Position numbers and translations under genes: made by a program
NCBI RefSeq assembly: GCF_000009365.1
Contig: NC_008260.1
Span: forward strand, 338,501 to 402,500
Length of the DNA: 64,000 bases
Origin: Alcanivorax borkumensis SK2
GTDB taxonomy: Bacteria; Pseudomonadota; Gammaproteobacteria; Pseudomonadales; Alcanivoracaceae
Direction: 5' to 3'
Shown: positions 1 to 64,000 of the stretch, piece after piece
How the letters are laid out: each line of letters begins with the position of its first letter
Position numbering within the stretch: position 1 is the stretch's first letter
Notes under the pieces: generated by a model
What the model saw: only the letters and a program-made list of their open reading frames with translations
Database searches by the model: none
What the model was told of the DNA's origin: nothing

Positions 1-303
1 GCCGTCGGCACGCACGGTACGGCGAAGCAGGCATTGTTCTTCATCATCCAGCTCCCGTTCGATCAGCCATTGCTGTGCGGCAGCGTTGTTGCGCAGGTCG
101 AAGGTGGCCAGCACTTCGGCGCGGTCGTGGCCGTGGCGAACAATCGATGAGTCGGCCCTGTTCCCTAGGGTGAGCCCTAGGGCATCGATGATGACAGATT
201 TGCCTGCCCCGGTTTCGCCGCTGATGGCGGTGAGCCCATTTTCGGGCTCTAGCTCCAGCTGGTCAACGGTGGCAAAGTGGCGAACGCTTAAGTGGGTCAG
301 CAT
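1..303 (-). CDS. recN: DNA repair ATPase RecN, N-terminal part (cut by window edge)
   Basis: RecN is an SMC-like ATPase that acts at double-strand breaks during recombinational repair. Only the first 101 residues lie in the window; the rest is beyond position 1. The protein starts MLTHLSVRHF, and the Walker A motif GETGAGKS sits at residues 29-36, followed by the IIDALGLTLG helix typical of SMC/RecN heads. It is read on the minus strand, away from the heat-shock genes. recN beside grpE/hrcA is a common gammaproteobacterial arrangement. No LexA-type CTGT-N8-ACAG box was seen in the short upstream spacer, so SOS control is not supported from this sequence. Confidence 0.93.
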   Translation of the reverse strand, partial: MLTHLSVRHFATVDQLELEPENGLTAISGETGAGKSVIIDALGLTLGNRADSSIVRHGHDRAEVLATFDLRNNAAAQQWLIERELDDEEQCLLRRTVRADG

Positions 304-333
304 GGTGTTCCTCTGCAACAGGCGAAATCGTGA

Positions 334-861
334 TTAGGTGGTCGTTCTTTGGGTTTGAATCACTTGGGTGCCGGCGAGGTGGTCGTGCAGGCAGCGGCGG
401 TCTGAGCGGAAAATCAATAACGGGTCGATAAGCATGATCAGGTTGATGCCGGGCAGCTGGGCGAGCACGTGGAAAACAAAATAACGTAGCCCGTAGAGTT
501 TGCCGGCGGGAACGCTGTCCTGTTCCATGCCGACGATACGCATGTCGAGAAGGGCTTTGCCAATGGTTTGCTGGCGGTTAAAGAGTAGCCAGCCTTGCAG
601 GGCTAGGAAGATCAGCTCCCCGGCGATGAACAGGCCGATGCTGGTGGTCAAGCTGATAGTGCCGCTGCTTTGCATCATGGCGTCCCAGATCCCGCTGAAA
701 TAGATGATTGGGCCGATAATGACCATTTGCACTAGGCCATCAATGATTGCGCCGAGAAAGCGATACAGTCGGCTGGCCAGTTCAGGGGCTCCGGGGTTGT
801 TTGGCTTCTGGGTTATGCTGTCCGGAGTCTGGTAAGGATTGCTTGGGGTTTCGCCGGTCAT
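334..861 (-). CDS. RDD-family integral membrane protein
   Basis: A 175-residue membrane protein of the RDD family, whose function is poorly known (some members are linked to ion transport). A hydrophilic Pro/Asn-rich head of about 28 residues precedes the R-L-Y-R-F-L-G-A-I-I-D-G segment that carries the family Arg and Asp. Three hydrophobic segments follow (about residues 34-58, 72-95 and 125-150). The end is basic. It lies 30 bp upstream of recN on the same strand and may be co-transcribed with it. Family assignment rests on the motif and topology; no substrate can be inferred. Confidence 0.75.
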   Translation of the reverse strand: MTGETPSNPYQTPDSITQKPNNPGAPELASRLYRFLGAIIDGLVQMVIIGPIIYFSGIWDAMMQSSGTISLTTSIGLFIAGELIFLALQGWLLFNRQQTIGKALLDMRIVGMEQDSVPAGKLYGLRYFVFHVLAQLPGINLIMLIDPLLIFRSDRRCLHDHLAGTQVIQTQRTTT

Positions 862-949
862 GATGACATCCTTGCAATGATGACTGTTCTTATGGTCAGT
901 GCCGGTTAATGGTAGGGGATTCGCGCTGGGAGTGTAAGCCCCTGCTCAA

Positions 950-978
950 TGAAATCCGGCTACGGTTCTCTATATAAT
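950..978 (+). promoter_or_regulatory. Probable sigma-70 promoter of hrcA
   Basis: A perfect -10 hexamer TATAAT lies at 973-978, 31 bp before the hrcA start codon. The -35 position (about 950-955) is poor. No CIRCE inverted repeat (TTAGCACTC-N9-GAGTGCTAA) is visible, so hrcA does not appear to autoregulate through that element. Confidence 0.4.
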
Positions 979-1009
979 AGTGCGGCGATTTTCTGGTACA
1001 TATACACCT

Positions 1010-2059
1010 ATGACAAAGCTGGATCTCAACGAACGCAAGCAGCGCCTGCTGATGACACTGGTCGAGCGGCATATCCGTGACGGCCAGCCGGTGGGCTCGA
1101 AAACGCTGGCCAGCGGTAGCGGCTTGGCAGTGAGTCCTGCCACTGTGCGCAATATCATGTCGGAGCTTGAAGAGTTGGGGGTGTTGAGTAGCCCGCACAC
1201 TTCGGCGGGGCGAGTTCCCACAGAGCTGGGTTACCGGCTGTACGTGGATTCGCTATTGGCGACCAGCGTGATGGAGCGCCCGGATCATCGGCATTTGAAA
1301 AAAGAGCTGCGTCAGTTGCTGGCGCCGGAGCAGTCTTCCCAGGAGTTGATCGCCCAGGCATCGAAAACCCTGGCGGAATTGACGCGCATGGCCGGGCTGG
1401 TGGCGGTGCCCCGTCGCGAGGTGTCTACTCTGCGCCAGGTGGAATTTCTGCCATTGTCGGGCAAGCGGGTGCTGGTGGTGCTGGTGGTCAATCGCTCCGA
1501 AGTGCAGAACCGGATTATTCATACCGACCGGGATTACGATGGAGTGGAATTGCGCCAGGCGGCTAACTACATCAACCATACCTATGCAGGCTGGGACTTG
1601 AACAGCATTTGCGATGGTTTGCTCGATACCATGAATACGGATCGCCAGCAGATGGATGCGCTGATGCAGACGGCGGTGGCTGTGGCGGATAAGGCGCTGC
1701 GTACTGAGCGTCCCGACTCTGATTATGTGGTATCCGGGGAATCCAACCTGATTCAGACCGCTGAGGCGGAAAATTTGGGGCAGCTACGTAACTTGTTTGA
1801 TGCCTTTAATCATAAGCGTGACATTTTGCATTTGCTTGAACGCTCCATGAAAGCCGATGGGGTGCAGATCTTTATCGGCCGAGAATCAGGGTTTCAGCCG
1901 TTTGAGGATTATTCGCTGATTTCCGCTCCTTACACGACGGATGATGGTCCGATGGGGGTGTTGGCAGTGGTTGGTCCCACCCGCATGGATTATGGGAAAG
2001 TTATCCCCACTGTGGACATCACCGCTAAGATCCTCTCAGCGGCGCTTACCCAGCTTTAA
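1010..2059 (+). CDS. hrcA: Heat-inducible transcription repressor HrcA
   Basis: HrcA represses class I heat-shock genes by binding CIRCE operators, with GroEL modulating its activity. The 349-residue protein has an N-terminal winged helix (about residues 5-75, including VGSKTLASGSGLAVSPATVR and the MSELEELG helix) and then the GAF-like dimerisation region. ATG 1010 gives the family start MTKLDLNERKQ; an in-frame upstream start at 980 would add ten unconserved residues. It heads the grpE-dnaK-dnaJ cluster. Among gammaproteobacteria hrcA is patchy. No CIRCE site was seen in this locus, so its targets (groESL is the usual one) are probably elsewhere. Confidence 0.93.
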   Translation: MTKLDLNERKQRLLMTLVERHIRDGQPVGSKTLASGSGLAVSPATVRNIMSELEELGVLSSPHTSAGRVPTELGYRLYVDSLLATSVMERPDHRHLKKELRQLLAPEQSSQELIAQASKTLAELTRMAGLVAVPRREVSTLRQVEFLPLSGKRVLVVLVVNRSEVQNRIIHTDRDYDGVELRQAANYINHTYAGWDLNSICDGLLDTMNTDRQQMDALMQTAVAVADKALRTERPDSDYVVSGESNLIQTAEAENLGQLRNLFDAFNHKRDILHLLERSMKADGVQIFIGRESGFQPFEDYSLISAPYTTDDGPMGVLAVVGPTRMDYGKVIPTVDITAKILSAALTQL

Positions 2060-2067
2060 AATAACCC

Positions 2068-2223
2068 ACAAGCTACAACGCAAATCGGCGTGCCCTGTGT
2101 TGCGGTCTTTCTCGCGGCAATTAATCGGCGAGCGGCGTGTTTCCTTGGTTGGATCGCGGGTTATTATGCTGTGATGAATGGCTGCCGCTTGGCCCGTGTT
2201 GCGATTTGAAGCTTGAGGCTTGT
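2068..2223. repeat. Imperfect inverted-repeat spacer between hrcA and grpE
   Basis: The spacer is bounded by ACAAGCTACAAC (2068-2079) and GAAGCTTGAGGCTTGT (2208-2223), which share the ACAAGC/GCTTGT ends. A nested CAAATC (2081-2086)/GATTTG (2203-2208) pair lies inside. The vocabulary (AGCTTGAGGCTTGT, AGCTACAAC) matches the much cleaner element at 33601-33740, so this may be a decayed copy of the same family. The grpE promoter begins just after it. Confidence 0.35.
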
Positions 2224-2233
2224 CATTTCCCCC

Positions 2234-2262
2234 CTTGAATCCTGCCCGATAGTTCCCATATC
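2234..2262 (+). promoter_or_regulatory. Sigma-32 heat-shock promoter of grpE
   Basis: CTTGA at 2234-2238 preceded by a C-run, a 15-base spacer, then TCCCATAT at 2254-2261. Element content and spacing are the same as in the E. coli dnaK P1 promoter (CTTGA-N15-CCCCATTT). It lies about 50 bp before the grpE start codon. This points to RpoH control of grpE. Confidence 0.8.
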
Positions 2263-2309
2263 TTTGCCCGCTTTCCTGGAAAAGCCCGGATAGGGATGTG
2301 GAGTGACCA

Positions 2310-2882
2310 ATGAGTGAGCAGGAAAAAGATCAGAACAATGCCGAACCACAGGTAGAAACGGTTGAAGAACAGCAAGCTGCGGCCGCTGCAGAGGCGGTTG
2401 AGCCCACCGCTGAAGAGAAGCTGGCTGAAGTAGAAGTGGAGCTGGCCAAGGTTAAGAAGGCATTGGCTGAAGCGGATGTCCGTGCACAGGCGGAAGTGCA
2501 GAATGTGCGTAAGCGCGCCGAGCGTGACGTGCAGCATGCCCGCAAGTTCGCTTTGGAGAAGTTTGCCGGTGATCTGCTAAGTGTGGCGGACAACTTGGAG
2601 CGTGGTCTAGCGGCGCTGGATGCCGAAGACGATGCACTAAAGGGCGCCCGTGAAGGTATCGAGTTGACGCTGAAGTCTCTGTTGGACGCGTTTGCCCGTT
2701 ATAACATCGAACAGATTAATCCCGCAGACGAGCCGTTTAACCCCGAATTGCATGAAGCGATGACCATGGTGCCGGTGCCCAATGTGGACCCCAATAGCGT
2801 GATTGAAGTGCTAGAAAAAGGCTACCAGCTGAATGGTCGTCTGATTCGCCCGGCTCGGGTGGTGGTTAGTAAGGCTCCTTGA
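2310..2882 (+). CDS. grpE: Nucleotide exchange factor GrpE
   Basis: GrpE releases ADP from DnaK and acts as a thermosensor of the cytosolic Hsp70 cycle. The 190-residue protein has an acidic, Ala/Glu-rich N-terminus (residues 1-50), a long coiled coil (about 45-110, with the conserved AEVQNVRKRAERDV region), and the C-terminal beta-wing with the signature YNIEQINPADEPFNPELHEAM and MVPVPNVDPNSV. The length is near the usual 190-200. It is transcribed from its own sigma-32 promoter and lies 219 bp upstream of dnaK, which has a second one. Confidence 0.97.
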   Translation: MSEQEKDQNNAEPQVETVEEQQAAAAAEAVEPTAEEKLAEVEVELAKVKKALAEADVRAQAEVQNVRKRAERDVQHARKFALEKFAGDLLSVADNLERGLAALDAEDDALKGAREGIELTLKSLLDAFARYNIEQINPADEPFNPELHEAMTMVPVPNVDPNSVIEVLEKGYQLNGRLIRPARVVVSKAP

Positions 2883-2995
2883 TAGGTGTTTGACCCGCCG
2901 CTTGAGCTTGATATTAGGTGTGAAAGTGGCGCCGGCTGCGGGCTTTGGCCTCAAAGTGATTACAGAAGTTGAAGCACTGAAAATCGACAAGCTCC

Positions 2996-3023
2996 CTTGA
3001 AATGATGGCAACGAACGCCATAT
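2996..3023 (+). promoter_or_regulatory. Sigma-32 heat-shock promoter of dnaK
   Basis: CTTGA at 2996-3000, a 15-base spacer, then CGCCATAT at 3016-3023. This is the same spacing as the grpE promoter above and E. coli dnaK P1. It leaves an 80-base 5' UTR ending in the ribosome site GAAGGAGA before ATG 3102. No CIRCE repeat is present in this spacer. Confidence 0.8.
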
Positions 3024-3101
3024 AGGAGCCAGACGAGTTAATAATTCAACTGCCTGGGGCGCCGAAAGGGTTCCGGCTAGTGTGAAGGAGATAGAACGAC
3101 T

Positions 3102-5027
3102 ATGGGTAAGATTATCGGTATCGACCTAGGTACGACCAATAGCTGCGTGGCCGTGCTGGAAGGTGACAAAGCTAAGGTTATCGAAAACGCAGAGGGCGCT
3201 CGCACAACGCCGTCCATTATCGCCTACACCGACGATAAAGAAACTTTGGTTGGCCAGGCTGCCAAGCGTCAGGCGGTGACGAACCCGGAAAACACTCTGT
3301 ATGCGGTGAAGCGTCTGATCGGCCGTCGTTTTGACGACAAGGTGGTTCAGAAGGACATCAAGATGGTGCCCTACAAGATCACCAAGGCTGACAATGGTGA
3401 CGCCTGGGTAGAAGTGAAGGGCGAGAAAATGGCGCCGCCGCAGATTTCTGCGCAAGTGCTGAAGAAAATGAAGAAGACCGCGGAAGACTACTTGGGTGAG
3501 GCTGTCACTGAGGCCGTTATCACCGTGCCGGCTTACTTCAACGATTCCCAGCGCCAAGCCACCAAAGATGCCGGTCGCATCGCTGGCTTGGATGTGAAGC
3601 GTATTATCAACGAGCCCACTGCGGCTGCTCTAGCTTATGGCCTAGATAAGAAAGGTGGTGATCGCACCATCGCTGTGTATGACTTGGGTGGTGGTACTTT
3701 CGATATCTCAATTATCGAAATCGCCGAAGTGGATGGCGAGCATCAGTTTGAAGTGTTGGCCACAAATGGTGACACCTTCTTGGGTGGTGAAGATTTCGAC
3801 TTGGCATTGATCAACTTCTTAGCTGATCAGTTCAAGGCGGATTCCGGGATCGATCTGGGCGGCGACCCGCTGGCTATGCAGCGTCTGAAAGAGGCGGCTG
3901 AAAAAGCTAAAATCGAGCTGTCTTCCGCCGAACAGACGGAAGTTAATCTGCCGTACATTACTGCCGACAGCACTGGGCCCAAGCACTTGGTGGTGAAGGT
4001 GACGCGCGCCAAGCTGGAGTCTTTGGTGGGTGATCTGGTGACCCGTTCACTTGAGCCGTGTAAAACCGCATTGGCGGATGCTGGGGTGAAAACGGCCGAT
4101 ATCACGGATGTGATTTTGGTGGGTGGTCAGACCCGTATGCCAATGGTGCAGAAGAGCGTTACTGAGTTCTTCGGCAAAGAGCCGCGCAAAGACGTTAACC
4201 CGGACGAAGCAGTTGCCATGGGTGCTGCGATTCAGGGTGCGGTACTGAGCGGTGACGTAACCGACGTGCTGTTGCTGGACGTGACTCCGCTGACCTTGGG
4301 TATTGAAACCATGGGTGGCGTGATGACTCCGCTGATCGAGAAAAACACCACTATTCCGACCAATGCGTCGCAGGTGTTCTCCACGGCGGATGACAACCAG
4401 ACGGCCGTGACCGTGCACGTGTTGCAGGGTGAGCGTAAGCAAGCGAGCCAGAACAAGTCGTTGGGCCAGTTCAATCTGGAAGATATCCCGCCGGCGCCGC
4501 GCGGTATGCCGCAGATCGAAGTGACCTTCGACATTGATGCCAACGGTATTTTGCACGTGGGTGCGAAAGACAAGGCTACCGGTAAAGAGCAAACCATTCA
4601 GATCAAGGCTTCTTCTGGTCTGTCTGATGAAGAAATTGATCAAATGGTGCAGGACGCCGAAGCTCACGCGGACGAAGATAAAAAGTTCGAAGAGCTGGTG
4701 CAGACTCGCAACCAGGCGGATCACTTAGTGCATGCTACCCGCAAAACGCTTGAAGAAGCGGGTGACAAGGCCACCGATGAAGAGAAAGAAGCCATCACCA
4801 AAGCCGTGGACGAGCTGGAAGAAGCCGCCAAGGGCAGCGACAAGGATGACATCGAAGCCAAAATCAAGGCGCTGTCTGAAGTGTCCGCACCGCTGGCCGA
4901 GAAAATGTACGCCGAGCAAGCTCAGCAGGCCCAAGGCGCTGCCGGTGCTGAAGGTGAGCAGCCGCAAGCGGGTGATGACGTAGTCGACGCAGAGTTTGAA
5001 GAAGTCGACGACGACAAGAAGAAGTAA
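3102..5027 (+). CDS. dnaK: Chaperone DnaK (Hsp70)
   Basis: ATP-dependent cytosolic chaperone working with DnaJ and GrpE. The 641-residue protein begins [21 protein letters not shown] (phosphate-1 motif) and carries the [14 protein letters not shown] phosphate-2 loop, the [14 protein letters not shown] adenosine motif, the [14 protein letters not shown] linker and substrate domain, and an acidic Gln/Ala-rich tail ending in EEVDDDKKK. Length and motifs match full-length bacterial DnaK. It is followed at 101 bp by dnaJ; the spacer holds a strong GC-rich inverted repeat that could lower dnaJ expression relative to dnaK. Confidence 0.99.
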
Positions 5028-5036
5028 GTAACGCCT

Positions 5037-5106
5037 GACGCCTGACGCCGGACGTTGGATGCGGATGCTCTTTGGCTTCTGTGTCTGGCCTCCGGCGTCG
5101 GGCGTC
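5037..5106. repeat. Inverted repeat between dnaK and dnaJ (GACGCCTGACG family)
   Basis: Two 16-base arms (5037-5052 and 5091-5106) are complementary except for one G-U pair. They are built from the GACGCC-T/C-GACGCCGGA motif and separated by 38 bases. There is no T-run, so it is not a standard terminator. Related direct motifs (CGTCCGACG) occur at 8657-8687 and near 6477, suggesting a dispersed short repeat family. Confidence 0.7.
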
Positions 5107-5128
5107 TGGCTAAGCCAAAGGCTTATCT

Positions 5129-6259
5129 ATGTCCAAGCGTGATTATTATGAAGTGTTGGGTGCGGCGAAAGATGCCAGTGCCCAAGACCTAAAAAAGGCT
5201 TATCGCCGGCTGGCGATGAAATACCATCCGGACCGTAACCCGGATGATAAAGAGGCGTTGGCCAAATTTAAGGAAGCGAAAGAAGCCTACGAAGTCCTCG
5301 CCGACGAGCAGAAGCGCGCGGCCTATGACCAGTTCGGCCATGCCGGCGTTAATGGTCAGGGCGGTGGGCCAGGTGCTGGCGCGGGTGCTGGCGGCTTCGG
5401 TGATATTTTTGGTGACATCTTCGGCGACATATTTGGTGGCGCTGGCGGCGGCGGCGGACGTCGCGGCCCGTCCCGGGGTGCGGATCTGCGTTATACGTTG
5501 GAGCTGAGCCTAGAGCAGGCTGTGCGCGGTTGCGATGAAAAAATTCGCATTCCCACCTGGGATAGTTGTGATGTTTGCCATGGTAGTGGCGCGAAGGAAG
5601 GTAGCCAGCCAGTAACGTGCACCACTTGTGGCGGCGTCGGTCAAGTGCGTATGCAGCAGGGCTTCTTCACCGTGCAGCAAGCGTGCCCAACCTGTAAGGG
5701 TGAAGGCAAGATTATTAAAGACCCTTGCGGTAACTGTGGGGGGCAAGGCCGTGTACAGAACACCAAGACCCTGTCGGTGAAGATTCCTGCCGGAGTGGAT
5801 ACCGGTGACCGCATTCGTCTTGCTGGTGAAGGCGAGGCGGGCGTGCACGGTGCGCCGTCTGGTGACTTGTACGTTCAGGTGGCTGTACGTGAACACGATA
5901 TCTTCCAGCGTGACGGCGACAATTTGTATTGTGAAGTGCCGATCAGTTTTGTTGATGCCACTTTGGGTGGTGAGCTGGATGTGCCCACGCTGAATGGCAA
6001 GGTTAAGCTGAAAGTCCCGGCGGAAACCCAGAGCGGTAAGCTGTTCCGTTTGCGCGGCAAGGGTGTGGCGCCGGTACGTGGTGGCGCCCCGGGAGATTTG
6101 TTGTGCAAGGTGGTGATTGAAACGCCAGTGAAGTTGTCTAGCGAGCAGAAAGAGTTGTTGCGTAAATTCCAGGAATCTCTGGAGAGCGGCGGCAATCGTC
6201 ACAACCCACGCAAGAATAACTGGTTCGAAGGCGTTAAGCGTTTTTTCGATACCAAGTAA
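5129..6259 (+). CDS. dnaJ: Co-chaperone DnaJ (Hsp40)
   Basis: Stimulates DnaK ATPase and delivers substrates. The 376-residue protein has all type I parts: J domain (1-70) with the HPD motif in AMKYHPDRN, a Gly/Phe linker with a threefold FGDI repeat (about residues 90-105), four zinc motifs [24 protein letters not shown] and CGNCGGQG, and the C-terminal beta-barrel substrate domains. It ends 14 bp before a strong intrinsic terminator that closes the heat-shock cluster. Confidence 0.98.
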
Positions 6260-6272
6260 GGGTTGGCGTAAT

Positions 6273-6309
6273 AAAAAAGCCCGGCGTGGTTTCCGCTCCG
6301 GGCTTTTTT
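6273..6309 (+). terminator. Intrinsic terminator after dnaJ
   Basis: Perfect 12-base arms AAAAAAGCCCGG (6273-6284) and CCGGGCTTTTTT (6298-6309) around a 13-base loop. The stem ends in a T-run and lies 14 bp past the dnaJ stop. Confidence 0.93.
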
Positions 6310-6374
6310 GTGGGCCTTGTCCGTGTGCTGGAGGTTTTGCTCATTGCTGCTAGGAAGGTGTTCGTTGTTGCGCG

Positions 6375-6402
6375 ATGACCCTATCGCCCTTTCTGCTAGA
6401 AT
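6375..6402 (+). promoter_or_regulatory. Candidate promoter of dapB
   Basis: ATGACC (6375-6380), a 16-base spacer and TAGAAT (6397-6402) match sigma-70 hexamers at 4/6 and 5/6. They lie about 105 bp before dapB and after the dnaJ terminator, so dapB is expected to have its own promoter here. Confidence 0.45.
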
Positions 6403-6452
6403 AAGCAGCTTGATACCAGGCTCTCTTCGCTTCGTTTTCCCGTTTGGGTTGA

Positions 6453-7334
<882 letters not shown>

Positions 7335-7366
7335 GTGTGCCACTGGTCTATCAACGGGATTGCTGC

Positions 7367-7395
7367 GTGACAGCGGGGCCACAAAGCCCTAAAAT
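7367..7395 (+). promoter_or_regulatory. Sigma-70 promoter ahead of carAB
   Basis: GTGACA (7367-7372), a 17-base spacer and TAAAAT (7390-7395): each hexamer is 5/6 and the spacing is optimal. Transcription would begin near 7402. That leaves a roughly 130-nt leader that contains an intrinsic terminator before carA. Confidence 0.65.
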
Positions 7396-7410
7396 AGCGC
7401 GCAGCCCGTG

Positions 7411-7443
7411 ATGGGCGTGCGGGGCGCCGAATTAAGAATTTAG
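7411..7443 (+). CDS. Possible carAB leader peptide (10 codons)
   Basis: ATG at 7411 opens a frame encoding MGVRGAELRI with the TAG stop at 7441-7443, immediately before the terminator stem that starts at 7444. A ribosome finishing on this stop would cover the 5' arm of the hairpin. No Shine-Dalgarno is visible, and the ORF is short enough to arise by chance. Its position between the promoter and the terminator is the only reason to list it. Confidence 0.25.
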   Translation: MGVRGAELRI

Positions 7444-7477
7444 AAAAAGCGAGGTGGAGGAATCCATCTCGCTTTTT
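7444..7477 (+). terminator. Intrinsic terminator in the carAB leader (possible attenuator)
   Basis: Arms AAAAAGCGAGGTGGA (7444-7458) and TCCATCTCGCTTTTT (7463-7477) pair throughout with a single G-U around a GGAA loop and end in a T-run. It may simply end the dapB transcript. However, the good promoter at 7367-7395 lies upstream of it, so carAB transcripts from that promoter must read through. Confidence 0.85.
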
Positions 7478-7530
7478 TGCGAGCGCACCCGCCGCAGATC
7501 TCCCTATTCCCTATCAGCCTGGAGGTTGCG

Positions 7531-8655
7531 TTGACGGTTCCCGCCATTCTCGCTCTTGAAGACGGAAGCATCTTTCGGGGTGTTGCAATCGGTGCCACGG
7601 GTGAAACCGTGGGTGAGGTGGTGTTTAACACCGCCATGACTGGCTATCAGGAGATCCTGACGGATCCTTCCTATGCCAAGCAGATTGTAACCCTTACCTA
7701 TCCGCATATTGGTAACACTGGCGTCACTGCCGAGGATGAAGAGTCCTCTCGAATCTGGGCCTCCGGCCTGGTGATTCGTGATCTGGCCATGACAGTGAGC
7801 AACTGGCGTAGTGAGCAATCTCTTTCGGACTACCTGCGTGATCGCAACATCGTTGCCATCGCCGATATCGACACGCGCCGCTTGACGCGCATTTTGCGTG
7901 ACAAAGGCGCCCTAAATGGCTGCATTTTGGCCGGCGAAAGTGTGGATGAAGCGCAGGCGCTTGCTGCGGCCAAGGGGTTTCCTGGCCTGAAAGGCATGGA
8001 CCTGGCCAAGGTGGTGAGTGTTGCCGAGCCTTATAGCTGGACAGAGTCCACCTGGGATCTGGAGCAGGGCCACACCGAGCAGGGTGAGACCCGCTTCCAT
8101 GTGGTGGCTTATGACTACGGTGTTAAGCGCAACATTCTGCGTATGTTGGCCGAGCGCGGCTGCAAGCTCACCGTGGTGCCGGCGCAAACGCCTGCATCCG
8201 AAGTGCTGGCGATGAAGCCGGATGGTGTCTTCCTGTCTAACGGACCCGGTGATCCGGAGCCCTGCGACTACGCGATTTCCGCGATTCAGGAAATTGTTGG
8301 CACCGGTTTGCCTGTGTTCGGCATCTGCTTGGGACATCAGTTGCTGGCGCTGGCCAGCGGTGCCAAATCCATGAAAATGGCTACCGGCCATCATGGTGCT
8401 AACCACCCGGTAAAAACTCTGGCCGATGACACGGTGATGATTACCAGTCAGAACCATGGTTTTGCGGTGGATATAGATACCTTGCCAGCCAACCTAAAGG
8501 TGACCCATGTGTCGCTGTTCGACGGCACCTTGCAAGGTATTGAGCGCACTGATGTGCCCGCCTTCAGTTTCCAGGGGCACCCGGAAGCGAGCCCGGGGCC
8601 GCGCGACTGTGCGCCATTGTTCGATCATTTCATCGAGCTGATGGAAGCGAAATAA
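7531..8655 (+). CDS. carA: Carbamoyl-phosphate synthase small subunit CarA
   Basis: Glutamine amidotransferase subunit that supplies ammonia to CarB for carbamoyl phosphate (arginine and pyrimidine synthesis). The start chosen is TTG 7531, seven bases after CTGGAGG, giving [17 protein letters not shown] and 374 residues. E. coli carA also uses TTG. An upstream in-frame start at 7477 would put the terminator stem inside the gene. The N-terminal domain carries [17 protein letters not shown]. The class I amidotransferase domain has the nucleophile Cys266 in FGICLGHQ and the His/Glu pair in GHPEASPGP. Confidence 0.96.
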
Positions 8656-8656
8656 G

Positions 8657-8687
8657 CGTCCGACGTCCGACGCTCGACGTCTGACGC
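8657..8687. repeat. Short repeat array in the carA-carB spacer
   Basis: The spacer carries three to four tandem variants of CGTC-C/T-GACG (CGTCCGACG, CGTCCGACG, CTCGACG, CGTCTGACG). The same vocabulary forms the inverted repeat at 5037-5106. No coding function is seen. Confidence 0.6.
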
Positions 8688-8724
8688 GCTGGCAACTGAA
8701 ATTAACGTTTGACGGTTAGTGACT

Positions 8725-11700
8725 ATGCCAAAAAGAAGTGATTTAAAAAGCATCCTCATTATTGGTGCTGGCCCGATTGTGATCGGCCAGGCCTGTGAGT
8801 TTGACTATTCCGGCGCCCAGGCTTGTAAAGCGCTGCGCGAAGAGGGTTACCGGGTGATTCTGGTTAACTCCAACCCTGCGACCATCATGACCGACCCGGC
8901 CATGGCGGATGCGACCTATATTGAGCCGATTACCTGGCAGACCGTGGCCAAGATCATTGAAAAAGAGCGCCCGGATGCGCTGCTACCCACCATGGGCGGG
9001 CAGACTGCGCTGAACTGTGCCCTGGACTTGGATCATAACGGGGTGCTCAAAGAATTTGGCGTGGAAATGATTGGCGCCACAGAGGATGCCATCGACAAAG
9101 CGGAAGATCGCTCCCGTTTTGACAAGGCGATGAAGTCCATAGGGCTAGAGTGTCCGCGCTCTGCCATTGCCCACAACATGGAAGAAGCCAGCGCCGCTCT
9201 TGAGTCGTTGGGTTTTCCCTGCATCATCCGACCCAGCTTTACTATGGGGGGGTCCGGTGGGGGCGTCGCCTATAACCGTGAAGAGTTCGAAGAAATCTGC
9301 CAGCGTGGCTTGGACCTGTCGCCCACTAATGAGTTGTTGATCGACGAGTCTTTACTGGGTTGGAAAGAATATGAGATGGAAGTTGTCCGCGATAAAAAGG
9401 ATAACTGCATCATCGTTTGTTCTATCGAAAACTTTGACCCCATGGGGGTGCACACCGGTGACTCTATTACTGTGGCGCCGGCCCAGACGCTCACCGATAA
9501 AGAACTGCAGATCATGCGTGATGCCTCCTTGGCAGTGCTGCGTGAAATCGGTGTAGAGACGGGTGGCTCCAACGTCCAGTTCGGCATTAATCCGGACAAC
9601 GGGCGCATGGTGGTGATTGAAATGAACCCGCGGGTCAGTCGCTCTTCGGCGTTGGCCTCCAAAGCCACCGGTTTTCCGATCGCCAAGGTGGCGGCAAAGC
9701 TGGCGGTGGGTTACACCCTGGATGAACTGCAGAACGAAATTACCGGCGGCAAAACCCCTGCCTCGTTCGAGCCGTCCATCGATTATGTGGTAACCAAGAT
9801 TCCGCGCTTCAACTTCGAGAAGTTCGCTGAAGCTGACGCCGTGCTGACCACCCAGATGAAATCCGTTGGTGAAGTGATGGCCATTGGCCGTAATTTCCAA
9901 GAATCTGTGCAGAAGGCGTTGCGTGGTCTGGAAACGGAATCCATCGGCTTTGACCCGCATGTGGACCCGGCCGCGCCGGACGCCCGTGAGCAGGTGGCGC
10001 AGTTACTCGCTACGCCGGGCCCTGAGCGTATCTGGATCGTTGGCGATGCCTTCCGGGTCGGCATGACCGTGGATGATGTGTTCAATATCACCAAGATTGA
10101 TCGTTGGTATTTGGTGCAGATTGAGGACTTGATTCGTGCCGAGCAGCAGCTGGTCGACAGCACCTTTAGCAGCCTGACTCGCGACAGCCTCTATGCGCTC
10201 AAGCGCAAAGGCTTCTCCGATGCCCGCCTGGCTCAGTTGCTGGGCGTGAAGGAAGCGGATGTGCGCGGCAAGCGTGAAGAGCTGAATGTGCTGCCGATCT
10301 ATAAGCGGGTGGATACCTGTGCGGCGGAATTCGCCACCGATACCGCCTACATGTATTCGAGCTACGACGAAGAGTGCGAGGCTAACCCTTCCGACCGTGA
10401 CAAGATCATGGTCATCGGTGGTGGCCCCAACCGGATTGGTCAGGGTATCGAGTTCGATTATTGCTGTGTGCATGCGGCGTTTGCCATGAAGGACGACGGC
10501 TACGAGGCCATCATGGTCAACTGTAACCCAGAGACCGTGTCTACCGATTACGATACCTCCGATCGTCTCTACTTCGAGCCTATTACGTTGGAAGACGTGT
10601 TGGCTATCGTGGCAAAAGAAAAACCTAAGGGTGTGATTGTTCAATACGGCGGTCAAACACCGCTGAAGCTGGCTCGTGCCCTGCAGGCGGCCGGTGTGCC
10701 GATTATTGGAACGCCGCCGGATGCCATCGATGAAGCGGAAGACCGTGAACGTTTCCAGCAGATGGTTAATAAGCTTGGCCTGAAGCAGCCGCCCAACCGC
10801 ACCGCTCGTTCCATGGAAGACGGTGTGCGCCTAGCAGAAGAAATCGGTTATCCGTTGGTGGTTCGTCCTTCCTATGTGTTGGGGGGGCGTGCCATGGAAA
10901 TCGTTTACGGTGAAGCAGAACTGCGTAACTACATGATGAACGCGGTATCGGTTTCCAATGACTCCCCGGTATTGCTGGATCGCTTCCTCGACGACGCCAT
11001 TGAGGTGGACGTGGATGCAGTGTGTGACGGAACGGATGTGGTTATCGGTGGCATCATGCAGCACATTGAGCAGGCGGGTGTTCACTCCGGTGATTCCGCA
11101 TGCTCTCTGCCTCCGTATTCGCTGGACGACGATGTTCAGGACGTCATGCGTCAGCAGGCTGCAGATATGGCATTGGAGCTGGGCGTGGTGGGTTTGATGA
11201 ATGTGCAGTTCGCGGTGAAAAACGGCGAGGTGTATGTGCTGGAAGTGAACCCGCGTGCTTCACGGACGGTGCCGTATGTGTCCAAGTGCATCGGCGTGTC
11301 TCTGGCGAAGGTGGCTGCTCGGTGCATGGCAGGCACCAGTCTTAAGGAACAAGGTTTCACCGAAGAGGTCAAACCTCAGCACTATTTCGTGAAAGAGGCG
11401 GTGTTCCCGTTCGCCAAGTTCCCGAAGGTTGATCCGATCTTAGGCCCGGAAATGAAATCTACCGGGGAAGTGATGGGCGTTGGCGAGACCTTTGCTGAAG
11501 CTTTTGGTAAGGCATCCCTGGGGGCCGGAGAAAAACTGCCGGAAACTGGAACGGCCTTTATTTCTGTGCGCGAAGTCGACAAGCCTGCCTCTGTGGAAGT
11601 GGCTCGCATGTTGATTGAACGTGGCTTCAGCCTGGTTGCCACAAAAGGTACCGCCAAGGTGCTGGGTGAGGCGGGCCTTGAAGTGAAGGTTGTGAACAAG

Positions 11701-11943
11701 GTGCTGGAAGGGCGTCCGCATATTGTGGACATGATCAAGAATGATCAGATTGCTCTGATTGTGAACACCACGGAAGGCAAGCAGGCGACCCGTGATTCTT
11801 TTGCGATTCGTCGCTCGGCGCTGCAGCACAAAGTGTTCTATACAACGACCATTGCCGCGGCCCATGCGGTTTGCCAGGCGCTGGGTATTAGTGGTGAGCC
11901 TACTGTTCGTCGCTTGCAGGACCTGCACGCAGAAATGAAATAA
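8725..11943 (+). CDS. carB: Carbamoyl-phosphate synthase large subunit CarB
   Basis: Uses two ATP, bicarbonate and CarA-derived ammonia to make carbamoyl phosphate. The 1072 residues (E. coli 1073) comprise two homologous ATP-grasp halves, about residues 1-400 and 550-935, each with a glycine-rich loop ([17 protein letters not shown] and [17 protein letters not shown]). An oligomerisation region lies between them and a C-terminal MGS-fold allosteric domain starts near 940. ATG 8725 gives [17 protein letters not shown]; a GTG two codons earlier is less typical. It forms a two-gene operon with carA and is followed by greA. Confidence 0.98.
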
Positions 11944-12034
11944 ATCGTCGTCGGGAGCGCTCGGAGCAGAGTGCTCCGGGCGGTTCCGTTAACAGGGCAT
12001 GTTCAACGGCCTGTTAAAAGACACGAGGATAATT

Positions 12035-12511
12035 ATGCAACGCGTACCGATGACCGCCAAGGGCGCTAAAGCCTTGCGCGAGGAACTGGAAAAACTGAAA
12101 AAAGAAGATCGTCCGCGTATTTCTGCTGCGATTGCAGAGGCTCGTGAGCACGGCGACTTGAAAGAGAATGCAGAATATCACGCGGCCCGCGAGCAGCAGG
12201 GTTTTTGTGAGGGGCGCATTGCTGATATTGAAGGGAAACTTTCCAATGCGCAGATCATTGATATTCAGGATATTGAGAATACCGGTAAGGTTATTTTTGG
12301 TGTTACCGTGACTATCCTTGATGTGGATACTGATGAAACCAAGGTGTATCAGATCGTCGGTGACGACGAAGCTAATATCAAAGAAGGCAAGCTGAGTGTG
12401 AACTCACCCATTGCCCGTGGCCTGATTGGCCGTGAGGAAGGGGATGTGGTGCAGATCGATACTCCCGGAGGTACTCGTGAGTATGAAGTTGATCAAGTGG
12501 AGCATATCTAG
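12035..12511 (+). CDS. greA: Transcription elongation factor GreA
   Basis: Rescues backtracked RNA polymerase by stimulating transcript cleavage through the secondary channel. ATG 12035 gives 158 residues, exactly the E. coli length, and lies 8 bases after ACGAGGA. The N-terminal coiled-coil hairpin carries the tip acidic residues in [13 protein letters not shown]. The C-terminal FKBP-like domain ends [15 protein letters not shown]. It follows carB by 91 bp, as in Pseudomonas, and converges on yhbY with a shared terminator between them. Confidence 0.97.
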
Positions 12512-12546
12512 GTTTTCTGTGCGTCACGCTTGCGGACAGCACGTAA

Positions 12547-12576
12547 AAAAAGGCGACGTTAAAACGTCGCCTTTTT
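12547..12576. terminator. Bidirectional terminator between greA and yhbY
   Basis: Perfect 14-base arms AAAAAGGCGACGTT (12547-12560) and AACGTCGCCTTTTT (12563-12576) with a two-base AA centre. T-runs appear on both strands, so the stem can stop greA (+) and yhbY (-). Confidence 0.92.
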
Positions 12577-12613
12577 AATGGCTGCCGCGGGTAGCCTACT
12601 AGGTGGGTAGTGC

Positions 12614-12928
12614 TCAAGCGTTCTGGTATCGCAAAATATTCGATAGTTTCGCGTTGGGTTGTTGGGCTGGGCGGTAGAGTAGGGCGATGTTGCCGATGCG
12701 CTGGATTAGCTCGGCGCTGCCTTTTTCAGTCAGCGCCTGCACAATCGCTGCTCGCTCGTCGCGGGTTTCCGCGTTGACCTTTACCTTGATAAGTTCGTGA
12801 TCCTCAAGGCGCAAATTAAGCTCTTCTACGAAATTGTCGCTGAGTCCCTTGTCGCCAAAGATGAGAACGGGTTTCAGGTGGTGACCAATACGGCGTAACC
12901 GTTTGATGTCCTGGGTAGATAGCGGCAC
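12614..12928 (-). CDS. yhbY: YhbY/CRS1-family ribosome-associated RNA-binding protein
   Basis: A 104-residue single-domain CRM protein that associates with pre-50S ribosomes. The sequence has the family order LSTQDIKRLRRIGHHLKPVL, a GDKGLSDNFVEELN loop (GxxG RNA-binding type), the ELIKVKVNAETRDER strand and ALTEKGSAELIQRIGNIALLYRP. It is transcribed divergently from rlmE, 119 bp away. That pairing of two 50S-assembly genes is conserved in gammaproteobacteria. Confidence 0.93.
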   Translation of the reverse strand: MPLSTQDIKRLRRIGHHLKPVLIFGDKGLSDNFVEELNLRLEDHELIKVKVNAETRDERAAIVQALTEKGSAELIQRIGNIALLYRPAQQPNAKLSNILRYQNA

Positions 12929-13047
12929 GGTGTGACTCCAGAAAGGGTTGCTGTGCGCGTATTCTACGGATTAGCCGCGGGAAAAGCAGCCATCCTGTGC
13001 ATTGGCTAAGAACATGAGGATGTAGAAAATTCAGGAGAGAGTGGTTC

Positions 13048-13674
13048 ATGGCGAAGTCCAGCCGTTCCAAAACCAGCAAAGCTTGGTTAAAAGAGCATTT
13101 TAACGATCCGTGGGTAGCTAAGGCCCAGGAGCAGGGTTATCGCTCCAGGGCCAGTTTCAAGCTGCTGGAGATGAATGAAAAGGACCGTTTGTTCAGGCCG
13201 GGCATGGCGGTGCTGGATTTGGGGGCGGCCCCCGGGGGCTGGAGCCAGGTGGCGGGTCAGCTGATTGGCGGCAGGGGCACGGTGATAGCCAGTGATATTC
13301 TTGCCATGGATGCTTTACCGGATGTGACCTTCATCGAAGGGGATTTTCGTGAGGAGGTGATCTATGAGCAAATCCTTATGGCGCTGGGGGATCAGCGGGC
13401 AGACCTTGTAATGTCGGACATGGCCCCCAATATGAGTGGTAATAGCGCGGTGGATCAGCCGCGGGCTATGTATCTGGCAGAGTTGGCGTTGGATATGGCT
13501 GAGCGGGTGTTGGAGCCTGATGGTGTGTTTCTGGTCAAGGTGTTCCAGGGCGAGGGGTTTGAAGATTATCGCAAAGCGCTACAAAGCCGCTTCAAACGCG
13601 TTGTCAGTCGTAAACCGGCGGCCAGTCGTGCCCGCTCTACTGAAGTTTATCAGCTGGGTTTTGGGCTGAAATAA
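13048..13674 (+). CDS. rlmE: 23S rRNA (uridine-2'-O)-methyltransferase RlmE (FtsJ)
   Basis: Methylates the ribose of U2552 in 23S rRNA in late 50S assembly. The 208-residue SAM enzyme has the [21 protein letters not shown] motif I region near residue 45, the [10 protein letters not shown] motif and the catalytic K-D-K-E tetrad style of the family. It lies directly upstream of ftsH as in E. coli. In E. coli this operon is heat induced; no clear sigma-32 promoter was seen here. Confidence 0.96.
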
Positions 13675-13788
13675 GCTGCAAATACGCTATTTTGTTGTCC
13701 GAACCGGCATTACGCTGATTCCGGTAAATGGTGTAAGGTGTAAATTCGTTAGTGTGCGCGCGAGCGCCCGAATTAATCGAGGTCTCCC

Positions 13789-15705
13789 TTGAACGATATG
13801 ACCAAGAATGTTGTGCTCTGGCTGGTAATTGCCGGCGTCCTGTACGTGGTGGCATCTAGTCTCAGTACTCAACCTGCCACCGCAGATGTGCCCTATTCCA
13901 CCTTCATTTCGCGGGTAGAAGCCGGCAAGGTGCAGGAGGCCAAGATTGGCGAAAGTACGATTACCGGGACCTACACGGATGGTGGCCAGTTCCGCACGGT
14001 TAAGCCGCCGACCCTGGATACTAATCTGATGCCCACGCTGATTCAGAATGATGTGAATGTGGTGGGCTTGGAGCCTCAGCGTCAGAGTTTTCTGACGCAG
14101 CTGTTCCTGTCTGTGTTACCGATCCTGTTGATCTTGGCCATCTTTATCTTCTTTATGCGCCAGATGCAGGGTGGTGGCCGTGGCGGCGGTGGCCCCATGA
14201 CGTTTGGTAAATCCAAAGCCAAGTTGTTGGGCGAAGACCAAATCAAAACCACATTCGCCGATGTGGCAGGCGTAGAAGAAGCCAAGGAAGAAGTGCAGGA
14301 GCTAGTGGAGTTTCTGCGTGACCCAGCCAAATTCCAGCGCTTGGGTGGCAAGATCCCCCGCGGTGTGCTGATGGTGGGCTCTCCTGGCACCGGTAAGACC
14401 CTGTTGGCCAAGGCTATTGCAGGGGAAGCCAAGGTGCCTTTCTTTAGTATCTCTGGTTCTGATTTTGTGGAGATGTTTGTGGGGGTTGGTGCTAGCCGTG
14501 TTCGCGATATGTTCGAGCAAGCCAAAAAGCACTCCCCTTGCATTATCTTTATTGACGAAATTGATGCGGTGGGGCGTTCCCGGGGCGCCGGTGTCGGCGG
14601 TGGTCATGATGAGCGCGAGCAGACATTGAACCAGTTGCTGGTAGAAATGGACGGTTTTGATGGCAATGAAGGGATCATCGTTATTGCCGCGACCAACCGC
14701 CCTGACGTACTGGACCCGGCGCTGTTGCGCCCCGGTCGTTTCGACCGGCAGGTAACCGTGCCGTTGCCGGATATTCGCGGTCGCGAACAGGTATTGAAAG
14801 TGCACATGCGTCAGGTGCCAATTGCCGATGATGTGGAGCCAGCGTTGATTGCCCGTGGTACCCCCGGCTTCTCCGGTGCTGATTTAGCCAACTTGGTGAA
14901 TGAAGCTGCGCTGTTTGCTGCCCGTGCCAACAAGCGCATGGTTTCCATGGAAGAATTTGAGAAAGCTAAGGACAAGATCCTGATGGGGGCGGAACGTCGC
15001 TCCATGGTGATGAACGAGAAAGAAAAACTGAACACCGCTTTTCACGAAGCCGGCCACGCTATCGTTGGGCGGCTGGTGCCAGAGCATGACCCGGTTTATA
15101 AGGTGAGCATTATTCCGCGAGGCCGTGCGCTGGGTGTGACAATGTATCTGCCTGAAGAAGACAAGTACTCACAATCCAAGCGTGGTTTGGAGTCGTCCAT
15201 CTGCTCGTTGTTTGGTGGGCGTATCGCGGAAGAGATGACGTTGGGCTTTGATGGTGTTACCACTGGCGCCTCTAATGATATCGAACGCGCTACCAAGCTG
15301 GCTCGTGCCATGGTGACCAAATGGGGCCTGAGTGAAAAAATGGGCCCGCTGGCCTATGAGGAAGAAGAAGGTGAAGTCTTCCTTGGCAAGCAGGTGGGGC
15401 AGCGCAAGCATATGTCTGAACAAACCGCGGAAGAAATTGACCGTGAAGTGCGGGCCATCATTGATAATTGTTACGGTCGCGCCAAAGAAATCCTAGAGCG
15501 TAATCGCGATAAGTTGGAGCTGATGGCGGATGCATTGATGCAGTATGAAACCATTGATGCCGATCAGATCGAAGACATAATGAGTGGTCACAAGCCGAGA
15601 CCGCCGAAAGATTGGCGGGATCAGGGGCCGGGTAATGGCGCTGCCGCTTCTGGTGATAGTGCCTCCGGTGATGACCCGATCGGTGGGCCTGCTAACACGC
15701 ACTGA
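13789..15705 (+). CDS. ftsH: ATP-dependent zinc metalloprotease FtsH
   Basis: Membrane-anchored AAA+ protease that degrades misfolded membrane proteins and regulators such as RpoH and LpxC. The protein has 638 residues from TTG 13789 (MNDMTKNVV, the start style seen in Pseudomonas FtsH). GAGG at 13779-13782 is well spaced for this TTG, but too far from the alternative ATG 13798. Two membrane segments (about residues 6-25 and 103-123) flank a periplasmic domain. Walker A GSPGTGKT lies near residue 194, and the zinc motif HEAGH near 419. A Gly/Ser-rich tail follows. Confidence 0.97.
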
Positions 15706-15708
15706 TTG

Positions 15709-16575
15709 ATGATGCATCAAAAGACACTTAGCTGTGGGGCGCGGACACTGAACCTGTCCGCGCCTGTCGTTATGGGGGTCCTTAATGTGACCCCCGACTC
15801 CTTTTCCGATGGTGGCCGGTTTACCGAGCGCGATGCCGCGCTGCGTCAGGCAGAGCAGATGTTGCGTGACGGAGCGGCGATTATTGATGTGGGGGGAGAG
15901 TCTACCCGGCCTGGTGCTTCGCCGGTGTCTGAGCAATATGAGCTTGACCGGGTTGTCCCTATTGTTGAGGCGCTAAGCTATGAGCTGAATGCGCTAGTGT
16001 CTGTGGATACCAGCACCGCGGCAGTGATGCGCGCGAGTGCGGCGGCTGGCGCAGGCATGATTAATGATGTCCGCTCTTTGCGTCGCCCCGGTGCCATTCA
16101 GGCAGCAGCGGCCAGTCAGCTCCCGGTCTGTTTGATGCATATGCGGGGTGAGCCCGGCAACATGCAAGATAACCCCCGTTACGATGATGTTACTGCCGAG
16201 GTGGTCGCCTTGCTCCGTGAGCGTATCGGCGCGTGTGAGCGGGCAGGTATTTCGCGGGAGCGCCTGTTGGTGGATCCGGGGTTCGGATTTGCCAAGACGG
16301 TACAGCACAATTTGCAGCTGATGCATGAGATGGATGCGCTTCAGACTCTGGCGTTGCCTATTCTGATTGGGGTGTCGCGGAAATCTTTATTTGGCAAAGT
16401 GTTGGGGCGCGATGTGAACGAACGATTGCCAGGCAGCCTAGCGGCGGCCGTAATGTGCGTGGAGCGCGGTGCCAGCATTGTGCGCGCTCACGATGTTAAA
16501 GAAACCGTGGACGTGGTGCGTTTCGCCCATGCGGTTATGGAATCACAAAGAGAATCGCAAAAGGAGTTGTCATGA
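15709..16575 (+). CDS. folP: Dihydropteroate synthase FolP
   Basis: Condenses p-aminobenzoate with hydroxymethyl-dihydropterin diphosphate in folate synthesis; target of sulfonamides. A TIM barrel of about 288 residues with [16 protein letters not shown] near the start, [11 protein letters not shown], and the C-terminal GVSRKS and VRAHDV motifs. It begins within a few bases of the ftsH stop; ATG 15709 or ATG 15712 are both possible and no strong ribosome site separates them, suggesting translational coupling. Its stop overlaps the glmM start (ATGA). Confidence 0.95.
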
Positions 16576-17906
16576 CGCGCAAATATTTCGGCACCGACGG
16601 GGTGCGAGGTACGGTGGGGGAGTTTCCCATTACGCCTGATTTTGTGCTCAAGCTGGGCTGGGCTGCCGGCAAGGTACTGGGGGCTCGTGGTGGCAGCAAG
16701 ATATTGATTGGTAAAGATACCCGTATTTCCGGCTATATGTTTGAGTCAGCCTTAGAAGCGGGGATCTCTGCAGCTGGAGTGGATGTGCGCTTGTTGGGGC
16801 CGTTGCCCACGCCGGGAATTGCCTATTTGACGCGCACACTTTCGGCTCAAGCCGGCATTGTGATTTCTGCGTCTCATAACCCTTATACGGATAACGGCAT
16901 TAAGTTTTTCGGGGCGGATGGTCGAAAGCTCAATGATGAAATTGAGCTCGAAATTGAGCGCTTGCTGGATGAGCAAATGTCGGTGGTGTCCACGGATCAG
17001 ATCGGTAAGGTGCGACGTATAGATGATGCCCGCGGTCGTTATATTGAATTTTGCAAAAGCACGGCGCCAGGCCTAGACCTTAATGGAATGAAAATTGTGG
17101 TGGATACCGCCAACGGTGCGGCTTACCACATTGCCCCGGATGTGTTCGAAGAGCTAGGCGCCACTGTGGTGCCGCTGGCTAATCAGCCCGACGGCTTCAA
17201 TATTAATCGCGATTGTGGCTCTACTCATCCCGAGGCGTTGCAGCGCAAGGTTGTGGAAGAAAAAGCCGATCTCGGTGTGGCGCTGGATGGCGATGCGGAT
17301 CGATTATTGATGGTCGATCATGCTGGTAACCTAGTTGATGGTGACCAGCTGTTGTTTGTGGTGGCCCGCGATCGCAAAGAAAACGGCGCGGAAATGGATG
17401 GGGTCGTAGGAACGCTAATGTCCAACTTCGGGTTGGAGCTGGCGCTGCAGGCTGAAGGCATTGAATTTGTACGCGCCAAGGTCGGTGATCGTTATGTCAT
17501 GGAGCAGTTGGATAAGCGTGGCTGGAACATCGGTGGCGAATCCTCCGGGCATCTGGTGTGCCTGGATTGCACCACCACGGGGGATGGAACCGTCTCTGCA
17601 TTGCAGGTGTTGGCGGCCTTGTCCCGTCGTAAGCAAGGCTTGGCCGAGTCTGTCGCAGACGTGTCCATGCTCCCCCAGAAGATGATCAATGTACGTGGCC
17701 CAAATCGTGATGGATTTATGGAAAATGGGGATGTGCAGGCGGCCATGGCAGATGTAGAAGATAGGCTGGCCGGTAATGGCCGTATCCTGTTGCGACCCTC
17801 CGGCACTGAGCCTTTGGTGCGGGTGATGATTGAAGGCAAGGATGTGGATCGGGTGGAAAGCCTGTGCCGTGAGCTGGCCGAAGTGGTGGAAAAGGCAATC
17901 AATTAA
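16572..17906 (+). CDS. glmM: Phosphoglucosamine mutase GlmM
   Basis: Converts glucosamine-6-P to glucosamine-1-P for UDP-GlcNAc, and so for peptidoglycan and LPS. The 444 residues begin with [16 protein letters not shown]. The phosphoserine loop [17 protein letters not shown] lies near residue 101, the metal loop DGDADRLL near residue 240, the sugar loop GGESSGH and the phosphate loop [12 protein letters not shown] follow. It overlaps folP by four bases. The folP-glmM pair downstream of ftsH is conserved in gammaproteobacteria. Confidence 0.98.
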
Positions 17907-17986
17907 GCGGCACTCAGCAGGCTTCACGCAATACATAGCGTGAATATCTATTGTGTGTGAGCGAGTTACAGATAAGAGAGACAATA

Positions 17987-18730
17987 ATGAATAGAACCCC
18001 TCTGGTTGCGGGCAACTGGAAAATGAACGGGCGCAAGGACTTGCTTACCGAAATGGCAGACGCTCTGGCGGGTTATGCTGGTGCTGCTGAGGTGGTCATC
18101 TGTCCACCTTTTCCGTATTTGGCTGCGGCCAGATCTGCGATGCCGGGGGCCGTTGGTATCGGTAGCCAGAACGTGAGTGAGCAAGAGGATGGCGCTTTTA
18201 CCGGAGAGGTATCTGCGCCGATGCTAGCCGAGGTGGGCTGTGGTTACGTGATTATTGGGCATTCCGAGCGCCGTGCGTTATACGGTGAAACGGATGCGCA
18301 GATTGCCAGCAAGTTCGCCCACGCTCAGGCTGCGGGTCTGGTGCCGATTCTTTGCGTGGGTGAAACGCTGGAAGAGCGTGACTCTGGCAATACTGACACC
18401 ATCGTCTGTGGGCAATTACGCGCGGTTGTGGATGCGGTTGGCGTTGCGGCTTTTGCTAATGCGATAGTGGCCTATGAGCCGGTCTGGGCGATCGGCACTG
18501 GGAAGACGGCTAGCCCCGAGCAGGCTCAAGCTGTTCACGCTTGTTTGCGTCAATTTTTAGCGAAAGACGACCCGGATATCGCTCAATCGCTGCGGTTGCT
18601 TTACGGCGGCAGCGTAAAGGCGGATAATGCCGCCCTTCTATTTGCCCAGTCAGACATCGATGGGGGTCTGATCGGTGGGGCATCGTTAACAGCCGACAGC
18701 TTTATTGCGATCTGTCAGGCGGCGGAATAA
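17987..18730 (+). CDS. tpiA: Triosephosphate isomerase TpiA
   Basis: Interconverts dihydroxyacetone phosphate and glyceraldehyde 3-phosphate. ATG 17987 gives 247 residues starting [15 protein letters not shown], with the catalytic Lys in NWKMN, His in IIGHSERR and Glu in [14 protein letters not shown], and the phosphate loop GGSVKADNA. An in-frame extension to 17951 is unconserved. GATAAGAGAG provides the ribosome site. The stop is 11 bp before secG, implying co-transcription. Confidence 0.97.
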
Positions 18731-18741
18731 TTAGAGACATT

Positions 18742-19185
18742 ATGGATATTGTTGTTCATGTAGTACACGTATTGGCAGCCCTTGGGCTGATTGGTCTGGT
18801 GCTAATTCAGCACGGTAAAGGCGCTGATGCGGGTGCTTCCTTTGGCGGCGGCGGTTCTCAAACCGTTTTTGGTAGTGCTGGGTCGGCGAACTTTCTTACT
18901 CGTGCCACAGCAGTACTGGCGGCACTATTCTTTGTGACCAGTTTGGTTTTGGCTTGGATGGCGCGTCAGGAAGCGGACAGTAGTCGTAGTTTTCTGCCGG
19001 AGCTGGAAACCGTTGAGCACCAGGATGTGCCTGTTGTTGACGAGTCTCCGTCTGAGGTTCCGGCGGGCATGACTGAAGTGCCAGTGGCCCCGGATGCGAA
19101 TGAAGAGCAAAAAGAAGTTTCGGATGTGCCTCAAGCTGAGGTAGAATCCCCGGCCCCGACTGAGGTGCCTCAGTCGGAGCAGTAA
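18742..19185 (+). CDS. secG: Preprotein translocase subunit SecG, with long acidic tail
   Basis: Small accessory subunit of the SecYEG channel. Two hydrophobic segments (about residues 4-22 and 52-72) flank the family loop [20 protein letters not shown]. At 147 residues it exceeds the E. coli protein (110). The excess is a Pro/Glu/Val-rich acidic tail from about residue 80 onward. tRNA-Leu begins 15 bp after the stop, as in other gammaproteobacteria, and is likely processed from the same transcript. Confidence 0.95.
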
Positions 19186-19199
19186 GTTAAGCGTTCTTT

Positions 19200-19285
19200 G
19201 CCGAAGTGGTGGAATTGGTAGACACGCTATCTTGAGGGGGTAGTGAGCTTCGCTCGTGCCGGTTCAAGTCCGGCCTTCGGCACCA
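19200..19285 (+). tRNA. tRNA-Leu (anticodon GAG)
   Basis: 86 nt including encoded CCA (19283-19285). The acceptor stem GCCGAAG pairs with CTTCGGC. The anticodon stem CTATC/GGTAG encloses the loop TTGAGGG with anticodon GAG at 19234-19236. A long type II variable arm and the GGTTCAAGTCC T-arm are present. It closely resembles E. coli leuU and lies in the same place between secG and metY. Confidence 0.96.
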
Positions 19286-19330
19286 ATTAGGGAACGTTTT
19301 GCTGGCGAGTGTTGTCAGTGAAGCGTAAGG

Positions 19331-19361
19331 AAAAAGACCGATGTGCATTATCGGTTTTTCC
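19331..19361 (+). terminator. Terminator-like hairpin after tRNA-Leu
   Basis: AAAGACCGAT pairs with ATCGGTTTTT (one G-U) around a short loop, followed by T residues. It lies 45 bp past the tRNA-Leu CCA end and before the tRNA-fMet promoter. It is moderately strong. Confidence 0.55.
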
Positions 19362-19451
19362 AAGATCAGCTTGAAAGCTGGTCAGTATCAGGTTCTGTGG
19401 CTTTTCCTGATACTAAGGCTTCGAAAAATAAATACTTTTTTCGATAATGCC

Positions 19452-19480
19452 TTGACAGAGTGGGCGCCTCTGAGTATTAT
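19452..19480 (+). promoter_or_regulatory. Consensus sigma-70 promoter of tRNA-fMet
   Basis: TTGACA (19452-19457), a 17-base spacer and TATTAT (19475-19480) lie about 17 bp before the tRNA. The discriminator after the -10 contains TTGCGCTC, GC-rich as in stringently controlled stable-RNA promoters. It probably also drives rimP-nusA-infB by readthrough, as metY does in E. coli. Confidence 0.85.
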
Positions 19481-19496
19481 TTGCGCTCGATTTTGA

Positions 19497-19573
<77 letters not shown>

Positions 19574-19613
19574 CTTAGACGGACTAGAAAAACATCTCTG
19601 GTCCAAAGCGGAC

Positions 19614-19640
19614 AAAAAGCCCCTCTTGTAGGGGCTTTTT
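19614..19640 (+). terminator. Intrinsic terminator between tRNA-fMet and rimP
   Basis: Perfect arms AAAAAGCCCCT (19614-19624) and AGGGGCTTTTT (19630-19640) with a five-base loop. Partial readthrough is needed if the metY promoter also serves rimP-nusA-infB. Confidence 0.9.
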
Positions 19641-19760
19641 GTTATCTGCAAACCGACCCGGTTGGTGGAAATGGGCGGTGGATCCGCGGTCGTTGCAGGG
19701 AATGCTGCAATTACTGTTCATCCTCGGGCCCATTTTTTGTTTGTACCGGCGGAAAGATTT

Positions 19761-20216
19761 ATGTCAAAACGCACAGAACAATTAACCGAGCTGCTGGCTC
19801 CGGTAGTGGAAGATCTGGGTTTCGTGCTTTGGGGTGTGGAATACATCCAGGGGCGCGGGGCTGTTCTGCGTGTGTTTATTGACCATGCAGATGGTATTTC
19901 GGTAGATGATTGCGCGGCCGTGAGTCATGAAGTGAGCGGCGTGCTGGATGTGGAAGATCCAATCCCCGGTGAGTTTAATCTTGAAGTGTCCTCGCCAGGG
20001 ATGGATCGGCCCATGTTCGACATTACGCAGTATGTCGATTATATCGGTGAAGATGTGCAACTTAAGCTTCTGGCACCGGTAAGCGGCAAGCGTAAAATGA
20101 CGGCGGCCATTGTGGCCGTGGATGGCGATACGCTGGTGGTGGAGCTGGATGGCGAAACCTTGCGTGTTCCTTACAGTCAGGTAGATCGTGCTCGGTTGCA
20201 GCCCCGCTTCAATTGA
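19761..20216 (+). CDS. rimP: Ribosome maturation factor RimP
   Basis: Needed for 30S subunit maturation. ATG 19761 ([20 protein letters not shown]) gives 151 residues, the family length, with the ribosome site GGCGGAAAG upstream. A longer in-frame start at 19662 is unconserved. The motifs [36 protein letters not shown] and the [10 protein letters not shown] loop place it firmly. It is the first protein gene of the nusA-infB operon. Confidence 0.96.
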
Positions 20217-20256
20217 GTACGCCCTGAAGAACTTTAGTCTTTGTAAAGGCCTGGCC

Positions 20257-21765
20257 ATGAACAAAGAGATCCTGCTGGTAGCGGAAACCGTATCAAACGA
20301 GAAGGGTGTAAGCCGCGACGTAATTTTTGAGGCCATTGAACTGGCTCTCGCGGCAGCTACCAAGAAGCGGTTCAAGCAAGAAGACGTGGAAATTCGTGTG
20401 GATATTGACCGTGAGTCCGGTAATGCCCGCAGCTTTCGTGTATGGCACGTAGTGCCTGATGAAGAACTCTTTGAATTCGGTAAGCAACTGACATTGGATG
20501 AAGCCCACGAGCAGGATACGTCTCTGCAGATCGGGGACATCTGGGAAGAGGAAGTTGAATCCGAAGCCTTTGGTCGTATTGCTGCGCAAACTGCTAAGCA
20601 GGTCATTGTACAGAAAGTACGTGAAGCGGAGCGTCGTCAAATTGTTGAGGAATATCGTGATCGCATTGGCGACTTGGTCAGTGGCACGGTAAAGAAAGCC
20701 AGCCGTGATTCTATCGTGCTGGACTTGGGCGGCAACGCCGAAGCACTGATTACTCGTGAACACATGATTCCCCGTGAGGCCGTTCGCCAAAACGACCGTG
20801 TCCGTGCCTATCTGCTGGGCGTAAATGAAGAAAATCGTGGTCCGCAGCTGTTTGCCAGCCGTGCTTGCCCGGACATGTTGGTGGAGCTGTTTAAAATTGA
20901 AGTGCCAGAGATCGGTGAAGAGCTGATCGAAATTAAAGGCGCTGCTCGTGATCCAGGCTCCCGAGCCAAAATTGCCGTAAAGACCAATGATCAGCGTATT
21001 GATCCGGTTGGCGCTTGCGTAGGCATGCGTGGTGCGCGGGTTCAGGCCGTTTCCAATGAGCTGGCTGGTGAGCGTATCGATATTGTCCTGTGGGACGACA
21101 ACCCCGCACAGCTAGTGATTAATGCAATGCAGCCGGCGGAAGTGGCTTCCATTGTTATGGATGAAGAAAGCCATTCCATGGATATTGCCGTGGAAGATGA
21201 GTCTGCATTGGCCCAGGCTATCGGCCGTAGTGGGCAGAACATTCGCCTAGCGTCTGAGTTAACCGGCTGGGAACTCAACGTCATGACCATTGATGACGCT
21301 GAGAGCAAACAGGAACAAGAAGCCGAGCAAGCCCTGCAAACATTCATCAACGAGTTAGAAGTAGATGAAGATGTGGCGGGTGTGCTAGTGGATGAAGGTT
21401 TCTCTACCCTTGAAGAAGTGGCCTATGTGCCAGAGGAAGAGATGCTGGCTATCGACGGCTTTGATGAGGAGATCGTAGAGCTTTTACGCCAGCGTGCCAA
21501 AGATGCGCTGTTGACTAAAGCCCTGGTATCTGAAGAGAAGTTTGATCAAGCCGAGCCCGCGGAAGACCTTCTCAACATGGAAGGTATGGATCGCGAGTTG
21601 GCTGTTGAATTGGCTTCCCGTGACATTGTTACGATGGAAGACCTCGCCGAACAGGCAGTGGATGACCTGCTGGAAATTGAAGGCCTGAGCGAAGAGCGTG
21701 CAGCCGAGTTGATTATGACTGCGCGCGCGCCTTGGTTTGAAGGTGAAGACGAAGCCGGGGCGTAA
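20257..21765 (+). CDS. nusA: Transcription termination/antitermination factor NusA
   Basis: Binds RNA polymerase and modulates pausing, termination and antitermination. ATG 20257 ([18 protein letters not shown]) gives 502 residues. The order is an N-terminal RNAP-binding domain (1-130), S1 (about 135-200), two KH domains (about 205-350, with [14 protein letters not shown] and [12 protein letters not shown]), and two acidic C-terminal repeats (about 365-430 and 440-495). The C-terminal repeats are typical of proteobacterial NusA. It follows rimP by 40 bp. Confidence 0.98.
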
Positions 21766-21826
21766 CGCCCATTTCCAGGCTGAACAAGCAGGCACCATCA
21801 GAGATGGACAGGAGAGTGTTGCTGAC

Positions 21827-24523
21827 ATGGCAGAAACGACCGTAAAGAAACTGGCCGACATCGTAGGGACGCCCGTCGAGAAGCTGCTTACGCAGATGAA
21901 AGACGCAGGGTTGCCCCATGGCGATGCCAGCGAAGTGGTCTCAGATGAACAGAAGCAGCAGCTACTGGCGCATCTGCGCAAGTCTCATGGTGCCGAGGAT
22001 GAAGGTAGTGGTAAGAAAATTACGCTGAAGCGTAAGTCCACCAGTACCATTAAGACCACCGGTGCTGCCGGTAAGTCTAAGACCGTGAATGTGGAAGTGC
22101 GTAAGAAGCGCACCTACATGAAGCGTGATGTGGTAGAAGCTGAAGAGCGTGAAGAAGCGGAACGCCTGGCGGCAGAAGAAGCTGCGCGGATCGCGGAAGA
22201 AGAGAAGCGTGCAGCGCAAGAGGCGGCTAAGCGTGCTGCGGATGATGAAGCTGCACGTCTGAAGGAAGATGAAGCTCGCGCTAAGGCTGAGCAAGAACGC
22301 AAAGCGGCCGGCGAAAAAGCAGCGGAAGAAAAAAGTAAGCGTGTTTCTGTGCCAAAAGTTTCTGCAACCAAGAAACCTGCGAAGGAAGAAACGCCGGAAG
22401 AAAAGGCCAAGCGAGAAGAAGCCGAGCGCAAACAGCGTGAAGCGGATGAGGCCAAGCGTAAGCAGGAAGCAGAAGCTCGCAAGAAAGCGGAAGAAGAAGC
22501 CGCTCGCCGTACCGCTGAAGAGGCCGCCCGTATTGCGGCTGAGCTGGAGCAGCGTGGCGAGCAGGAAGAGAAAAAACCTGCGGTGGAAGATGACAAGGGC
22601 TCATCCATTGTTAATGCCGCGCAGGAAGCCAGCTATCAGCGTGAGGAGCGCCAGTCTCGCCGTCGTCGCCGCAAGCCCAAGGTGGCAGGCGTTGTGCACG
22701 GTAAGATGAAAAGCTCCATGAATAAGCAGCATGGCTTTAAAACACCGACGGAGAAGAAAATCTACGAAGTCGAAGTTCCAGAAACAATTACCGTGGGTGA
22801 TCTGGCCCAACGCATGAACATCAAGGCCAAGTCTTTAATTAAGTCCTTGATGAAAATGGGCGAAATGGCCACGGTTAACCAGCCGATTGATCAGGAAACC
22901 GCGTTCTTGCTGGTAGAAGAGATGGGCCATAAGCCCGTTGCCAGTAAAGGGCAAGAAGAGTTGCTGGAAGATCATCTGGCTGCTGATTTGGTAACCCGTG
23001 ACAGTGTGGATTCAGAGCACCGAGCTCCCGTTGTGACCATTATGGGTCACGTGGACCACGGTAAGACCTCTCTGCTCGATTATATTCGTAAAGCCAAGGT
23101 GGCAAGCGGCGAAGCGGGCGGTATTACCCAGCACATTGGTGCGTATCACGTTGAGCACGAGAAAGGCATGATTACCTTCCTCGACACGCCTGGTCACGCT
23201 GCCTTTACTGCCATGCGTGCCCGTGGAGCTAAAGCCACTGATATCGTGGTGATTGTTGTTGCCGCCGATGATGGTGTAATGCCGCAGACCGAAGAAGCGA
23301 TCAACCACGCGAAAGCGTCGGGTGCGCCGATTATAATTGCGGTCAACAAGATTGATAAAGAACAGGCAGACCCAGACCGGGTGCGTAACGAATTGGCCAC
23401 CAAGGATGTAATCCCGGAAGAGTGGGGCGGTGAATACCAGTTCATTAACGTTTCTGCTCACTCTGGCGAGGGCGTTGATGACCTGCTGGATGCGATCCTT
23501 CTGCAATCAGAATTGCTAGAGCTGCAAGCTCAGGCCTCCGGTTCCGCGACCGGCGTTGTGATTGAATCTCGCATTGAGAAAGGCCGCGGAACGGTAGCGT
23601 CTATCTTGGTGCAGGGTGGCGAGCTTCAGATAGGCGATATGCTACTGGCCGGTGCTCATTTTGGCCGTGTGCGTGCGATGGTTGACGAAAACGGTAAAGC
23701 CATCAAGAAGGCTGGCCCATCTATTCCTGTAGAAGTGCTTGGCCTAAATGGCGCACCAGAAGCCGGTGAGCAGATCCAGGTTGTGACAGATGAGCGTAAG
23801 GCGCGGGAAGTGGCTGAGTTCCGTCAGGAACGTGACCGTGAGCTTAAGCTTAAGCGTCAGCAGGCGTCCAAACTGGAAAACCTGTTTGAAAATATGGGCA
23901 GTGCAGAGACCAAAACCGTCAACATCGTGTTGAAGACCGATGTACGCGGTTCTCTGGAAGCGCTGACCAGCGCCCTGAATGACCTGGGTACAGACGAAGT
24001 GAAAGTGAACCTGGTGTCCAGTGGCGTGGGGGCGATCAACGAATCCGACGTTAACTTGGCGATGACCAGTGAAGGTGTCTTGTTGGGCTTTAACGTTCGT
24101 GCTGATTCCAAAGCTAAGCGAGTGTGCGAACAGGAAGGCATCGATCTGCGCTATTACAGCGTAATTTACGAACTGATCGATGACGTGAAGCAAGCCATGA
24201 GCGGTTTGCTGGCTCCGGAAAAACGCGAAGAAATTCTTGGTGTGGCTCAGGTGCGCGATGTGTTCCGCTCTTCCAAGTTTGGTGCTGTTGCCGGTTGTAT
24301 GGTGGTGGAAGGTACGTTGTACCGGAACCGTCCGATCCGCGTTCTGCGCGATGATGTGGTGGTCTTCGAGGGCGAGTTGGAGTCTCTGCGTCGCTTTAAG
24401 GACGATGTACCGGAAGTGCGTAACGGCATGGAGTGTGGCATCGCAGTGAAAAGCTATAATGACGTGAAAGAAGGCGATAAGATCGAAGTCTTCGAAGTGA
24501 AGGAGGTGGCTCGCTTCCTGTAA
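21827..24523 (+). CDS. infB: Translation initiation factor IF-2
   Basis: GTPase that brings fMet-tRNA to the 30S subunit. ATG 21827 gives 898 residues starting [20 protein letters not shown]. An N-terminal IF2 module is followed by a very long charged Glu/Lys/Ala/Arg coiled coil (about residues 100-300). A second N-module (about 325-390) precedes the G domain with [18 protein letters not shown] and NKIDKEQAD (about 400-570), then the C-terminal beta-barrel and fMet-tRNA domains. Ribosome site GGACAGGAGAG. A shorter IF2 isoform from an internal start is possible, as in E. coli. Confidence 0.98.
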
Positions 24524-24547
24524 GGGAAAGCGTGCCCGAACCTTGCT

Positions 24548-24961
24548 ATGAGCCGTCATCGCCGCCCCCAAGGCTTTAACCGCACTGACCGAGTCGCTGA
24601 CCAGATTCAGCGCGAGTTGTCCCGGTTGTTGCAGTTCGAAATGAAGGACCCTCGAGTCAATCTGGCGACGATTCAGGATGTAACGGTTTCCCGTGATCTG
24701 TCCTATGCTGAGGTGTATTTCACCTTGCTGGGACAGGGCGAGGAGGCCGGCGCAGAAGCCGAAGAGGTGCTCACCAAGGCCAGCGGTTTTCTGCGCAGCA
24801 GCCTGGCCCAGGGCTTGAATACCCGCACTACCCCCAAATTACGTTTCCATTACGATATGACCCCGGAGCGGGCTGCTCATCTATCGCAATTGATTGATGA
24901 GGCCCGGGCAGAAGACCGGGAGCTGCGTCCTGAAGACGACGAAACCGGAAACAACGAGTAA
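24548..24961 (+). CDS. rbfA: 30S ribosome-binding factor RbfA
   Basis: KH-type cold-shock and 30S maturation factor. The 137-residue protein has the family start RVADQIQRELSRLLQFEMKDPR, the KH strand VSRDLSYAEVYF, and the substitution of the KH Gly loop typical of RbfA. The acidic tail (residues 115-137) is longer than the core. It sits between infB and truB as in E. coli. Confidence 0.95.
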   Translation: MSRHRRPQGFNRTDRVADQIQRELSRLLQFEMKDPRVNLATIQDVTVSRDLSYAEVYFTLLGQGEEAGAEAEEVLTKASGFLRSSLAQGLNTRTTPKLRFHYDMTPERAAHLSQLIDEARAEDRELRPEDDETGNNE

Positions 24962-24975
24962 CTCGGAGCTGTCAG

Positions 24976-25902
24976 GTGGCAAAGCGTCGTCCTAGAGGCC
25001 GTGATCTCAACGGCATCCTGTTATTGGATAAATCCTCCGGCGTGAGCAGTAATGGCGCGCTGCAAATGGCAAAAAAAATGTTTGCTGCCGCTAAAGCGGG
25101 CCATACTGGCAGCTTGGATCCGTTGGCCACGGGCATGCTACCCATCTGTTTCGGCGAGGCGACTAAGTTCAGCCAGTTTCTGTTGGAGTCGGACAAGAGC
25201 TACCGAGTAACCGCCAAGCTGGGAGTGACTACAGAAACTGGCGATGCGGACGGCAATGTGGTGAACACTACGGAAGTGTCCGCCTCTGCCGCCCAGATTG
25301 AAGCGGCGTTGTTGTCATTTAAGGGCGATATCGAGCAAATTCCAAGCATGTATTCGGCGATTAAGCATGAAGGTGTGCCGCTCTATAAGCTGGCCCGTGA
25401 GGGTATCACCGTAGAGCGTAAGCCTCGGCCGGTGACGATTTATGATTTGCGAATTCTACGTATCGACGGCGATGAGCTGGAGTTCGAGGTGGACTGCTCT
25501 AAAGGCACCTATGTGCGCTCACTGGTGGAAGATACAGGGGCTCTGTTAGGGTGCGGCGGGCATGTGACCGCTCTACATCGCCTGTCTGCGGGACCTTACC
25601 CGGCAGAGCGAATGCTGACCTTAGAGCAGCTGGGTAAAATCAAGGAAACCGGTGGTTTTGAGGCAATCGATGAGCTGCTCTTGCCTTTATCCACCAGCGT
25701 GGCAGACTGGCCGCGCGTTGAGTTGGGTGACAATGCTGCTTACTACTTGCAGCAAGGGCAGCCGGTGATGGCCTCAGACCGCCCTCTGGACGGCTGGGTT
25801 AGCGTTTATCAGGCGTCCAGTGGTGAATTTCTGGGTGTCGGAGAAATATTGGAAGACGGGCGGATTGCTCCCCGTCGTCTGGTTGCAGGCGGAGCCTCTT
25901 GA
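24976..25902 (+). CDS. truB: tRNA pseudouridine-55 synthase TruB
   Basis: Makes the universal pseudouridine 55 in the T-loop of tRNAs. 308 residues from a GTG start at 24976, with GGAG eight bases upstream. The catalytic Asp is in GHTGSLDPLATGMLP (about residue 49), followed by GEATKFSQFLLESDKSY. A KGTYVRSL motif is near 180 and a PUA-like C-terminal domain follows. Co-transcribed with rbfA (14 bp gap) and followed by rpsO. Confidence 0.96.
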   Translation: MAKRRPRGRDLNGILLLDKSSGVSSNGALQMAKKMFAAAKAGHTGSLDPLATGMLPICFGEATKFSQFLLESDKSYRVTAKLGVTTETGDADGNVVNTTEVSASAAQIEAALLSFKGDIEQIPSMYSAIKHEGVPLYKLAREGITVERKPRPVTIYDLRILRIDGDELEFEVDCSKGTYVRSLVEDTGALLGCGGHVTALHRLSAGPYPAERMLTLEQLGKIKETGGFEAIDELLLPLSTSVADWPRVELGDNAAYYLQQGQPVMASDRPLDGWVSVYQASSGEFLGVGEILEDGRIAPRRLVAGGAS

Positions 25903-25982
25903 GGAGATTCGCCCGATAATGACGGCAGCTATAAATATGCATGGCTGGCCGTGACCTTAATTGAGCATATTGGAGAAGCATC

Positions 25983-26252
25983 ATGGCGTTAACCGTTGAA
26001 CAAAAAGCTGAAATTCTGAAAGAGCATGGCCGCAAAGAGAATGATACCGGGTCCCCGGAAGTTCAAGTCGCTTTGCTGAGCGCCAATATCAATGGTCTTC
26101 AGGATCACTTTAAAGGCCACAAGAAGGATCACCACAGCCGTCGTGGCCTGATCCGCATGGTAAACCAGCGTCGTAAGCTGCTGGACTACCTGGCCAAGAA
26201 AGACCGCACCCGTTACTTGCAGCTGATCGAAAAGCTGGGTCTGCGCCGCTAA
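25983..26252 (+). CDS. rpsO: 30S ribosomal protein S15
   Basis: Primary binder of the 16S rRNA central domain. 89 residues, the standard length, all alpha-helical, with [26 protein letters not shown] and the C-terminal [23 protein letters not shown]. The 80-bp spacer from truB probably holds its own promoter and leader; S15 autoregulates translation in E. coli. An intrinsic terminator follows 18 bp past the stop. Confidence 0.98.
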
Positions 26253-26269
26253 GGCATGGATCAAAGTTA

Positions 26270-26309
26270 CAACAACAGAAGCTCGGCATAGCCGGGCTTT
26301 TGTTGTTTT
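26270..26309 (+). terminator. Intrinsic terminator after rpsO
   Basis: AACAACAGAAGCTCGGC pairs imperfectly with GCCGGGCTTTTGTTGTT around an ATA loop, ending in TTTT. It lies between rpsO and the pnp leader. Confidence 0.85.
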
Positions 26310-26341
26310 AGGGTGCGGGGAAAAGGCCGCGCAGCCTTAGC

Positions 26342-26382
26342 CATGATACTGAGTGATGCGTGGTGCGTTTCTCGATATCATG
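26342..26382 (+). promoter_or_regulatory. Stem-loop in the pnp leader (candidate RNase III/PNPase autoregulation site)
   Basis: CATGATACTGAG (26342-26353) pairs with CTCGATATCATG (26371-26382), with a single mismatch and one G-U, about 75 nt before the pnp start codon. In E. coli the pnp leader stem is cut by RNase III and trimmed by PNPase to control its own synthesis; the position and shape here fit that role. Confidence 0.5.
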
Positions 26383-26457
26383 CGTGAACGAAAGAAGAGT
26401 GTATGTCAGAGGCATGGGCCTTGAAGATTGTCGTGAAGAAGAGAGAAGAGACGAGAT

Positions 26458-28551
26458 ATGTTCAATAAAATTACCAAGCAAATTCAGTTTGGCCGTGACA
26501 CGGTAACCTTGGAAACCGGGCAAATTGCTCGCCAGGCAACCGCCGCTGTCATGGTCCGTATCGGTGACACCCAAGTGTTGGTCACCGTAGTGGGTAGAAA
26601 AGAAGCCAATCCAGGGCAGAACTTCTTTCCCCTGACCGTTAACTATCAGGAAAAGACCTATGCAACCGGCCGTATACCCGGTGGCTTCCTCAAGCGTGAA
26701 GGCCGTCCTAGCGAAAAAGAAACGCTGACCTGCCGACTCATCGACCGCCCGATTCGCCCGCTGTTCCCAAAGGGCTTCATGAATGAAGTGCAGGTTGTGG
26801 CTACGGTGATGTCTTCCGACAAAAACCGCGATCCGGATATTGCAGCCTTGATCGGTACGTCCGCTGCCTTATCTATTTCCGGAATTCCTTTTAGTGGCCC
26901 GATTGGTGCTGCACGGGTGGGCTACAAGGATGGAATGTACATCCTCAACCCTAGCTATTCCGAGTTGGCTGAGTCTGCACTGGACTTAGTTGTTGCAGGT
27001 ACCGAACCTGCTGTATTGATGGTGGAATCCGAAGCGCAGGAGCTGTCTGAAGACCAAATGCTGGGCGCGGTATTGTTCGGCCATATGGAAATGCAGCCGC
27101 TGATCCAGGGCATCAAGGAGTTCGCTGCCGAAGTGGGCACTGAAACGTGGGACTGGAAACCGGCTGAGCAGAACGAGACCCTGAAAGCGGCGATCAAAGA
27201 TAAGTTCGCGGCGGCGTTGGGCGAGGCTTACACCATTACCGAGAAGATGGCCCGTTACGCCAAAGTGGGCGAGCTGCGTGATGCTTGTGTGGCTGAGTTT
27301 GCCACCGGTGAAGACGGTGCGCCGGAAGCCGACGAAGTGAAAGACCTGTTCGGCAAGATCGAAAAGAGCGTGGTGCGTGAAGCCGTGGTATCCGGCAAGC
27401 CGCGTATTGATGGTCGTGCTTTGGATGCGGTGCGTGCTATTGATTGCCAAGTGGGCACTTTGGCGAAAACTCATGGCTCTGCGTTATTCACCCGTGGTGA
27501 GACCCAGGCGATCGTCACTGCCACATTGGGTGGTATGCGCGATGCGCAGTTCATCGACGCGCTGGAAGGGTCCCACCAGGACCACTTCATGCTGCAGTAC
27601 AACTTCCCTCCATACTGTGTGGGTGAGACGGGCTTCATCGGTTCTCCCAAGCGTCGTGAAATCGGTCACGGTCGCCTGGCCCGCCGTGGTGTGGAAGCCG
27701 TTGTGCCTAGCGTGCAGGACTTCCCTTACACGATTCGTGTGGTCTCTGAGATCACTGAGTCCAACGGTTCTTCTTCCATGGCGTCCGTGTGTGGCACTTC
27801 CATGGCGTTGATGGACGCTGGTGTGCCGTTGACCGCGCCGGTGGCCGGTATTGCCATGGGCCTGGTGAAGGAAGAAGACGGCCGTTATGCAGTGCTGTCC
27901 GATATTCTGGGTGATGAAGATCACCTTGGCGACATGGACTTCAAGGTGGCTGGTACCGCCCGTGGTGTGACTGCTTTGCAGATGGACATCAAGATCGAAG
28001 GCATTACCGAAGAGATCATGGAGAAAGCGCTGAACCAGGCAAATGCCGGTCGTCTGCATATCCTGGGTGAGATGAATAAGGCGATTGCCGAGTCGCGCTC
28101 TGAGGTATCTGACAACGCGCCGACTCTGCTGACTTTGAAGATCAACCCGGACAAGATCCGTGATGTGATCGGTAAAGGCGGCGCGACTATTCGTGCCCTC
28201 ACCGAGGAAACGGGTTGTACCATTGACATTGAAGACGATGGTAGCGTGAAGATCTACGGTGAAACCCGTGAAAAAGCCGATGAAGCGGTCCGTCGCGTAG
28301 AAGAGATTACCGCGGAAGCTGAAGTGGGTGCAATCTACGAAGGCAAGGTAACGCGGGTTGTTGATTTCGGTGCGTTCGTGGCGATCATGCCCGGCACTGA
28401 AGGCCTGCTGCACATCTCCCAGATCGCTGAAGAGCGTGTTGAGAAAGTGACTGATTACGTGAACGAAGGTGAGATCATTAAGGTGAAAGTCCTTGATGTG
28501 GACCAGCGTGGCCGTATCAAACTGTCGATGAAGGAAGCTAAGGAAGATTAA
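26458..28551 (+). CDS. pnp: Polyribonucleotide nucleotidyltransferase (PNPase)
   Basis: Phosphorolytic 3'-5' exoribonuclease of the RNA degradosome. The 697 residues comprise two RNase PH domains (about 1-215 and 310-530) split by an alpha-helical linker. KH ([18 protein letters not shown], about 560) and S1 ([18 protein letters not shown], about 622-690) domains follow. [22 protein letters not shown] and [10 protein letters not shown] are diagnostic. Preceded by a structured leader and closed by a strong terminator. Confidence 0.98.
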
Positions 28552-28569
28552 TTTCTGCCTTGTGGTTTC

Positions 28570-28601
28570 AAAAAAGGGTCGGCATTTGCCGGCCTTTTTT
28601 T
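28570..28601 (+). terminator. Intrinsic terminator after pnp
   Basis: AAAAAAGGGTCGGC pairs with GCCGGCCTTTTTT (one bulge, one G-U) around ATTT and ends in seven Ts, 18 bp past the pnp stop. Confidence 0.92.
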
Positions 28602-29008
28602 ATGCTGGGTGCTTGCTTGGTTTGCCGGTTATCTATGGTTGTGATTTGGCGCTACAGACGGCGGGAGGGGGGCGCAGAGGCCAAAGGGTCTTGGTGAGCA
28701 GCACGCCCTCAATCTCCACTTGAGAAATGCCTGCCTTTGGTGGCATCCGAACTACGCTGATTCGAATGATAGTCGCTGCTATTTGCGATAGTTGACGGAA
28801 GCGGCAAAGCCTGCGCTAGGGTTCTAGGTGCCAACGTTGCCAGGCTCGGCAGCGAACCCTGAAGACGTAGAGGCATGGCAGTGTGTGTTTGAAGCTATAC
28901 GCAGCAACGTGAGTGCCCCAAACAACGAATATCAAATAGTCGCCTAGGGTGCCCGCAATGGAAAATGCAGAGAAGCGGTAGGTCATCAATTAGTCACAGT
29001 GGGAATGA
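28602..29008. other. Gene-free spacer between pnp and acs
   Basis: About 400 bp lie between two facing terminators. No ORF with a ribosome site or recognisable motif was found on either strand. The minus strand has several short open stretches in different frames (the longest, starting at 28986, about 56 codons) with no family resemblance I can name. The base composition looks like the neighbouring genes, so a decayed gene or an untranslated RNA cannot be excluded. Confidence 0.6.
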
Positions 29009-29033
29009 AAACGGCGCAGAAATTGCGCCGTTT
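29009..29033 (-). terminator. Terminator of acs
   Basis: On the minus strand AAACGGCGCA (29033-29024) pairs with TGCGCCGTTT (29018-29009) and runs into a T-rich tail, 11 bp past the acs stop. Confidence 0.82.
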
Positions 29034-29044
29034 CCTGTTGCGGC

Positions 29045-30982
29045 TTACTTGTTTTGGCGGTTATCGATGAGCTGATCAACCACGCTGGGATCAGCTAAGG
29101 TGGAGGTGTCGCCCAGGCTATCCAGTTCATCCGCGGCGATTTTGCGTAAAATACGGCGCATGATTTTGCCAGAGCGGGTTTTCGGCAGGCCCGGTGCAAA
29201 GTGAATCAGGTCGGGCTTGGCGATGGGCCCAATTTCCTGTGTCACTAGGTCGCGGAGAGCCTTGACCAGTTCTTCGCTGCCTTCCTTGCCGGCCATTAAC
29301 GATACGTAGGCATAGATCCCTTGCCCTTTTACGTCATGCTGGTAGCCCACCACGGCCGCTTCAGAGATGCTGGGGTGTAGTACTAGAGCGGATTCGATTT
29401 CAGCTGTGCCTAGGCGGTGGCCAGACACGTTGAGCACGTCATCCACCCGGCCAGTAATCCAGTAGTAGCCATCTTCATCGCGGCGGGCGCCGTCGCCAGT
29501 GAAGTAGCAGCCCTTGTAGGCACTGAAGTAGGTATCGATTAGGCGTTGGTGATCGCCATAGACGGTGCGAATTTGGCTAGGCCAACTGGCCTTGAGCACT
29601 AGGTTGCCGGAGGCGGCACCGTCCAGTTCGTTACCGTCAGGGTCCATTAGGCCGGGTTGCACCCCGAACATGGGCAGAGTGGCAGACCCGGCTTTCAGGT
29701 CCACTGCGCCGGGTAGCGGCGCAATCATGATGGCGCCGGTTTCAGTTTGCCACCAGGTGTCTACAATCGGGCAGCGGCTGTCACCGACTACCCTGTAATA
29801 CCACTCCCAGGCTTCCGGGTTGATGGGTTCGCCCACGGTGCCCAGCAGCTTCAGGCTGGCGCGGGAGGTTTGTTCCACAGGGGCATCGCCCAGCCCCATG
29901 AGGGCGCGAATAGCGGTAGGCGCGGTGTAGAAAATGTTTACCTTGTGCTTGTCGACTACCTGCCAGCAGCGTGAGGCGTCCGGGTAGGTGGGCACGCCTT
30001 CGAACATCAGCGTGGTGGCGCCGTTAGCCAGCGGGCCGTAAACAATGTAGCTGTGTCCAGTGATCCAGCCCACATCGGCGGTGCACCAGTAGATGTCCCC
30101 GTCCTGATAGTCGAACACGTATTTATGGGTTAGAGCAGTGTTGAGCAAATAGCCGGCGGTGGTGTGGACAACCCCTTTGGGTTTGCCGGTGGAGCCAGAG
30201 GTGTAGAGGGTGAATAATGGGTCTTCAGCCTCGACCCACTCCGGTTCGCAATCGCTGGACGCATCCGCCATGGCCTCGTGGTACCAGACATCTCGCGGTG
30301 CTTGCCAATCCACATCTCCGCCGGTGCGCTTTACGGTCAGGCAGGTGTGAACACAGTCGATACCGTCTAGGGCCTTGTCTGCATTTACTTTCAGCGGGAT
30401 GGTTTTGCCACCGCGTACCCCTTCGTCGGCGGTAATCAGAGCGCAAGCCTCAGCATTGAGAATGCGGTCTTTCAGAGCTTCCGGCGAGAAACCGCCAAAG
30501 ACAACAGAGTGGATGGCGCCAATGCGAGCGCAGGCCAGCATGGCGTAGGCCGCTTCCGGAATCATCGGCATATAGATGACAACGCGATCGCCTTTCTTAA
30601 CACCTCGATTCTTGAGCACATTGCCGAACTTGCTCACTTCCTCGAACAGCTGTTGATAGCTTATGTGTTTGTCCTGATCTGGCTCGTCGCCCTCCCAGAT
30701 AATGGCGGTCTGGTTGGCCCGTTCCGGCAGGTGGCGGTCGACACAATTGTAACAGGCGTTGAGGGTGGCGCCTTTGAACCAAGCGGCCCGGCCTTCGTTA
30801 AAGTCCCATTCGCTTACCGTGTCCCACGGAGTTTTCCAGTCCAGAAGCTGTTCTGCGCGCTCGGCCCAGAAGGTGCCCGGATCATTAATGGATTGGCTGT
30901 ACCAGCGATCGTAAGTCTCGCGATCCATCAGTGTTTGCTTTTTATAGTCGGCGGGAACAGGGTGAATATGTACTTGGGACAT
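29045..30982 (-). CDS. acs: Acetyl-CoA synthetase
   Basis: Activates acetate to acetyl-CoA through acetyl-AMP. ATG 30982, six bases after AAGGAGG, gives 645 residues starting [10 protein letters not shown]; a longer frame to 31057 lacks support. The P-loop-like AMP-binding motif [17 protein letters not shown] lies near residue 260, the WWQTETG loop near 410, and the C-terminal acetylation-site motif [11 protein letters not shown] near residue 605 carries the regulatory Lys. It sits downstream of the panDCB genes on the same strand, as in Pseudomonas. Acetate metabolism is often under carbon-catabolite control, which is notable given the CbrAB locus nearby. Confidence 0.97.
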
Positions 30983-31250
30983 TGGGGCCTCCTTGGGATA
31001 CTGCCAGCCAGTTTTCATCATTATTATCGTTGCGCTAGCTCGGGTGTATTCCACCATGGTCTTATAAAGGTGCTAGCGGGGGGTAGACATGGTATGCCAA
31101 GAGTAAACAAAGCGTTACTTGAAGGCCAATGCTCAAGTGCAGAAGAAGGTCGGCAGTTAAAAAGATAAAAAACGAGCGGGTAAAAGTGGAGTTGGGCATC
31201 GACGCCCTTTCTCTTAGGCTTGCACGTCCTTAAGCGAAGGCAGGAAGTGG

Positions 31251-31280
31251 CAAAAAAAAACGCCGGTTGGGCCGGCGTTT
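31251..31280 (-). terminator. Terminator of panD
   Basis: On the minus strand AAACGCCGGC and CCGGCGTTT pair around a short CCAA loop and are followed by a run of nine Ts, 27 bp past the panD stop. Confidence 0.9.
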
Positions 31281-31307
31281 CAATAATTCTTCATGCGAAC
31301 CCCGGGA

Positions 31308-31688
31308 TCAGGCAACCTGAACCGGAATGGCATTGCTGGTGCCCTTCACTTCATTGCCCTCAGCCATGTAAATCAGGCTGGGTTTGAAGTTGATTAGCTC
31401 CGCGCTAGTGTAGTTGGCGTAGGCACAAATAATTACGCGATCGCCAGGCTGGGCCTTATGGGCTGCAGCACCGTTGACGGAGATGATTTTGGACCCGGCT
31501 TCGCCGCGGATTGCGTAGGTTTCGAAACGCTCACCGTTATCGATGTTATAGATCTGGATCTGTTCGTATTCCAGGATACCCGCCATGTCCATCAGATCAC
31601 CATCAATGGCGCAGGAGCCTTCGTATTCAAGTTCCGCGTGGGTGACACGAGCCTGATGGAGTTTTGCTTTCAGCATGGTGCACTGCAT
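31308..31688 (-). CDS. panD: Aspartate 1-decarboxylase PanD (pyruvoyl enzyme)
   Basis: Makes beta-alanine for pantothenate. The 126-residue proenzyme has the self-cleavage site Gly24-Ser25 in YEGSCAID; Ser25 becomes the pyruvoyl group. Lys9 and the [11 protein letters not shown] and [15 protein letters not shown] motifs match the family. Last gene of panB-panC-panD on the minus strand; 90 bp separate it from panC. Confidence 0.97.
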
Positions 31689-31778
31689 GTTGGTTACCTC
31701 TCAAGCGACCCGAAGCCTGCTGTATACGCCATATTATATGGCATGCAGGCACTTCAAGGGGCCGGAAGTATGCATGAA

Positions 31779-32636
31779 TCACCGGTCACGCACAACGGCC
31801 AACGATATATTGTCGATCAATCGTGTTGACCCCAGTTTAGCAGCTACCGCGACGATTAGGTCAGTGTCGTCTGGCCCAGCCGGAGCAAGGGTTCTGGCGT
31901 TGGCGATGGTGATATAGTCAACGCTGAATCCAGTGCTATTCAGTGATTGGCTAGTCCGGCTTTCCAGCGCGCGATAATTTCGTTCTCCGCCGATAATCTC
32001 CGTTTTTACCTGTTGCAGGTGAGCATAGAGCTGGGGCGCGAGTGTGCGCTCACTTTCGCTCAGAAAGCCGTTGCGGGAGCTGCGTGCCAGTCCGTCGGTT
32101 TCGCGACTGGTGGCAGCACCGACAATCTTCACTGGGAACAGCAGTTCTTCACACATGCGGCGCAGAATAGCTAGTTGCTGGAAGTCCTTTTCACCGAAGA
32201 TGGCCACGTCTGGTTGCACGATGTTGAGGAGCTTGGAAACTACCGTTGTGACACCTCTGAAGTGCCCTTCGCGACTGGCGCCGCACAGATGGTCGCCCAG
32301 CTGATCTACGTCCACCCAGGTCTGGTTTTGACCTAGCGGATACATCTCCTCCACTGACGGAGCGAACAGTAGATCTGCACCGGCCTCGACTAGAGCCGCG
32401 GCGTCCGCATCCAGGGTGCGCGGGTAGCGGTCGAAATCTTCGTTAGGCCCGAACTGGGTGGGATTGACAAAAATCGATACCACGACCACATCACAGCGGG
32501 TTCGGGCTTCTCGAACCAGGCTGATATGGCCATCGTGCAGGTTGCCCATAGTGGGGACAAAGCCTACGGACTGGCCTTTGCGGTGCCAGCCGCGCACATG
32601 TTCGCGCACCTGGGCGACGGAATGAGCGGTTTGCAT
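31779..32636 (-). CDS. panC: Pantothenate synthetase PanC
   Basis: ATP-dependent ligation of pantoate and beta-alanine. The 285-residue Rossmann-type enzyme has the HIGH-like motif MGNLHDGHISLV, the SIFVNPTQFGPNEDF loop, the GEKDFQQLAILRRM motif and SSRNGFLSESER (KMSKS-like loop). It follows panB by about 150 bp and precedes panD. Confidence 0.97.
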   Translation of the reverse strand: MQTAHSVAQVREHVRGWHRKGQSVGFVPTMGNLHDGHISLVREARTRCDVVVVSIFVNPTQFGPNEDFDRYPRTLDADAAALVEAGADLLFAPSVEEMYPLGQNQTWVDVDQLGDHLCGASREGHFRGVTTVVSKLLNIVQPDVAIFGEKDFQQLAILRRMCEELLFPVKIVGAATSRETDGLARSSRNGFLSESERTLAPQLYAHLQQVKTEIIGGERNYRALESRTSQSLNSTGFSVDYITIANARTLAPAGPDDTDLIVAVAAKLGSTRLIDNISLAVVRDR

Positions 32637-32784
32637 TAGGAACCTCAGGGTATAAGAAGCTACACAACGTGGAAGATACTATGCCAACCGGCCAGGGCCC
32701 AGCCCATCCTCAGCTGGGTTTACCCTGATCATCGACGCGCTTTCGTATGTCGTGCCTTGATTCGCGCTATAGCTTGTCGCTATT

Positions 32785-33573
32785 TTAAAAACAATGTTCG
32801 TCGGCCGGGAAACTGCCGTCTTTCACCGCGTCGTCATAGGCCTTGAACGCTGCGCGCATATCGCCAGTCTCGGCCATAAAGTTACGGACGAAACGGGCAG
32901 GTTTGCCGGGGCTGATGCCGAGCATGTCATGCATCACCAGCACCTGGCCATCGCATTCCGGGGCGGCCCCGATACCGATGACCGGTGCCGCAACTTCACG
33001 GGTGATCTCTGCGCTCAGCGCTCGCGGTACGCATTCCAGAACAAACAGGGCTGTGCCTGCTTGATCGAGAATCTTGGCGGCGTTGAGCAGCTCTGCGGCA
33101 CCGTCGTCATCCTTACCTTGCACCCGGTAGCCGCCCAATGAGTTCACCGCTTGCGGGGTCAGGCCCATATGCGCGCAGACCGGAACGCCGTTACGGTTGA
33201 GAACCTCGATGGCTTCAGCCAGCCAGGCGCTGCCTTCTAGTTTTACCATGTTGGCGCCGGCTTGCATCAGCGCGGTGGCAGCGTTCAGCGTGCGCTCCAG
33301 GGTGGCAGCCCCCATAAACGGGATGTCGGCAATGATCAAACTGCCTTGATTGCCCCGGGCCACGCATTGGGTGTGATAGACCATTTGCTCCAGTGTCACC
33401 GGTACAGTGCTGGTCTGGCCCTGGATAACATTGCCTAGGGAGTCGCCGACCAGAATCGCTTCTACGCCAGCCTCGGAAATGAGTCGGGAAAAACAGGCGT
33501 CGTAAGCGGTTAGCACGGAAAATTTGCCACCGTCCTGTTTGCGCTTTTGCAGGGTTCGAATGGTAATGGACAT
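32785..33573 (-). CDS. panB: 3-methyl-2-oxobutanoate hydroxymethyltransferase PanB
   Basis: First committed step of pantothenate synthesis (ketopantoate from alpha-ketoisovalerate and methylene-THF). A TIM barrel of 262 residues with YDACFSRLISEAGVEAILVGDSLGN near the start, metal and substrate motifs GDSLGNV, MVKLEG, HMGLTPQ, and the GIGAAPECDGQVLVMHDMLG segment. Its upstream spacer holds the 140-bp inverted-repeat element described separately. Confidence 0.97.
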   Translation of the reverse strand: MSITIRTLQKRKQDGGKFSVLTAYDACFSRLISEAGVEAILVGDSLGNVIQGQTSTVPVTLEQMVYHTQCVARGNQGSLIIADIPFMGAATLERTLNAATALMQAGANMVKLEGSAWLAEAIEVLNRNGVPVCAHMGLTPQAVNSLGGYRVQGKDDDGAAELLNAAKILDQAGTALFVLECVPRALSAEITREVAAPVIGIGAAPECDGQVLVMHDMLGISPGKPARFVRNFMAETGDMRAAFKAYDDAVKDGSFPADEHCF

Positions 33574-33600
33574 GGGATACCTCCCAGGGAAATTCAGGGA

Positions 33601-33740
33601 CGAGCTACAGGCTTCAAGCTACAACACGGTCAAGTCTGTCAGGCTTCGGAGCAATATGCCCACGCGCAAACGTCCTTTGGGCTTCCCGGCTATAGTACGC
33701 ACAGGGCCATGTCGCGTTGTAGCTTGAAGCCTGTAGCTCG
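33601..33740. repeat. 140-bp element with perfect 25-bp terminal inverted repeats
   Basis: Left arm 33601-33625 (starting CGAGCTACAGGC) is the exact reverse complement of right arm 33716-33740 (ending CTGTAGCTCG), with 90 bp between. It fills most of the spacer between the deoxynucleoside kinase gene and panB. It has no ORF and no obvious target-site duplication. Shape and size resemble a miniature inverted-repeat element; at the RNA level it could also form a long stem. Similar arm vocabulary is present at 42448-42573 and 2068-2223. Confidence 0.8.
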
Positions 33741-33751
33741 AAGCTAGTTTT

Positions 33752-34453
33752 TCAGCCTACCAGTGGCCGGGGGTTAAAATAGTGGCGACCGGAGCGGATG
33801 TCCAGTAACTCGCTGATCAGCTGCTGATAGTCTCGATCATGGTTGACCAGGTCTATCTCCGCTGCGTTGACGATGAGCAGCGGGGCGCGGTCGTAAAAAT
33901 GGAAGAATTCGGTATAAGCGTTACTGAGTTTATCCAGATAATCGCTGGCAATACCCTGCTCGAAATTGTTGCCCCGGTGGCCGATACGTTGGCGCAGCAC
34001 CTGAGAGGGGGCTTGCAAGTAAATCACTAGATCCGGGCGGGGAGCGTCCACCGTTAGATGGTCATCTACATTGCTATACAGCTGAAATTCATCTTCATCG
34101 AGAGTGACCTGAGCAAACAGCCGGTTTTTGTCGATCAGAAAGTCCGCAATCCGAGGGCCGGCAAATAGATCCTGTTGCTGGACCTGACGCAGCTGGTCCG
34201 CCCGCTGAAACAAGAAGAAAAGTTCGGTCTGCAGCGCGTAGCGGGTCGGGTCCTGATAGAAGCGGGTCAGAAAGGGGTTGTCGTCGGCTTGCTCTAGTAA
34301 CAAATCATAGCCAAAGGTCATGGCCAGCCGCTTGGCCAGGCTGGTTTTCCCTGCCCCAATGGGGCCTTCCACAGCGATAAAGCGAGGCAGGGTGCCTGCT
34401 TGCCGGCGCTGTTCAATTCGTTCAGTTAAGGTTAATTCAGTCGATGAGTGCAT
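33752..34453 (-). CDS. Deoxynucleoside kinase (dNK family)
   Basis: Phosphorylates deoxynucleosides in a salvage reaction; the precise substrate (deoxyadenosine/deoxyguanosine is usual for the bacterial family) cannot be told from sequence. The 233-residue protein has Walker A VEGPIGAGKTSLAKRL at about residues 28-43, a DRSxLF-like segment changed to IDKNRLFAQVTL, and the lid Arg motif RIGHRGNNFEQG. Its start overlaps the folK end by 17 bp. A dNK gene beside folK and panB recurs in gammaproteobacteria. Confidence 0.85.
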   Translation of the reverse strand: MHSSTELTLTERIEQRRQAGTLPRFIAVEGPIGAGKTSLAKRLAMTFGYDLLLEQADDNPFLTRFYQDPTRYALQTELFFLFQRADQLRQVQQQDLFAGPRIADFLIDKNRLFAQVTLDEDEFQLYSNVDDHLTVDAPRPDLVIYLQAPSQVLRQRIGHRGNNFEQGIASDYLDKLSNAYTEFFHFYDRAPLLIVNAAEIDLVNHDRDYQQLISELLDIRSGRHYFNPRPLVG

Positions 34454-34943
34454 CGCGATCCAGTTCTGATAGCGGTGAAAGCGTTTGTTCGGTTACCTGA
34501 TCGAGGAAACTACTCAGAGCGGTGCCATCGGGCAAGATGCAGTGAGGTGCGATTTCCAGTAGCGGGTGAAGCACAAAAGCGCGTTGGGTCATTTGCGGAT
34601 GGGGGACCTGAAGGTCGACGGTGTCAATGCGTTGATCACCGAGTAATAGAATATCTAGGTCGAGGGTTCGCTCCCCCCAATGACGCAAGCGTTGACGGCC
34701 GGCGGCCAGTTCTAAGGCCTGCAGGCTATTGAGCAAGGCATGTGGCGTTAATGAGCTTTGCACTTCGGCGACAGCGTTGACGTAATCGGGTTGGTCCTGC
34801 GGGCCAATGGGGGCGCTAGTATACAGGCGGGAATGGTGTTGCAAGGTAAGGCCAGGCAGGTGTGCCATGGCCAGCAAGGCGCTGGTCAGCCGTTGTGCCG
34901 GCTGATCCAGGTTGCTTCCAAGCCCAATAAACGCTTGCATCAA
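34437..34943 (-). CDS. folK: 2-amino-4-hydroxy-6-hydroxymethyldihydropteridine pyrophosphokinase FolK
   Basis: Transfers pyrophosphate to the pterin just before FolP in folate synthesis. The 168-residue protein has FIGLGSNLDQPAQRL at the N-terminus, YTSAPIGPQDQPDYVNAVAEV, and the RHWGERTLDLDILLLGD signature followed by VPHPQMTQRAFVLHPLLEIAP. Overlaps pcnB by four bases and the kinase gene by 17, suggesting translational coupling. Confidence 0.96.
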   Translation of the reverse strand: MMQAFIGLGSNLDQPAQRLTSALLAMAHLPGLTLQHHSRLYTSAPIGPQDQPDYVNAVAEVQSSLTPHALLNSLQALELAAGRQRLRHWGERTLDLDILLLGDQRIDTVDLQVPHPQMTQRAFVLHPLLEIAPHCILPDGTALSSFLDQVTEQTLSPLSELDRDALID

Positions 34944-36319
34944 TTATCTGCAGCAGGCTTTGGCCGGCGCCGGCGGCGACGACGTTTGTTGTTGCCGCCT
35001 CCGCGGTTGCCTAGTTCGCTGATCATTTCCCGGCGACCGCTCTCATCTTCTTCCTGGTAGCGGGTCCACCAGTCGCCTAATCCTGGTTCAATTTCACCGC
35101 ATTGCTCGCGCAATAATAGGAAATCGTAGGCGGCCCGGAAACGAGGGTGCTCCATCATCGCATCAGCACGCCGGCCGGCACGTTTGTCCAGCCGCAGCTG
35201 TAGCTCCCACATTTCTCGCATCACGGTGGAGAAACGACGGGGGATAGCGGTGTGCTTGATTTGCAGGTTGAGGGCCCTGGTGGCGGACTTGTGTAGTGCC
35301 TGTGCCGGGGGTAGGCCACTAGACAAGTAACCGGTAAGACGCTGCTGGATCACCGGCCACAATAATACTGCATAGATAAAAGCGGGAGTAACGGGCTTAT
35401 CCATCAGCAGACGGCGGTCGGTGTTGTCCATAGCGGCCAGTAGCATGGCCTCCCACGTCTTGCCTTGGTCTCCTTCCAGTGCTTGCTGGGTTTCCGGAAA
35501 TAGGAAGCGGAACAGGCCCAGTTCTTGTAGCTGTTCATACGATGCTCGGGCGTGGCCGCTGAGGAAGAGTTTGAGTACCTCGTCAAATAGACGTGCGGAA
35601 GGTACCTGCAGCAATAATTCAGCCATATCTGGGATGCGACTGGCGGTACTTTTTTCTATTTCGAAGCCCAGTTTGGCGGCGAAACGGGCCGCGCGCAGCA
35701 TACGTACAGGGTCTTCGCGAAAGCGTTGCTCCGGGTCACCAATCAGGCGGATTGTTTCCTGGTCAATATCTTCCATGCTGCCGACAAAATCATGCAGGGA
35801 AAAATCAGCAATATTGTAGTACAGGGCGTTGATGGTGAAATCGCGACGCAGGGCGTCTTCTTCTATGCTGCCCCAGGTGTTATCGCGCAGTACCATGCCG
35901 GTTTCTTCATGAGCATGGTGCTTATTTCGGTCCTGGTTGTCGTCACTGGCCTTGGCTCGAAATGTGGAGACTTCAATGACTTCGCGACCAAAGCGAACAT
36001 GAACGATTTGAAAGCGTCGACCAATAATGCGGCTGCGCTTGAAAAGGCGCTGTACCTGTTCCGGGGTGGCATTGGTGGAAACGTCAAAATCCTTGGGTTC
36101 GCGACCGCAGAGGATGTCGCGCAGGCAGCCCCCGACCAGATAAGCCTCAAATCCTCCCTTGTGTAACCCGTAGAGCACATTAAGGGCGGCGCGGGAAACT
36201 TGCTGGCGGGAAATGGGATGTTGATCGCGAGGAATGACGCGGGGTTCCAGCGGGCCGGCAGAATCTGCGGAACTTGGAGTAAACCAGCGTGTCATATGTT
36301 TGAGAAGCTTGCAGGGCAT
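34940..36319 (-). CDS. pcnB: Poly(A) polymerase I PcnB
   Basis: Adds poly(A) tails that promote RNA decay. The 459-residue protein has the class II nucleotidyltransferase core: GGFEAYLVGGCLRDILCGREPKDFDVSTNATPEQV, with the two catalytic Asp in DFD, then RRRDFTINALYYN and the head/neck region. The C-terminus is strongly basic (Arg/Lys-rich last 30 residues) as in E. coli PcnB. Start MPCKLLKHM at 36319; ATG eight codons later is an alternative. It is separated from the cbrB gene by the small RNA locus, which is the same order as in Pseudomonas (cbrB-crcZ-pcnB). Confidence 0.95.
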   Translation of the reverse strand: MPCKLLKHMTRWFTPSSADSAGPLEPRVIPRDQHPISRQQVSRAALNVLYGLHKGGFEAYLVGGCLRDILCGREPKDFDVSTNATPEQVQRLFKRSRIIGRRFQIVHVRFGREVIEVSTFRAKASDDNQDRNKHHAHEETGMVLRDNTWGSIEEDALRRDFTINALYYNIADFSLHDFVGSMEDIDQETIRLIGDPEQRFREDPVRMLRAARFAAKLGFEIEKSTASRIPDMAELLLQVPSARLFDEVLKLFLSGHARASYEQLQELGLFRFLFPETQQALEGDQGKTWEAMLLAAMDNTDRRLLMDKPVTPAFIYAVLLWPVIQQRLTGYLSSGLPPAQALHKSATRALNLQIKHTAIPRRFSTVMREMWELQLRLDKRAGRRADAMMEHPRFRAAYDFLLLREQCGEIEPGLGDWWTRYQEEDESGRREMISELGNRGGGNNKRRRRRRRPKPAADN

Positions 36320-36440
36320 GCGAAAAATTCGGCCTTTAAATTAAGCAATAAGGCGGAGATAGTAGCACTTTTTTTCGCCAGTTGAGATGTCTTTGGTGTA
36401 GTAGGCCAAGCCGGCGGCGAGTGAGCGCAGACCTGAAAGC

Positions 36441-36471
36441 AAAAAGGAGCCACAACCGAAGTTGTGACTCC
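36441..36471 (-). terminator. UUCG-tetraloop terminator of the CrcZ-like RNA
   Basis: On the minus strand GGAGTCACAAC, loop TTCG, GTTGTGGCTCC (fully paired with one G-U), then TTTTT. It lies 435 bp beyond the cbrB stop with no ORF between, so it must end an RNA made from this interval or a long cbrB tail. Confidence 0.93.
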
Positions 36472-36632
36472 CATATTTTGCGCTGATTCTGTTTATTATT
36501 ATTGTTTGTGTTGTTTTCTGCCTTTTGCTGCAATCATCAGTTGCAGCTGCGCTGCATCGGCTCGTGAAATTATTGTTCTTCTTTCTTGTTGTTATTGTTT
36601 AAGCCTTAACGCCCTTGTTGTTGTTGTTTGCT
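36441..36632 (-). ncRNA. CrcZ-like small RNA with CA motifs (Hfq/Crc decoy)
   Basis: The minus strand carries three clusters of A-A-Y-A-A-Y repeats: 36629-36615 (four AAC units), 36600-36570 (AACAATAACAACAA then AAGAACAATAAT) and 36517-36491 (AACAACACAAACAATAAT onward). A UUCG terminator closes them at 36471-36441. In Pseudomonas the RNA CrcZ sits in this very place, after cbrB, and titrates Hfq/Crc through repeated AAYAAYAA motifs to relieve carbon catabolite repression. The predicted length (about 190 nt) is roughly half that of P. aeruginosa CrcZ. The 5' end is not established; I placed it just upstream of the first CA cluster. No ORF with a ribosome site fits the interval. Confidence 0.8.
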
Positions 36633-36744
36633 GGCGTGGAATTCATAGTGCCCGTCCCCCCCTGGTAATGCAACTGATCGAAAAAATGATTAAAATCATG
36701 GCCTTACATTTTTACTGGGAACCAATCTTAAATGCGGTCAGGGT

Positions 36745-36784
36745 CAGGTAACGTTTGTGTTACCTGCTTGTGTAGGGCGGTAAC
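36745..36784. promoter_or_regulatory. Palindromic upstream activating sites, probable CbrB enhancer
   Basis: CAGGTAAC (36745-36752), six bases, GTTACCTG (36759-36766) is a perfect 8-bp inverted repeat. The second half-site also forms GTTACC-N14-GGTAAC with 36779-36784. The cluster lies roughly 110-150 bp upstream of the predicted RNA start, a typical enhancer distance. CbrB is known to bind a palindrome upstream of crcZ in Pseudomonas, so these are the natural binding candidates. Confidence 0.6.
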
Positions 36785-36906
36785 ACTTGAGGTGCTTTGG
36801 GGGCGTGTTTCTGATCCTATTTCTTTTTTCGTGTCTTAAATTAAGGTTTTTCTGGATTAACCATTAATAATTGGCGAGTTGGGCTTTGTGGTCAGCTCGG
36901 GTTGGT

Positions 36907-38235
36907 TTAGCGTCGAATACTGGACTTCTTGCGCGGTATTCCCAGCCGTTGGCGTCGTTCCCATAGGCTTTTCCGGCTTATGCCCAATTTCTGAGCTAAC
37001 TCGGTTTCGGTCATGCTGTCCTGATTTTCCATCACGAAACGGGTGAAATAGTCCTCCAGAGACAGGTCTTCGCTGGGGTCTAGACTTGCTCGGCTGACTC
37101 GTTGGGGGGGGCGGCTAGGGTTTAGACCCAATTGAGCAGGACCGATACCGTCTTCTTCGGTGAGAATAATGGCTCTCTCGATAACATTTTCCAGTTCACG
37201 TACATTGCCGGGCCAGCTGTAGCTGTGCATGGCTCCCAAGGCTTGTGGCGTAAAATGTAGGTTTGGGCGGTTGAGTTTCTCACTGCCCCTTGCCAGCAGT
37301 GCGTTAGCTAGAGGCTCTAGGTCTTCGTGTCGGTCTCTGAGCGGAGGAAGGGTCAGTTCCATGACGTTGAGTCGGTAATAAAGGTCTTGACGGAAGCTGC
37401 CGTCAGTAATTCGGTTGGGTAAATCCAGTTGGTTACTGGCAAGAATGCGCACGTCGACACGGCGGGGGGACAGAGACCCTTGCCGGTGAATTTCATGATG
37501 GGTTAACAAGGTCAACAGGCGGCTTTGCACATCGCTGGCGAGCTCTCCTACTTCATCAAGAAACAAGGTTCCCCCATCCGCCTCTTCGATTCGCCCGGGC
37601 TGTTCATCATCGCCGAAGAGTTCGGTGAGTTGCAGGTTCTTGGGCAGTGCTGCGCACTGTATTGATACGAGAGGCCCGTTGATTCGTTTGCTGTGTTCGT
37701 GCAAAGCGCGGGCGGTGAGCTCTTTGCCTGTGCCTGCCTCGCCCATAATCAGAACCGGTGTGTTGGTGGGCGCCACACGGCTGATGCGGTGCTTGAGTTC
37801 CTGCATAGCGGGGCTGTCTCCGACCATATTGCGGACAGGAAAACTGCGCTCCAAATCGCGCCGTAAGGCACGGTTGCCCCGGTTTAGCCGACCCTCTTTC
37901 AGCACCCGGTCCACGGCGAGTAGCATTTCATCGTGGTCAAAGGGCTTGGGAATGTAATCCACTGCGCCCAGTCGCATGGCGTCCACCGCAGAGCGTAGGC
38001 TGGCATAGCTAGTCATGATCAGCACTGGCGTATTGCCAGCCGCCTCGATCAGATTGGTGCCGGGTTCACCGGGTAGGCGCAGGTCGCTGATGATCAGGTC
38101 GAACTGATTGAGGTTGTTCTCGAGGGCTTGCTCAACGGATTCCGCTTCTTCTACCGAGTGTTCATGGCGTACCAGCAGCTTGCGCAGAGCGCCGCGAATA
38201 ACGGGCTCATCTTCAACAATCAGAATGTGACTCAT
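36907..38235 (-). CDS. cbrB: CbrB-type NtrC-family response regulator lacking the GAFTGA loop
   Basis: Response regulator of the CbrA/CbrB carbon-nitrogen balance system. 442 residues: receiver with Asp51 in SDLRLPG and Lys97 in PKPFDHDE; AAA+ domain with Walker A GEAGTGKE (165-172), Walker B GGTLFLDE (221-228), FRQDLYYRL with the Arg finger region (281-289) and WPGNVREL (341-348); Fis-type HTH TETELAQKLGISRKSLWERR (409-428). Between ELFG (205-208) and ADGG (219-222) there are 10 residues instead of about 19, and GAFTGA, the sigma-54 contact, is absent. ATPase motifs are otherwise intact. The end of the protein is closely CbrB-like (EDLSLEDYF and the HTH). Confidence 0.92.
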   Translation of the reverse strand: MSHILIVEDEPVIRGALRKLLVRHEHSVEEAESVEQALENNLNQFDLIISDLRLPGEPGTNLIEAAGNTPVLIMTSYASLRSAVDAMRLGAVDYIPKPFDHDEMLLAVDRVLKEGRLNRGNRALRRDLERSFPVRNMVGDSPAMQELKHRISRVAPTNTPVLIMGEAGTGKELTARALHEHSKRINGPLVSIQCAALPKNLQLTELFGDDEQPGRIEEADGGTLFLDEVGELASDVQSRLLTLLTHHEIHRQGSLSPRRVDVRILASNQLDLPNRITDGSFRQDLYYRLNVMELTLPPLRDRHEDLEPLANALLARGSEKLNRPNLHFTPQALGAMHSYSWPGNVRELENVIERAIILTEEDGIGPAQLGLNPSRPPQRVSRASLDPSEDLSLEDYFTRFVMENQDSMTETELAQKLGISRKSLWERRQRLGIPRKKSSIRR

Positions 38236-38271
38236 GAATGGCTTGATCCTGTCCTGTCTTTCAACGGCGTA

Positions 38272-41214
38272 TTACGCCCCGTCGGTAGGAGTGTGCATGG
38301 GTAGTTGAATAATAAACCGTGTGCCGCCCTGTTCAGCAACAGGGCTTTCCACCTGAATCGAGCCCAAGTGCTCTTTGATAATACTGTAAACCAGTGCCAA
38401 CCCAAGGCCTGTTCCGCGACCAGGGGGCTTACTGGTAACAAAAGGCTCAAATAGAGCGTCGCGCAATTCTTCAGGAATGCCGTGGCCTTGATCTTCCACA
38501 ATCACATTCACTGCTTGATCGGTGGCGTTGCTGAGAATGACTACCGGTTGTTTATCAATACTGGCGTCGGCGGCGTTACCCAGCAGATTGATGAATACCT
38601 GTAGTAGGCGCTGAGGGTCGCCTTGAACCCAGTGTTCGGGTTTACTTCGGTTGTCGAAGGGTTGCTGGCGGTGGTCTGGATCCAGCAGTAACAGAGATAC
38701 GGCTTCATCCACGGTGTCGCGGATATTTACTGGCACATGCTGGCTGTGCCTGATGCCCCCTGAATGGCTAAAGGTGACCAGTGATTCCACGATACGGGTA
38801 ATGCGGCGGGTTTGTTCAAGGATTTGCTGGCTCGATTCCAGTTGTTCTTCGGCGTCGGTTTCACTGTCTAAATTCTGGGCGAGGCAGGCGATGGCGGTAA
38901 CCGGGTTGCCAATTTCGTGGGCGATACCGGCGGCTAGTCGGCCGATAGAGGCAAGCCGTTCATTATGAGTCAGATGGGCTTCCATTTGGCGCAGCTCGGT
39001 AATGTCCTCAATTACCACCACCTGGCCGCCGGCTTGTTCCGAGGTGCCGGTGCCAAGGACTTCGGATTTATGGAGGCTTAGCCAGCGGGTCTGTCGGTCC
39101 ACCTCCAAAGATTGCTGCGGTTGGTGCGGGTTGTCATCACGGCTGAACTGGGTCAGGAATTCGCCCCACGGTGAAGCTAGGTCCGCTAATCGGGAGCCGA
39201 TAGTGCCGGCGGCAGTAATCCCCGTTAATTCTTCCATAGCCCGGTTCCAGCCGATGATCTCCCGGTCCGCGCCCAGCGAGATAACCCCCATGGGCAGCTC
39301 GAGTAGTGTTTGGCGATGGAAGCGACGCAGGCTGTCTAACTCTGCCGCTAGCCCGGAGAGTCGATCACGGTATTGCTCCAAGCGTGACTCAATAAACTGG
39401 ATATCTTCGCTGGAGCGTTGCTGCTCTTCGGGCAGGTAAGGTAAATGGTCGTCCATCAACTGGTGCGATACTGATGGTCCTAGCAGGCCGGAAAGGTTGG
39501 TTTCTAGCTGATCGCGCAGCCGCCGTAAGGCGTAGGGGCGTGTTTCTGTGCGCGGCAGGCGCAGGTCGCGCAGCGCCATTTCTACTTCACGTGTGGCGGT
39601 GATCGGACCCAGCGGTTGGGTCAGCGCTTCAATGAAGTTGTCTACGCTTTTGGTTTTCAGTTCCCATCGGTAGGGGCGGCGTAAGCTACCCACAGCACAG
39701 GCTTGGGCGGCGTTTTGCTCTGCCTGCGACATCGGGGTAACAATGGAGATGATGGCGTACAGCAATGTGTTGGCGGTGACCGAAACAATGGCCACGTGGT
39801 GCCATTGGTTGGCGCCGGTTTGGAAGCGCATGCCGAGCAATTCCATGAGCCCTTGAAATTGCCATTGTGGGTAGGTGATGGGCAGCAGCAATAACAGTAG
39901 CCATAGCAGGAAGCCAAGAACGAGACCGGCAAATAAACCGTTGCGGTTGCCCGAAGGCCAGAACAGAGCACCGATCAGTCCGGGGACAAACTGCAGGGTG
40001 GCAACGAACGACAGCACGCCCAGCTCAACCAAGGTGTGCTCGGTGCCGGTGAAACGATAGAACAGATAGGCTAGGGCGAGAATGGCGGCGATCAGAATGC
40101 GCCGGGTCCACAACAAGTTTCGGTATAGGTTTTGACCCCGATGCAACGGGCTGACCGGCAGTACCAAGTGGTTCAGGCACATCCCAGACAAGGCTAGGGT
40201 GGCCACAATCAGCATGCCGCTGGCGCCGGCCAAGCCAGCAATATAACCGAGAATGGCTCCATGCCCGCCGGTCACCATGCCAATACCCAGCGCATAGTAA
40301 TCTGGGGAGGTGGGGGCATTGCTGGCGGCGGCGGCCCATAGAATTACAGGTACACATAGGGCCATGATTAGAAACATTAACGGCAGCGCCCAGCTTGCGG
40401 TGATCAGAGCCCGGGGATTCAAGTTTTCGGTGAACGCCATGTAAAACATGTGTGGCAGCACGACGGCGGAGACGAAAAACGCCATGATCATGGAATGCCA
40501 ACTACCATCCTGCAGGGGATAATAGAGCCGGGCCAGCATTTCAGGGTGCTCGTCCAGCCAGTTGCCGAGGCTTTCCGGCCCGTCAAACACGCCGTATAAC
40601 CCCAGTAATGCAACTGCGCCAAAGGCTAACAATTTAATCAGCGATTCCATGGCGATGGCGACGACTAGCCCTTCGTGTTTTTCTCTGGCAGTAGCGTGGC
40701 GGGCGCCGAATAGAATGGCAAAGATCACCATCATAAAGCAGAAGCCGGCGGCTAGATCACGGGGATCAGACGTGTCGCTGAGGATCTGAATAGACTCCGC
40801 CACAGCTTTGAGTTGTAGAGCCAGCAGAGGTAAAACGCCGATCAACATGATAACGGTAGTTGTGGCACCGGCTAGGCGACTGCGATAGCGGAAGGAAAAC
40901 AAGTCTGCCAGCGAGCTTAGCTGGTAAGTGGCCGTGAGGCGTAGTATCGGTGCCAGCAATATGGGGGCGAGCAGAAAGATCCCGGAGATGCCGAGAAAGT
41001 AGGAGAGAAAGTTATAGCCGTATTGGTAAGCATAGCCCACCGATCCATATACCGCCCAAGCGCTGGCGTATACGCCCAGAGAAAAAACGTACACGGCGGG
41101 ATGACGGACCAACCTTGCTGGTAACCAGCCGCGCTCGGTGATCCAGGCCACCATAAAAAGGAAAAAAAGGTAGCCACAGGCGATCAGGATGAGGTCGCTA
41201 ACGCTATAGACCAT
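38272..41214 (-). CDS. cbrA: CbrA sensor histidine kinase with SLC5 transporter-like domain
   Basis: Membrane sensor kinase partner of CbrB. About 980 residues: an N-terminal SLC5/sodium-solute-symporter-like region with roughly 13 membrane segments (to about residue 500), a linker, a PAS domain (about 650-760), HisKA with GIAHEIGNPVTAI (phospho-His near 766), and HATPase with INLLGNAADAS, EDQGHGIPEE and GRGTGLGLALVYSI. ATG 41214 (MVYSVSDLI) follows AAGGA by five bases and overlaps the end of cbrX; upstream starts at 41220 and 41235 are possible. CbrA in Pseudomonas has the same architecture and transports histidine. cbrB follows 36 bp downstream. Confidence 0.93.
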   Translation of the reverse strand: MVYSVSDLILIACGYLFFLFMVAWITERGWLPARLVRHPAVYVFSLGVYASAWAVYGSVGYAYQYGYNFLSYFLGISGIFLLAPILLAPILRLTATYQLSSLADLFSFRYRSRLAGATTTVIMLIGVLPLLALQLKAVAESIQILSDTSDPRDLAAGFCFMMVIFAILFGARHATAREKHEGLVVAIAMESLIKLLAFGAVALLGLYGVFDGPESLGNWLDEHPEMLARLYYPLQDGSWHSMIMAFFVSAVVLPHMFYMAFTENLNPRALITASWALPLMFLIMALCVPVILWAAAASNAPTSPDYYALGIGMVTGGHGAILGYIAGLAGASGMLIVATLALSGMCLNHLVLPVSPLHRGQNLYRNLLWTRRILIAAILALAYLFYRFTGTEHTLVELGVLSFVATLQFVPGLIGALFWPSGNRNGLFAGLVLGFLLWLLLLLLPITYPQWQFQGLMELLGMRFQTGANQWHHVAIVSVTANTLLYAIISIVTPMSQAEQNAAQACAVGSLRRPYRWELKTKSVDNFIEALTQPLGPITATREVEMALRDLRLPRTETRPYALRRLRDQLETNLSGLLGPSVSHQLMDDHLPYLPEEQQRSSEDIQFIESRLEQYRDRLSGLAAELDSLRRFHRQTLLELPMGVISLGADREIIGWNRAMEELTGITAAGTIGSRLADLASPWGEFLTQFSRDDNPHQPQQSLEVDRQTRWLSLHKSEVLGTGTSEQAGGQVVVIEDITELRQMEAHLTHNERLASIGRLAAGIAHEIGNPVTAIACLAQNLDSETDAEEQLESSQQILEQTRRITRIVESLVTFSHSGGIRHSQHVPVNIRDTVDEAVSLLLLDPDHRQQPFDNRSKPEHWVQGDPQRLLQVFINLLGNAADASIDKQPVVILSNATDQAVNVIVEDQGHGIPEELRDALFEPFVTSKPPGRGTGLGLALVYSIIKEHLGSIQVESPVAEQGGTRFIIQLPMHTPTDGA

Positions 41215-41380
41215 CGGCATCCTTAATCTTGGCAATCCAGTAACTCAAGGCAATAAGGCCTAGCCAGATTAGGTAGGGGCGATACCAAGCACGCCCACCT
41301 TCGCTCCACCATTCAATGATGGCTGGAGATAGCAGGTAGGTGCCGAGAATAAAAATAATAAGCAGGCGATCAGTATACAT
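41204..41380 (-). CDS. cbrX: CbrX-like small hydrophobic protein upstream of cbrA
   Basis: A 58-residue ORF, MYTDRLLIIFILGTYLLSPA at the N-terminus, with a hydrophobic first helix, a polar W-W-S-E-G-G-R-A-W-Y-R-P loop and a second hydrophobic helix ending I-A-K-I-K-D-A-D. It overlaps the cbrA start by 11 bases, so translation of the two is probably coupled. Pseudomonas has a small ORF (cbrX) with the same size, topology and overlap upstream of cbrA. The name is by position and character only. Confidence 0.65.
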   Translation of the reverse strand: MYTDRLLIIFILGTYLLSPAIIEWWSEGGRAWYRPYLIWLGLIALSYWIAKIKDADGL

Positions 41381-41527
41381 AGGTGGTTAAGGCCCTCTGG
41401 TGCAAGAGCATACGTCAGGGGGTGAGGTGTGTAAAAGCAGGACTGGGTTGAACGTCTTGGATTGAAAGTTGAAACGCGGGGTTAGTCGAATGCGTTGTAA
41501 GGCAGCCCCAGCGATTTATGGCAAGGG

Positions 41528-42442
41528 CTATGTTGGCTGCGGAGGGGGCTCAACGGTATCTTCAACGTTGAGCCCGTCGGGTAACGGCTGTTGGTGGCCG
41601 GGAGGCCACTGGTGTTCAGGGTAATGGGTTGTCGCCCACGCGAGTAAGGCTGCGGGGCTTGTGCTTTGCAAATCAGCTGGTGGTTGCAGGCCCATGCAGC
41701 TCAAGGCGGCGGAGAGTAGCTGGTTGGCCCGATTAGGATCCAGAGCGTTACTGCCTGCAGATTTGGAAAGTTTTACATTGCGACCGCTGGAGACCACTGG
41801 CAAATGCGCATAGTCGGGTATAGGGCGTTTAAGACATTCCAATAGCCAGCGCTGGCGCAGGGTTGAGCCAAGTAGATCGGCACCACGTAATACATGAGTA
41901 ATCGCCTCATCGGCATCGTCCAGTGCACAGGCGAGCTGGTAGCCAAACAGGCCATCGCGACGGCGGATTACAAAGGCACCACCATCACGGTGGAGGTTAT
42001 TGCAGACGTGCCCTTGAATGTTATCTGAGTAACAAAGTTGGCGGTCTGGGACATGCAGGCGTACGGCAGTATCGGCATCAGCGGCCACAGCGGCGCTGAT
42101 GCCGGGGTGGCAATGGTTCAGGCTGGCTAGCTCTTTGCGAGTCAGACGGCAATGAAAGGCATGGCCGCTGTCGACCAATTGTGTCACCGCCGCCTGGTAG
42201 GCATCGCTGCGTTGGCTCTGGTAACGAACGGTCTCGTCCCAGTGTAGGCCGAATGCTTCCAACTGCCTCAAAATTCGATCAGCTGCGCCGGGCACTTCCC
42301 GCGGTGGATCCAAATCATCAATGCGCACCAGCCATGTCCCGCCACAGGAGCGGGCCTCTAGCCAGCTGGCCAGTGCGGCTACCAGTGAACCGAAGTGCAG
42401 TGGGCCAGAGGGGGTTGGGGCGAAACGTCCTCGGTACGACAT
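41528..42442 (-). CDS. gluQ: Glutamyl-queuosine tRNA(Asp) synthetase GluQ
   Basis: Truncated glutamyl-tRNA synthetase paralogue that glutamylates queuosine at the wobble position of tRNA-Asp. The 304 residues contain only the catalytic half: GRFAPTPSGPLHFGSLVAAL (HIGH-type), a DDLDPPRE motif, and KLSKSAG (KMSKS-type), with no anticodon domain. It lies between dksA and cbrXAB on one strand; dksA-gluQ pairing is conserved from E. coli to Pseudomonas. Confidence 0.95.
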   Translation of the reverse strand: MSYRGRFAPTPSGPLHFGSLVAALASWLEARSCGGTWLVRIDDLDPPREVPGAADRILRQLEAFGLHWDETVRYQSQRSDAYQAAVTQLVDSGHAFHCRLTRKELASLNHCHPGISAAVAADADTAVRLHVPDRQLCYSDNIQGHVCNNLHRDGGAFVIRRRDGLFGYQLACALDDADEAITHVLRGADLLGSTLRQRWLLECLKRPIPDYAHLPVVSSGRNVKLSKSAGSNALDPNRANQLLSAALSCMGLQPPADLQSTSPAALLAWATTHYPEHQWPPGHQQPLPDGLNVEDTVEPPPQPT

Positions 42443-42447
42443 GGTAG

Positions 42448-42573
42448 CCTCAAGCTACGAGCTATAAGTAAAACATCAGCGACTGAAAACGAGGAAGCCG
42501 CATCCCAAGTTGGGGCGCGGCCCTAGTTGACTCATCTTGAAAGTCATAACGCGTGGTCGCTTGGAGCTTGAGG
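42448..42573. repeat. Inverted-repeat spacer between dksA and gluQ
   Basis: CCTCAAGCT (42448-42456) and AGCTTGAGG (42565-42573) are exact 9-base inverted arms, with weaker pairing continuing inward. They begin and end within a few bases of the gluQ start and dksA stop. A GC-rich hairpin near 42494-42522 lies inside. The arm sequence is akin to the 33601-33740 element. Confidence 0.5.
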
Positions 42574-42575
42574 GT

Positions 42576-43553
42576 TTATCCCGCCACTTGCCGTTCTTTG
42601 ATTTCGGCCAGTTCTTTGCAATCGATACACAACTCTGCGGTGGGGCGAGCTTCCAAGCGGCGAATACCGATTTCTACGCCACATGCTTCACAGAAGCCAT
42701 AGTCGTCCTTGTCAACCAGATCGAGGGTCTTCTCGATTTTCTTAAGCAGTTTTCGTTCGCGGTCACGGGTGCGCAGTTCCAGGGCAAATTCTTCTTCCTG
42801 CGTGGCGCGATCGGCCGGGTCGGGCAGGTTGGCTTGCTCGTCCTGCAGATGATGCATGGTGCGGTCCGCTTCCTCCATTAGTTCCTGGCGCCAGGCCAGC
42901 AAGATGTTGCGGAAGTGTTCGCGTTGCTTTTCATTCATATATTCCTCATCAGGGCCGGGTTGGTAAGGCGTGAAGCCGTGAACCTGGGCCTGTGATGCAG
43001 AGGAACTAGAGGTTTTCTTTTTCACTTTCGAATTTACCTGAGCAGAAGAGGGGGAGCGGCTCGGCGAAGTCTTTTTGCCGGCAGCTGCTGTTCGTGCAGA
43101 ACCCGCGTGTGCGGTGGCTTTCGCAGCAGCAGATCGAGCGGCTGCGGTAGCCTTGCCTGATGCGGGTAATTTTGTTCTCGGTGTCGCGAGGGTTGTCTTG
43201 TTGGTGGAGGCCTTTTTTGCGGCGGCCTTGGAGGCCGGTTTGGCCTTGGCCTGGCGTTTGGCTGCCGGGGCTTTTACGGGTGAGGTAGTCGTGGCTTTCT
43301 TAGAAGTTGCGACTGCCTTACTCGCCGTTTTTGTGGTGGAAGGTTTCTTCGCAGCGGCTTTTTTTGCAGCGGGCTTGGTTGCGGCTTTAGCGGTTGCCTT
43401 TTTTGCAGTCGCCTTCTTCGCAGCCACTTTTTTGGCTGGGGTCTTCTTATTTGCCGTTTTTACCGATGCAGGGGGGTTCTTGCTGCTGGAAGCAGAGTCG
43501 GGGGTTTGTTTTTTAGCCGCCTTTGAGGAAGCTTTTTTCTTGCCGGTGGCCAT
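42576..43553 (-). CDS. dksA: RNA polymerase-binding factor DksA with a long Lys/Ala-rich N-terminal extension
   Basis: DksA binds the secondary channel of RNA polymerase and works with ppGpp. Residues about 192-325 are a normal DksA: EEYMNEKQREHFRNILLAWRQ, the coiled-coil tip DPADRATQEEEF with the key Asp pair, and a four-Cys zinc finger (CEACGVEIG and CIDC). Residues 1-190 are an added tract dominated by Lys, Ala, Thr and Ser with histone-H1-like AAKK/TAKK repeats; E. coli DksA is only 151 residues long. ATG 43553 follows GGGAG by eight bases. The whole frame is open without a gap, so the extension is probably translated. Confidence 0.92.
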   Translation of the reverse strand: MATGKKKASSKAAKKQTPDSASSSKNPPASVKTANKKTPAKKVAAKKATAKKATAKAATKPAAKKAAAKKPSTTKTASKAVATSKKATTTSPVKAPAAKRQAKAKPASKAAAKKASTNKTTLATPRTKLPASGKATAAARSAAAKATAHAGSARTAAAGKKTSPSRSPSSAQVNSKVKKKTSSSSASQAQVHGFTPYQPGPDEEYMNEKQREHFRNILLAWRQELMEEADRTMHHLQDEQANLPDPADRATQEEEFALELRTRDRERKLLKKIEKTLDLVDKDDYGFCEACGVEIGIRRLEARPTAELCIDCKELAEIKERQVAG

Positions 43554-43757
43554 TTTAATTAACTCCCTTAGCATCTTCGCGACTCTCTATCGGTAACCCG
43601 CAATCCTTGGGTGCCAGCCTGATATCGTCAAGGCCGATCATAATGTAATCTTCGACCTTACCCCGTCAGGGTAAGGGTTGCCACCAATCTGCGGGCCACT
43701 GAACATTTTCAAGCCGTCGCTGGTGAAAATCTAGCCGATTATAGCTATGCGGGCGCA

Positions 43758-43803
43758 ACAGGAAAGAGGAATCTTGTCACAGAGCCCTCTTTCCTGTGTT
43801 TTT
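43758..43803 (+). terminator. Orphan intrinsic terminator upstream of the aminotransferase gene
   Basis: Perfect 12-base arms ACAGGAAAGAGG (43758-43769) and CCTCTTTCCTGT (43786-43797), followed by GTTTTTG. The nearest upstream gene (dksA) is on the opposite strand. The stem must therefore act on a plus-strand transcript that begins between about 43560 and 43757, either a short RNA or the leader of the aminotransferase mRNA. Confidence 0.75.
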
Positions 43804-43872
43804 GCCCTGTTGTGCCGTATCAGGGTGTTGCTATCGGGCACCGTTAGTCACGTATTTTCAGGGAGTATGACT

Positions 43873-45042
43873 ATGACACCGAGCCTGTCTGAATTTGCTC
43901 GGCGCGTTCCGCCTTTTCATGTGATGGCCTTGCTGGAGCGGGCACAAGCACTGTCGGCTCAAGGACATGACGTGATTCACTTGGAAGTGGGGGAGCCGGA
44001 TTTCACTACCCCTGAGCCGGTGCTGGCAGCCATTCAGGACGCGGTAACGCACGGGTGCACCGGCTATACCCCTGCCGCTGGCCTGCCGGCCCTGCGTGAG
44101 GCGATTGCGGACGATTACCGGAAGCGCTTTGGGGCTCAAGTCAGCCCGGCGCAGGTGGTCGTGACGCCAGGGGCGTCGGGGGCTCTACAGTTGGCGCTGG
44201 CGGCATTGCTCAATCCGGGGGACGGCGTGCTGCTGACCGATCCTGGTTACCCCTGTAACCGACAGTTCGTGCGCCTGGTGGGTGGCGAACCGCAGCCGGT
44301 GGTACTGCAGGCCGGCAACCATTTCAATGTGGACTCCGAAGCGTTTATGGCGCAGTGGCAAGCCAATACTCGAGTGGCCATGGTGGCTAGCCCTGATAAT
44401 CCCACCGGCAATATGGTGCCGGCGGAGGTTTTGCAGCAGCTGGCGCAGGGCGCGCAAGAAAAAGGCGGCATTTTGTTGGTGGACGAAATCTACCAGGGTC
44501 TATGTTACACCCAGCCAGCGTCATCGGTGCTGGCTGGTTCGGCTCCTGTGTTGGTGATCAATAGTTTCAGCAAATATTTCTGCATGACGGGCTGGCGGTT
44601 AGGTTGGTTGGTGGCCCCGGAGCCGCTGGTGCCGGCCATTGAGCGGCTGGCTCAGAACCTGTTTCTTGCACCATCTACACCGGCCCAGTATGGGGCGTTG
44701 GCTGCACTGCAGGAACCGACCCTGACCATTTTGGAGCAACGACATCAATTATTGGCGCGCCGCCGCCAGTGTCTACTCAATGGTTTGGCACATTTGAAAT
44801 TGCCGGTGGTGTCGCGGGCGGATGGTGCTTTCTATGTGTACGTGGATGTGAGTGATTACACCGACGACAGTTTTGCTTTCTGTGCGAACCTGCTGGAAAA
44901 GGCCAAGGTGGCTATGACCCCTGGGTTGGATTTTGGTCAAGGTCATGATCACCGGCATTTTGTGCGGTTGGCCTACACTTGCAGCGAGGCGCGGCTAACA
45001 GAGGCATTGCGTCGGCTGGAACAGTATCTGGAGTCCCTGTGA
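43873..45042 (+). CDS. Class I/II PLP-dependent aminotransferase
   Basis: Aspartate-aminotransferase-fold enzyme of about 389 residues. GGGAG at 43861-43865 suits ATG 43873 (MTPSLSEFARR). The motifs HLEVGEPDFTTPEPV, TPGASGAL, ASPDNPTGNMVP, the PLP Lys in NSFSKYFCMTGWRLGW and the substrate Arg in FVRLAYTC are present. The amino-donor specificity is not clear. An aminotransferase next to dksA/sfsA is also found in Pseudomonas. sfsA overlaps its stop. Confidence 0.9.
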   Translation: MTPSLSEFARRVPPFHVMALLERAQALSAQGHDVIHLEVGEPDFTTPEPVLAAIQDAVTHGCTGYTPAAGLPALREAIADDYRKRFGAQVSPAQVVVTPGASGALQLALAALLNPGDGVLLTDPGYPCNRQFVRLVGGEPQPVVLQAGNHFNVDSEAFMAQWQANTRVAMVASPDNPTGNMVPAEVLQQLAQGAQEKGGILLVDEIYQGLCYTQPASSVLAGSAPVLVINSFSKYFCMTGWRLGWLVAPEPLVPAIERLAQNLFLAPSTPAQYGALAALQEPTLTILEQRHQLLARRRQCLLNGLAHLKLPVVSRADGAFYVYVDVSDYTDDSFAFCANLLEKAKVAMTPGLDFGQGHDHRHFVRLAYTCSEARLTEALRRLEQYLESL

Positions 45043-45758
45043 AGTTTGATCCCCCGCTGGAAACCGTAACGCTATTGCGGCGCTACAAACGGTTTATGGC
45101 AGATGTGGTTCGCGCCGATGGCAGCGAAATTACCGTGCACTGCCCGAACACCGGCTCCATGAAAAATTGTGTGTTGGGCGGGCCACAGCAGGCGCTGATT
45201 TCGGATAGTGGCAATCCGAAACGCAAATATCGCCACACCCTGGAAGCCTTGCAGGTGGCTCACGGCCACTGGGCCGGGGTCAATACCGCCCGCCCCAATG
45301 CGTTGGTGGAAGAAGCGGTGCGGGCCGGACAGTTCCCCATGCTGGATTCAACCAGTGGCGTGGAGCGGGAGGTGAAATACGGGGACAGTCGCTTTGACCT
45401 GGCGCTGGGCGAGCGGGCCGACCCACATACCTTTATTGAAGTGAAAAACGTCACCCTGGGTCCGGGGCCAGATGACAAGGATGACGGCGTCATCGCTTTT
45501 CCGGATTCGGTCACCGAGCGGGGCCAGAAGCACTTGCAGACGCTGATGGATGTGGTCGCGTCGGGAAAACGCGCGGTGTTGTTCTTTTGCGTTCAGCACA
45601 GTGGCGCCACGGCGGCGCGACCGGCGGATGAGATCGATGCCCGCTATGGACAGTTGTTGCGCGAGGCGATAGAGAATGGCGTGGAGGTGCTGGCCTGGAA
45701 GAGCGAGGTGTCGGCGCAGTGCTTCAGGCTAAAAGAGCCGTTGCCCCTTGATTTGTAG
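45039..45758 (+). CDS. sfsA: SfsA (sugar fermentation stimulation protein family)
   Basis: A 239-residue SfsA-family protein of uncertain role; members have a nuclease-like fold and in E. coli affect maltose genes. GTG 45039 (MKFDPPLETVTLLRRYKRF) overlaps the aminotransferase stop in a GTGA. HCPNTGSMKNC, SEVKYG-like REVKYGDSRFD, FIEVKNVTL and FPDSVTERGQKHL are characteristic. Location near dksA is conserved in E. coli and Pseudomonas. Confidence 0.93.
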   Translation: MKFDPPLETVTLLRRYKRFMADVVRADGSEITVHCPNTGSMKNCVLGGPQQALISDSGNPKRKYRHTLEALQVAHGHWAGVNTARPNALVEEAVRAGQFPMLDSTSGVEREVKYGDSRFDLALGERADPHTFIEVKNVTLGPGPDDKDDGVIAFPDSVTERGQKHLQTLMDVVASGKRAVLFFCVQHSGATAARPADEIDARYGQLLREAIENGVEVLAWKSEVSAQCFRLKEPLPLDL

Positions 45759-45860
45759 GGCTTATTTAATGCCCATTGCGCCGGATGTGGGATGCCGCCT
45801 CTGTGGCTCGGTGCTGTGCCCTTGGGGAAATGGGGCCTGCAAGTAAAGGGCTGGCGTTGA

Positions 45861-46826
45861 TTAGGGGAGGTCCTGTAGTTGCTGCTGCAACAGGGTCACT
45901 TGATTACCCCAGTAGTTCATCGATTCGAACCACGGGAAGGCGGGGGGAAAGGCCGGGTCGTCCCAGCGTTTGGCCAGCCATGCGTCGTAGTTGATAATGC
46001 GGCGAAGACGCAGCGGCTCGATTAGGCGTGTCTGATTCCAGGGGAACGGCAGGAAAGTGTCGTAGCCGCGAGCAAGGACCCGTAGTTGGTGCTGCTGCTC
46101 ATCGTTATCGCCGGAGAGCAGCATCCAGATGTCTTGCATGGCAGGGGCTCGTAGGCTGTCGTCCAGATCCACAAAGTGGGGGCCGCCCTGATTGTCGGCG
46201 TTGGGCCGCCAGAGGATGTTGCCGGTGTGGCAGTCGCCATGCACGTTCAGTAGCGGGAACGCACTTTCGTTTAATTGTTGCGCCACCTTTTCCAGTATCT
46301 GGCCGGTTACGTCCCGATATTGGCCGCGGTAGTTCAGGTCCACTACGTCGTCGCAAAGGAAGGTGCTGGCGGTACGGATGTCGTCGACGATCTGCAGGGT
46401 GGGACGCATCGTGTAGGGGCGGTCACTGCCGCAGGCATGCCAGCGGGCCAAGGTGCGACCCAGTTGCTCCAAGTGATCGTCGTTGGCCAGTTCCGGTGCG
46501 TGGCCGCCAGCGCGGCGAAAGACCGCAAAAGAAAAATCATCGCAGTGGAACAGGCTGGTGCCACCCTTCTCTATGGGGGCTACCACTGGCAAATCCCGTT
46601 CCGCCAAGAACAAACTAAAGGCATGTTCTTCGAGAATTTGTTCATCGCTCCAGCGCTGTGGACGGTAAAACTTTACAATCACCGGAGGGCCCTCTTCCTG
46701 TCCCACCTGATACACCCGGTTTTCAAAACTGTTCAGTTGCAGCAGGCGGCCGTCGCTGAGGAAGCCGGCGGCATCTACGGCATCCAGCATGTAATCGGGG
46801 GTTAGGTTATCGAAGGGATGAGACAT
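45861..46826 (-). CDS. srkA: Stress response kinase SrkA (YihE/RdoA)
   Basis: Cytosolic Ser/Thr kinase of the APH fold implicated in envelope-stress survival. The 321-residue protein has the opening LNSFENRVYQV, an ATP Lys in PVIVKFYRP, catalytic VHGDCHTGNILW (near residue 195-205) and the metal motif FVDLDDSLRAPAMQDIW. Convergent with sfsA over a 100-bp spacer without a clear terminator; a Rieske gene lies upstream on the same strand. Confidence 0.93.
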   Translation of the reverse strand: MSHPFDNLTPDYMLDAVDAAGFLSDGRLLQLNSFENRVYQVGQEEGPPVIVKFYRPQRWSDEQILEEHAFSLFLAERDLPVVAPIEKGGTSLFHCDDFSFAVFRRAGGHAPELANDDHLEQLGRTLARWHACGSDRPYTMRPTLQIVDDIRTASTFLCDDVVDLNYRGQYRDVTGQILEKVAQQLNESAFPLLNVHGDCHTGNILWRPNADNQGGPHFVDLDDSLRAPAMQDIWMLLSGDNDEQQHQLRVLARGYDTFLPFPWNQTRLIEPLRLRRIINYDAWLAKRWDDPAFPPAFPWFESMNYWGNQVTLLQQQLQDLP

Positions 46827-46906
46827 GGACGGCCTATGTGATCAACAAGTAAGGAAGACGCTGTTGCGGTATTGGCCTCTGGCGTCAGGTTTGAGCATTC
46901 GGCTTA

Positions 46907-47239
46907 CTACGCCGGCTGCGGCACTTCTCCGAGCCAGATTTCCTCGCCCCGCACTTCCAGTGGCACCGGGATCAGTTTGTCGCCACTACAGGGGCCAGAC
47001 AAGCAGTTGCCGGTTTCCACTTCGAACAGGGCGCCGTGGTTGGCGCACATGATGAACTGGCTGTCGCTGTCCATAAATTCATCGGGCATGAAGTTCAGCT
47101 CAATGCCCAGATGCGGGCACCAGTTGAGGTAGGCATGGACTTGCCCGTCGAACTTTGCCACTAAAACGGGTTGGCCATCTTTCTGATATTCCCGTGCGCT
47201 TTCGTGCTCAATGTCGTTGATGTTGCAAATGTGTTCCAT
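46907..47239 (-). CDS. Rieske [2Fe-2S] protein
   Basis: A 110-residue single-domain Rieske ferredoxin-like protein. The cluster ligands are visible as CPHLG near residue 41 and CANHG near residue 65 (Cys-x-His and Cys-x2-His), with the GxxxxGPC-like end NCLSGPC. No signal peptide and no partner oxygenase gene are visible, so the electron partner is unknown. Confidence 0.88.
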   Translation of the reverse strand: MEHICNINDIEHESAREYQKDGQPVLVAKFDGQVHAYLNWCPHLGIELNFMPDEFMDSDSQFIMCANHGALFEVETGNCLSGPCSGDKLIPVPLEVRGEEIWLGEVPQPA

Positions 47240-47299
47240 GGTTCGGCGCTTTCCGTAATGCTGTTCGGTGGAAATGTTTACAGGCTATCTCTGTCGTAG

Positions 47300-47337
47300 A
47301 AAAAAGACGGAGATTGGCGAGCGCCAATTTCCGTCTT
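47300..47337 (-). terminator. Terminator of the adenosine-kinase-like gene
   Basis: Sixteen-base arms at 47337-47322 and 47319-47304 on the minus strand (AAGACGGAAATTGGCG and its near-complement) are followed by TTTTTT. It ends 5 bp past the stop of the PfkB-family gene. Confidence 0.92.
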
Positions 47338-47341
47338 AGGG

Positions 47342-48346
47342 CTATTCGCCTAGCGTGGCTTTGCGAAGCTGCAGGTGAACCTCAGCCGGCAAGCGCGGGC
47401 CAAATTCGCTGACGAGACGCGCAGAGGCGGCTGAGGCCAATTTCCCTGCGGCGACAAAGTCATGGCCGTGGGTAATGGCATACAGGAAAGCGCCGGCAAA
47501 CATGTCGCCGGCCCCGTTGGTATCGATGGCTTTTACCGGAACCGGATCAATCCGGTGTGTGTGTTCACCATCCCAAGCCAAGGCGCCCTCAGCGCCGAGG
47601 GTTATCACGGCGGAGCCGCAGCGTGATTTAAGCGCCGCCAAAGCTGTGTCTACATTATCGGTGCCAGTAAAGCTGGTGGCTTCGGCTTCGTTGCAAAACA
47701 ACAAGTCTACGCGTTCGCCGAGCATTTCATTCAGGCCGTCTTTGAAAAACTGGACCATGGCTGGATCGGAGAAGGTCAGTGAAGTTTTAATCCCGTGCTT
47801 CTCGGCCAGCTGGCGGAGTTTGATGGCAGCAGCCCGGGAGCTGTCGCCGCTGACCAAATAGCCTTCTAGGTACACATAGTGGCTGGCAGCGATGGCCGCC
47901 TCGTCCAGTTCTGCGTTGGACACTTGGCTTGAAATGCCTAGGTGGGTGTTCATGGTGCGCTCGGCATCCGGGGTCAACATCACCAGGCATTTGCCGGAAA
48001 CGCCGCTGTCTCGCGGCCCATTCATGTTGGTGTCCACACCGGCAGTGGTTAGGTCATCGACAAAGATGCTGCCGGTAGTATCGTCGGCCACTTTGCAGGC
48101 GTAGTAACTATTACCGCCGAAATAGCGGGTGGCGACCACGGTGTTGCAAGCGGAGCCGCCGCTGGTTTGCTTGCGGGGTTCGGCTTCATCGGTGAGAGCT
48201 TCAAGCAGTTCTGCCTGGCGGGCTTCATCCACTAACGTCATTAGGCCTTTGTCTACTTCCATACGCTGTAAGAAGGCGTCGCTGACCTCGATTTCCGTGT
48301 CTACTAGGGCATTACCGAGGGCGTAAACGTCATATTTCTTTGTCAT
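47342..48346 (-). CDS. PfkB-family carbohydrate kinase, adenosine-kinase-like
   Basis: A 334-residue ribokinase-fold enzyme. The order of motifs resembles adenosine kinases: YALGNALVDTEIEV at the N-terminus, the SGGSACNTVVA substrate loop, and the catalytic-base/anion-hole motif IDTNGAGDMFAGAFL near residue 260. The likely reaction is ATP-dependent phosphorylation of adenosine, but the substrate cannot be fixed by sequence alone. Divergent from mrcB with a 154-bp spacer. Confidence 0.85.
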   Translation of the reverse strand: MTKKYDVYALGNALVDTEIEVSDAFLQRMEVDKGLMTLVDEARQAELLEALTDEAEPRKQTSGGSACNTVVATRYFGGNSYYACKVADDTTGSIFVDDLTTAGVDTNMNGPRDSGVSGKCLVMLTPDAERTMNTHLGISSQVSNAELDEAAIAASHYVYLEGYLVSGDSSRAAAIKLRQLAEKHGIKTSLTFSDPAMVQFFKDGLNEMLGERVDLLFCNEAEATSFTGTDNVDTALAALKSRCGSAVITLGAEGALAWDGEHTHRIDPVPVKAIDTNGAGDMFAGAFLYAITHGHDFVAAGKLASAASARLVSEFGPRLPAEVHLQLRKATLGE

Positions 48347-48440
48347 GGAAGCTCCGAAGCGGATTGCAGGGGCGGCTATTATGGGCTGCCGGGCGCAGCA
48401 TGCAAAATTTGTACGCTAGACGTGAGGCGTTTACCCCCCG

Positions 48441-48456
48441 GGAACATATTTGTTCC
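48441..48456. promoter_or_regulatory. Palindrome GGAACATATTTGTTCC upstream of mrcB
   Basis: GGAACA and TGTTCC are perfect inverted arms around TATT, 45 bp before mrcB ATG and 95 bp before the divergent kinase start. A candidate operator for an unknown regulator. A -10-like TATACT at 48488-48493 lies only eight bases before the mrcB start codon. Confidence 0.4.
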
Positions 48457-48500
48457 TCCACACTCATAAAGTACCCACAATTTTCTCTATACTCCGGCCC

Positions 48501-50840
48501 ATGGCGAAAAAAACGAAAAAGTCCCCCGCAAAATCGCGGCGGCAACCCAGTCGAAAAAAGAAACCCTCCTCCTCGCGCCGGCGTTGGTTCAGTTGGCCAT
48601 TTATCGCGAAAGTGAGCCTGGTGTGTCTGGTTCTGGGGGCGGCCGGTTTGGCGTACTTGGATGCATTGGTGCGCGAACGGTTCGATTCACATGCTTGGCA
48701 ATTGCCCGCACGGGTTTATGCTCGCCCGGTGGAATTGTATGAAGGCCGGGTGTTGTCCAAAGATGACATGCTCAAGTTGCTGGATTTGATGCGTTATCGG
48801 CGTGATGCCCGAGCCAGCACGCCCGGTAGCTTTACCGTACAAGGCCATTCTCTGCTGATTCATACCCGTGGCTTTAACGACAGTGATGGCGGCGAGCAGC
48901 CAGAGCGTATCCGTTTGTCCTTGTCCGGTGGCCAAATTCGCAGTCTGGAAGCCGGAGGTGACCGCTTGGCCCGGCTGGAGCCGCTGCAAATTGGCAGTAT
49001 CCACCCCCAGCACGCGGAAGATCGGGTGTTGGTGCCGCTGGATAAAGCGCCGCCGTTGCTGGTGGATATGCTGATTGCCACTGAGGACCGCAGTTTTTAC
49101 GACCACCACGGGATTTCTTTGCGCGGATTGAGTCGCGCAATGCTGGCTAACATCAAGGCCGGTAGCTTAGTGCAGGGCGGTAGCACCTTAACGCAACAAC
49201 TAGTGAAAAATTTCTGGCTCAGCTCCGACCGGACCCTGTCACGTAAGCTGATGGAAATGCCAATGGCCTTGCTATTGGAGCTGCATTATAGCAAAGAGCA
49301 GATTCTCGAGGCTTATCTGAACGAGGTGTATCTCGGGCAAGATGGCGCCCGCGCTATTCATGGCATGGGGCTGGGTTCTCAGTTTCTGTTCGGCCGGCCG
49401 CTAACAGAACTGGAGCCTCATCAGCTGGCAACCTTGGTGGCGTTGCTCAAGGGGCCAAGCTGGTACGACCCGCGTCGTCGCCCGGAACGAGCCATGGAGC
49501 GTCGCAATACAGTATTAAAAGTGGCCCGCGACGAAGGCGCCTTGTCTAATGCGAATTACGAGAAATTCAGCGCTAGGCCTCTGGAAGTGGTGCCGCGGGG
49601 GGCGTCTGCACTGTATGCCTTTCCGGCGTTTATTGATCTGGTTCGCCGCCAGCTGGCGAGGGACTACCCGCCGGAAGTGCTCAGCGACGAAGGGTTGCAT
49701 ATTCACTCCACCCTGGATGTGTTGGCTCAGCTGGCAGCAGAAGGCTCGCTGAAGGATCATTTGGATCACCGTGACCCTAAGCAAGCTAAAAAGCTCAACG
49801 GTGCCGTGGTGGTAGTTGCCCCTGCTCAGGGTGACGTACTGGCGTTGGTGAGCAATCGCGATTCACGACAGGCCGGCTTTAACCGGGCGCTGGATGCGCA
49901 ACGGCCGATGGGCTCGCTGGCCAAACCGGCGGTGGTGTTATCCGCCGTCGAGCAACCGAAAACCTACTCTTTGGCTACGCTAGTGGAAGACGGCCCCATT
50001 CAGGTGAAATTGCCCAATGGGAGCGTGTGGTCGCCGCAAAACTTTGATAAGAAGGCCAAGGGCGCCATGCCCATGGTGGATGTGTTGGCGCTGTCCCGTA
50101 ACCAGGCCACAGCCCGGCTGGGTCTGGATGTGGGGTTAGATAAAGTGGCCGATACCATGAAGACCTTGGGGGTGACTCGAAACATTCCTCTGTACCCGAG
50201 TATTTTGCTGGGCAGTTTGGAGCTAACGCCGTTCGAGGTGGCGATGATGTATCAACCCTTGGCCACAGGCGGCTTTAGCACTCGATTACGCTCGATTACC
50301 GATGTGTTGGATAAGGATGGGCGGCCGTTAGCGCGTTATCCGGTTAGCACTGATGAAGTGGTGGACGCCGGGCCGGCGTTTCTGACCCAGTGGGCCATGC
50401 AACAGGTAGTCGAACAAGGCACTGCCCGGGCAGCCAGAGCGTCGTTGCCAGCGGACCTGAGAGTGGCCGGTAAAACCGGAACCAGTGACGATTTCCGTGA
50501 TGCCTGGTTTGCTGGTTTCTCGGCCAATCATTTGGCGGTGGTTTGGGTCGGTCGCGATGACAATAAGAACGCGGGCATCACCGGTTCCAGCGGGGCTCTG
50601 CCCGTGTGGGCCAAATTGATGGGCAAGCTGCCCCAGCGCAGCCTGTCGCAAACGCCCCCTGCCAGTGTGAAATGGGTATGGATGAACAAGGACGGCCGCC
50701 GTGTTAGCGCAGAAGGCTGTGGCAATGCACGCCGTTACCCTATGCTGGTGGCATCCATTCCCGAAGATAGCGATGGTTGTGGCACAGTGAAGCAAACCGG
50801 TAAGGGCATCAAAGGGTGGTTTAAGGGGCTGTTTGATTAA
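48501..50840 (+). CDS. mrcB: Penicillin-binding protein 1b (bifunctional PBP)
   Basis: Class A PBP that polymerises and crosslinks peptidoglycan at the inner membrane. 779 residues from ATG 48501 (MAKKTKKSPAKSRR): a very basic cytosolic tail, one membrane anchor (about 34-54), a UB2H-like region, the GT51 glycosyltransferase with ATEDRSFYDHHGIS and GGSTLTQQLVKN, and the transpeptidase with SLAK (catalytic Ser), SRNQ and KTGTSDD. The start codon has no Shine-Dalgarno. Confidence 0.95.
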   Translation: MAKKTKKSPAKSRRQPSRKKKPSSSRRRWFSWPFIAKVSLVCLVLGAAGLAYLDALVRERFDSHAWQLPARVYARPVELYEGRVLSKDDMLKLLDLMRYRRDARASTPGSFTVQGHSLLIHTRGFNDSDGGEQPERIRLSLSGGQIRSLEAGGDRLARLEPLQIGSIHPQHAEDRVLVPLDKAPPLLVDMLIATEDRSFYDHHGISLRGLSRAMLANIKAGSLVQGGSTLTQQLVKNFWLSSDRTLSRKLMEMPMALLLELHYSKEQILEAYLNEVYLGQDGARAIHGMGLGSQFLFGRPLTELEPHQLATLVALLKGPSWYDPRRRPERAMERRNTVLKVARDEGALSNANYEKFSARPLEVVPRGASALYAFPAFIDLVRRQLARDYPPEVLSDEGLHIHSTLDVLAQLAAEGSLKDHLDHRDPKQAKKLNGAVVVVAPAQGDVLALVSNRDSRQAGFNRALDAQRPMGSLAKPAVVLSAVEQPKTYSLATLVEDGPIQVKLPNGSVWSPQNFDKKAKGAMPMVDVLALSRNQATARLGLDVGLDKVADTMKTLGVTRNIPLYPSILLGSLELTPFEVAMMYQPLATGGFSTRLRSITDVLDKDGRPLARYPVSTDEVVDAGPAFLTQWAMQQVVEQGTARAARASLPADLRVAGKTGTSDDFRDAWFAGFSANHLAVVWVGRDDNKNAGITGSSGALPVWAKLMGKLPQRSLSQTPPASVKWVWMNKDGRRVSAEGCGNARRYPMLVASIPEDSDGCGTVKQTGKGIKGWFKGLFD

Positions 50841-50966
50841 GGGCCATGATTACTGTGGTTTGGGCGGGTTGCTAGCGGCCAGCACGATGCCGTTTAGGCG
50901 GCTTTCTCAATGGCCTTCCCAATGGCCCTCTCAATTCAACCCGCGTTTAATACAATAGGGGGCAGA

Positions 50967-51428
50967 ATGTTGTTTTTTCACAGGCTTGTTCGATTGTGTC
51001 TGCTGAGTGTGGTGATGGCAGGGTGTGCGGTGAAGCCCGTTATGCACGAGCCGCAGCAACCAATGAGCGCTAGCCAAGAACTGGAGGGCTCCCCGGCACT
51101 GAGCTTGTTAGCCAGTGCGGAACAGGCGAGGCAGCAAGGAAACAGCTCTCGGGCAGAACGGTATCTGGAGCGAGCGCTGAATATCGCCCCTGACTCATCT
51201 TGGCTATACAAGGAGTTGGCGGACTTGCGGCTCACTGAGGGTGATGCTCGCGGGGCAGAAGGTTTTGCTCTTAAAGCACTGCGGTTAGCGCCGGAGCATC
51301 CGGAGTATCAAGCCGGGTTGTGGGAGTTGGTGGCGACCGCGCGGGATCGACAGGGCGATGCGGGCGGAGCGAAAGCGGCTCGGGAGCGTGCGGCGGTATT
51401 GCGCGAACCGAAACCGCTTGAGGCATGA
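50967..51428 (+). CDS. TPR-containing lipoprotein
   Basis: A 153-residue predicted lipoprotein: signal peptide with lipobox V-M-A-G-C (Cys near residue 19), then two tetratricopeptide-like helical repeats (AEQARQQGNSSRAERYLERAL and ELADLRLTEGDARGAEGFAL). ATG 50967 is preceded by AGGGGGC. It directly follows mrcB; a TPR lipoprotein in this position is also seen in Pseudomonas, and by location it might assist PBP1b, but that is inference. Confidence 0.8.
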   Translation: MLFFHRLVRLCLLSVVMAGCAVKPVMHEPQQPMSASQELEGSPALSLLASAEQARQQGNSSRAERYLERALNIAPDSSWLYKELADLRLTEGDARGAEGFALKALRLAPEHPEYQAGLWELVATARDRQGDAGGAKAARERAAVLREPKPLEA

Positions 51429-51892
51429 CGCCGGCGGTAAACGCCGCTAAACGCGCCAAGGTGGCGTTTGGGCTGCATAGTTACGAGCACGATCCAAAAG
51501 CGCCAAGTTACGGGCTGGAAGCGGCGCAAGCATTGAACTTGCCGGTGGAGCGGGTATTCAAAACGCTGCTAGCGTTAGTGGATGGTGCCCCGGTGGTGGC
51601 CATGGTGCCGGTGGCCCATCAGTTGGATCTGAAGTGTTTGGCCCGCGCCCATGGGGGAAAGAAAGCCCAGATGTGTCCGGCGGACAAAGCCCAACGGCTA
51701 ACCGGTTATGTGCTGGGTGGCATTAGCCCACTGGGGCAGAAGAAGCGTTTGCCGTTATATCTGGATAGTAGTGCTGCTGAGCAGGCGGAGATTTTCATGA
51801 GCGCCGGTCGCCGTGGCTTAGAGATCGCCATGGCGCCGCGGGATTTGCTGGCGCTGACCGGTGGGAAAATGGTGGCGCTGGTGCGCGACTGA
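51425..51892 (+). CDS. ybaK: Cys-tRNA(Pro)/Cys-tRNA deacylase YbaK
   Basis: Hydrolyses Cys-tRNA(Pro) made by mischarging. The 155-residue INS-family protein has the early Tyr in LHSYEHDP, the Lys in VFKTLLA, and the GGISPLGQKKRLPLYLD loop. Its ATG overlaps the lipoprotein stop (ATGA), so the two are translationally coupled. Confidence 0.92.
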   Translation: MTPAVNAAKRAKVAFGLHSYEHDPKAPSYGLEAAQALNLPVERVFKTLLALVDGAPVVAMVPVAHQLDLKCLARAHGGKKAQMCPADKAQRLTGYVLGGISPLGQKKRLPLYLDSSAAEQAEIFMSAGRRGLEIAMAPRDLLALTGGKMVALVRD

Positions 51893-51912
51893 GGCGATCG
51901 CTATTAAAGGCG

Positions 51913-52055
51913 CCTGTAGGCGCGCTCTGGAAGCGTGAACCTGCGCCTTGGCGAGGAAAGCCGTACCCGCTTCTCTGAGTAACGGGATAGGTTTCCTTGC
52001 CTTCAGGCAAGTTCGCGCTGCCGCGGGTTTCTCACCCTAAGCGTTGTTCCTACAG
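51913..52055. repeat. Structured intergenic element (nested inverted repeats)
   Basis: The outer arms CCTGTAGG (51913-51920) and CCTACAGG (52048-52055) are exact complements. Inside, GGCGAGGAAAGCCGTACCCG (51949-51968) pairs with the later CGGGATAGGTTTCCTTGCC, and further partial pairing joins the two layers. The 143-bp unit fills the spacer between the convergent ybaK and hemL genes and resembles a REP/BIME-style element. Confidence 0.65.
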
Positions 52056-52076
52056 GTGATCCTGCCTGCTGTGCGT

Positions 52077-53357
52077 TTAAATTTTCCCGAAGGCCTTGCG
52101 AGCGGCGGTGATGGTTGCGTCGATATCGTCATTACTGTGCGCAGCAGAGACAAAACCGGCTTCGAATGCGCTAGGGGCCAAGTAAATACCTTGGTCCAGC
52201 ATGGCGTGGAAGAAACGGTTGAAACGCTCGCTGTCGCAGGCCATGACTTCTGTAAAGCTGCTGATGCGATTTTGATCGGTGAAAAACAGCCCGAACATAG
52301 CACCGGCTTGTGCTGTGGTGAATGCCACCCCCTCGGCATGGGCGGCCGCTGTCAGCCCTTCCAGCAATCGGGTAGTTTTTTCGGCCAAAGCTTGATGAAA
52401 ACCGGGCTCGCTGATCAGGTTGAGAGTCGCGAGGCCCGCGGCCATGGCCACAGGATTGCCGGACAGGGTGCCCGCCTGATAGACCGGACCCAGCGGCGCC
52501 AGATGCTCCATGATGGCTTGCTTGCCGCCGAAGGCGCCCACAGGCATGCCGCCGCCGACAATCTTGCCTAGGGTGGTCATATCCGGGGTGATGCCGTAAT
52601 GGCCCTGGGCACCGCCCAAGGCAACCCGGAAACCACTCATTACTTCGTCGAAAATCAGCACCGCGCCGTTGTCGTCACATTGTTGGCGAAGGGTCTGCAG
52701 GAAATTTTCAGTGGCTGGAACACAATTCATGTTACCGGCCACCGGCTCCACAATTACGGCGGCGATGTCGTCGCCGTGTTCCTTGAAGGCTTGGGTGACG
52801 CTGGCGGCATCGTTGTAGTCTAGTACCAGGGTGTCGGCGGTCACCGCTTCCGGCACGCCGGGAGAGCCAGGAATAGCGATAGCGCCGGAGCCGGCTTTTA
52901 CTAGCAGGCTGTCTACATGGCCGTGGTAGCACCCTTCAAACTTGATGATTTTGTTGCGCCCGGTATAACCGCGGGCCAGTCTAATGGCGCTCATGGTGGC
53001 TTCGGTGCCGGAATTGACCATGCGCACCATATCCATGGAGGGTACGAGCTCGCAGACCTTGTCGGCCATGGCCACTTCGGTGGCGGTGGGGGCGCCGAAA
53101 CTCAAACCCTGCTCAACGGCTGCTTGCACGGCGGCGACTACATGGGGGTGATTATGACCGAGGATCATGGGGCCCCAGGAGCCCACGTAATCAATGTATT
53201 TGTTGTCGTCTTCATCGAACAGGTGTGCGCCACGGGCGGAATGGAAAAACACCGGTGTGCCGCCTACGCTTTTGAATGCCCGCACCGGGGAATTAACACC
53301 GCCGGGGATATGTTTTTGGGCCTGGCGGAAAAGCTGTTCAGAGTGCTTGCGGGGCAT
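52077..53357 (-). CDS. hemL: Glutamate-1-semialdehyde 2,1-aminomutase HemL
   Basis: PLP enzyme making 5-aminolevulinate in tetrapyrrole synthesis. 426 residues: [16 protein letters not shown], the [18 protein letters not shown] motif, [16 protein letters not shown] and the PLP Lys in [17 protein letters not shown]. Followed upstream on the same strand by thiE-thiD, as in Pseudomonas. Confidence 0.97.
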
Positions 53358-53381
53358 GGTGTGTCCTCTTGAATCAATTCG

Positions 53382-54035
53382 CTATGGGGCAGACCGGTTG
53401 GTCTGAAAGCAGGCACTGAGTTGGCGTGCTGCGGCTTCGATGGCATCCGTGTCGGTTTGTCCGAAGAGGGCGTGGATGACCGCCACGGACACGGCGCCAG
53501 CGTTGATCAGTTGCGGCGCATTATCCGGATTCACCCCGCCAATGGCTACCACGGGTTGATGAAACTGCTGGCACGCTTGGCGCAGTAAGGCCAGCGAGGC
53601 CGGTGGCGCTAAGGGTTTGGTGTGTGAGGTAAAGAAGCGGCCCATGGCCAAGTAATCGGCGCCGGCTTCAGCGGCGCGGGCGGCCAATGTCAAATCGCCG
53701 TGGCAGGTGACGCCGATAATACGTGAGCCGCCCAGTTGATCGCGGGCGGCTTTGATGCCGCCATCACTCTGGCCGATGTGGACTCCGTCAGCGTTTACTT
53801 GGGCCGCTAGGGCAGGGTCGTCGTTGACGATAAACAGAGCGTGGTATTGGTGGCACAGCTGGCGCAGCTGGGCGGCTCGGTATTCTCGCTGGGTGGGGCT
53901 GGCGGTTTTGTCCCGGTACTGCAGCAGTTTGGCGCCGCCACGCAGCGCCGCTTCGGCGGCGGGCAGCAGGTGCTCGTCCGGAGTCAGAGCCGGGTCGGTG
54001 ATGGCGTAGAGGCCGTGGAGGCGATGGAGGGGCAT
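53382..54035 (-). CDS. thiE: Thiamine-phosphate synthase ThiE
   Basis: Joins HMP-PP and thiazole phosphate to make thiamine phosphate. ATG 54035 (MPLHRLHGLYAITDPAL) gives 217 residues; a longer in-frame start at 54245 would overlap thiD by 200 bases. The TIM barrel has LLQYRDKTA, VNDDPALAAQVNADGVHIGQSD and VAIGGVNPDN. It starts 7 bp after the thiD stop. No TPP riboswitch motif was seen upstream of thiD. Confidence 0.95.
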   Translation of the reverse strand: MPLHRLHGLYAITDPALTPDEHLLPAAEAALRGGAKLLQYRDKTASPTQREYRAAQLRQLCHQYHALFIVNDDPALAAQVNADGVHIGQSDGGIKAARDQLGGSRIIGVTCHGDLTLAARAAEAGADYLAMGRFFTSHTKPLAPPASLALLRQACQQFHQPVVAIGGVNPDNAPQLINAGAVSVAVIHALFGQTDTDAIEAAARQLSACFQTNRSAP

Positions 54036-54042
54036 GGCAGGC

Positions 54043-54804
54043 TCAGGGTTGACGGTTGGGTACGTATTGTCCCTGCCCGGGTTGAAAGGCATTGCGCAAG
54101 AATTTGTCCACGTGAGCCTGGCCATTGGCCACGGCACTGTGCAGCGACTGACCGTGGCCACGCAGACAGGCAATGGACGACGCCAGGGTGCAGCCAGAGC
54201 CGTGATAGCGGTGAGGCAATCGGTCCCAGTGCCATTGCTCTTCACCGGAGGGTGTGAACAGATGGTTGACTACCTGATCGGTATCGTCATGGGTGCCGGT
54301 GATTAGCGTAGCGCAGCCGCTACGCTGCACCAAGACTTGGCCGCAGCCACTAACGCTCTGTTGGCCGCTTAATGCCTGCGCTTCCGGTAAATTGGGGGTC
54401 ATCACGTCGCACAGTGGTGCCAGGGTGTCGAGCATTACCTCGGCAAGGGATTCCTGCGCTAGGCTGCCGCCCGCTTCTGCGGCCAGTACCGGATCGAGAA
54501 TCACCGGAACATTGGGCAGCCGTTTGAGTAGCTGGGTGATGAAGTCGACGATGGCGATGGAGCCGGTCATGCCGATTTTTATCGCTTGATAGTCCATGTC
54601 GTCGAGTAGTGCGTCAGCTTGCTGTTGCAGTAAGTCTATTTCGGTGAGCCGGAAGCCTCGCACATTCTGGCTATTCTGAACGGTGAGCCCGGTGATCAGG
54701 GTAGACGCGAAGCCGCCTAGTGCCTGAATGGCTTCAATGTCGGCATGGATGCCTGCCCCCCCGGAGGGATCGTGGCCGGCGATAACAAGAATGTTGGGTT
54801 TCAT
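54043..54804 (-). CDS. thiD: Hydroxymethylpyrimidine/phosphomethylpyrimidine kinase ThiD
   Basis: Phosphorylates HMP and HMP-P in thiamine synthesis. 253 residues of ribokinase fold with VIAGHDPSGGAGIHADIEAIQALG, IKIGMTGS, VLDPVLAAEAGGSL and the anion hole HGSGCTLASSIACL. Operon with thiE and likely hemL. Confidence 0.96.
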   Translation of the reverse strand: MKPNILVIAGHDPSGGAGIHADIEAIQALGGFASTLITGLTVQNSQNVRGFRLTEIDLLQQQADALLDDMDYQAIKIGMTGSIAIVDFITQLLKRLPNVPVILDPVLAAEAGGSLAQESLAEVMLDTLAPLCDVMTPNLPEAQALSGQQSVSGCGQVLVQRSGCATLITGTHDDTDQVVNHLFTPSGEEQWHWDRLPHRYHGSGCTLASSIACLRGHGQSLHSAVANGQAHVDKFLRNAFQPGQGQYVPNRQP

Positions 54805-54883
54805 TGGAAGGCCTGATGCTAGTGCTTAATGCTGGGCGGCGGCTTAGCGCAGGTACCGCAGGGCGCCCAGTACGAGGTGCGCT

Positions 54884-55327
54884 TTAGAATGGTTTCACTA
54901 TCACTAATAGCACAATGGCGATGAGCAGAAAAACCGGAATTTCGTTGAAGATGCGGTAGAACTTGTCGCTCTTGGTGTTGGCATCAGCGGCGAACTTCTT
55001 CATGTAGGACAAGCAAACGTGGTGATAGCCAATCAGCAGGAACACCAGGGCTAGCTTGGCATGCATCCAACCGCTGCCTTTATACGCATCAATGTTGGTC
55101 ATGAACATCCATAGCCCAAGAACCACAGTGACAATCATGCTGGGGTTCATGATGCCCCGATAGAGTTTGCGTTCCATGATTTTAAAACGTTCGCGGCTCG
55201 GCTGGTCGTCCGCCATGGCGTGGTACACGAAAAGGCGCGGCAGGTAGAAAATACCGGCGAACCAGCAAATCATAGCAATCAAGTGGAAGGCCTTGATCCA
55301 GAGAAAGTAGTCGAGCGCAAACTGCAT
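54884..55327 (-). CDS. hemJ: Protoporphyrinogen oxidase HemJ
   Basis: Four-helix membrane enzyme of heme synthesis. ATG 55327 (MQFALDYFLWIKAFHLIAMI) gives 147 residues. Conserved features: the His in KAFHLIAMICWFAG, FYLPRLFVYHA, and the later MHAKLALVFLLIGYHHVCLSYMKKF with a second His pair. It is 79 bp upstream of thiD-thiE-hemL, so heme genes bracket the thiamine pair. Confidence 0.9.
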   Translation of the reverse strand: MQFALDYFLWIKAFHLIAMICWFAGIFYLPRLFVYHAMADDQPSRERFKIMERKLYRGIMNPSMIVTVVLGLWMFMTNIDAYKGSGWMHAKLALVFLLIGYHHVCLSYMKKFAADANTKSDKFYRIFNEIPVFLLIAIVLLVIVKPF

Positions 55328-55442
55328 GGGATTTCCCTTATGGGTGGAGGCATTGGAGAGATGTTTCCAGTGGGCGTACACTATACAGACTTAACTCTAT
55401 TCTTTCCGGTCCACTTGCTGCCGTCTTACGTAAAGGAGCGCT

Positions 55443-56873
55443 GTGAATAAGCGGCCACGTCATAGTCGTCTGATGCGTTACTACCTATTTCGCACTCGGC
55501 GTCTGAGTCGCCGCCAGCTGGGTTCTTGGCAGGACTGGAAATTGCGTGCGGTGTTCTGGTCCGGCGCTGTCATGGTCGGTTTGCTGGTGGTGGCGTTTGC
55601 TTGGGTGGCAGAGCTAGCGTCCCACACTTTCACCCAAATCCATGCCCGTTCTCCATATTTGCCGGTGTTAATAACCCCGGTGGGCATGGTGGTTATTGTC
55701 TGGTTAATGAGGCAGCTGGGCACCGAGTCGCAGGGTAGTGGTATTCCTCAAGTGTTGGTGGTGCTCAAGCAGCGTTACCATTGGTTGCGCCCCGCCTTTC
55801 TGTCGTTACGCGTGATCCTCAGCAAATTCGTGCTCACCTGCCTAGGGCTGCTGTGCGGCGCCAGTATTGGCCGCGAGGGGCCTAGTGTGCACATGGGCGC
55901 GGCGATGATGTATTCGGTGGGTCGGGTGGGCCAGCTTAATCAGAAATACGTGGATAATTCCTTAATCGTGGCGGGTGGCGCGGCAGGGGTATCGGCGGCG
56001 TTTAACGCGCCTCTGGCGGGGATTGTGTTCGCCATCGAGGAACTGTCTGGTTCTTTTGAGCAGCGCACCAGCGGCACGCTAATTATGGCGATTATTCTTT
56101 CCGGTGTGGTGGTGCTCATGATAATGGGCCACTACAGTTTTTTCGGGCATCCAGACGGGGCGTTGGATATCACTCGGGACTGGGCCGCTATTGGCGTGAC
56201 GGCGCTGGTGTGTGGTCTTCTGGGCGGTTTCTTCAGCCGGTTGTTGATAAAGGGAAGCCAGTTTCTCTCTCCCTATGCCAAGGAGCACCCTTATCGTGTG
56301 GTGGTGCTGTGTGCGCTAGTGGTGGTCTTTCTCGGCTTGATCACCGGGGGGGCAACCTACGGTAGTGGCTATGAGCAGGCCTCTACCTTGCTTAGCGGGG
56401 AACAGCCGGGTAACTGGACTTTTGCATTGGCGAAAATGTCCGCCACGTTGGTGTCTTATTTTACCGGGATTCCGGGTGGTCTGTTTTCCCCTAGTCTGGC
56501 TGCTGGCGCCGGTGTTGGTAACGTGGTGGGCGGTTTCTTTCCTGGCTCGTCGCTGGTGGGGGTAACGCTGGTGGCGATGGCGGCGTTTCTGGCCGGGGTG
56601 ATACAGCGACCGATTACCTCCTTTGTGATCGTGATGGAGCTGACGGGCAACCGCCACGATATTCTGCTGCCGCTTATGGCGGGGGCGCTACTGTCGGCAG
56701 CGGTGGCTAAAATTGTCTGGCCTCGGCCGCTGTATGACTCTCTGGCTGATCGGCTTTCTGATGGTCAGGGTATGGCGCTGGAAAAGCCCCAGGACAAACC
56801 GGCGGAACGAGGCAACGAAAAAGCCGGGTCGATGGGCGCAGGGAAAGAGCCCGAGCGGCAACTGCCCGGGTGA
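55443..56873 (+). CDS. ClC-family chloride channel/H+-Cl- antiporter
   Basis: A 476-residue ClC transporter from GTG 55443, five bases after AAAGGAGC. Selectivity motifs: GSGIPQV, GASIGREGPSVHMGA with the gating Glu, and GIPGGLFSPSLAAGAG. The proton-pathway Glu lies in FAIEELSG and a Tyr in PRPLYDSL, which points to an exchanger like E. coli ClcA rather than a pure channel. There are about ten or more membrane helices and no CBS domains. The C-terminus is charged and disordered. Confidence 0.9.
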   Translation: MNKRPRHSRLMRYYLFRTRRLSRRQLGSWQDWKLRAVFWSGAVMVGLLVVAFAWVAELASHTFTQIHARSPYLPVLITPVGMVVIVWLMRQLGTESQGSGIPQVLVVLKQRYHWLRPAFLSLRVILSKFVLTCLGLLCGASIGREGPSVHMGAAMMYSVGRVGQLNQKYVDNSLIVAGGAAGVSAAFNAPLAGIVFAIEELSGSFEQRTSGTLIMAIILSGVVVLMIMGHYSFFGHPDGALDITRDWAAIGVTALVCGLLGGFFSRLLIKGSQFLSPYAKEHPYRVVVLCALVVVFLGLITGGATYGSGYEQASTLLSGEQPGNWTFALAKMSATLVSYFTGIPGGLFSPSLAAGAGVGNVVGGFFPGSSLVGVTLVAMAAFLAGVIQRPITSFVIVMELTGNRHDILLPLMAGALLSAAVAKIVWPRPLYDSLADRLSDGQGMALEKPQDKPAERGNEKAGSMGAGKEPERQLPG

Positions 56874-56978
56874 CCGTAACCTGGAAGGAGAGACGGTTAT
56901 GGGGGCTTTCTTGCCGCTGATCGATGGCGCCCCTATCATGCAGGGCTTCCTTTTATTGATGCAGTTCAGGAGTGGGAT

Positions 56979-58049
56979 ATGTCTTCTCAGCCAGCACAAG
57001 CCAGTGCACCGCTGAAAGTGGGTGTGGTTGGCGGTACCGGGTATACCGGGGTTGAATTATTGCGCCTGTTGGTTAACCACCCCCATGCAGAATTGGATGT
57101 GATTACCTCTCGTGGCGAAGCTGGTGTGGCGGTGGCTGACCTGTTTCCCTCCCTGCGAGGACGAACTGATCTGGTCTTCAGTGAGCCGGACGCAAAGCGG
57201 CTGGCAGGCTGTGACGTGGTGTTCTTTGCTACACCCCATAATGTAGCTATGCGGATGATGCCCGAACTAATGGACGCCGGTGTGCGGGTGGTGGATCTGT
57301 CAGCAGATTTCCGGCTGAGGGATCATGAGCTGTGGAGTGAATGGTACGGGGAGCCCCATGCCTGCCCAGAGTTGCTGGCGGATGCGGTTTATGGCTTGCC
57401 GGAAGTGAACCGCGAAGCGATTCGTGACGCTCGGTTGGTAGCCTGCGCCGGTTGTTATCCCACCTCGATTCAGCTGGGTTATTTGCCGTTGTTAGAAAAC
57501 GGCTGGATCAAACCCGATCAGCTGATCGCTAATGCGGCCAGTGGCGCCAGTGGTGGCGGCAAAAGTGCCAAGGTGCCGATGTTGCTGGCGGAGGCTGGAG
57601 AGAGCTACAAGGCTTATGGCGCCAGCGGCCACCGACATTTGCCAGAGATCGAGCAAGGGCTGGCGGATATCGCTGGTGGCCCGGTAAGCGCTACATTTGT
57701 TCCCCATCTTATTCCCATGATTCGTGGTATTCATTCCACCCTTTACGGTCAGCTCACCGCGTCGGCGCCCCCGTTGGAAGAAATTCAGGCAGCGTTTGAA
57801 GCCCGTTATGCCGATGAGCCCTTTGTAGACGTGATGCCGCTGGGTAGCCACCCGGAGACGCGCTTCGTTAAAGGCGCCAATATGTGCCGGCTGGCATTGC
57901 ATCAGCCTCGGGGTGAGAGCGTGATTGTTGTTTTGTCCGTGATTGATAACTTGGTGAAAGGGGCGTCAGGCCAGGCAGTGCAGGCCATGAATATTATGTT
58001 TGGCTTGGATGAGGGGGCGGGGCTGGCAGTGGTTCCGCTGGCGCCATAA
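56979..58049 (+). CDS. argC: N-acetyl-gamma-glutamyl-phosphate reductase ArgC
   Basis: NADPH-dependent step of arginine synthesis. 356 residues with [18 protein letters not shown] (Rossmann), LSADFRLRD, the catalytic Cys in [14 protein letters not shown] and the His in [16 protein letters not shown]. Carbamoyl phosphate from CarAB in this window feeds the same pathway. It begins 106 bp after the ClC gene and is followed at 2 bp by the coiled-coil membrane gene. Confidence 0.97.
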
Positions 58050-58051
58050 TC

Positions 58052-58780
58052 ATGGCAAGGAAGCCAAAAAGCCGCGCGGGCATTGATGATGTGGTGTTGA
58101 TGCCGGTGAGCCCTTCTCAGCAGAAGAAGCGGCGTCGGGTTTTGGTGTTAGTGGCACTGTTTGCTGGGGTGCTGCTGTTTTTAATTGGCGGTTGGTTGGG
58201 CGCAGGAGGTGTCATGGACGCCTCCGACTCCAACCGCCGTCTGCGTGGGGAAGCCAAGATCCTGCAGGCTGAATTGGACACCGCGCGTAGCCAGCTGGCA
58301 GTTTTTCGCGCGGATTCAGAGCTGACTTTGGAGGCTCGTGAAGAGGTGCGTCAGGAGATAAAGGCATTGCAGGATCAAGTCGCGGAACTCGAAGAGGCGG
58401 TGCTATTTTATAAAAATGTTATGGCACCGGGCGGTAGCGAGGGGGGCTTGCAGATTGAAAAGATGACGCTGCAGCACAATAGCGACACTGGCGAATATTT
58501 GTACCGTGTCGTCCTGGTACAGTCTGGGGATAACCGGGGTTATCTGTCCGGTGATATTAGCTTGCAGTTGCGCGGTGAAAAGAATGGTAAAGCGTTTATT
58601 GTTGCTGGCAGCGATTGGCTTGAAGAGGGCAGCGAGACCCAATTCAGATTTCGCTACTTCCAAGAGCTGAACGGCCGATTTAAGGTGCCTGAAGGGGTGG
58701 CGGTGCAGGCGCTGGATGTGGATGCTGAGAGCGGCGGCATGAGCCGTTACGAGACACAAAAAACGATAAAGTGGCAGTAG
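58052..58780 (+). CDS. Membrane-anchored coiled-coil protein (DUF6776-like)
   Basis: A 242-residue protein of unknown function: basic cytosolic head, one membrane segment (about residues 29-52), a coiled coil (about 60-112), and a beta-rich soluble domain (about 125-235) with LQHNSDTGEYLYRVVLVQSG. The order argC, this gene, bactofilin, erpA is shared with Pseudomonas, and the bactofilin 9 bp downstream suggests that they act together at the envelope. The DUF number is from memory and should be checked. Confidence 0.7.
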   Translation: MARKPKSRAGIDDVVLMPVSPSQQKKRRRVLVLVALFAGVLLFLIGGWLGAGGVMDASDSNRRLRGEAKILQAELDTARSQLAVFRADSELTLEAREEVRQEIKALQDQVAELEEAVLFYKNVMAPGGSEGGLQIEKMTLQHNSDTGEYLYRVVLVQSGDNRGYLSGDISLQLRGEKNGKAFIVAGSDWLEEGSETQFRFRYFQELNGRFKVPEGVAVQALDVDAESGGMSRYETQKTIKWQ

Positions 58781-58789
58781 GAGAATCGT

Positions 58790-59281
58790 GTGCTAAGCCG
58801 ATACAAAAAAAGCTCGATGACTACAGGATCGTCGTCCCAGGATTACCGTAACCACACATTGATTGCGCCTAGCGCAACCGTCCGTGGTGATATTGAATTT
58901 TCCGGAGGTTTGCATATCCAAGGTACCGTGGAAGGCAGTGTCAGTGTGGGCGAGGAGGGTGGCCGCTTGGTAATCGGTGAAAGCGGTGTGGTTAAAGGTG
59001 AAATTCGGGTTGCTCAGGTGGTAATTAATGGGCGTGTAGAAGGCGATGTGCACGCCACGGAGAATCTTGAGCTGGCAGAAAAGGCCTCAGTGGAGGGCAA
59101 TGTATACTATCGCATGGTTGAGATGGTCATGGGGGCGCAGGTGAATGGCAAGTTGGTGCGTCTGGATGACGAACGTCGAAGTCTGCCTGCGCCGGATGCC
59201 AAAAAGGTTACCAAGCCAGAACCGGCTGAGACGCCAGCCGAAGAGAATGTGGTAGGGAAGGGGAGTGCGGATAATTCTTGA
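58790..59281 (+). CDS. Bactofilin (polymer-forming cytoskeletal protein)
   Basis: Bactofilins polymerise without nucleotide and organise cell-wall enzymes. 163 residues from GTG 58790: a short tail, then a right-handed beta-helix core (about residues 25-115) with the repeated hydrophobic register in [29 protein letters not shown] and [20 protein letters not shown], and a disordered Pro/Glu end. Bactofilin genes often pair with M23 peptidases; an M23 gene lies 2.4 kb downstream. Confidence 0.92.
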
Positions 59282-59357
59282 CTGTTTTAGTCGGGTACTA
59301 GAACATGATCAGTCCGTTCAGGAGGGTTCGTACCTGAGTGGCTTTTCTTCTGCCCAA

Positions 59358-59717
59358 ATGTCAGCCGATAGCGAGAGTATGATCGAGTCAGCACCGATTT
59401 CATTTACCGATGCCGCCGCCGCCAAAGTTAAAGAGCTGCGTGACGACGAAGGAAATCCGAACCTCAAGCTGCGTGTTTATATTACCGGTGGTGGGTGCGC
59501 AGGGTTCTCTTATGGTTTTACTTTCGATGAGACGGTGAACGAGGACGATACTTCGGTAGAGAAAGAGGGTGTCATTTTGCTGGTGGACGCCATGAGTATC
59601 CAGTATCTGGATGGCTCCGTGGTCGACTACGAAAAAGGCCTGATGGGCTCACGTTTTGTGGTGAGCAACCCTAATGCGGCTACTACTTGTGGTTGCGGGT
59701 CTTCTTTCTCGGTCTAG
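59358..59717 (+). CDS. erpA: Iron-sulfur cluster insertion protein ErpA
   Basis: A-type carrier that inserts Fe-S clusters. ATG 59358 gives 119 residues; the in-frame ATG seven codons later is also possible. The three ligand Cys are in [10 protein letters not shown] and TTCGCGSSF, with [12 protein letters not shown] and [12 protein letters not shown]. It is downstream of the bactofilin gene as in Pseudomonas. Confidence 0.95.
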
Positions 59718-59981
59718 TCGGCTGTTGAAAACCTTCTTGCCTGCTCAGCTTTTTAGGCCGGTTCGCAATCTAGGTGCAACTTTTAGATTGCGCATCTTTA
59801 GCCATCTAAATAAAGCGCAACTGATGTGCTCTAAGTACATTTTGACCACTTTTCAGTGGCCCGCGACCGACTTTTCTGTGTTCCCTTGAGATTTTGCGCT
59901 TTGCATGATACGCCTGCTGCTGTCATAAAAAATTCACCGTTCAATCAACAATTCGTCGCTTTTCGGGTAGATACTGAACCC
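59718..59981. other. Structured spacer between erpA and the PAP2 gene
   Basis: 264 bp without a credible start before ATG 59982. An exact 9-base inverted repeat CGCAATCTA (59764-59772)/TAGATTGCG (59784-59792) forms a hairpin without a T-run, and AGTCGG at the erpA end mirrors CCGACT near 59868. No promoter motif stands out. Confidence 0.5.
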
Positions 59982-60515
59982 ATGATGACGACAAAACCGA
60001 CATTTCAACGAATGACCGCCGCAGACACCCGGGCCATGTGCTGGTTGCTACAGCAGCCACAGGCAGCCCGTCGTGCCCGTTTGGCGCGGATGGTCTCTCG
60101 CTTCGGCGATGGCCCGTTTTATGTGGCTTTGACGCTATGTATATGGGGGATGGATCGCCAGGGTGGCAGTGAGTTTGCTCTCACTGCGATGGTGGCCTAC
60201 GCCCTTGAGATGCCGTTGTTTGTATTGCTCAAGCATCTAATCAAGCGGCCTCGACCGGCGGATGCGCTGGAAAGCCTGTCGGCATTTATCCAGCCGGCGG
60301 ATCGATTCAGCTTTCCGTCTGGTCACACTGCGGCAGCCTTTGTGATGGCGTCTTTGCTTTGCGTGTTTTACCCGCCGGTGATAGCTCTTGCGTTGGGCTT
60401 GGCGCTGATGGTAGGGCTGTCGCGAGTGTTGCTTGGGGTTCATTATCCTTCGGATATTTTTGCTGGAGCCGCCCTTGGCTTTGGCTGTGCCATGATTGGT
60501 CTCTGGCTGGTTTAA
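59982..60515 (+). CDS. PAP2-family membrane phosphatase
   Basis: A 177-residue integral membrane phosphatase with all three catalytic motifs: KHLIKRPRP, FPSGHTAA and SRVLLGVHYPSD. Family members dephosphorylate undecaprenyl pyrophosphate or phosphatidylglycerol phosphate. ATG 59982 was chosen because the in-frame extension upstream overlaps the structured spacer. Its insertion between erpA and anmK is not part of the Pseudomonas order as I recall it. Confidence 0.87.
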   Translation: MMTTKPTFQRMTAADTRAMCWLLQQPQAARRARLARMVSRFGDGPFYVALTLCIWGMDRQGGSEFALTAMVAYALEMPLFVLLKHLIKRPRPADALESLSAFIQPADRFSFPSGHTAAAFVMASLLCVFYPPVIALALGLALMVGLSRVLLGVHYPSDIFAGAALGFGCAMIGLWLV

Positions 60516-60602
60516 GGTGCCAGCTTCGAGCTGAAAGACACCAAGCGCTGGCAGTGCCAACTGATAGTTGCCGAGCTGTGCTTTGGCACCTTGCCTTCTT
60601 GA

Positions 60603-61706
60603 TCACGGTAAAGTGACCTGCCCCAATATGGTCTGCCTTGACGCGCCGGTAACCACTGGCGCATTGCCTGCTTTTTCTTCCATGCGAGCCCAGGCCAGCC
60701 AAGCAAAGGCGGCAGCTTCCACCCAGTCTGGGGCCAATCCCTGTTTGGCGGTACTGGTGACTGGGGTGCTGAGTAGCGCTTGGATGCGCTCTAGCAAGTG
60801 TTGGTTATGGGCGCCGCCGCCGCAGATCAACACTTGGTCCGGTTGGAAGTCACTGAGTGCATCGCTGATTGAGTGGGCGGTGAGTTCTGCTAGTGAGGCC
60901 TGGACTACGCTGGTAGTGAGTGAATGATTCGCAAGTTGTTCGTTTAGCCAGTCAAGGCTGAAACGTTCCCGCCCAGTGCTTTTGGGGGGGGGCAGCCGGA
61001 AATAGGGGTCGCTCAGCAAGGTGTTGAGTAGGGCTAAGTCGGGCTGGGCGCTGGCAGCCCAGTCGCCGTTGCGATCATAGGCCCGCTGGTGATGTTGCTG
61101 AATCCAGCTATCCATCAATACGTTGCCCGGCCCGGTATCAAAGCCGCCGCTGAGCTGGCCATTCTCTAGTAGCGTCACATTGGCCATGCCGCCAATATTT
61201 ACTACTGCGATGCGTTGATCGGGGCGAGCGAAAAGCTGTTGGTGGAAGGGCGGTACTAGCGGGGCGCCTTGTCCACCCAGAGCGATGTCTTTATTGCGGA
61301 AGTTGCTAACCACGGCGATGCCCGTTTTCACAGCGAGGGTGTCTGGGCAGCCCAGCTGCACGCTGAAGCCGGCAGCGTGTGGGCGGTGACGAACGGTCTG
61401 TCCGTGACAACCGATGGCGCGAACTTGTTCTGGTGCGATGGCCGCCTGGTCGAGCAGAGTCTGGCAGGTGTTCGCGTAGTGTTCAGCCAATTGAAGGCTG
61501 ACGGCGCCGGCCCGGTCAATTTCGTTATTGCCCGGCTGGCAGAGGCCGAGAATCTCGCCGCGAAGGCTCTCAGGGATGGGTTGGCTCAGGGTGCTGACCA
61601 GTGTGAAATGGTTGTCACTAATGTTGGCGATGACAGCGTCGATACCGTCCAAACTGGTGCCAGTCATCAGCCCTATGAATAGGGCGGGTGGGGCCTTAGA
61701 AGACAT
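60603..61706 (-). CDS. anmK: Anhydro-N-acetylmuramic acid kinase AnmK
   Basis: Converts anhydro-MurNAc to MurNAc-6-P in peptidoglycan recycling. The 367-residue kinase has GLMTGTSLDGIDAV, CHGQTVRHRP, GGMANVTLL, FDTGPGNVLMD and the ICGGGAHNQHLL motif. It overlaps the M23 endopeptidase gene by 11 bp, an obvious functional pair: wall cleavage and wall recycling. Confidence 0.97.
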   Translation of the reverse strand: MSSKAPPALFIGLMTGTSLDGIDAVIANISDNHFTLVSTLSQPIPESLRGEILGLCQPGNNEIDRAGAVSLQLAEHYANTCQTLLDQAAIAPEQVRAIGCHGQTVRHRPHAAGFSVQLGCPDTLAVKTGIAVVSNFRNKDIALGGQGAPLVPPFHQQLFARPDQRIAVVNIGGMANVTLLENGQLSGGFDTGPGNVLMDSWIQQHHQRAYDRNGDWAASAQPDLALLNTLLSDPYFRLPPPKSTGRERFSLDWLNEQLANHSLTTSVVQASLAELTAHSISDALSDFQPDQVLICGGGAHNQHLLERIQALLSTPVTSTAKQGLAPDWVEAAAFAWLAWARMEEKAGNAPVVTGASRQTILGQVTLP

Positions 61707-63015
61707 CGCTGCTGGCCAGTGTTGAGGCTTCGGAGAACAGGGTCATTTGTGCCTTTAGCTGGTTGGCGGCGATCAGAAACTCCGCTCTCTCATTGTCGTT
61801 GATGCCGCGAGCCTTAGGAAGGGGTACGGTCAGTGGATTGCGGTGAACGCCGTTGATGCGGAATTCATAGTGCAGGTGCGGGCCCGTGGCTAGGCCGGAC
61901 ATGCCCACGTAGCCAATGGTTTGGCCCTGCTTCACTCGGCGGCCTACGCGCATGTCTTTGGCAAAATTCCGCATGTGAGCGTAGAGGGTGGTGTAGCTCT
62001 GACCATGCTTGATGATTAATACATTGCCGTAGCCACCTTTTATGCCGGCGAAGATGACCTTGCCGTCCCCGGCCGCCTTGATCGGGGTGCCGGAGGGGGC
62101 GGCGTAGTCGATCCCTTTGTGAGCGCGAATGCGGTTAAGAATGGGGTGTTTACGGCCTAGGCTGAAGCGTGAACTGATGCGAGAGAAGGCTACCGGGGTG
62201 CGGATGAATTCCTTACGCAGGGAGCCCCCCTTGATATCTAGGTATTCCACATCCCCGGATAGGGTTTTATAGCGAAAGGCTGTCAGGTGGCGGTCCCGAT
62301 TCCAGAACTCGGCCATCAATATGTCGCCGACCCCCACTTTTTCGCCGTCCAAGTAGAGTTCTTCGTAAAGGATGCGGAAGCGATCACCCTTGCGAATATC
62401 CAGAACAAAATCCACATCCCAGGCGAATAGATTGGCTAGTTGTAACGTCAGCTTGTCACTGATTCCAGCGGCTGCACCGGCGAGGAATAATGAGTCGGTA
62501 ATTTGAGCCTGGGCAAAACGGGTTTGTTTCTGATATTCGCGCTGGCTGATACGAGTCTGCCAGCGGCCATTTTTGAGGCGAGCGGTGAGGGTTTCCACCC
62601 GGGAGGGGTGATACTGTACTGCGGTCAGCGTTTGTTCGTCACTAATGGCAACCTGCAGGGTGTCGCCAGGGCGCAAAGAGGCTAATCGCTCCAGCCGTGT
62701 ATCACTGCCGATCAGCTTGTAAACTTGTTGAGCTCCAATACCTAGAGGCTGGAGTAGGGAAGATAGGCTGTCGCCAGCTTTTACCGTCACCGTTTGCCAT
62801 TCTGTGGCAATAGTGGCGGGCTTGTTGGTGGGTTGTGGTGTCGGTGTTACGCGTTCCGGCAGACTTATGTTTTGGATGCGTTCCGGGGTGGGTTCGGTAC
62901 TGTCGGGGCGAAAAGCGATCAGGATGACGCCGCCCAGCAATACCATGCTCAGCAGTAAATGGGTGCGTGGGAACTGGCGCACCAGCCTGCCGGCAGCAGA
63001 GATAAGTTGTTTCAT
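61696..63015 (-). CDS. M23 peptidoglycan DD-endopeptidase (MepM-like)
   Basis: 439 residues: N-terminal membrane anchor (about 18-36), an OapA/LysM-like region (VKAGDSLSSLLQPLG, about 75-125), a linker and the M23 domain with HKGIDYAAPSGTPI and GPHLHYEFRING zinc ligands (about residues 310-405). It cleaves crosslinks to allow wall growth. Divergent from tyrS and coupled to anmK; Pseudomonas has the same anmK-M23-tyrS order. Confidence 0.93.
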   Translation of the reverse strand: MKQLISAAGRLVRQFPRTHLLLSMVLLGGVILIAFRPDSTEPTPERIQNISLPERVTPTPQPTNKPATIATEWQTVTVKAGDSLSSLLQPLGIGAQQVYKLIGSDTRLERLASLRPGDTLQVAISDEQTLTAVQYHPSRVETLTARLKNGRWQTRISQREYQKQTRFAQAQITDSLFLAGAAAGISDKLTLQLANLFAWDVDFVLDIRKGDRFRILYEELYLDGEKVGVGDILMAEFWNRDRHLTAFRYKTLSGDVEYLDIKGGSLRKEFIRTPVAFSRISSRFSLGRKHPILNRIRAHKGIDYAAPSGTPIKAAGDGKVIFAGIKGGYGNVLIIKHGQSYTTLYAHMRNFAKDMRVGRRVKQGQTIGYVGMSGLATGPHLHYEFRINGVHRNPLTVPLPKARGINDNERAEFLIAANQLKAQMTLFSEASTLASSDVF

Positions 63016-63171
63016 TGAGAGTCTGTGAAGCCTGAGTTGAGTAAATAGAGACTGGCGCGCTCCGTGGAGCGCAGCGGAAAACTGGCTTGCAAAGATACCC
63101 GCCTTCTCTGGCCGCGTTCAAGTGCTACAATGATGCGCTTTCGTTAATGGGTCTGGAAATTAGAGGTAGGT

Positions 63172-64000
63172 ATGGCCACGGTGGATCAGCAACTGGCACT
63201 TATTACCCGCGGGGCGGATGAGATCATCCAGCAAGAGGAGTTGCGGAAAAAACTGGCATTAGGCCGACCGTTACGAGTGAAAGCGGGCTTTGACCCCACC
63301 GCCCCGGACTTGCATCTGGGACATACAGTATTGATCAACAAGCTGCGCCAGTTCCAGGAGTTGGGGCACGAGGTGATTTTTCTGATTGGTGATTTTACCG
63401 GAATGATTGGCGATCCTACAGGTAAAAGCGCCACTCGTCCGCCTCTCAGTCGCGAGGATGTACTGCGTAACGCTGACACCTACAAAGAGCAGGTGTTCAA
63501 GATTCTTGATGAAAGTAAGACTCGGGTTGAATTCAATTCCAGCTGGATGAATACGATCGGAGCGGCCGGCATGATTAAGCTGGCGGGCCAATATACTGTA
63601 GCGCGAATGCTGGAGCGTGATGATTTTGACAAGCGCTATAAAGGTAATCAGCCCATTGCTATCCATGAATTTCTCTATCCGTTGGTCCAAGGATATGACT
63701 CTGTGGCGCTGGAGGCGGATGTGGAGCTGGGCGGTACGGATCAGAAGTTCAACCTGCTAATGGGTCGGACCCTGCAAAAGACTTACGGCCAGTCGCCGCA
63801 AATCTGTCTGACCATGCCGATTTTGGAAGGGTTGGACGGCGTTCAGAAGATGTCAAAGTCCTTGGGTAACTATGTAGGGGTTAATGATGCTCCGGGTGAA
63901 ATGTACCGTAAGTTGCTCTCACTTCCAGACAGTTTGACTTGGCGCTACTATGAGTTGCTCAGTGCCTGCTCAAATGAGCGCATTGAGGCGTTGAAAGCTG
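63172..64000 (+). CDS. tyrS: Tyrosyl-tRNA synthetase, N-terminal part (cut by window edge)
   Basis: The first 276 codons are present and the frame is still open at position 64000. Starts [19 protein letters not shown] after GAGGTAGG. Class I motifs: HLGHT (HIGH-type) near residue 50 and KMSKS near residue 230, with [14 protein letters not shown] and [10 protein letters not shown] between them. It resembles the longer TyrZ-type proteobacterial enzymes. A -10-like TACAAT lies at 63126-63131. Confidence 0.95.

Follow-up and report, generated by a model that had tools for sequence, protein, structure and literature searches.

The window analysed here is a stretch of 64,000 nucleotides, positions 338501-402500, of the single-contig genome of Alcanivorax borkumensis SK2 (3,120,143 bases). 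On its minus strand, cbrA is followed by cbrB, a spacer of 587 bases and pcnB:

38272..41235, minus strand: cbrA, transporter-type sensor kinase (match to PDB 10ED plus kinase domains)
36907..38235, minus strand: cbrB, response regulator of the sigma54-activator type with the GAFTGA loop deleted (residues 205-228, ELFGDDEQPGRIEEADGGTLFLDE, at 37623-37552)
34940..36319, minus strand: pcnB, poly(A) polymerase (TIGR01942, 524 bits)

Residues 6-601 of CbrA align with PDB 10ED, the SLC5-STAC structure of Pseudomonas CbrXA, with a score of 687 bits, and kinase domains were also found. The protein is recognisable as CbrA by this fusion of an SLC5-STAC transporter part to a kinase; the Pfam SSF profile gave no match to its N-terminal 545 amino acids (E 5). 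The spacer between cbrB and pcnB is the location of the small RNA CrcZ (RF01675) in Pseudomonas, and it contains an RNA element with the following parts:

36748..36785, minus strand: CbrB-type site, consisting of TGTTAC (36785-36780), GTAACA (36763-36758) and an extra GTTAC (36752-36748), from the subsite consensus
36645..36673, minus strand: promoter-like pair, TTGCAT (36673-36668), 17 nt and CACTAT (36650-36645), a family-wide pattern
36441..36638, minus strand: putative CrcZ-like small RNA, predicted extent about 198 nt, the 5' end taken from the promoter-like pair and the 3' end from the terminator
36609..36637, minus strand: stem 1, ACGCC/GGCGT, closing CA block 1 (predicted fold, almost invariant)
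36614..36629, minus strand: CA block 1 (AAACAACAACAACAAG), in the loop of stem 1 (sequence and predicted fold)
36559..36605, minus strand: stem 2, GGCTT/GAGCC, closing CA block 2 (predicted fold, almost invariant)
36570..36600, minus strand: CA block 2, in the loop of stem 2 (sequence and predicted fold)
36489..36517, minus strand: CA block 3, for the most part single-stranded (sequence and predicted fold)
36441..36472, minus strand: intrinsic terminator with a UUCG loop, GGGAGTCACAAC-TTCG-GTTGTGGCTCC-TTTTT (sequence and compensatory changes)

The clusters of A-A-Y repeats on the minus strand, the UUCG terminator and the placement between cbrB and pcnB had been described in the initial annotation and were confirmed by direct reading and by placement with a script. 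AAYAAYAA occurs 10 times on the minus strand within the 200 nt of the element, against a mean of 0.21 and a maximum of 5 in 2000 dinucleotide shuffles. The likeness to CrcZ in position and motif proposed earlier holds. Elsewhere in the 64-kb window the same motif is found 6 times on the minus and 3 times on the plus strand. The CA motif AANAANAA occurs 13 times on the sense strand of these 200 nt (shuffles: mean 1.3, maximum 8), forming an array of the kind that characterises CrcZ. The longer AAYAAYAAYAA is present 31 times in the 3,120,143 bases of the genome, 6 times in the element and 25 times as isolated sites, so that it is clustered nowhere else in the genome.

The element is non-coding and the spacer has no credible open reading frame, as the initial annotation had stated. 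The one frame of at least 80 amino acids that runs over the element (36464-36751, plus strand, 95 amino acids) matches nothing in Pfam or NCBIfam at E 0.001. That a small Asn/Lys-rich protein is made from the ATG at 36646 is hardly credible: an ATG stands at the equivalent place in 37 of 42 loci, but its frame varies from 7 to 112 codons, with an end that shifts even within the genus, and the ATG overlaps the promoter-like element. In the window this minus-strand ATG opens a frame of 15 amino acids that is not gene-like in relatives, and the small-protein reading was rejected. The earlier expectation that a covariance model built on the longer RNA would miss this one is borne out, since an Rfam scan gave no CrcZ match in the window or in the whole genome. 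The RF01675 gathering score was also not reached in seven genomes of the same family within the order sample, for which stricter filters applied. The matches that the scan did give in the window are two tRNAs and a ribosomal S15 leader (25921-26039, plus strand, 45.6 bits).

The RNA of the window folds with a z-score of -3.6 relative to shuffles. Among 19 aligned sequences, drawn from the 38 RNAs that could be defined in the Alcanivoracaceae, six pairs of the terminator stem have changed on both sides, and all pairs of this kind lie in the terminator. Stems 1 and 2, around CA blocks 1 and 2, scarcely vary in these 19 sequences, so covariation support is confined to the terminator. The set of 38 leaves aside L033, L034, L035 and L048, in which the stem is not followed by five consecutive T, and three loci that do not match the pattern of promoter-like pair plus CA motif.

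The family sample comprises 46 genomes, from 45 of which the pcnB locus was obtained. Two of these loci (L010 and L025) stop at a contig edge without cbrB; the remaining 43 genomes have cbrB immediately upstream. Two of the 43 entered the set twice (L048 and L049 being the second copies), so that 45 family loci from 43 genomes were counted. Each of the 45 carries 7-14 copies of AANAANAA on the sense strand and 0-2 on the antisense strand. Mean pairwise identity among the loci of the genus, calculated from 15 of 17 after omission of one near-duplicate and one contig-edge locus, is 0.915 for the RNA, 0.795 for the CbrB site and 0.787 for the promoter-like segment, compared with 0.296 upstream of the CbrB site, 0.502 between this site and the promoter and 0.57 between the terminator and pcnB. 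The element is conserved in the family and its flanks are not. The alignment of the spacer in relatives that had been suggested as a check thus gave the expected outcome, the A-A-Y blocks being kept (RNA 0.915) and the flanks not (0.296 upstream). The same data bear on the idea that the element is a 5' leader or attenuator of pcnB rather than a free RNA. It does lie directly upstream of pcnB and in the same direction, but it stops about 120 nt short of pcnB at a strong terminator, whose stem shows compensatory changes, the stretch from terminator to gene is less conserved (0.57), and the arrays of other families have a sigma54 site ahead of them, all of which make a leader very unlikely.

The arrangement is not confined to this family. 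An even sample of the order contained 194 genomes, with pcnB in 193. Outside the Alcanivoracaceae the upstream region was read for 97 of 186 loci, taken among the better-scoring matches listed, mostly one or two per genus, so that families with a divergent pcnB fall outside this set. In 84 of the 97, cbrB is upstream of pcnB, and 79 of the 84 have a spacer of 150-1400 bases. At least four sense-strand copies of AANAANAA were found in 77 of these 79 spacers, from 30 families, and sense copies exceed antisense copies in 78. The 13 loci in which cbrB was not detected divide into six with 11-17 copies of AANAANAA in the last 700 bases and seven with 0 or 1. The Rfam CrcZ model gave matches at E 0.001 or better in 41 of the 194 genomes, 9 of them over its threshold, and many of the weaker matches sit just upstream of pcnB. 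From sequence comparison, the order of cbrB, CA array and pcnB looks like a trait of the order, and the idea of the RNA as an isolated case outside Pseudomonas had to be given up, since the arrangement occurs in 30 other sampled families.

These comparisons also bear on a different function for the RNA, in which the CA blocks would load Hfq and another part would pair with target mRNAs. A class of enterobacterial small RNAs binds the distal face of Hfq through A-A-N motifs, and stretches outside the CA blocks are conserved too, such as AGAATCAGCGCA, which precedes the terminator and is invariant in 19 of 19 aligned sequences. However, three CA blocks are more than should be required to load a single Hfq, and CA motifs are found at the same position in the 30 other families. 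The RNAs themselves were aligned within the family, which leaves room for a pairing region of wider spread. A base-pairing RNA is on balance unlikely, and a decoy that takes up Hfq is the preferred reading.

The regulator encoded upstream differs from its counterparts elsewhere in the order. The motif G[AS]F[TS]G is absent from all 44 readable CbrB sequences of the family: at the position of GAFTGA the genus of the window has a deletion (ELFGDDEQPGRIEEADGG), and sister genera read, for example, DALPGA or GAFEGA. The CbrB of the window consequently lacks the GAFTGA loop of sigma54-dependent activators. The sigma54 test asked for TGGCAY-N6-YGC followed 18-75 nt later by a CA motif. This combination is present at 63 of 64 loci with GAFTGA, at none of 44 family loci and at none of 5 other loci without GAFTGA; in one of these five (L140) a sigma54 site is present with no CA motif after it. 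The gene for sigma54, rpoN, was found in all 23 genomes tested, 15 of which are Alcanivoracaceae. A second set, the best 80 of 593 loci from named genera, contains 64 loci with a GAFTGA-bearing CbrB, and in all 64 a sigma54 site is followed by a CA motif. They comprise 33 Pseudomonas loci and 31 others, with examples in Halomonas, Chromohalobacter, Vreelandella, Oceanospirillum, Marinomonas, Marinobacter, Nitrincola, Gilvimarinus, Zhongshania and Spongiibacter. Four further loci of this set have cbrB but no GAFTGA reading, namely three Alcanivoracaceae, which have no sigma54 site, and a Halomonas MAG (L205), which has one and whose CbrB frame, with just 229 amino acids, is too short to be read. 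Among the 12 in which cbrB was not detected, 10 have no array, including Methylophaga, Kangiella, Acidithiobacillus and Thiogranum; for one of the 10, L257, just 106 bases are visible. An array is present in Salinicola L216 and the Halomonas MAG L217.

In place of the sigma54 site, the family has a common promoter-like pair. TTGCA[AT]-N17-CANNAT occurs somewhere in the spacer of 44 of the 45 family loci, representing eight genera (the remaining locus, L037, reads TTGCCA), and in 42 family loci a CA motif follows 35-75 nt downstream. The pair lies 20-95 nt before the array in 38 of 44 family loci, compared with 0 of 64 loci with GAFTGA and 0 of the 5 others without it. TTGCA[AT] and CANNAT are weak matches to the sigma70 consensus.

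The binding site of CbrB appears to have outlasted this change. Published CbrB subsites read TGTTAC and GTAACA with a spacing of 20-25 bp (PMC6296734), and an F1-R1 pair with a spacing of 18-27 and at most two mismatches was found in 45 of 45 family loci, 39 of them perfect (shuffles 8%), and in 58 of 64 GAFTGA-bearing loci (shuffles 9%). The five other GAFTGA-less loci yielded one pair, with two mismatches, which is no better than chance at a shuffle rate of 14%. Judged by its sequence, a CbrB binding site like that of CrcZ is thus present upstream of the RNA in the window. This finding speaks against a constitutive sigma70 promoter, at which CbrB would no longer be an activator and would bind as a repressor or not at all. 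Activation through sigma54 is not expected without GAFTGA, and the promoter-like pair might need no activator, but all 45 family loci retain the site, while four of the five other GAFTGA-less loci have none and the fifth is at chance level. Constitutive transcription is accordingly rather unlikely, and CbrB probably still controls what appears to be a sigma70-type promoter, by analogy with other NtrC-type regulators without GAFTGA.

The genome check for hfq and crc that had been suggested gave a divided result: hfq is present and no crc orthologue was found. Hfq is encoded at 1420-1773 of L001, minus strand. Its residues 1-72 align with PDB 1u1s, the best-matching solved Hfq, which we take to be that of P. 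aeruginosa, and position 25 is Phe compared with Tyr in 1u1s. Tyr25 is a distal-face residue mutated in an earlier study of Hfq (PMC4063720).

Across the 46 family genomes no Crc match exceeds 34.1 bits; weak matches that reach E 1e-5 were obtained in 25 of the 46. The same query scores 517-602 bits in seven genomes of its own family (f21). The query itself (L164) matches PDB 4jg3, the catabolite repression control protein, with 558 bits, and the neighbouring frame presumably corresponds to pyrE. The genome of the window encodes one xth-family protein, an ExoIII, and genomes of f21 and f2 encode two or three. Alcanivorax has also been stated to have no Crc homologue (PMC9788540). Taken together, the sequences suggest that the Alcanivoracaceae have lost Crc.

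Loss of the loop and loss of Crc occur together. Among 114 loci with a readable CbrB, 61 have GAFTGA and a Crc match, 4 have GAFTGA without a Crc match, 49 have neither, and none lacks GAFTGA while having a Crc match. The 49 GAFTGA-less loci, from 47 genomes and four families, are 44 of the Alcanivoracaceae (two of them duplicates) and five of families f18, f42 and f46. Counted by family, because loci are dependent through shared ancestry, GAFTGA was lost in four of 29, all of them Crc-less lineages. Crc presence in the order was defined as a match at E 1e-40 (151 of 194 genomes), a figure that related exonucleases may inflate; of the 43 genomes without such a match, some of which are incomplete, 23 were deduced by subtraction. 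The two CbrB sequences of f42 have 42-43% identity to that of the window and may not be strict orthologues. The five GAFTGA-less loci outside the Alcanivoracaceae have 0-6 copies of AANAANAA, with 8 in L140, and four of the five have lost the CbrB site. Among GAFTGA-less loci, array, CbrB site and new promoter-like pair occur together only in the Alcanivoracaceae, a pattern that speaks for a rebuilt and selected circuit rather than decay. Crc loss alone cannot explain the change, because four loci with GAFTGA are found in Crc-less genomes. L089, L096, L065 (f17) and L121 (f29) have no Crc match, yet retain GAFTGA, the sigma54 site and the array; they are possible intermediates, or Crc was missed in them, since some of the genomes are incomplete.

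What the genomes themselves show is a conserved element, a CbrB that has lost its loop and retained its binding site, a promoter-like pair, and the absence of a sigma54 site and of Crc. With no Crc orthologue found, no GAFTGA in CbrB and no sigma54 site, the RNA cannot be an Hfq/Crc decoy in the Pseudomonas sense. The best explanation, to which we give a probability of about 0.6, is a CrcZ-like Hfq decoy in a Crc-less lineage, with a sigma70-type promoter in place of the sigma54 promoter and CbrB probably still in control. The principal repressor in P. aeruginosa is Hfq, with Crc in an auxiliary role; CrcZ, an RNA of 407 nt with six A-rich stretches, binds and titrates Hfq, potentially via its distal face (PMC4063720). 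In Alcanivorax the A-A-Y blocks would likewise bind the distal face and titrate Hfq away from mRNAs, and the three CA blocks, of which blocks 1 and 2 sit in loops, could accommodate up to about three Hfq hexamers. Transcription of the RNA would have shifted from a sigma54 to a sigma70-type promoter, and CbrB without its sigma54-contacting loop would still recognise its site, which lies at the usual distance, and from there act on the new promoter. It could do so because NtrC proteins without GAFTGA, those of Rhodobacter and Caulobacter, have been reported to act at sigma70 promoters (PMC10274813). We infer from this arrangement that the RNA is transcribed, depends on CbrB, binds Hfq and affects carbon use. 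A further step is tentative and falls just short of an even chance: once Crc is lost, the CbrB-CrcZ circuit would no longer be tied to sigma54, and the Alcanivoracaceae would have rebuilt it as a Crc-independent, CbrB-controlled Hfq decoy on a sigma70-type promoter.

The proposed RNA resembles CrcZ of Pseudomonas in its position between cbrB and pcnB, its A-rich CA blocks on the sense strand, its terminator, the presence of hfq in the genome and a CbrB-type site at a similar distance (median F1-to-array distance 158 nt in the family and 153 nt at GAFTGA-bearing loci). It differs in its predicted length of 198 nt with three blocks, compared with 407 nt and six A-rich stretches (PMC4063720), in agreement with the earlier estimate of about 190 nt, and in having no Rfam match, no sigma54 site, no GAFTGA in CbrB and no Crc found. 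The idea of a decoy with CA blocks is common to CrcY and CrcX of Pseudomonas and CrcY of Azotobacter (PMC6292655). CrcY and CrcX are further RNAs besides CrcZ, whereas no second cluster of AAYAAYAAYAA, and hence no second decoy copy visible to a pattern that copies with looser motifs would escape, was found in the whole Alcanivorax genome. The NtrC proteins of Rhodobacter capsulatus and Caulobacter share the loop-1 deletion and the association with sigma70 promoters (PMC10274813); they serve nitrogen regulation, whereas the output of the Alcanivorax CbrB would be a decoy RNA.

The accessible text of the open-licence literature on CrcZ, CbrA and CbrB in Alcanivorax, Marinobacter, Halomonas and the Oceanospirillales (including PMC9049629) describes no such RNA, in keeping with the earlier suggestion that it might be undescribed here. 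Transcripts of cbrAB have been reported from a marine community, apparently without their owners being named (PMC5073097). A dRNA-seq study of A. dieselolei lists 34 intergenic small RNAs (PMC9788540, section 2.8), and this RNA may already be among them; the main text names neither cbrB nor pcnB. A review calls CbrAB unique to Pseudomonadaceae (PMC8871633), a statement that would need revising given the spread of the CbrAB-CrcZ arrangement over the order. If the decoy reading is true, a family with a decoy RNA but without Crc offers a natural test of Hfq and decoy alone. It would also add to the natural examples of NtrC-type regulators that have departed from sigma54, one in which promoter, loop and partner protein can be read across many genomes, and may show the evolutionary rewiring of a control circuit. 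Alcanivorax is an important marine oil degrader, and the control of its carbon-source use is of practical interest.

Six of the 25 other AAYAAYAAYAA sites of the genome (L172, L184, L186, L189, L192 and L196) have a start codon 10-38 nt after their first base, a proportion for which there is no proper background. The proteins that follow are of the SBP_bac_5, SSF symporter, AMP-binding, HAMP/GAF and DUF4282 types, with one below-cutoff match to DUF4156. At the SBP gene, AANAANAA counts from 5 of the 17 genus loci are 2 in the genome of the window and in two near genomes, and 1 and 0 in two distant congeners, in which no A-A-Y repeat is left at this gene. As candidate targets these genes are not convincing and carry no weight for the decoy reading.

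Two further variants of the spacer were seen in the order. At L119 (f43) and L122 (f42), cbrB and pcnB are neighbours separated by 94 and 166 bases, respectively, with no CA motif in between, and the RNA seems to have been lost. In families f14, f30, f39, f47, f38 and f6, single cbrB-pcnB spacers have two strong sigma54 sites each (for example L133, L115, L098, L141, L071, L109, L060 and L061), possibly reflecting tandem CrcZ-type RNAs.
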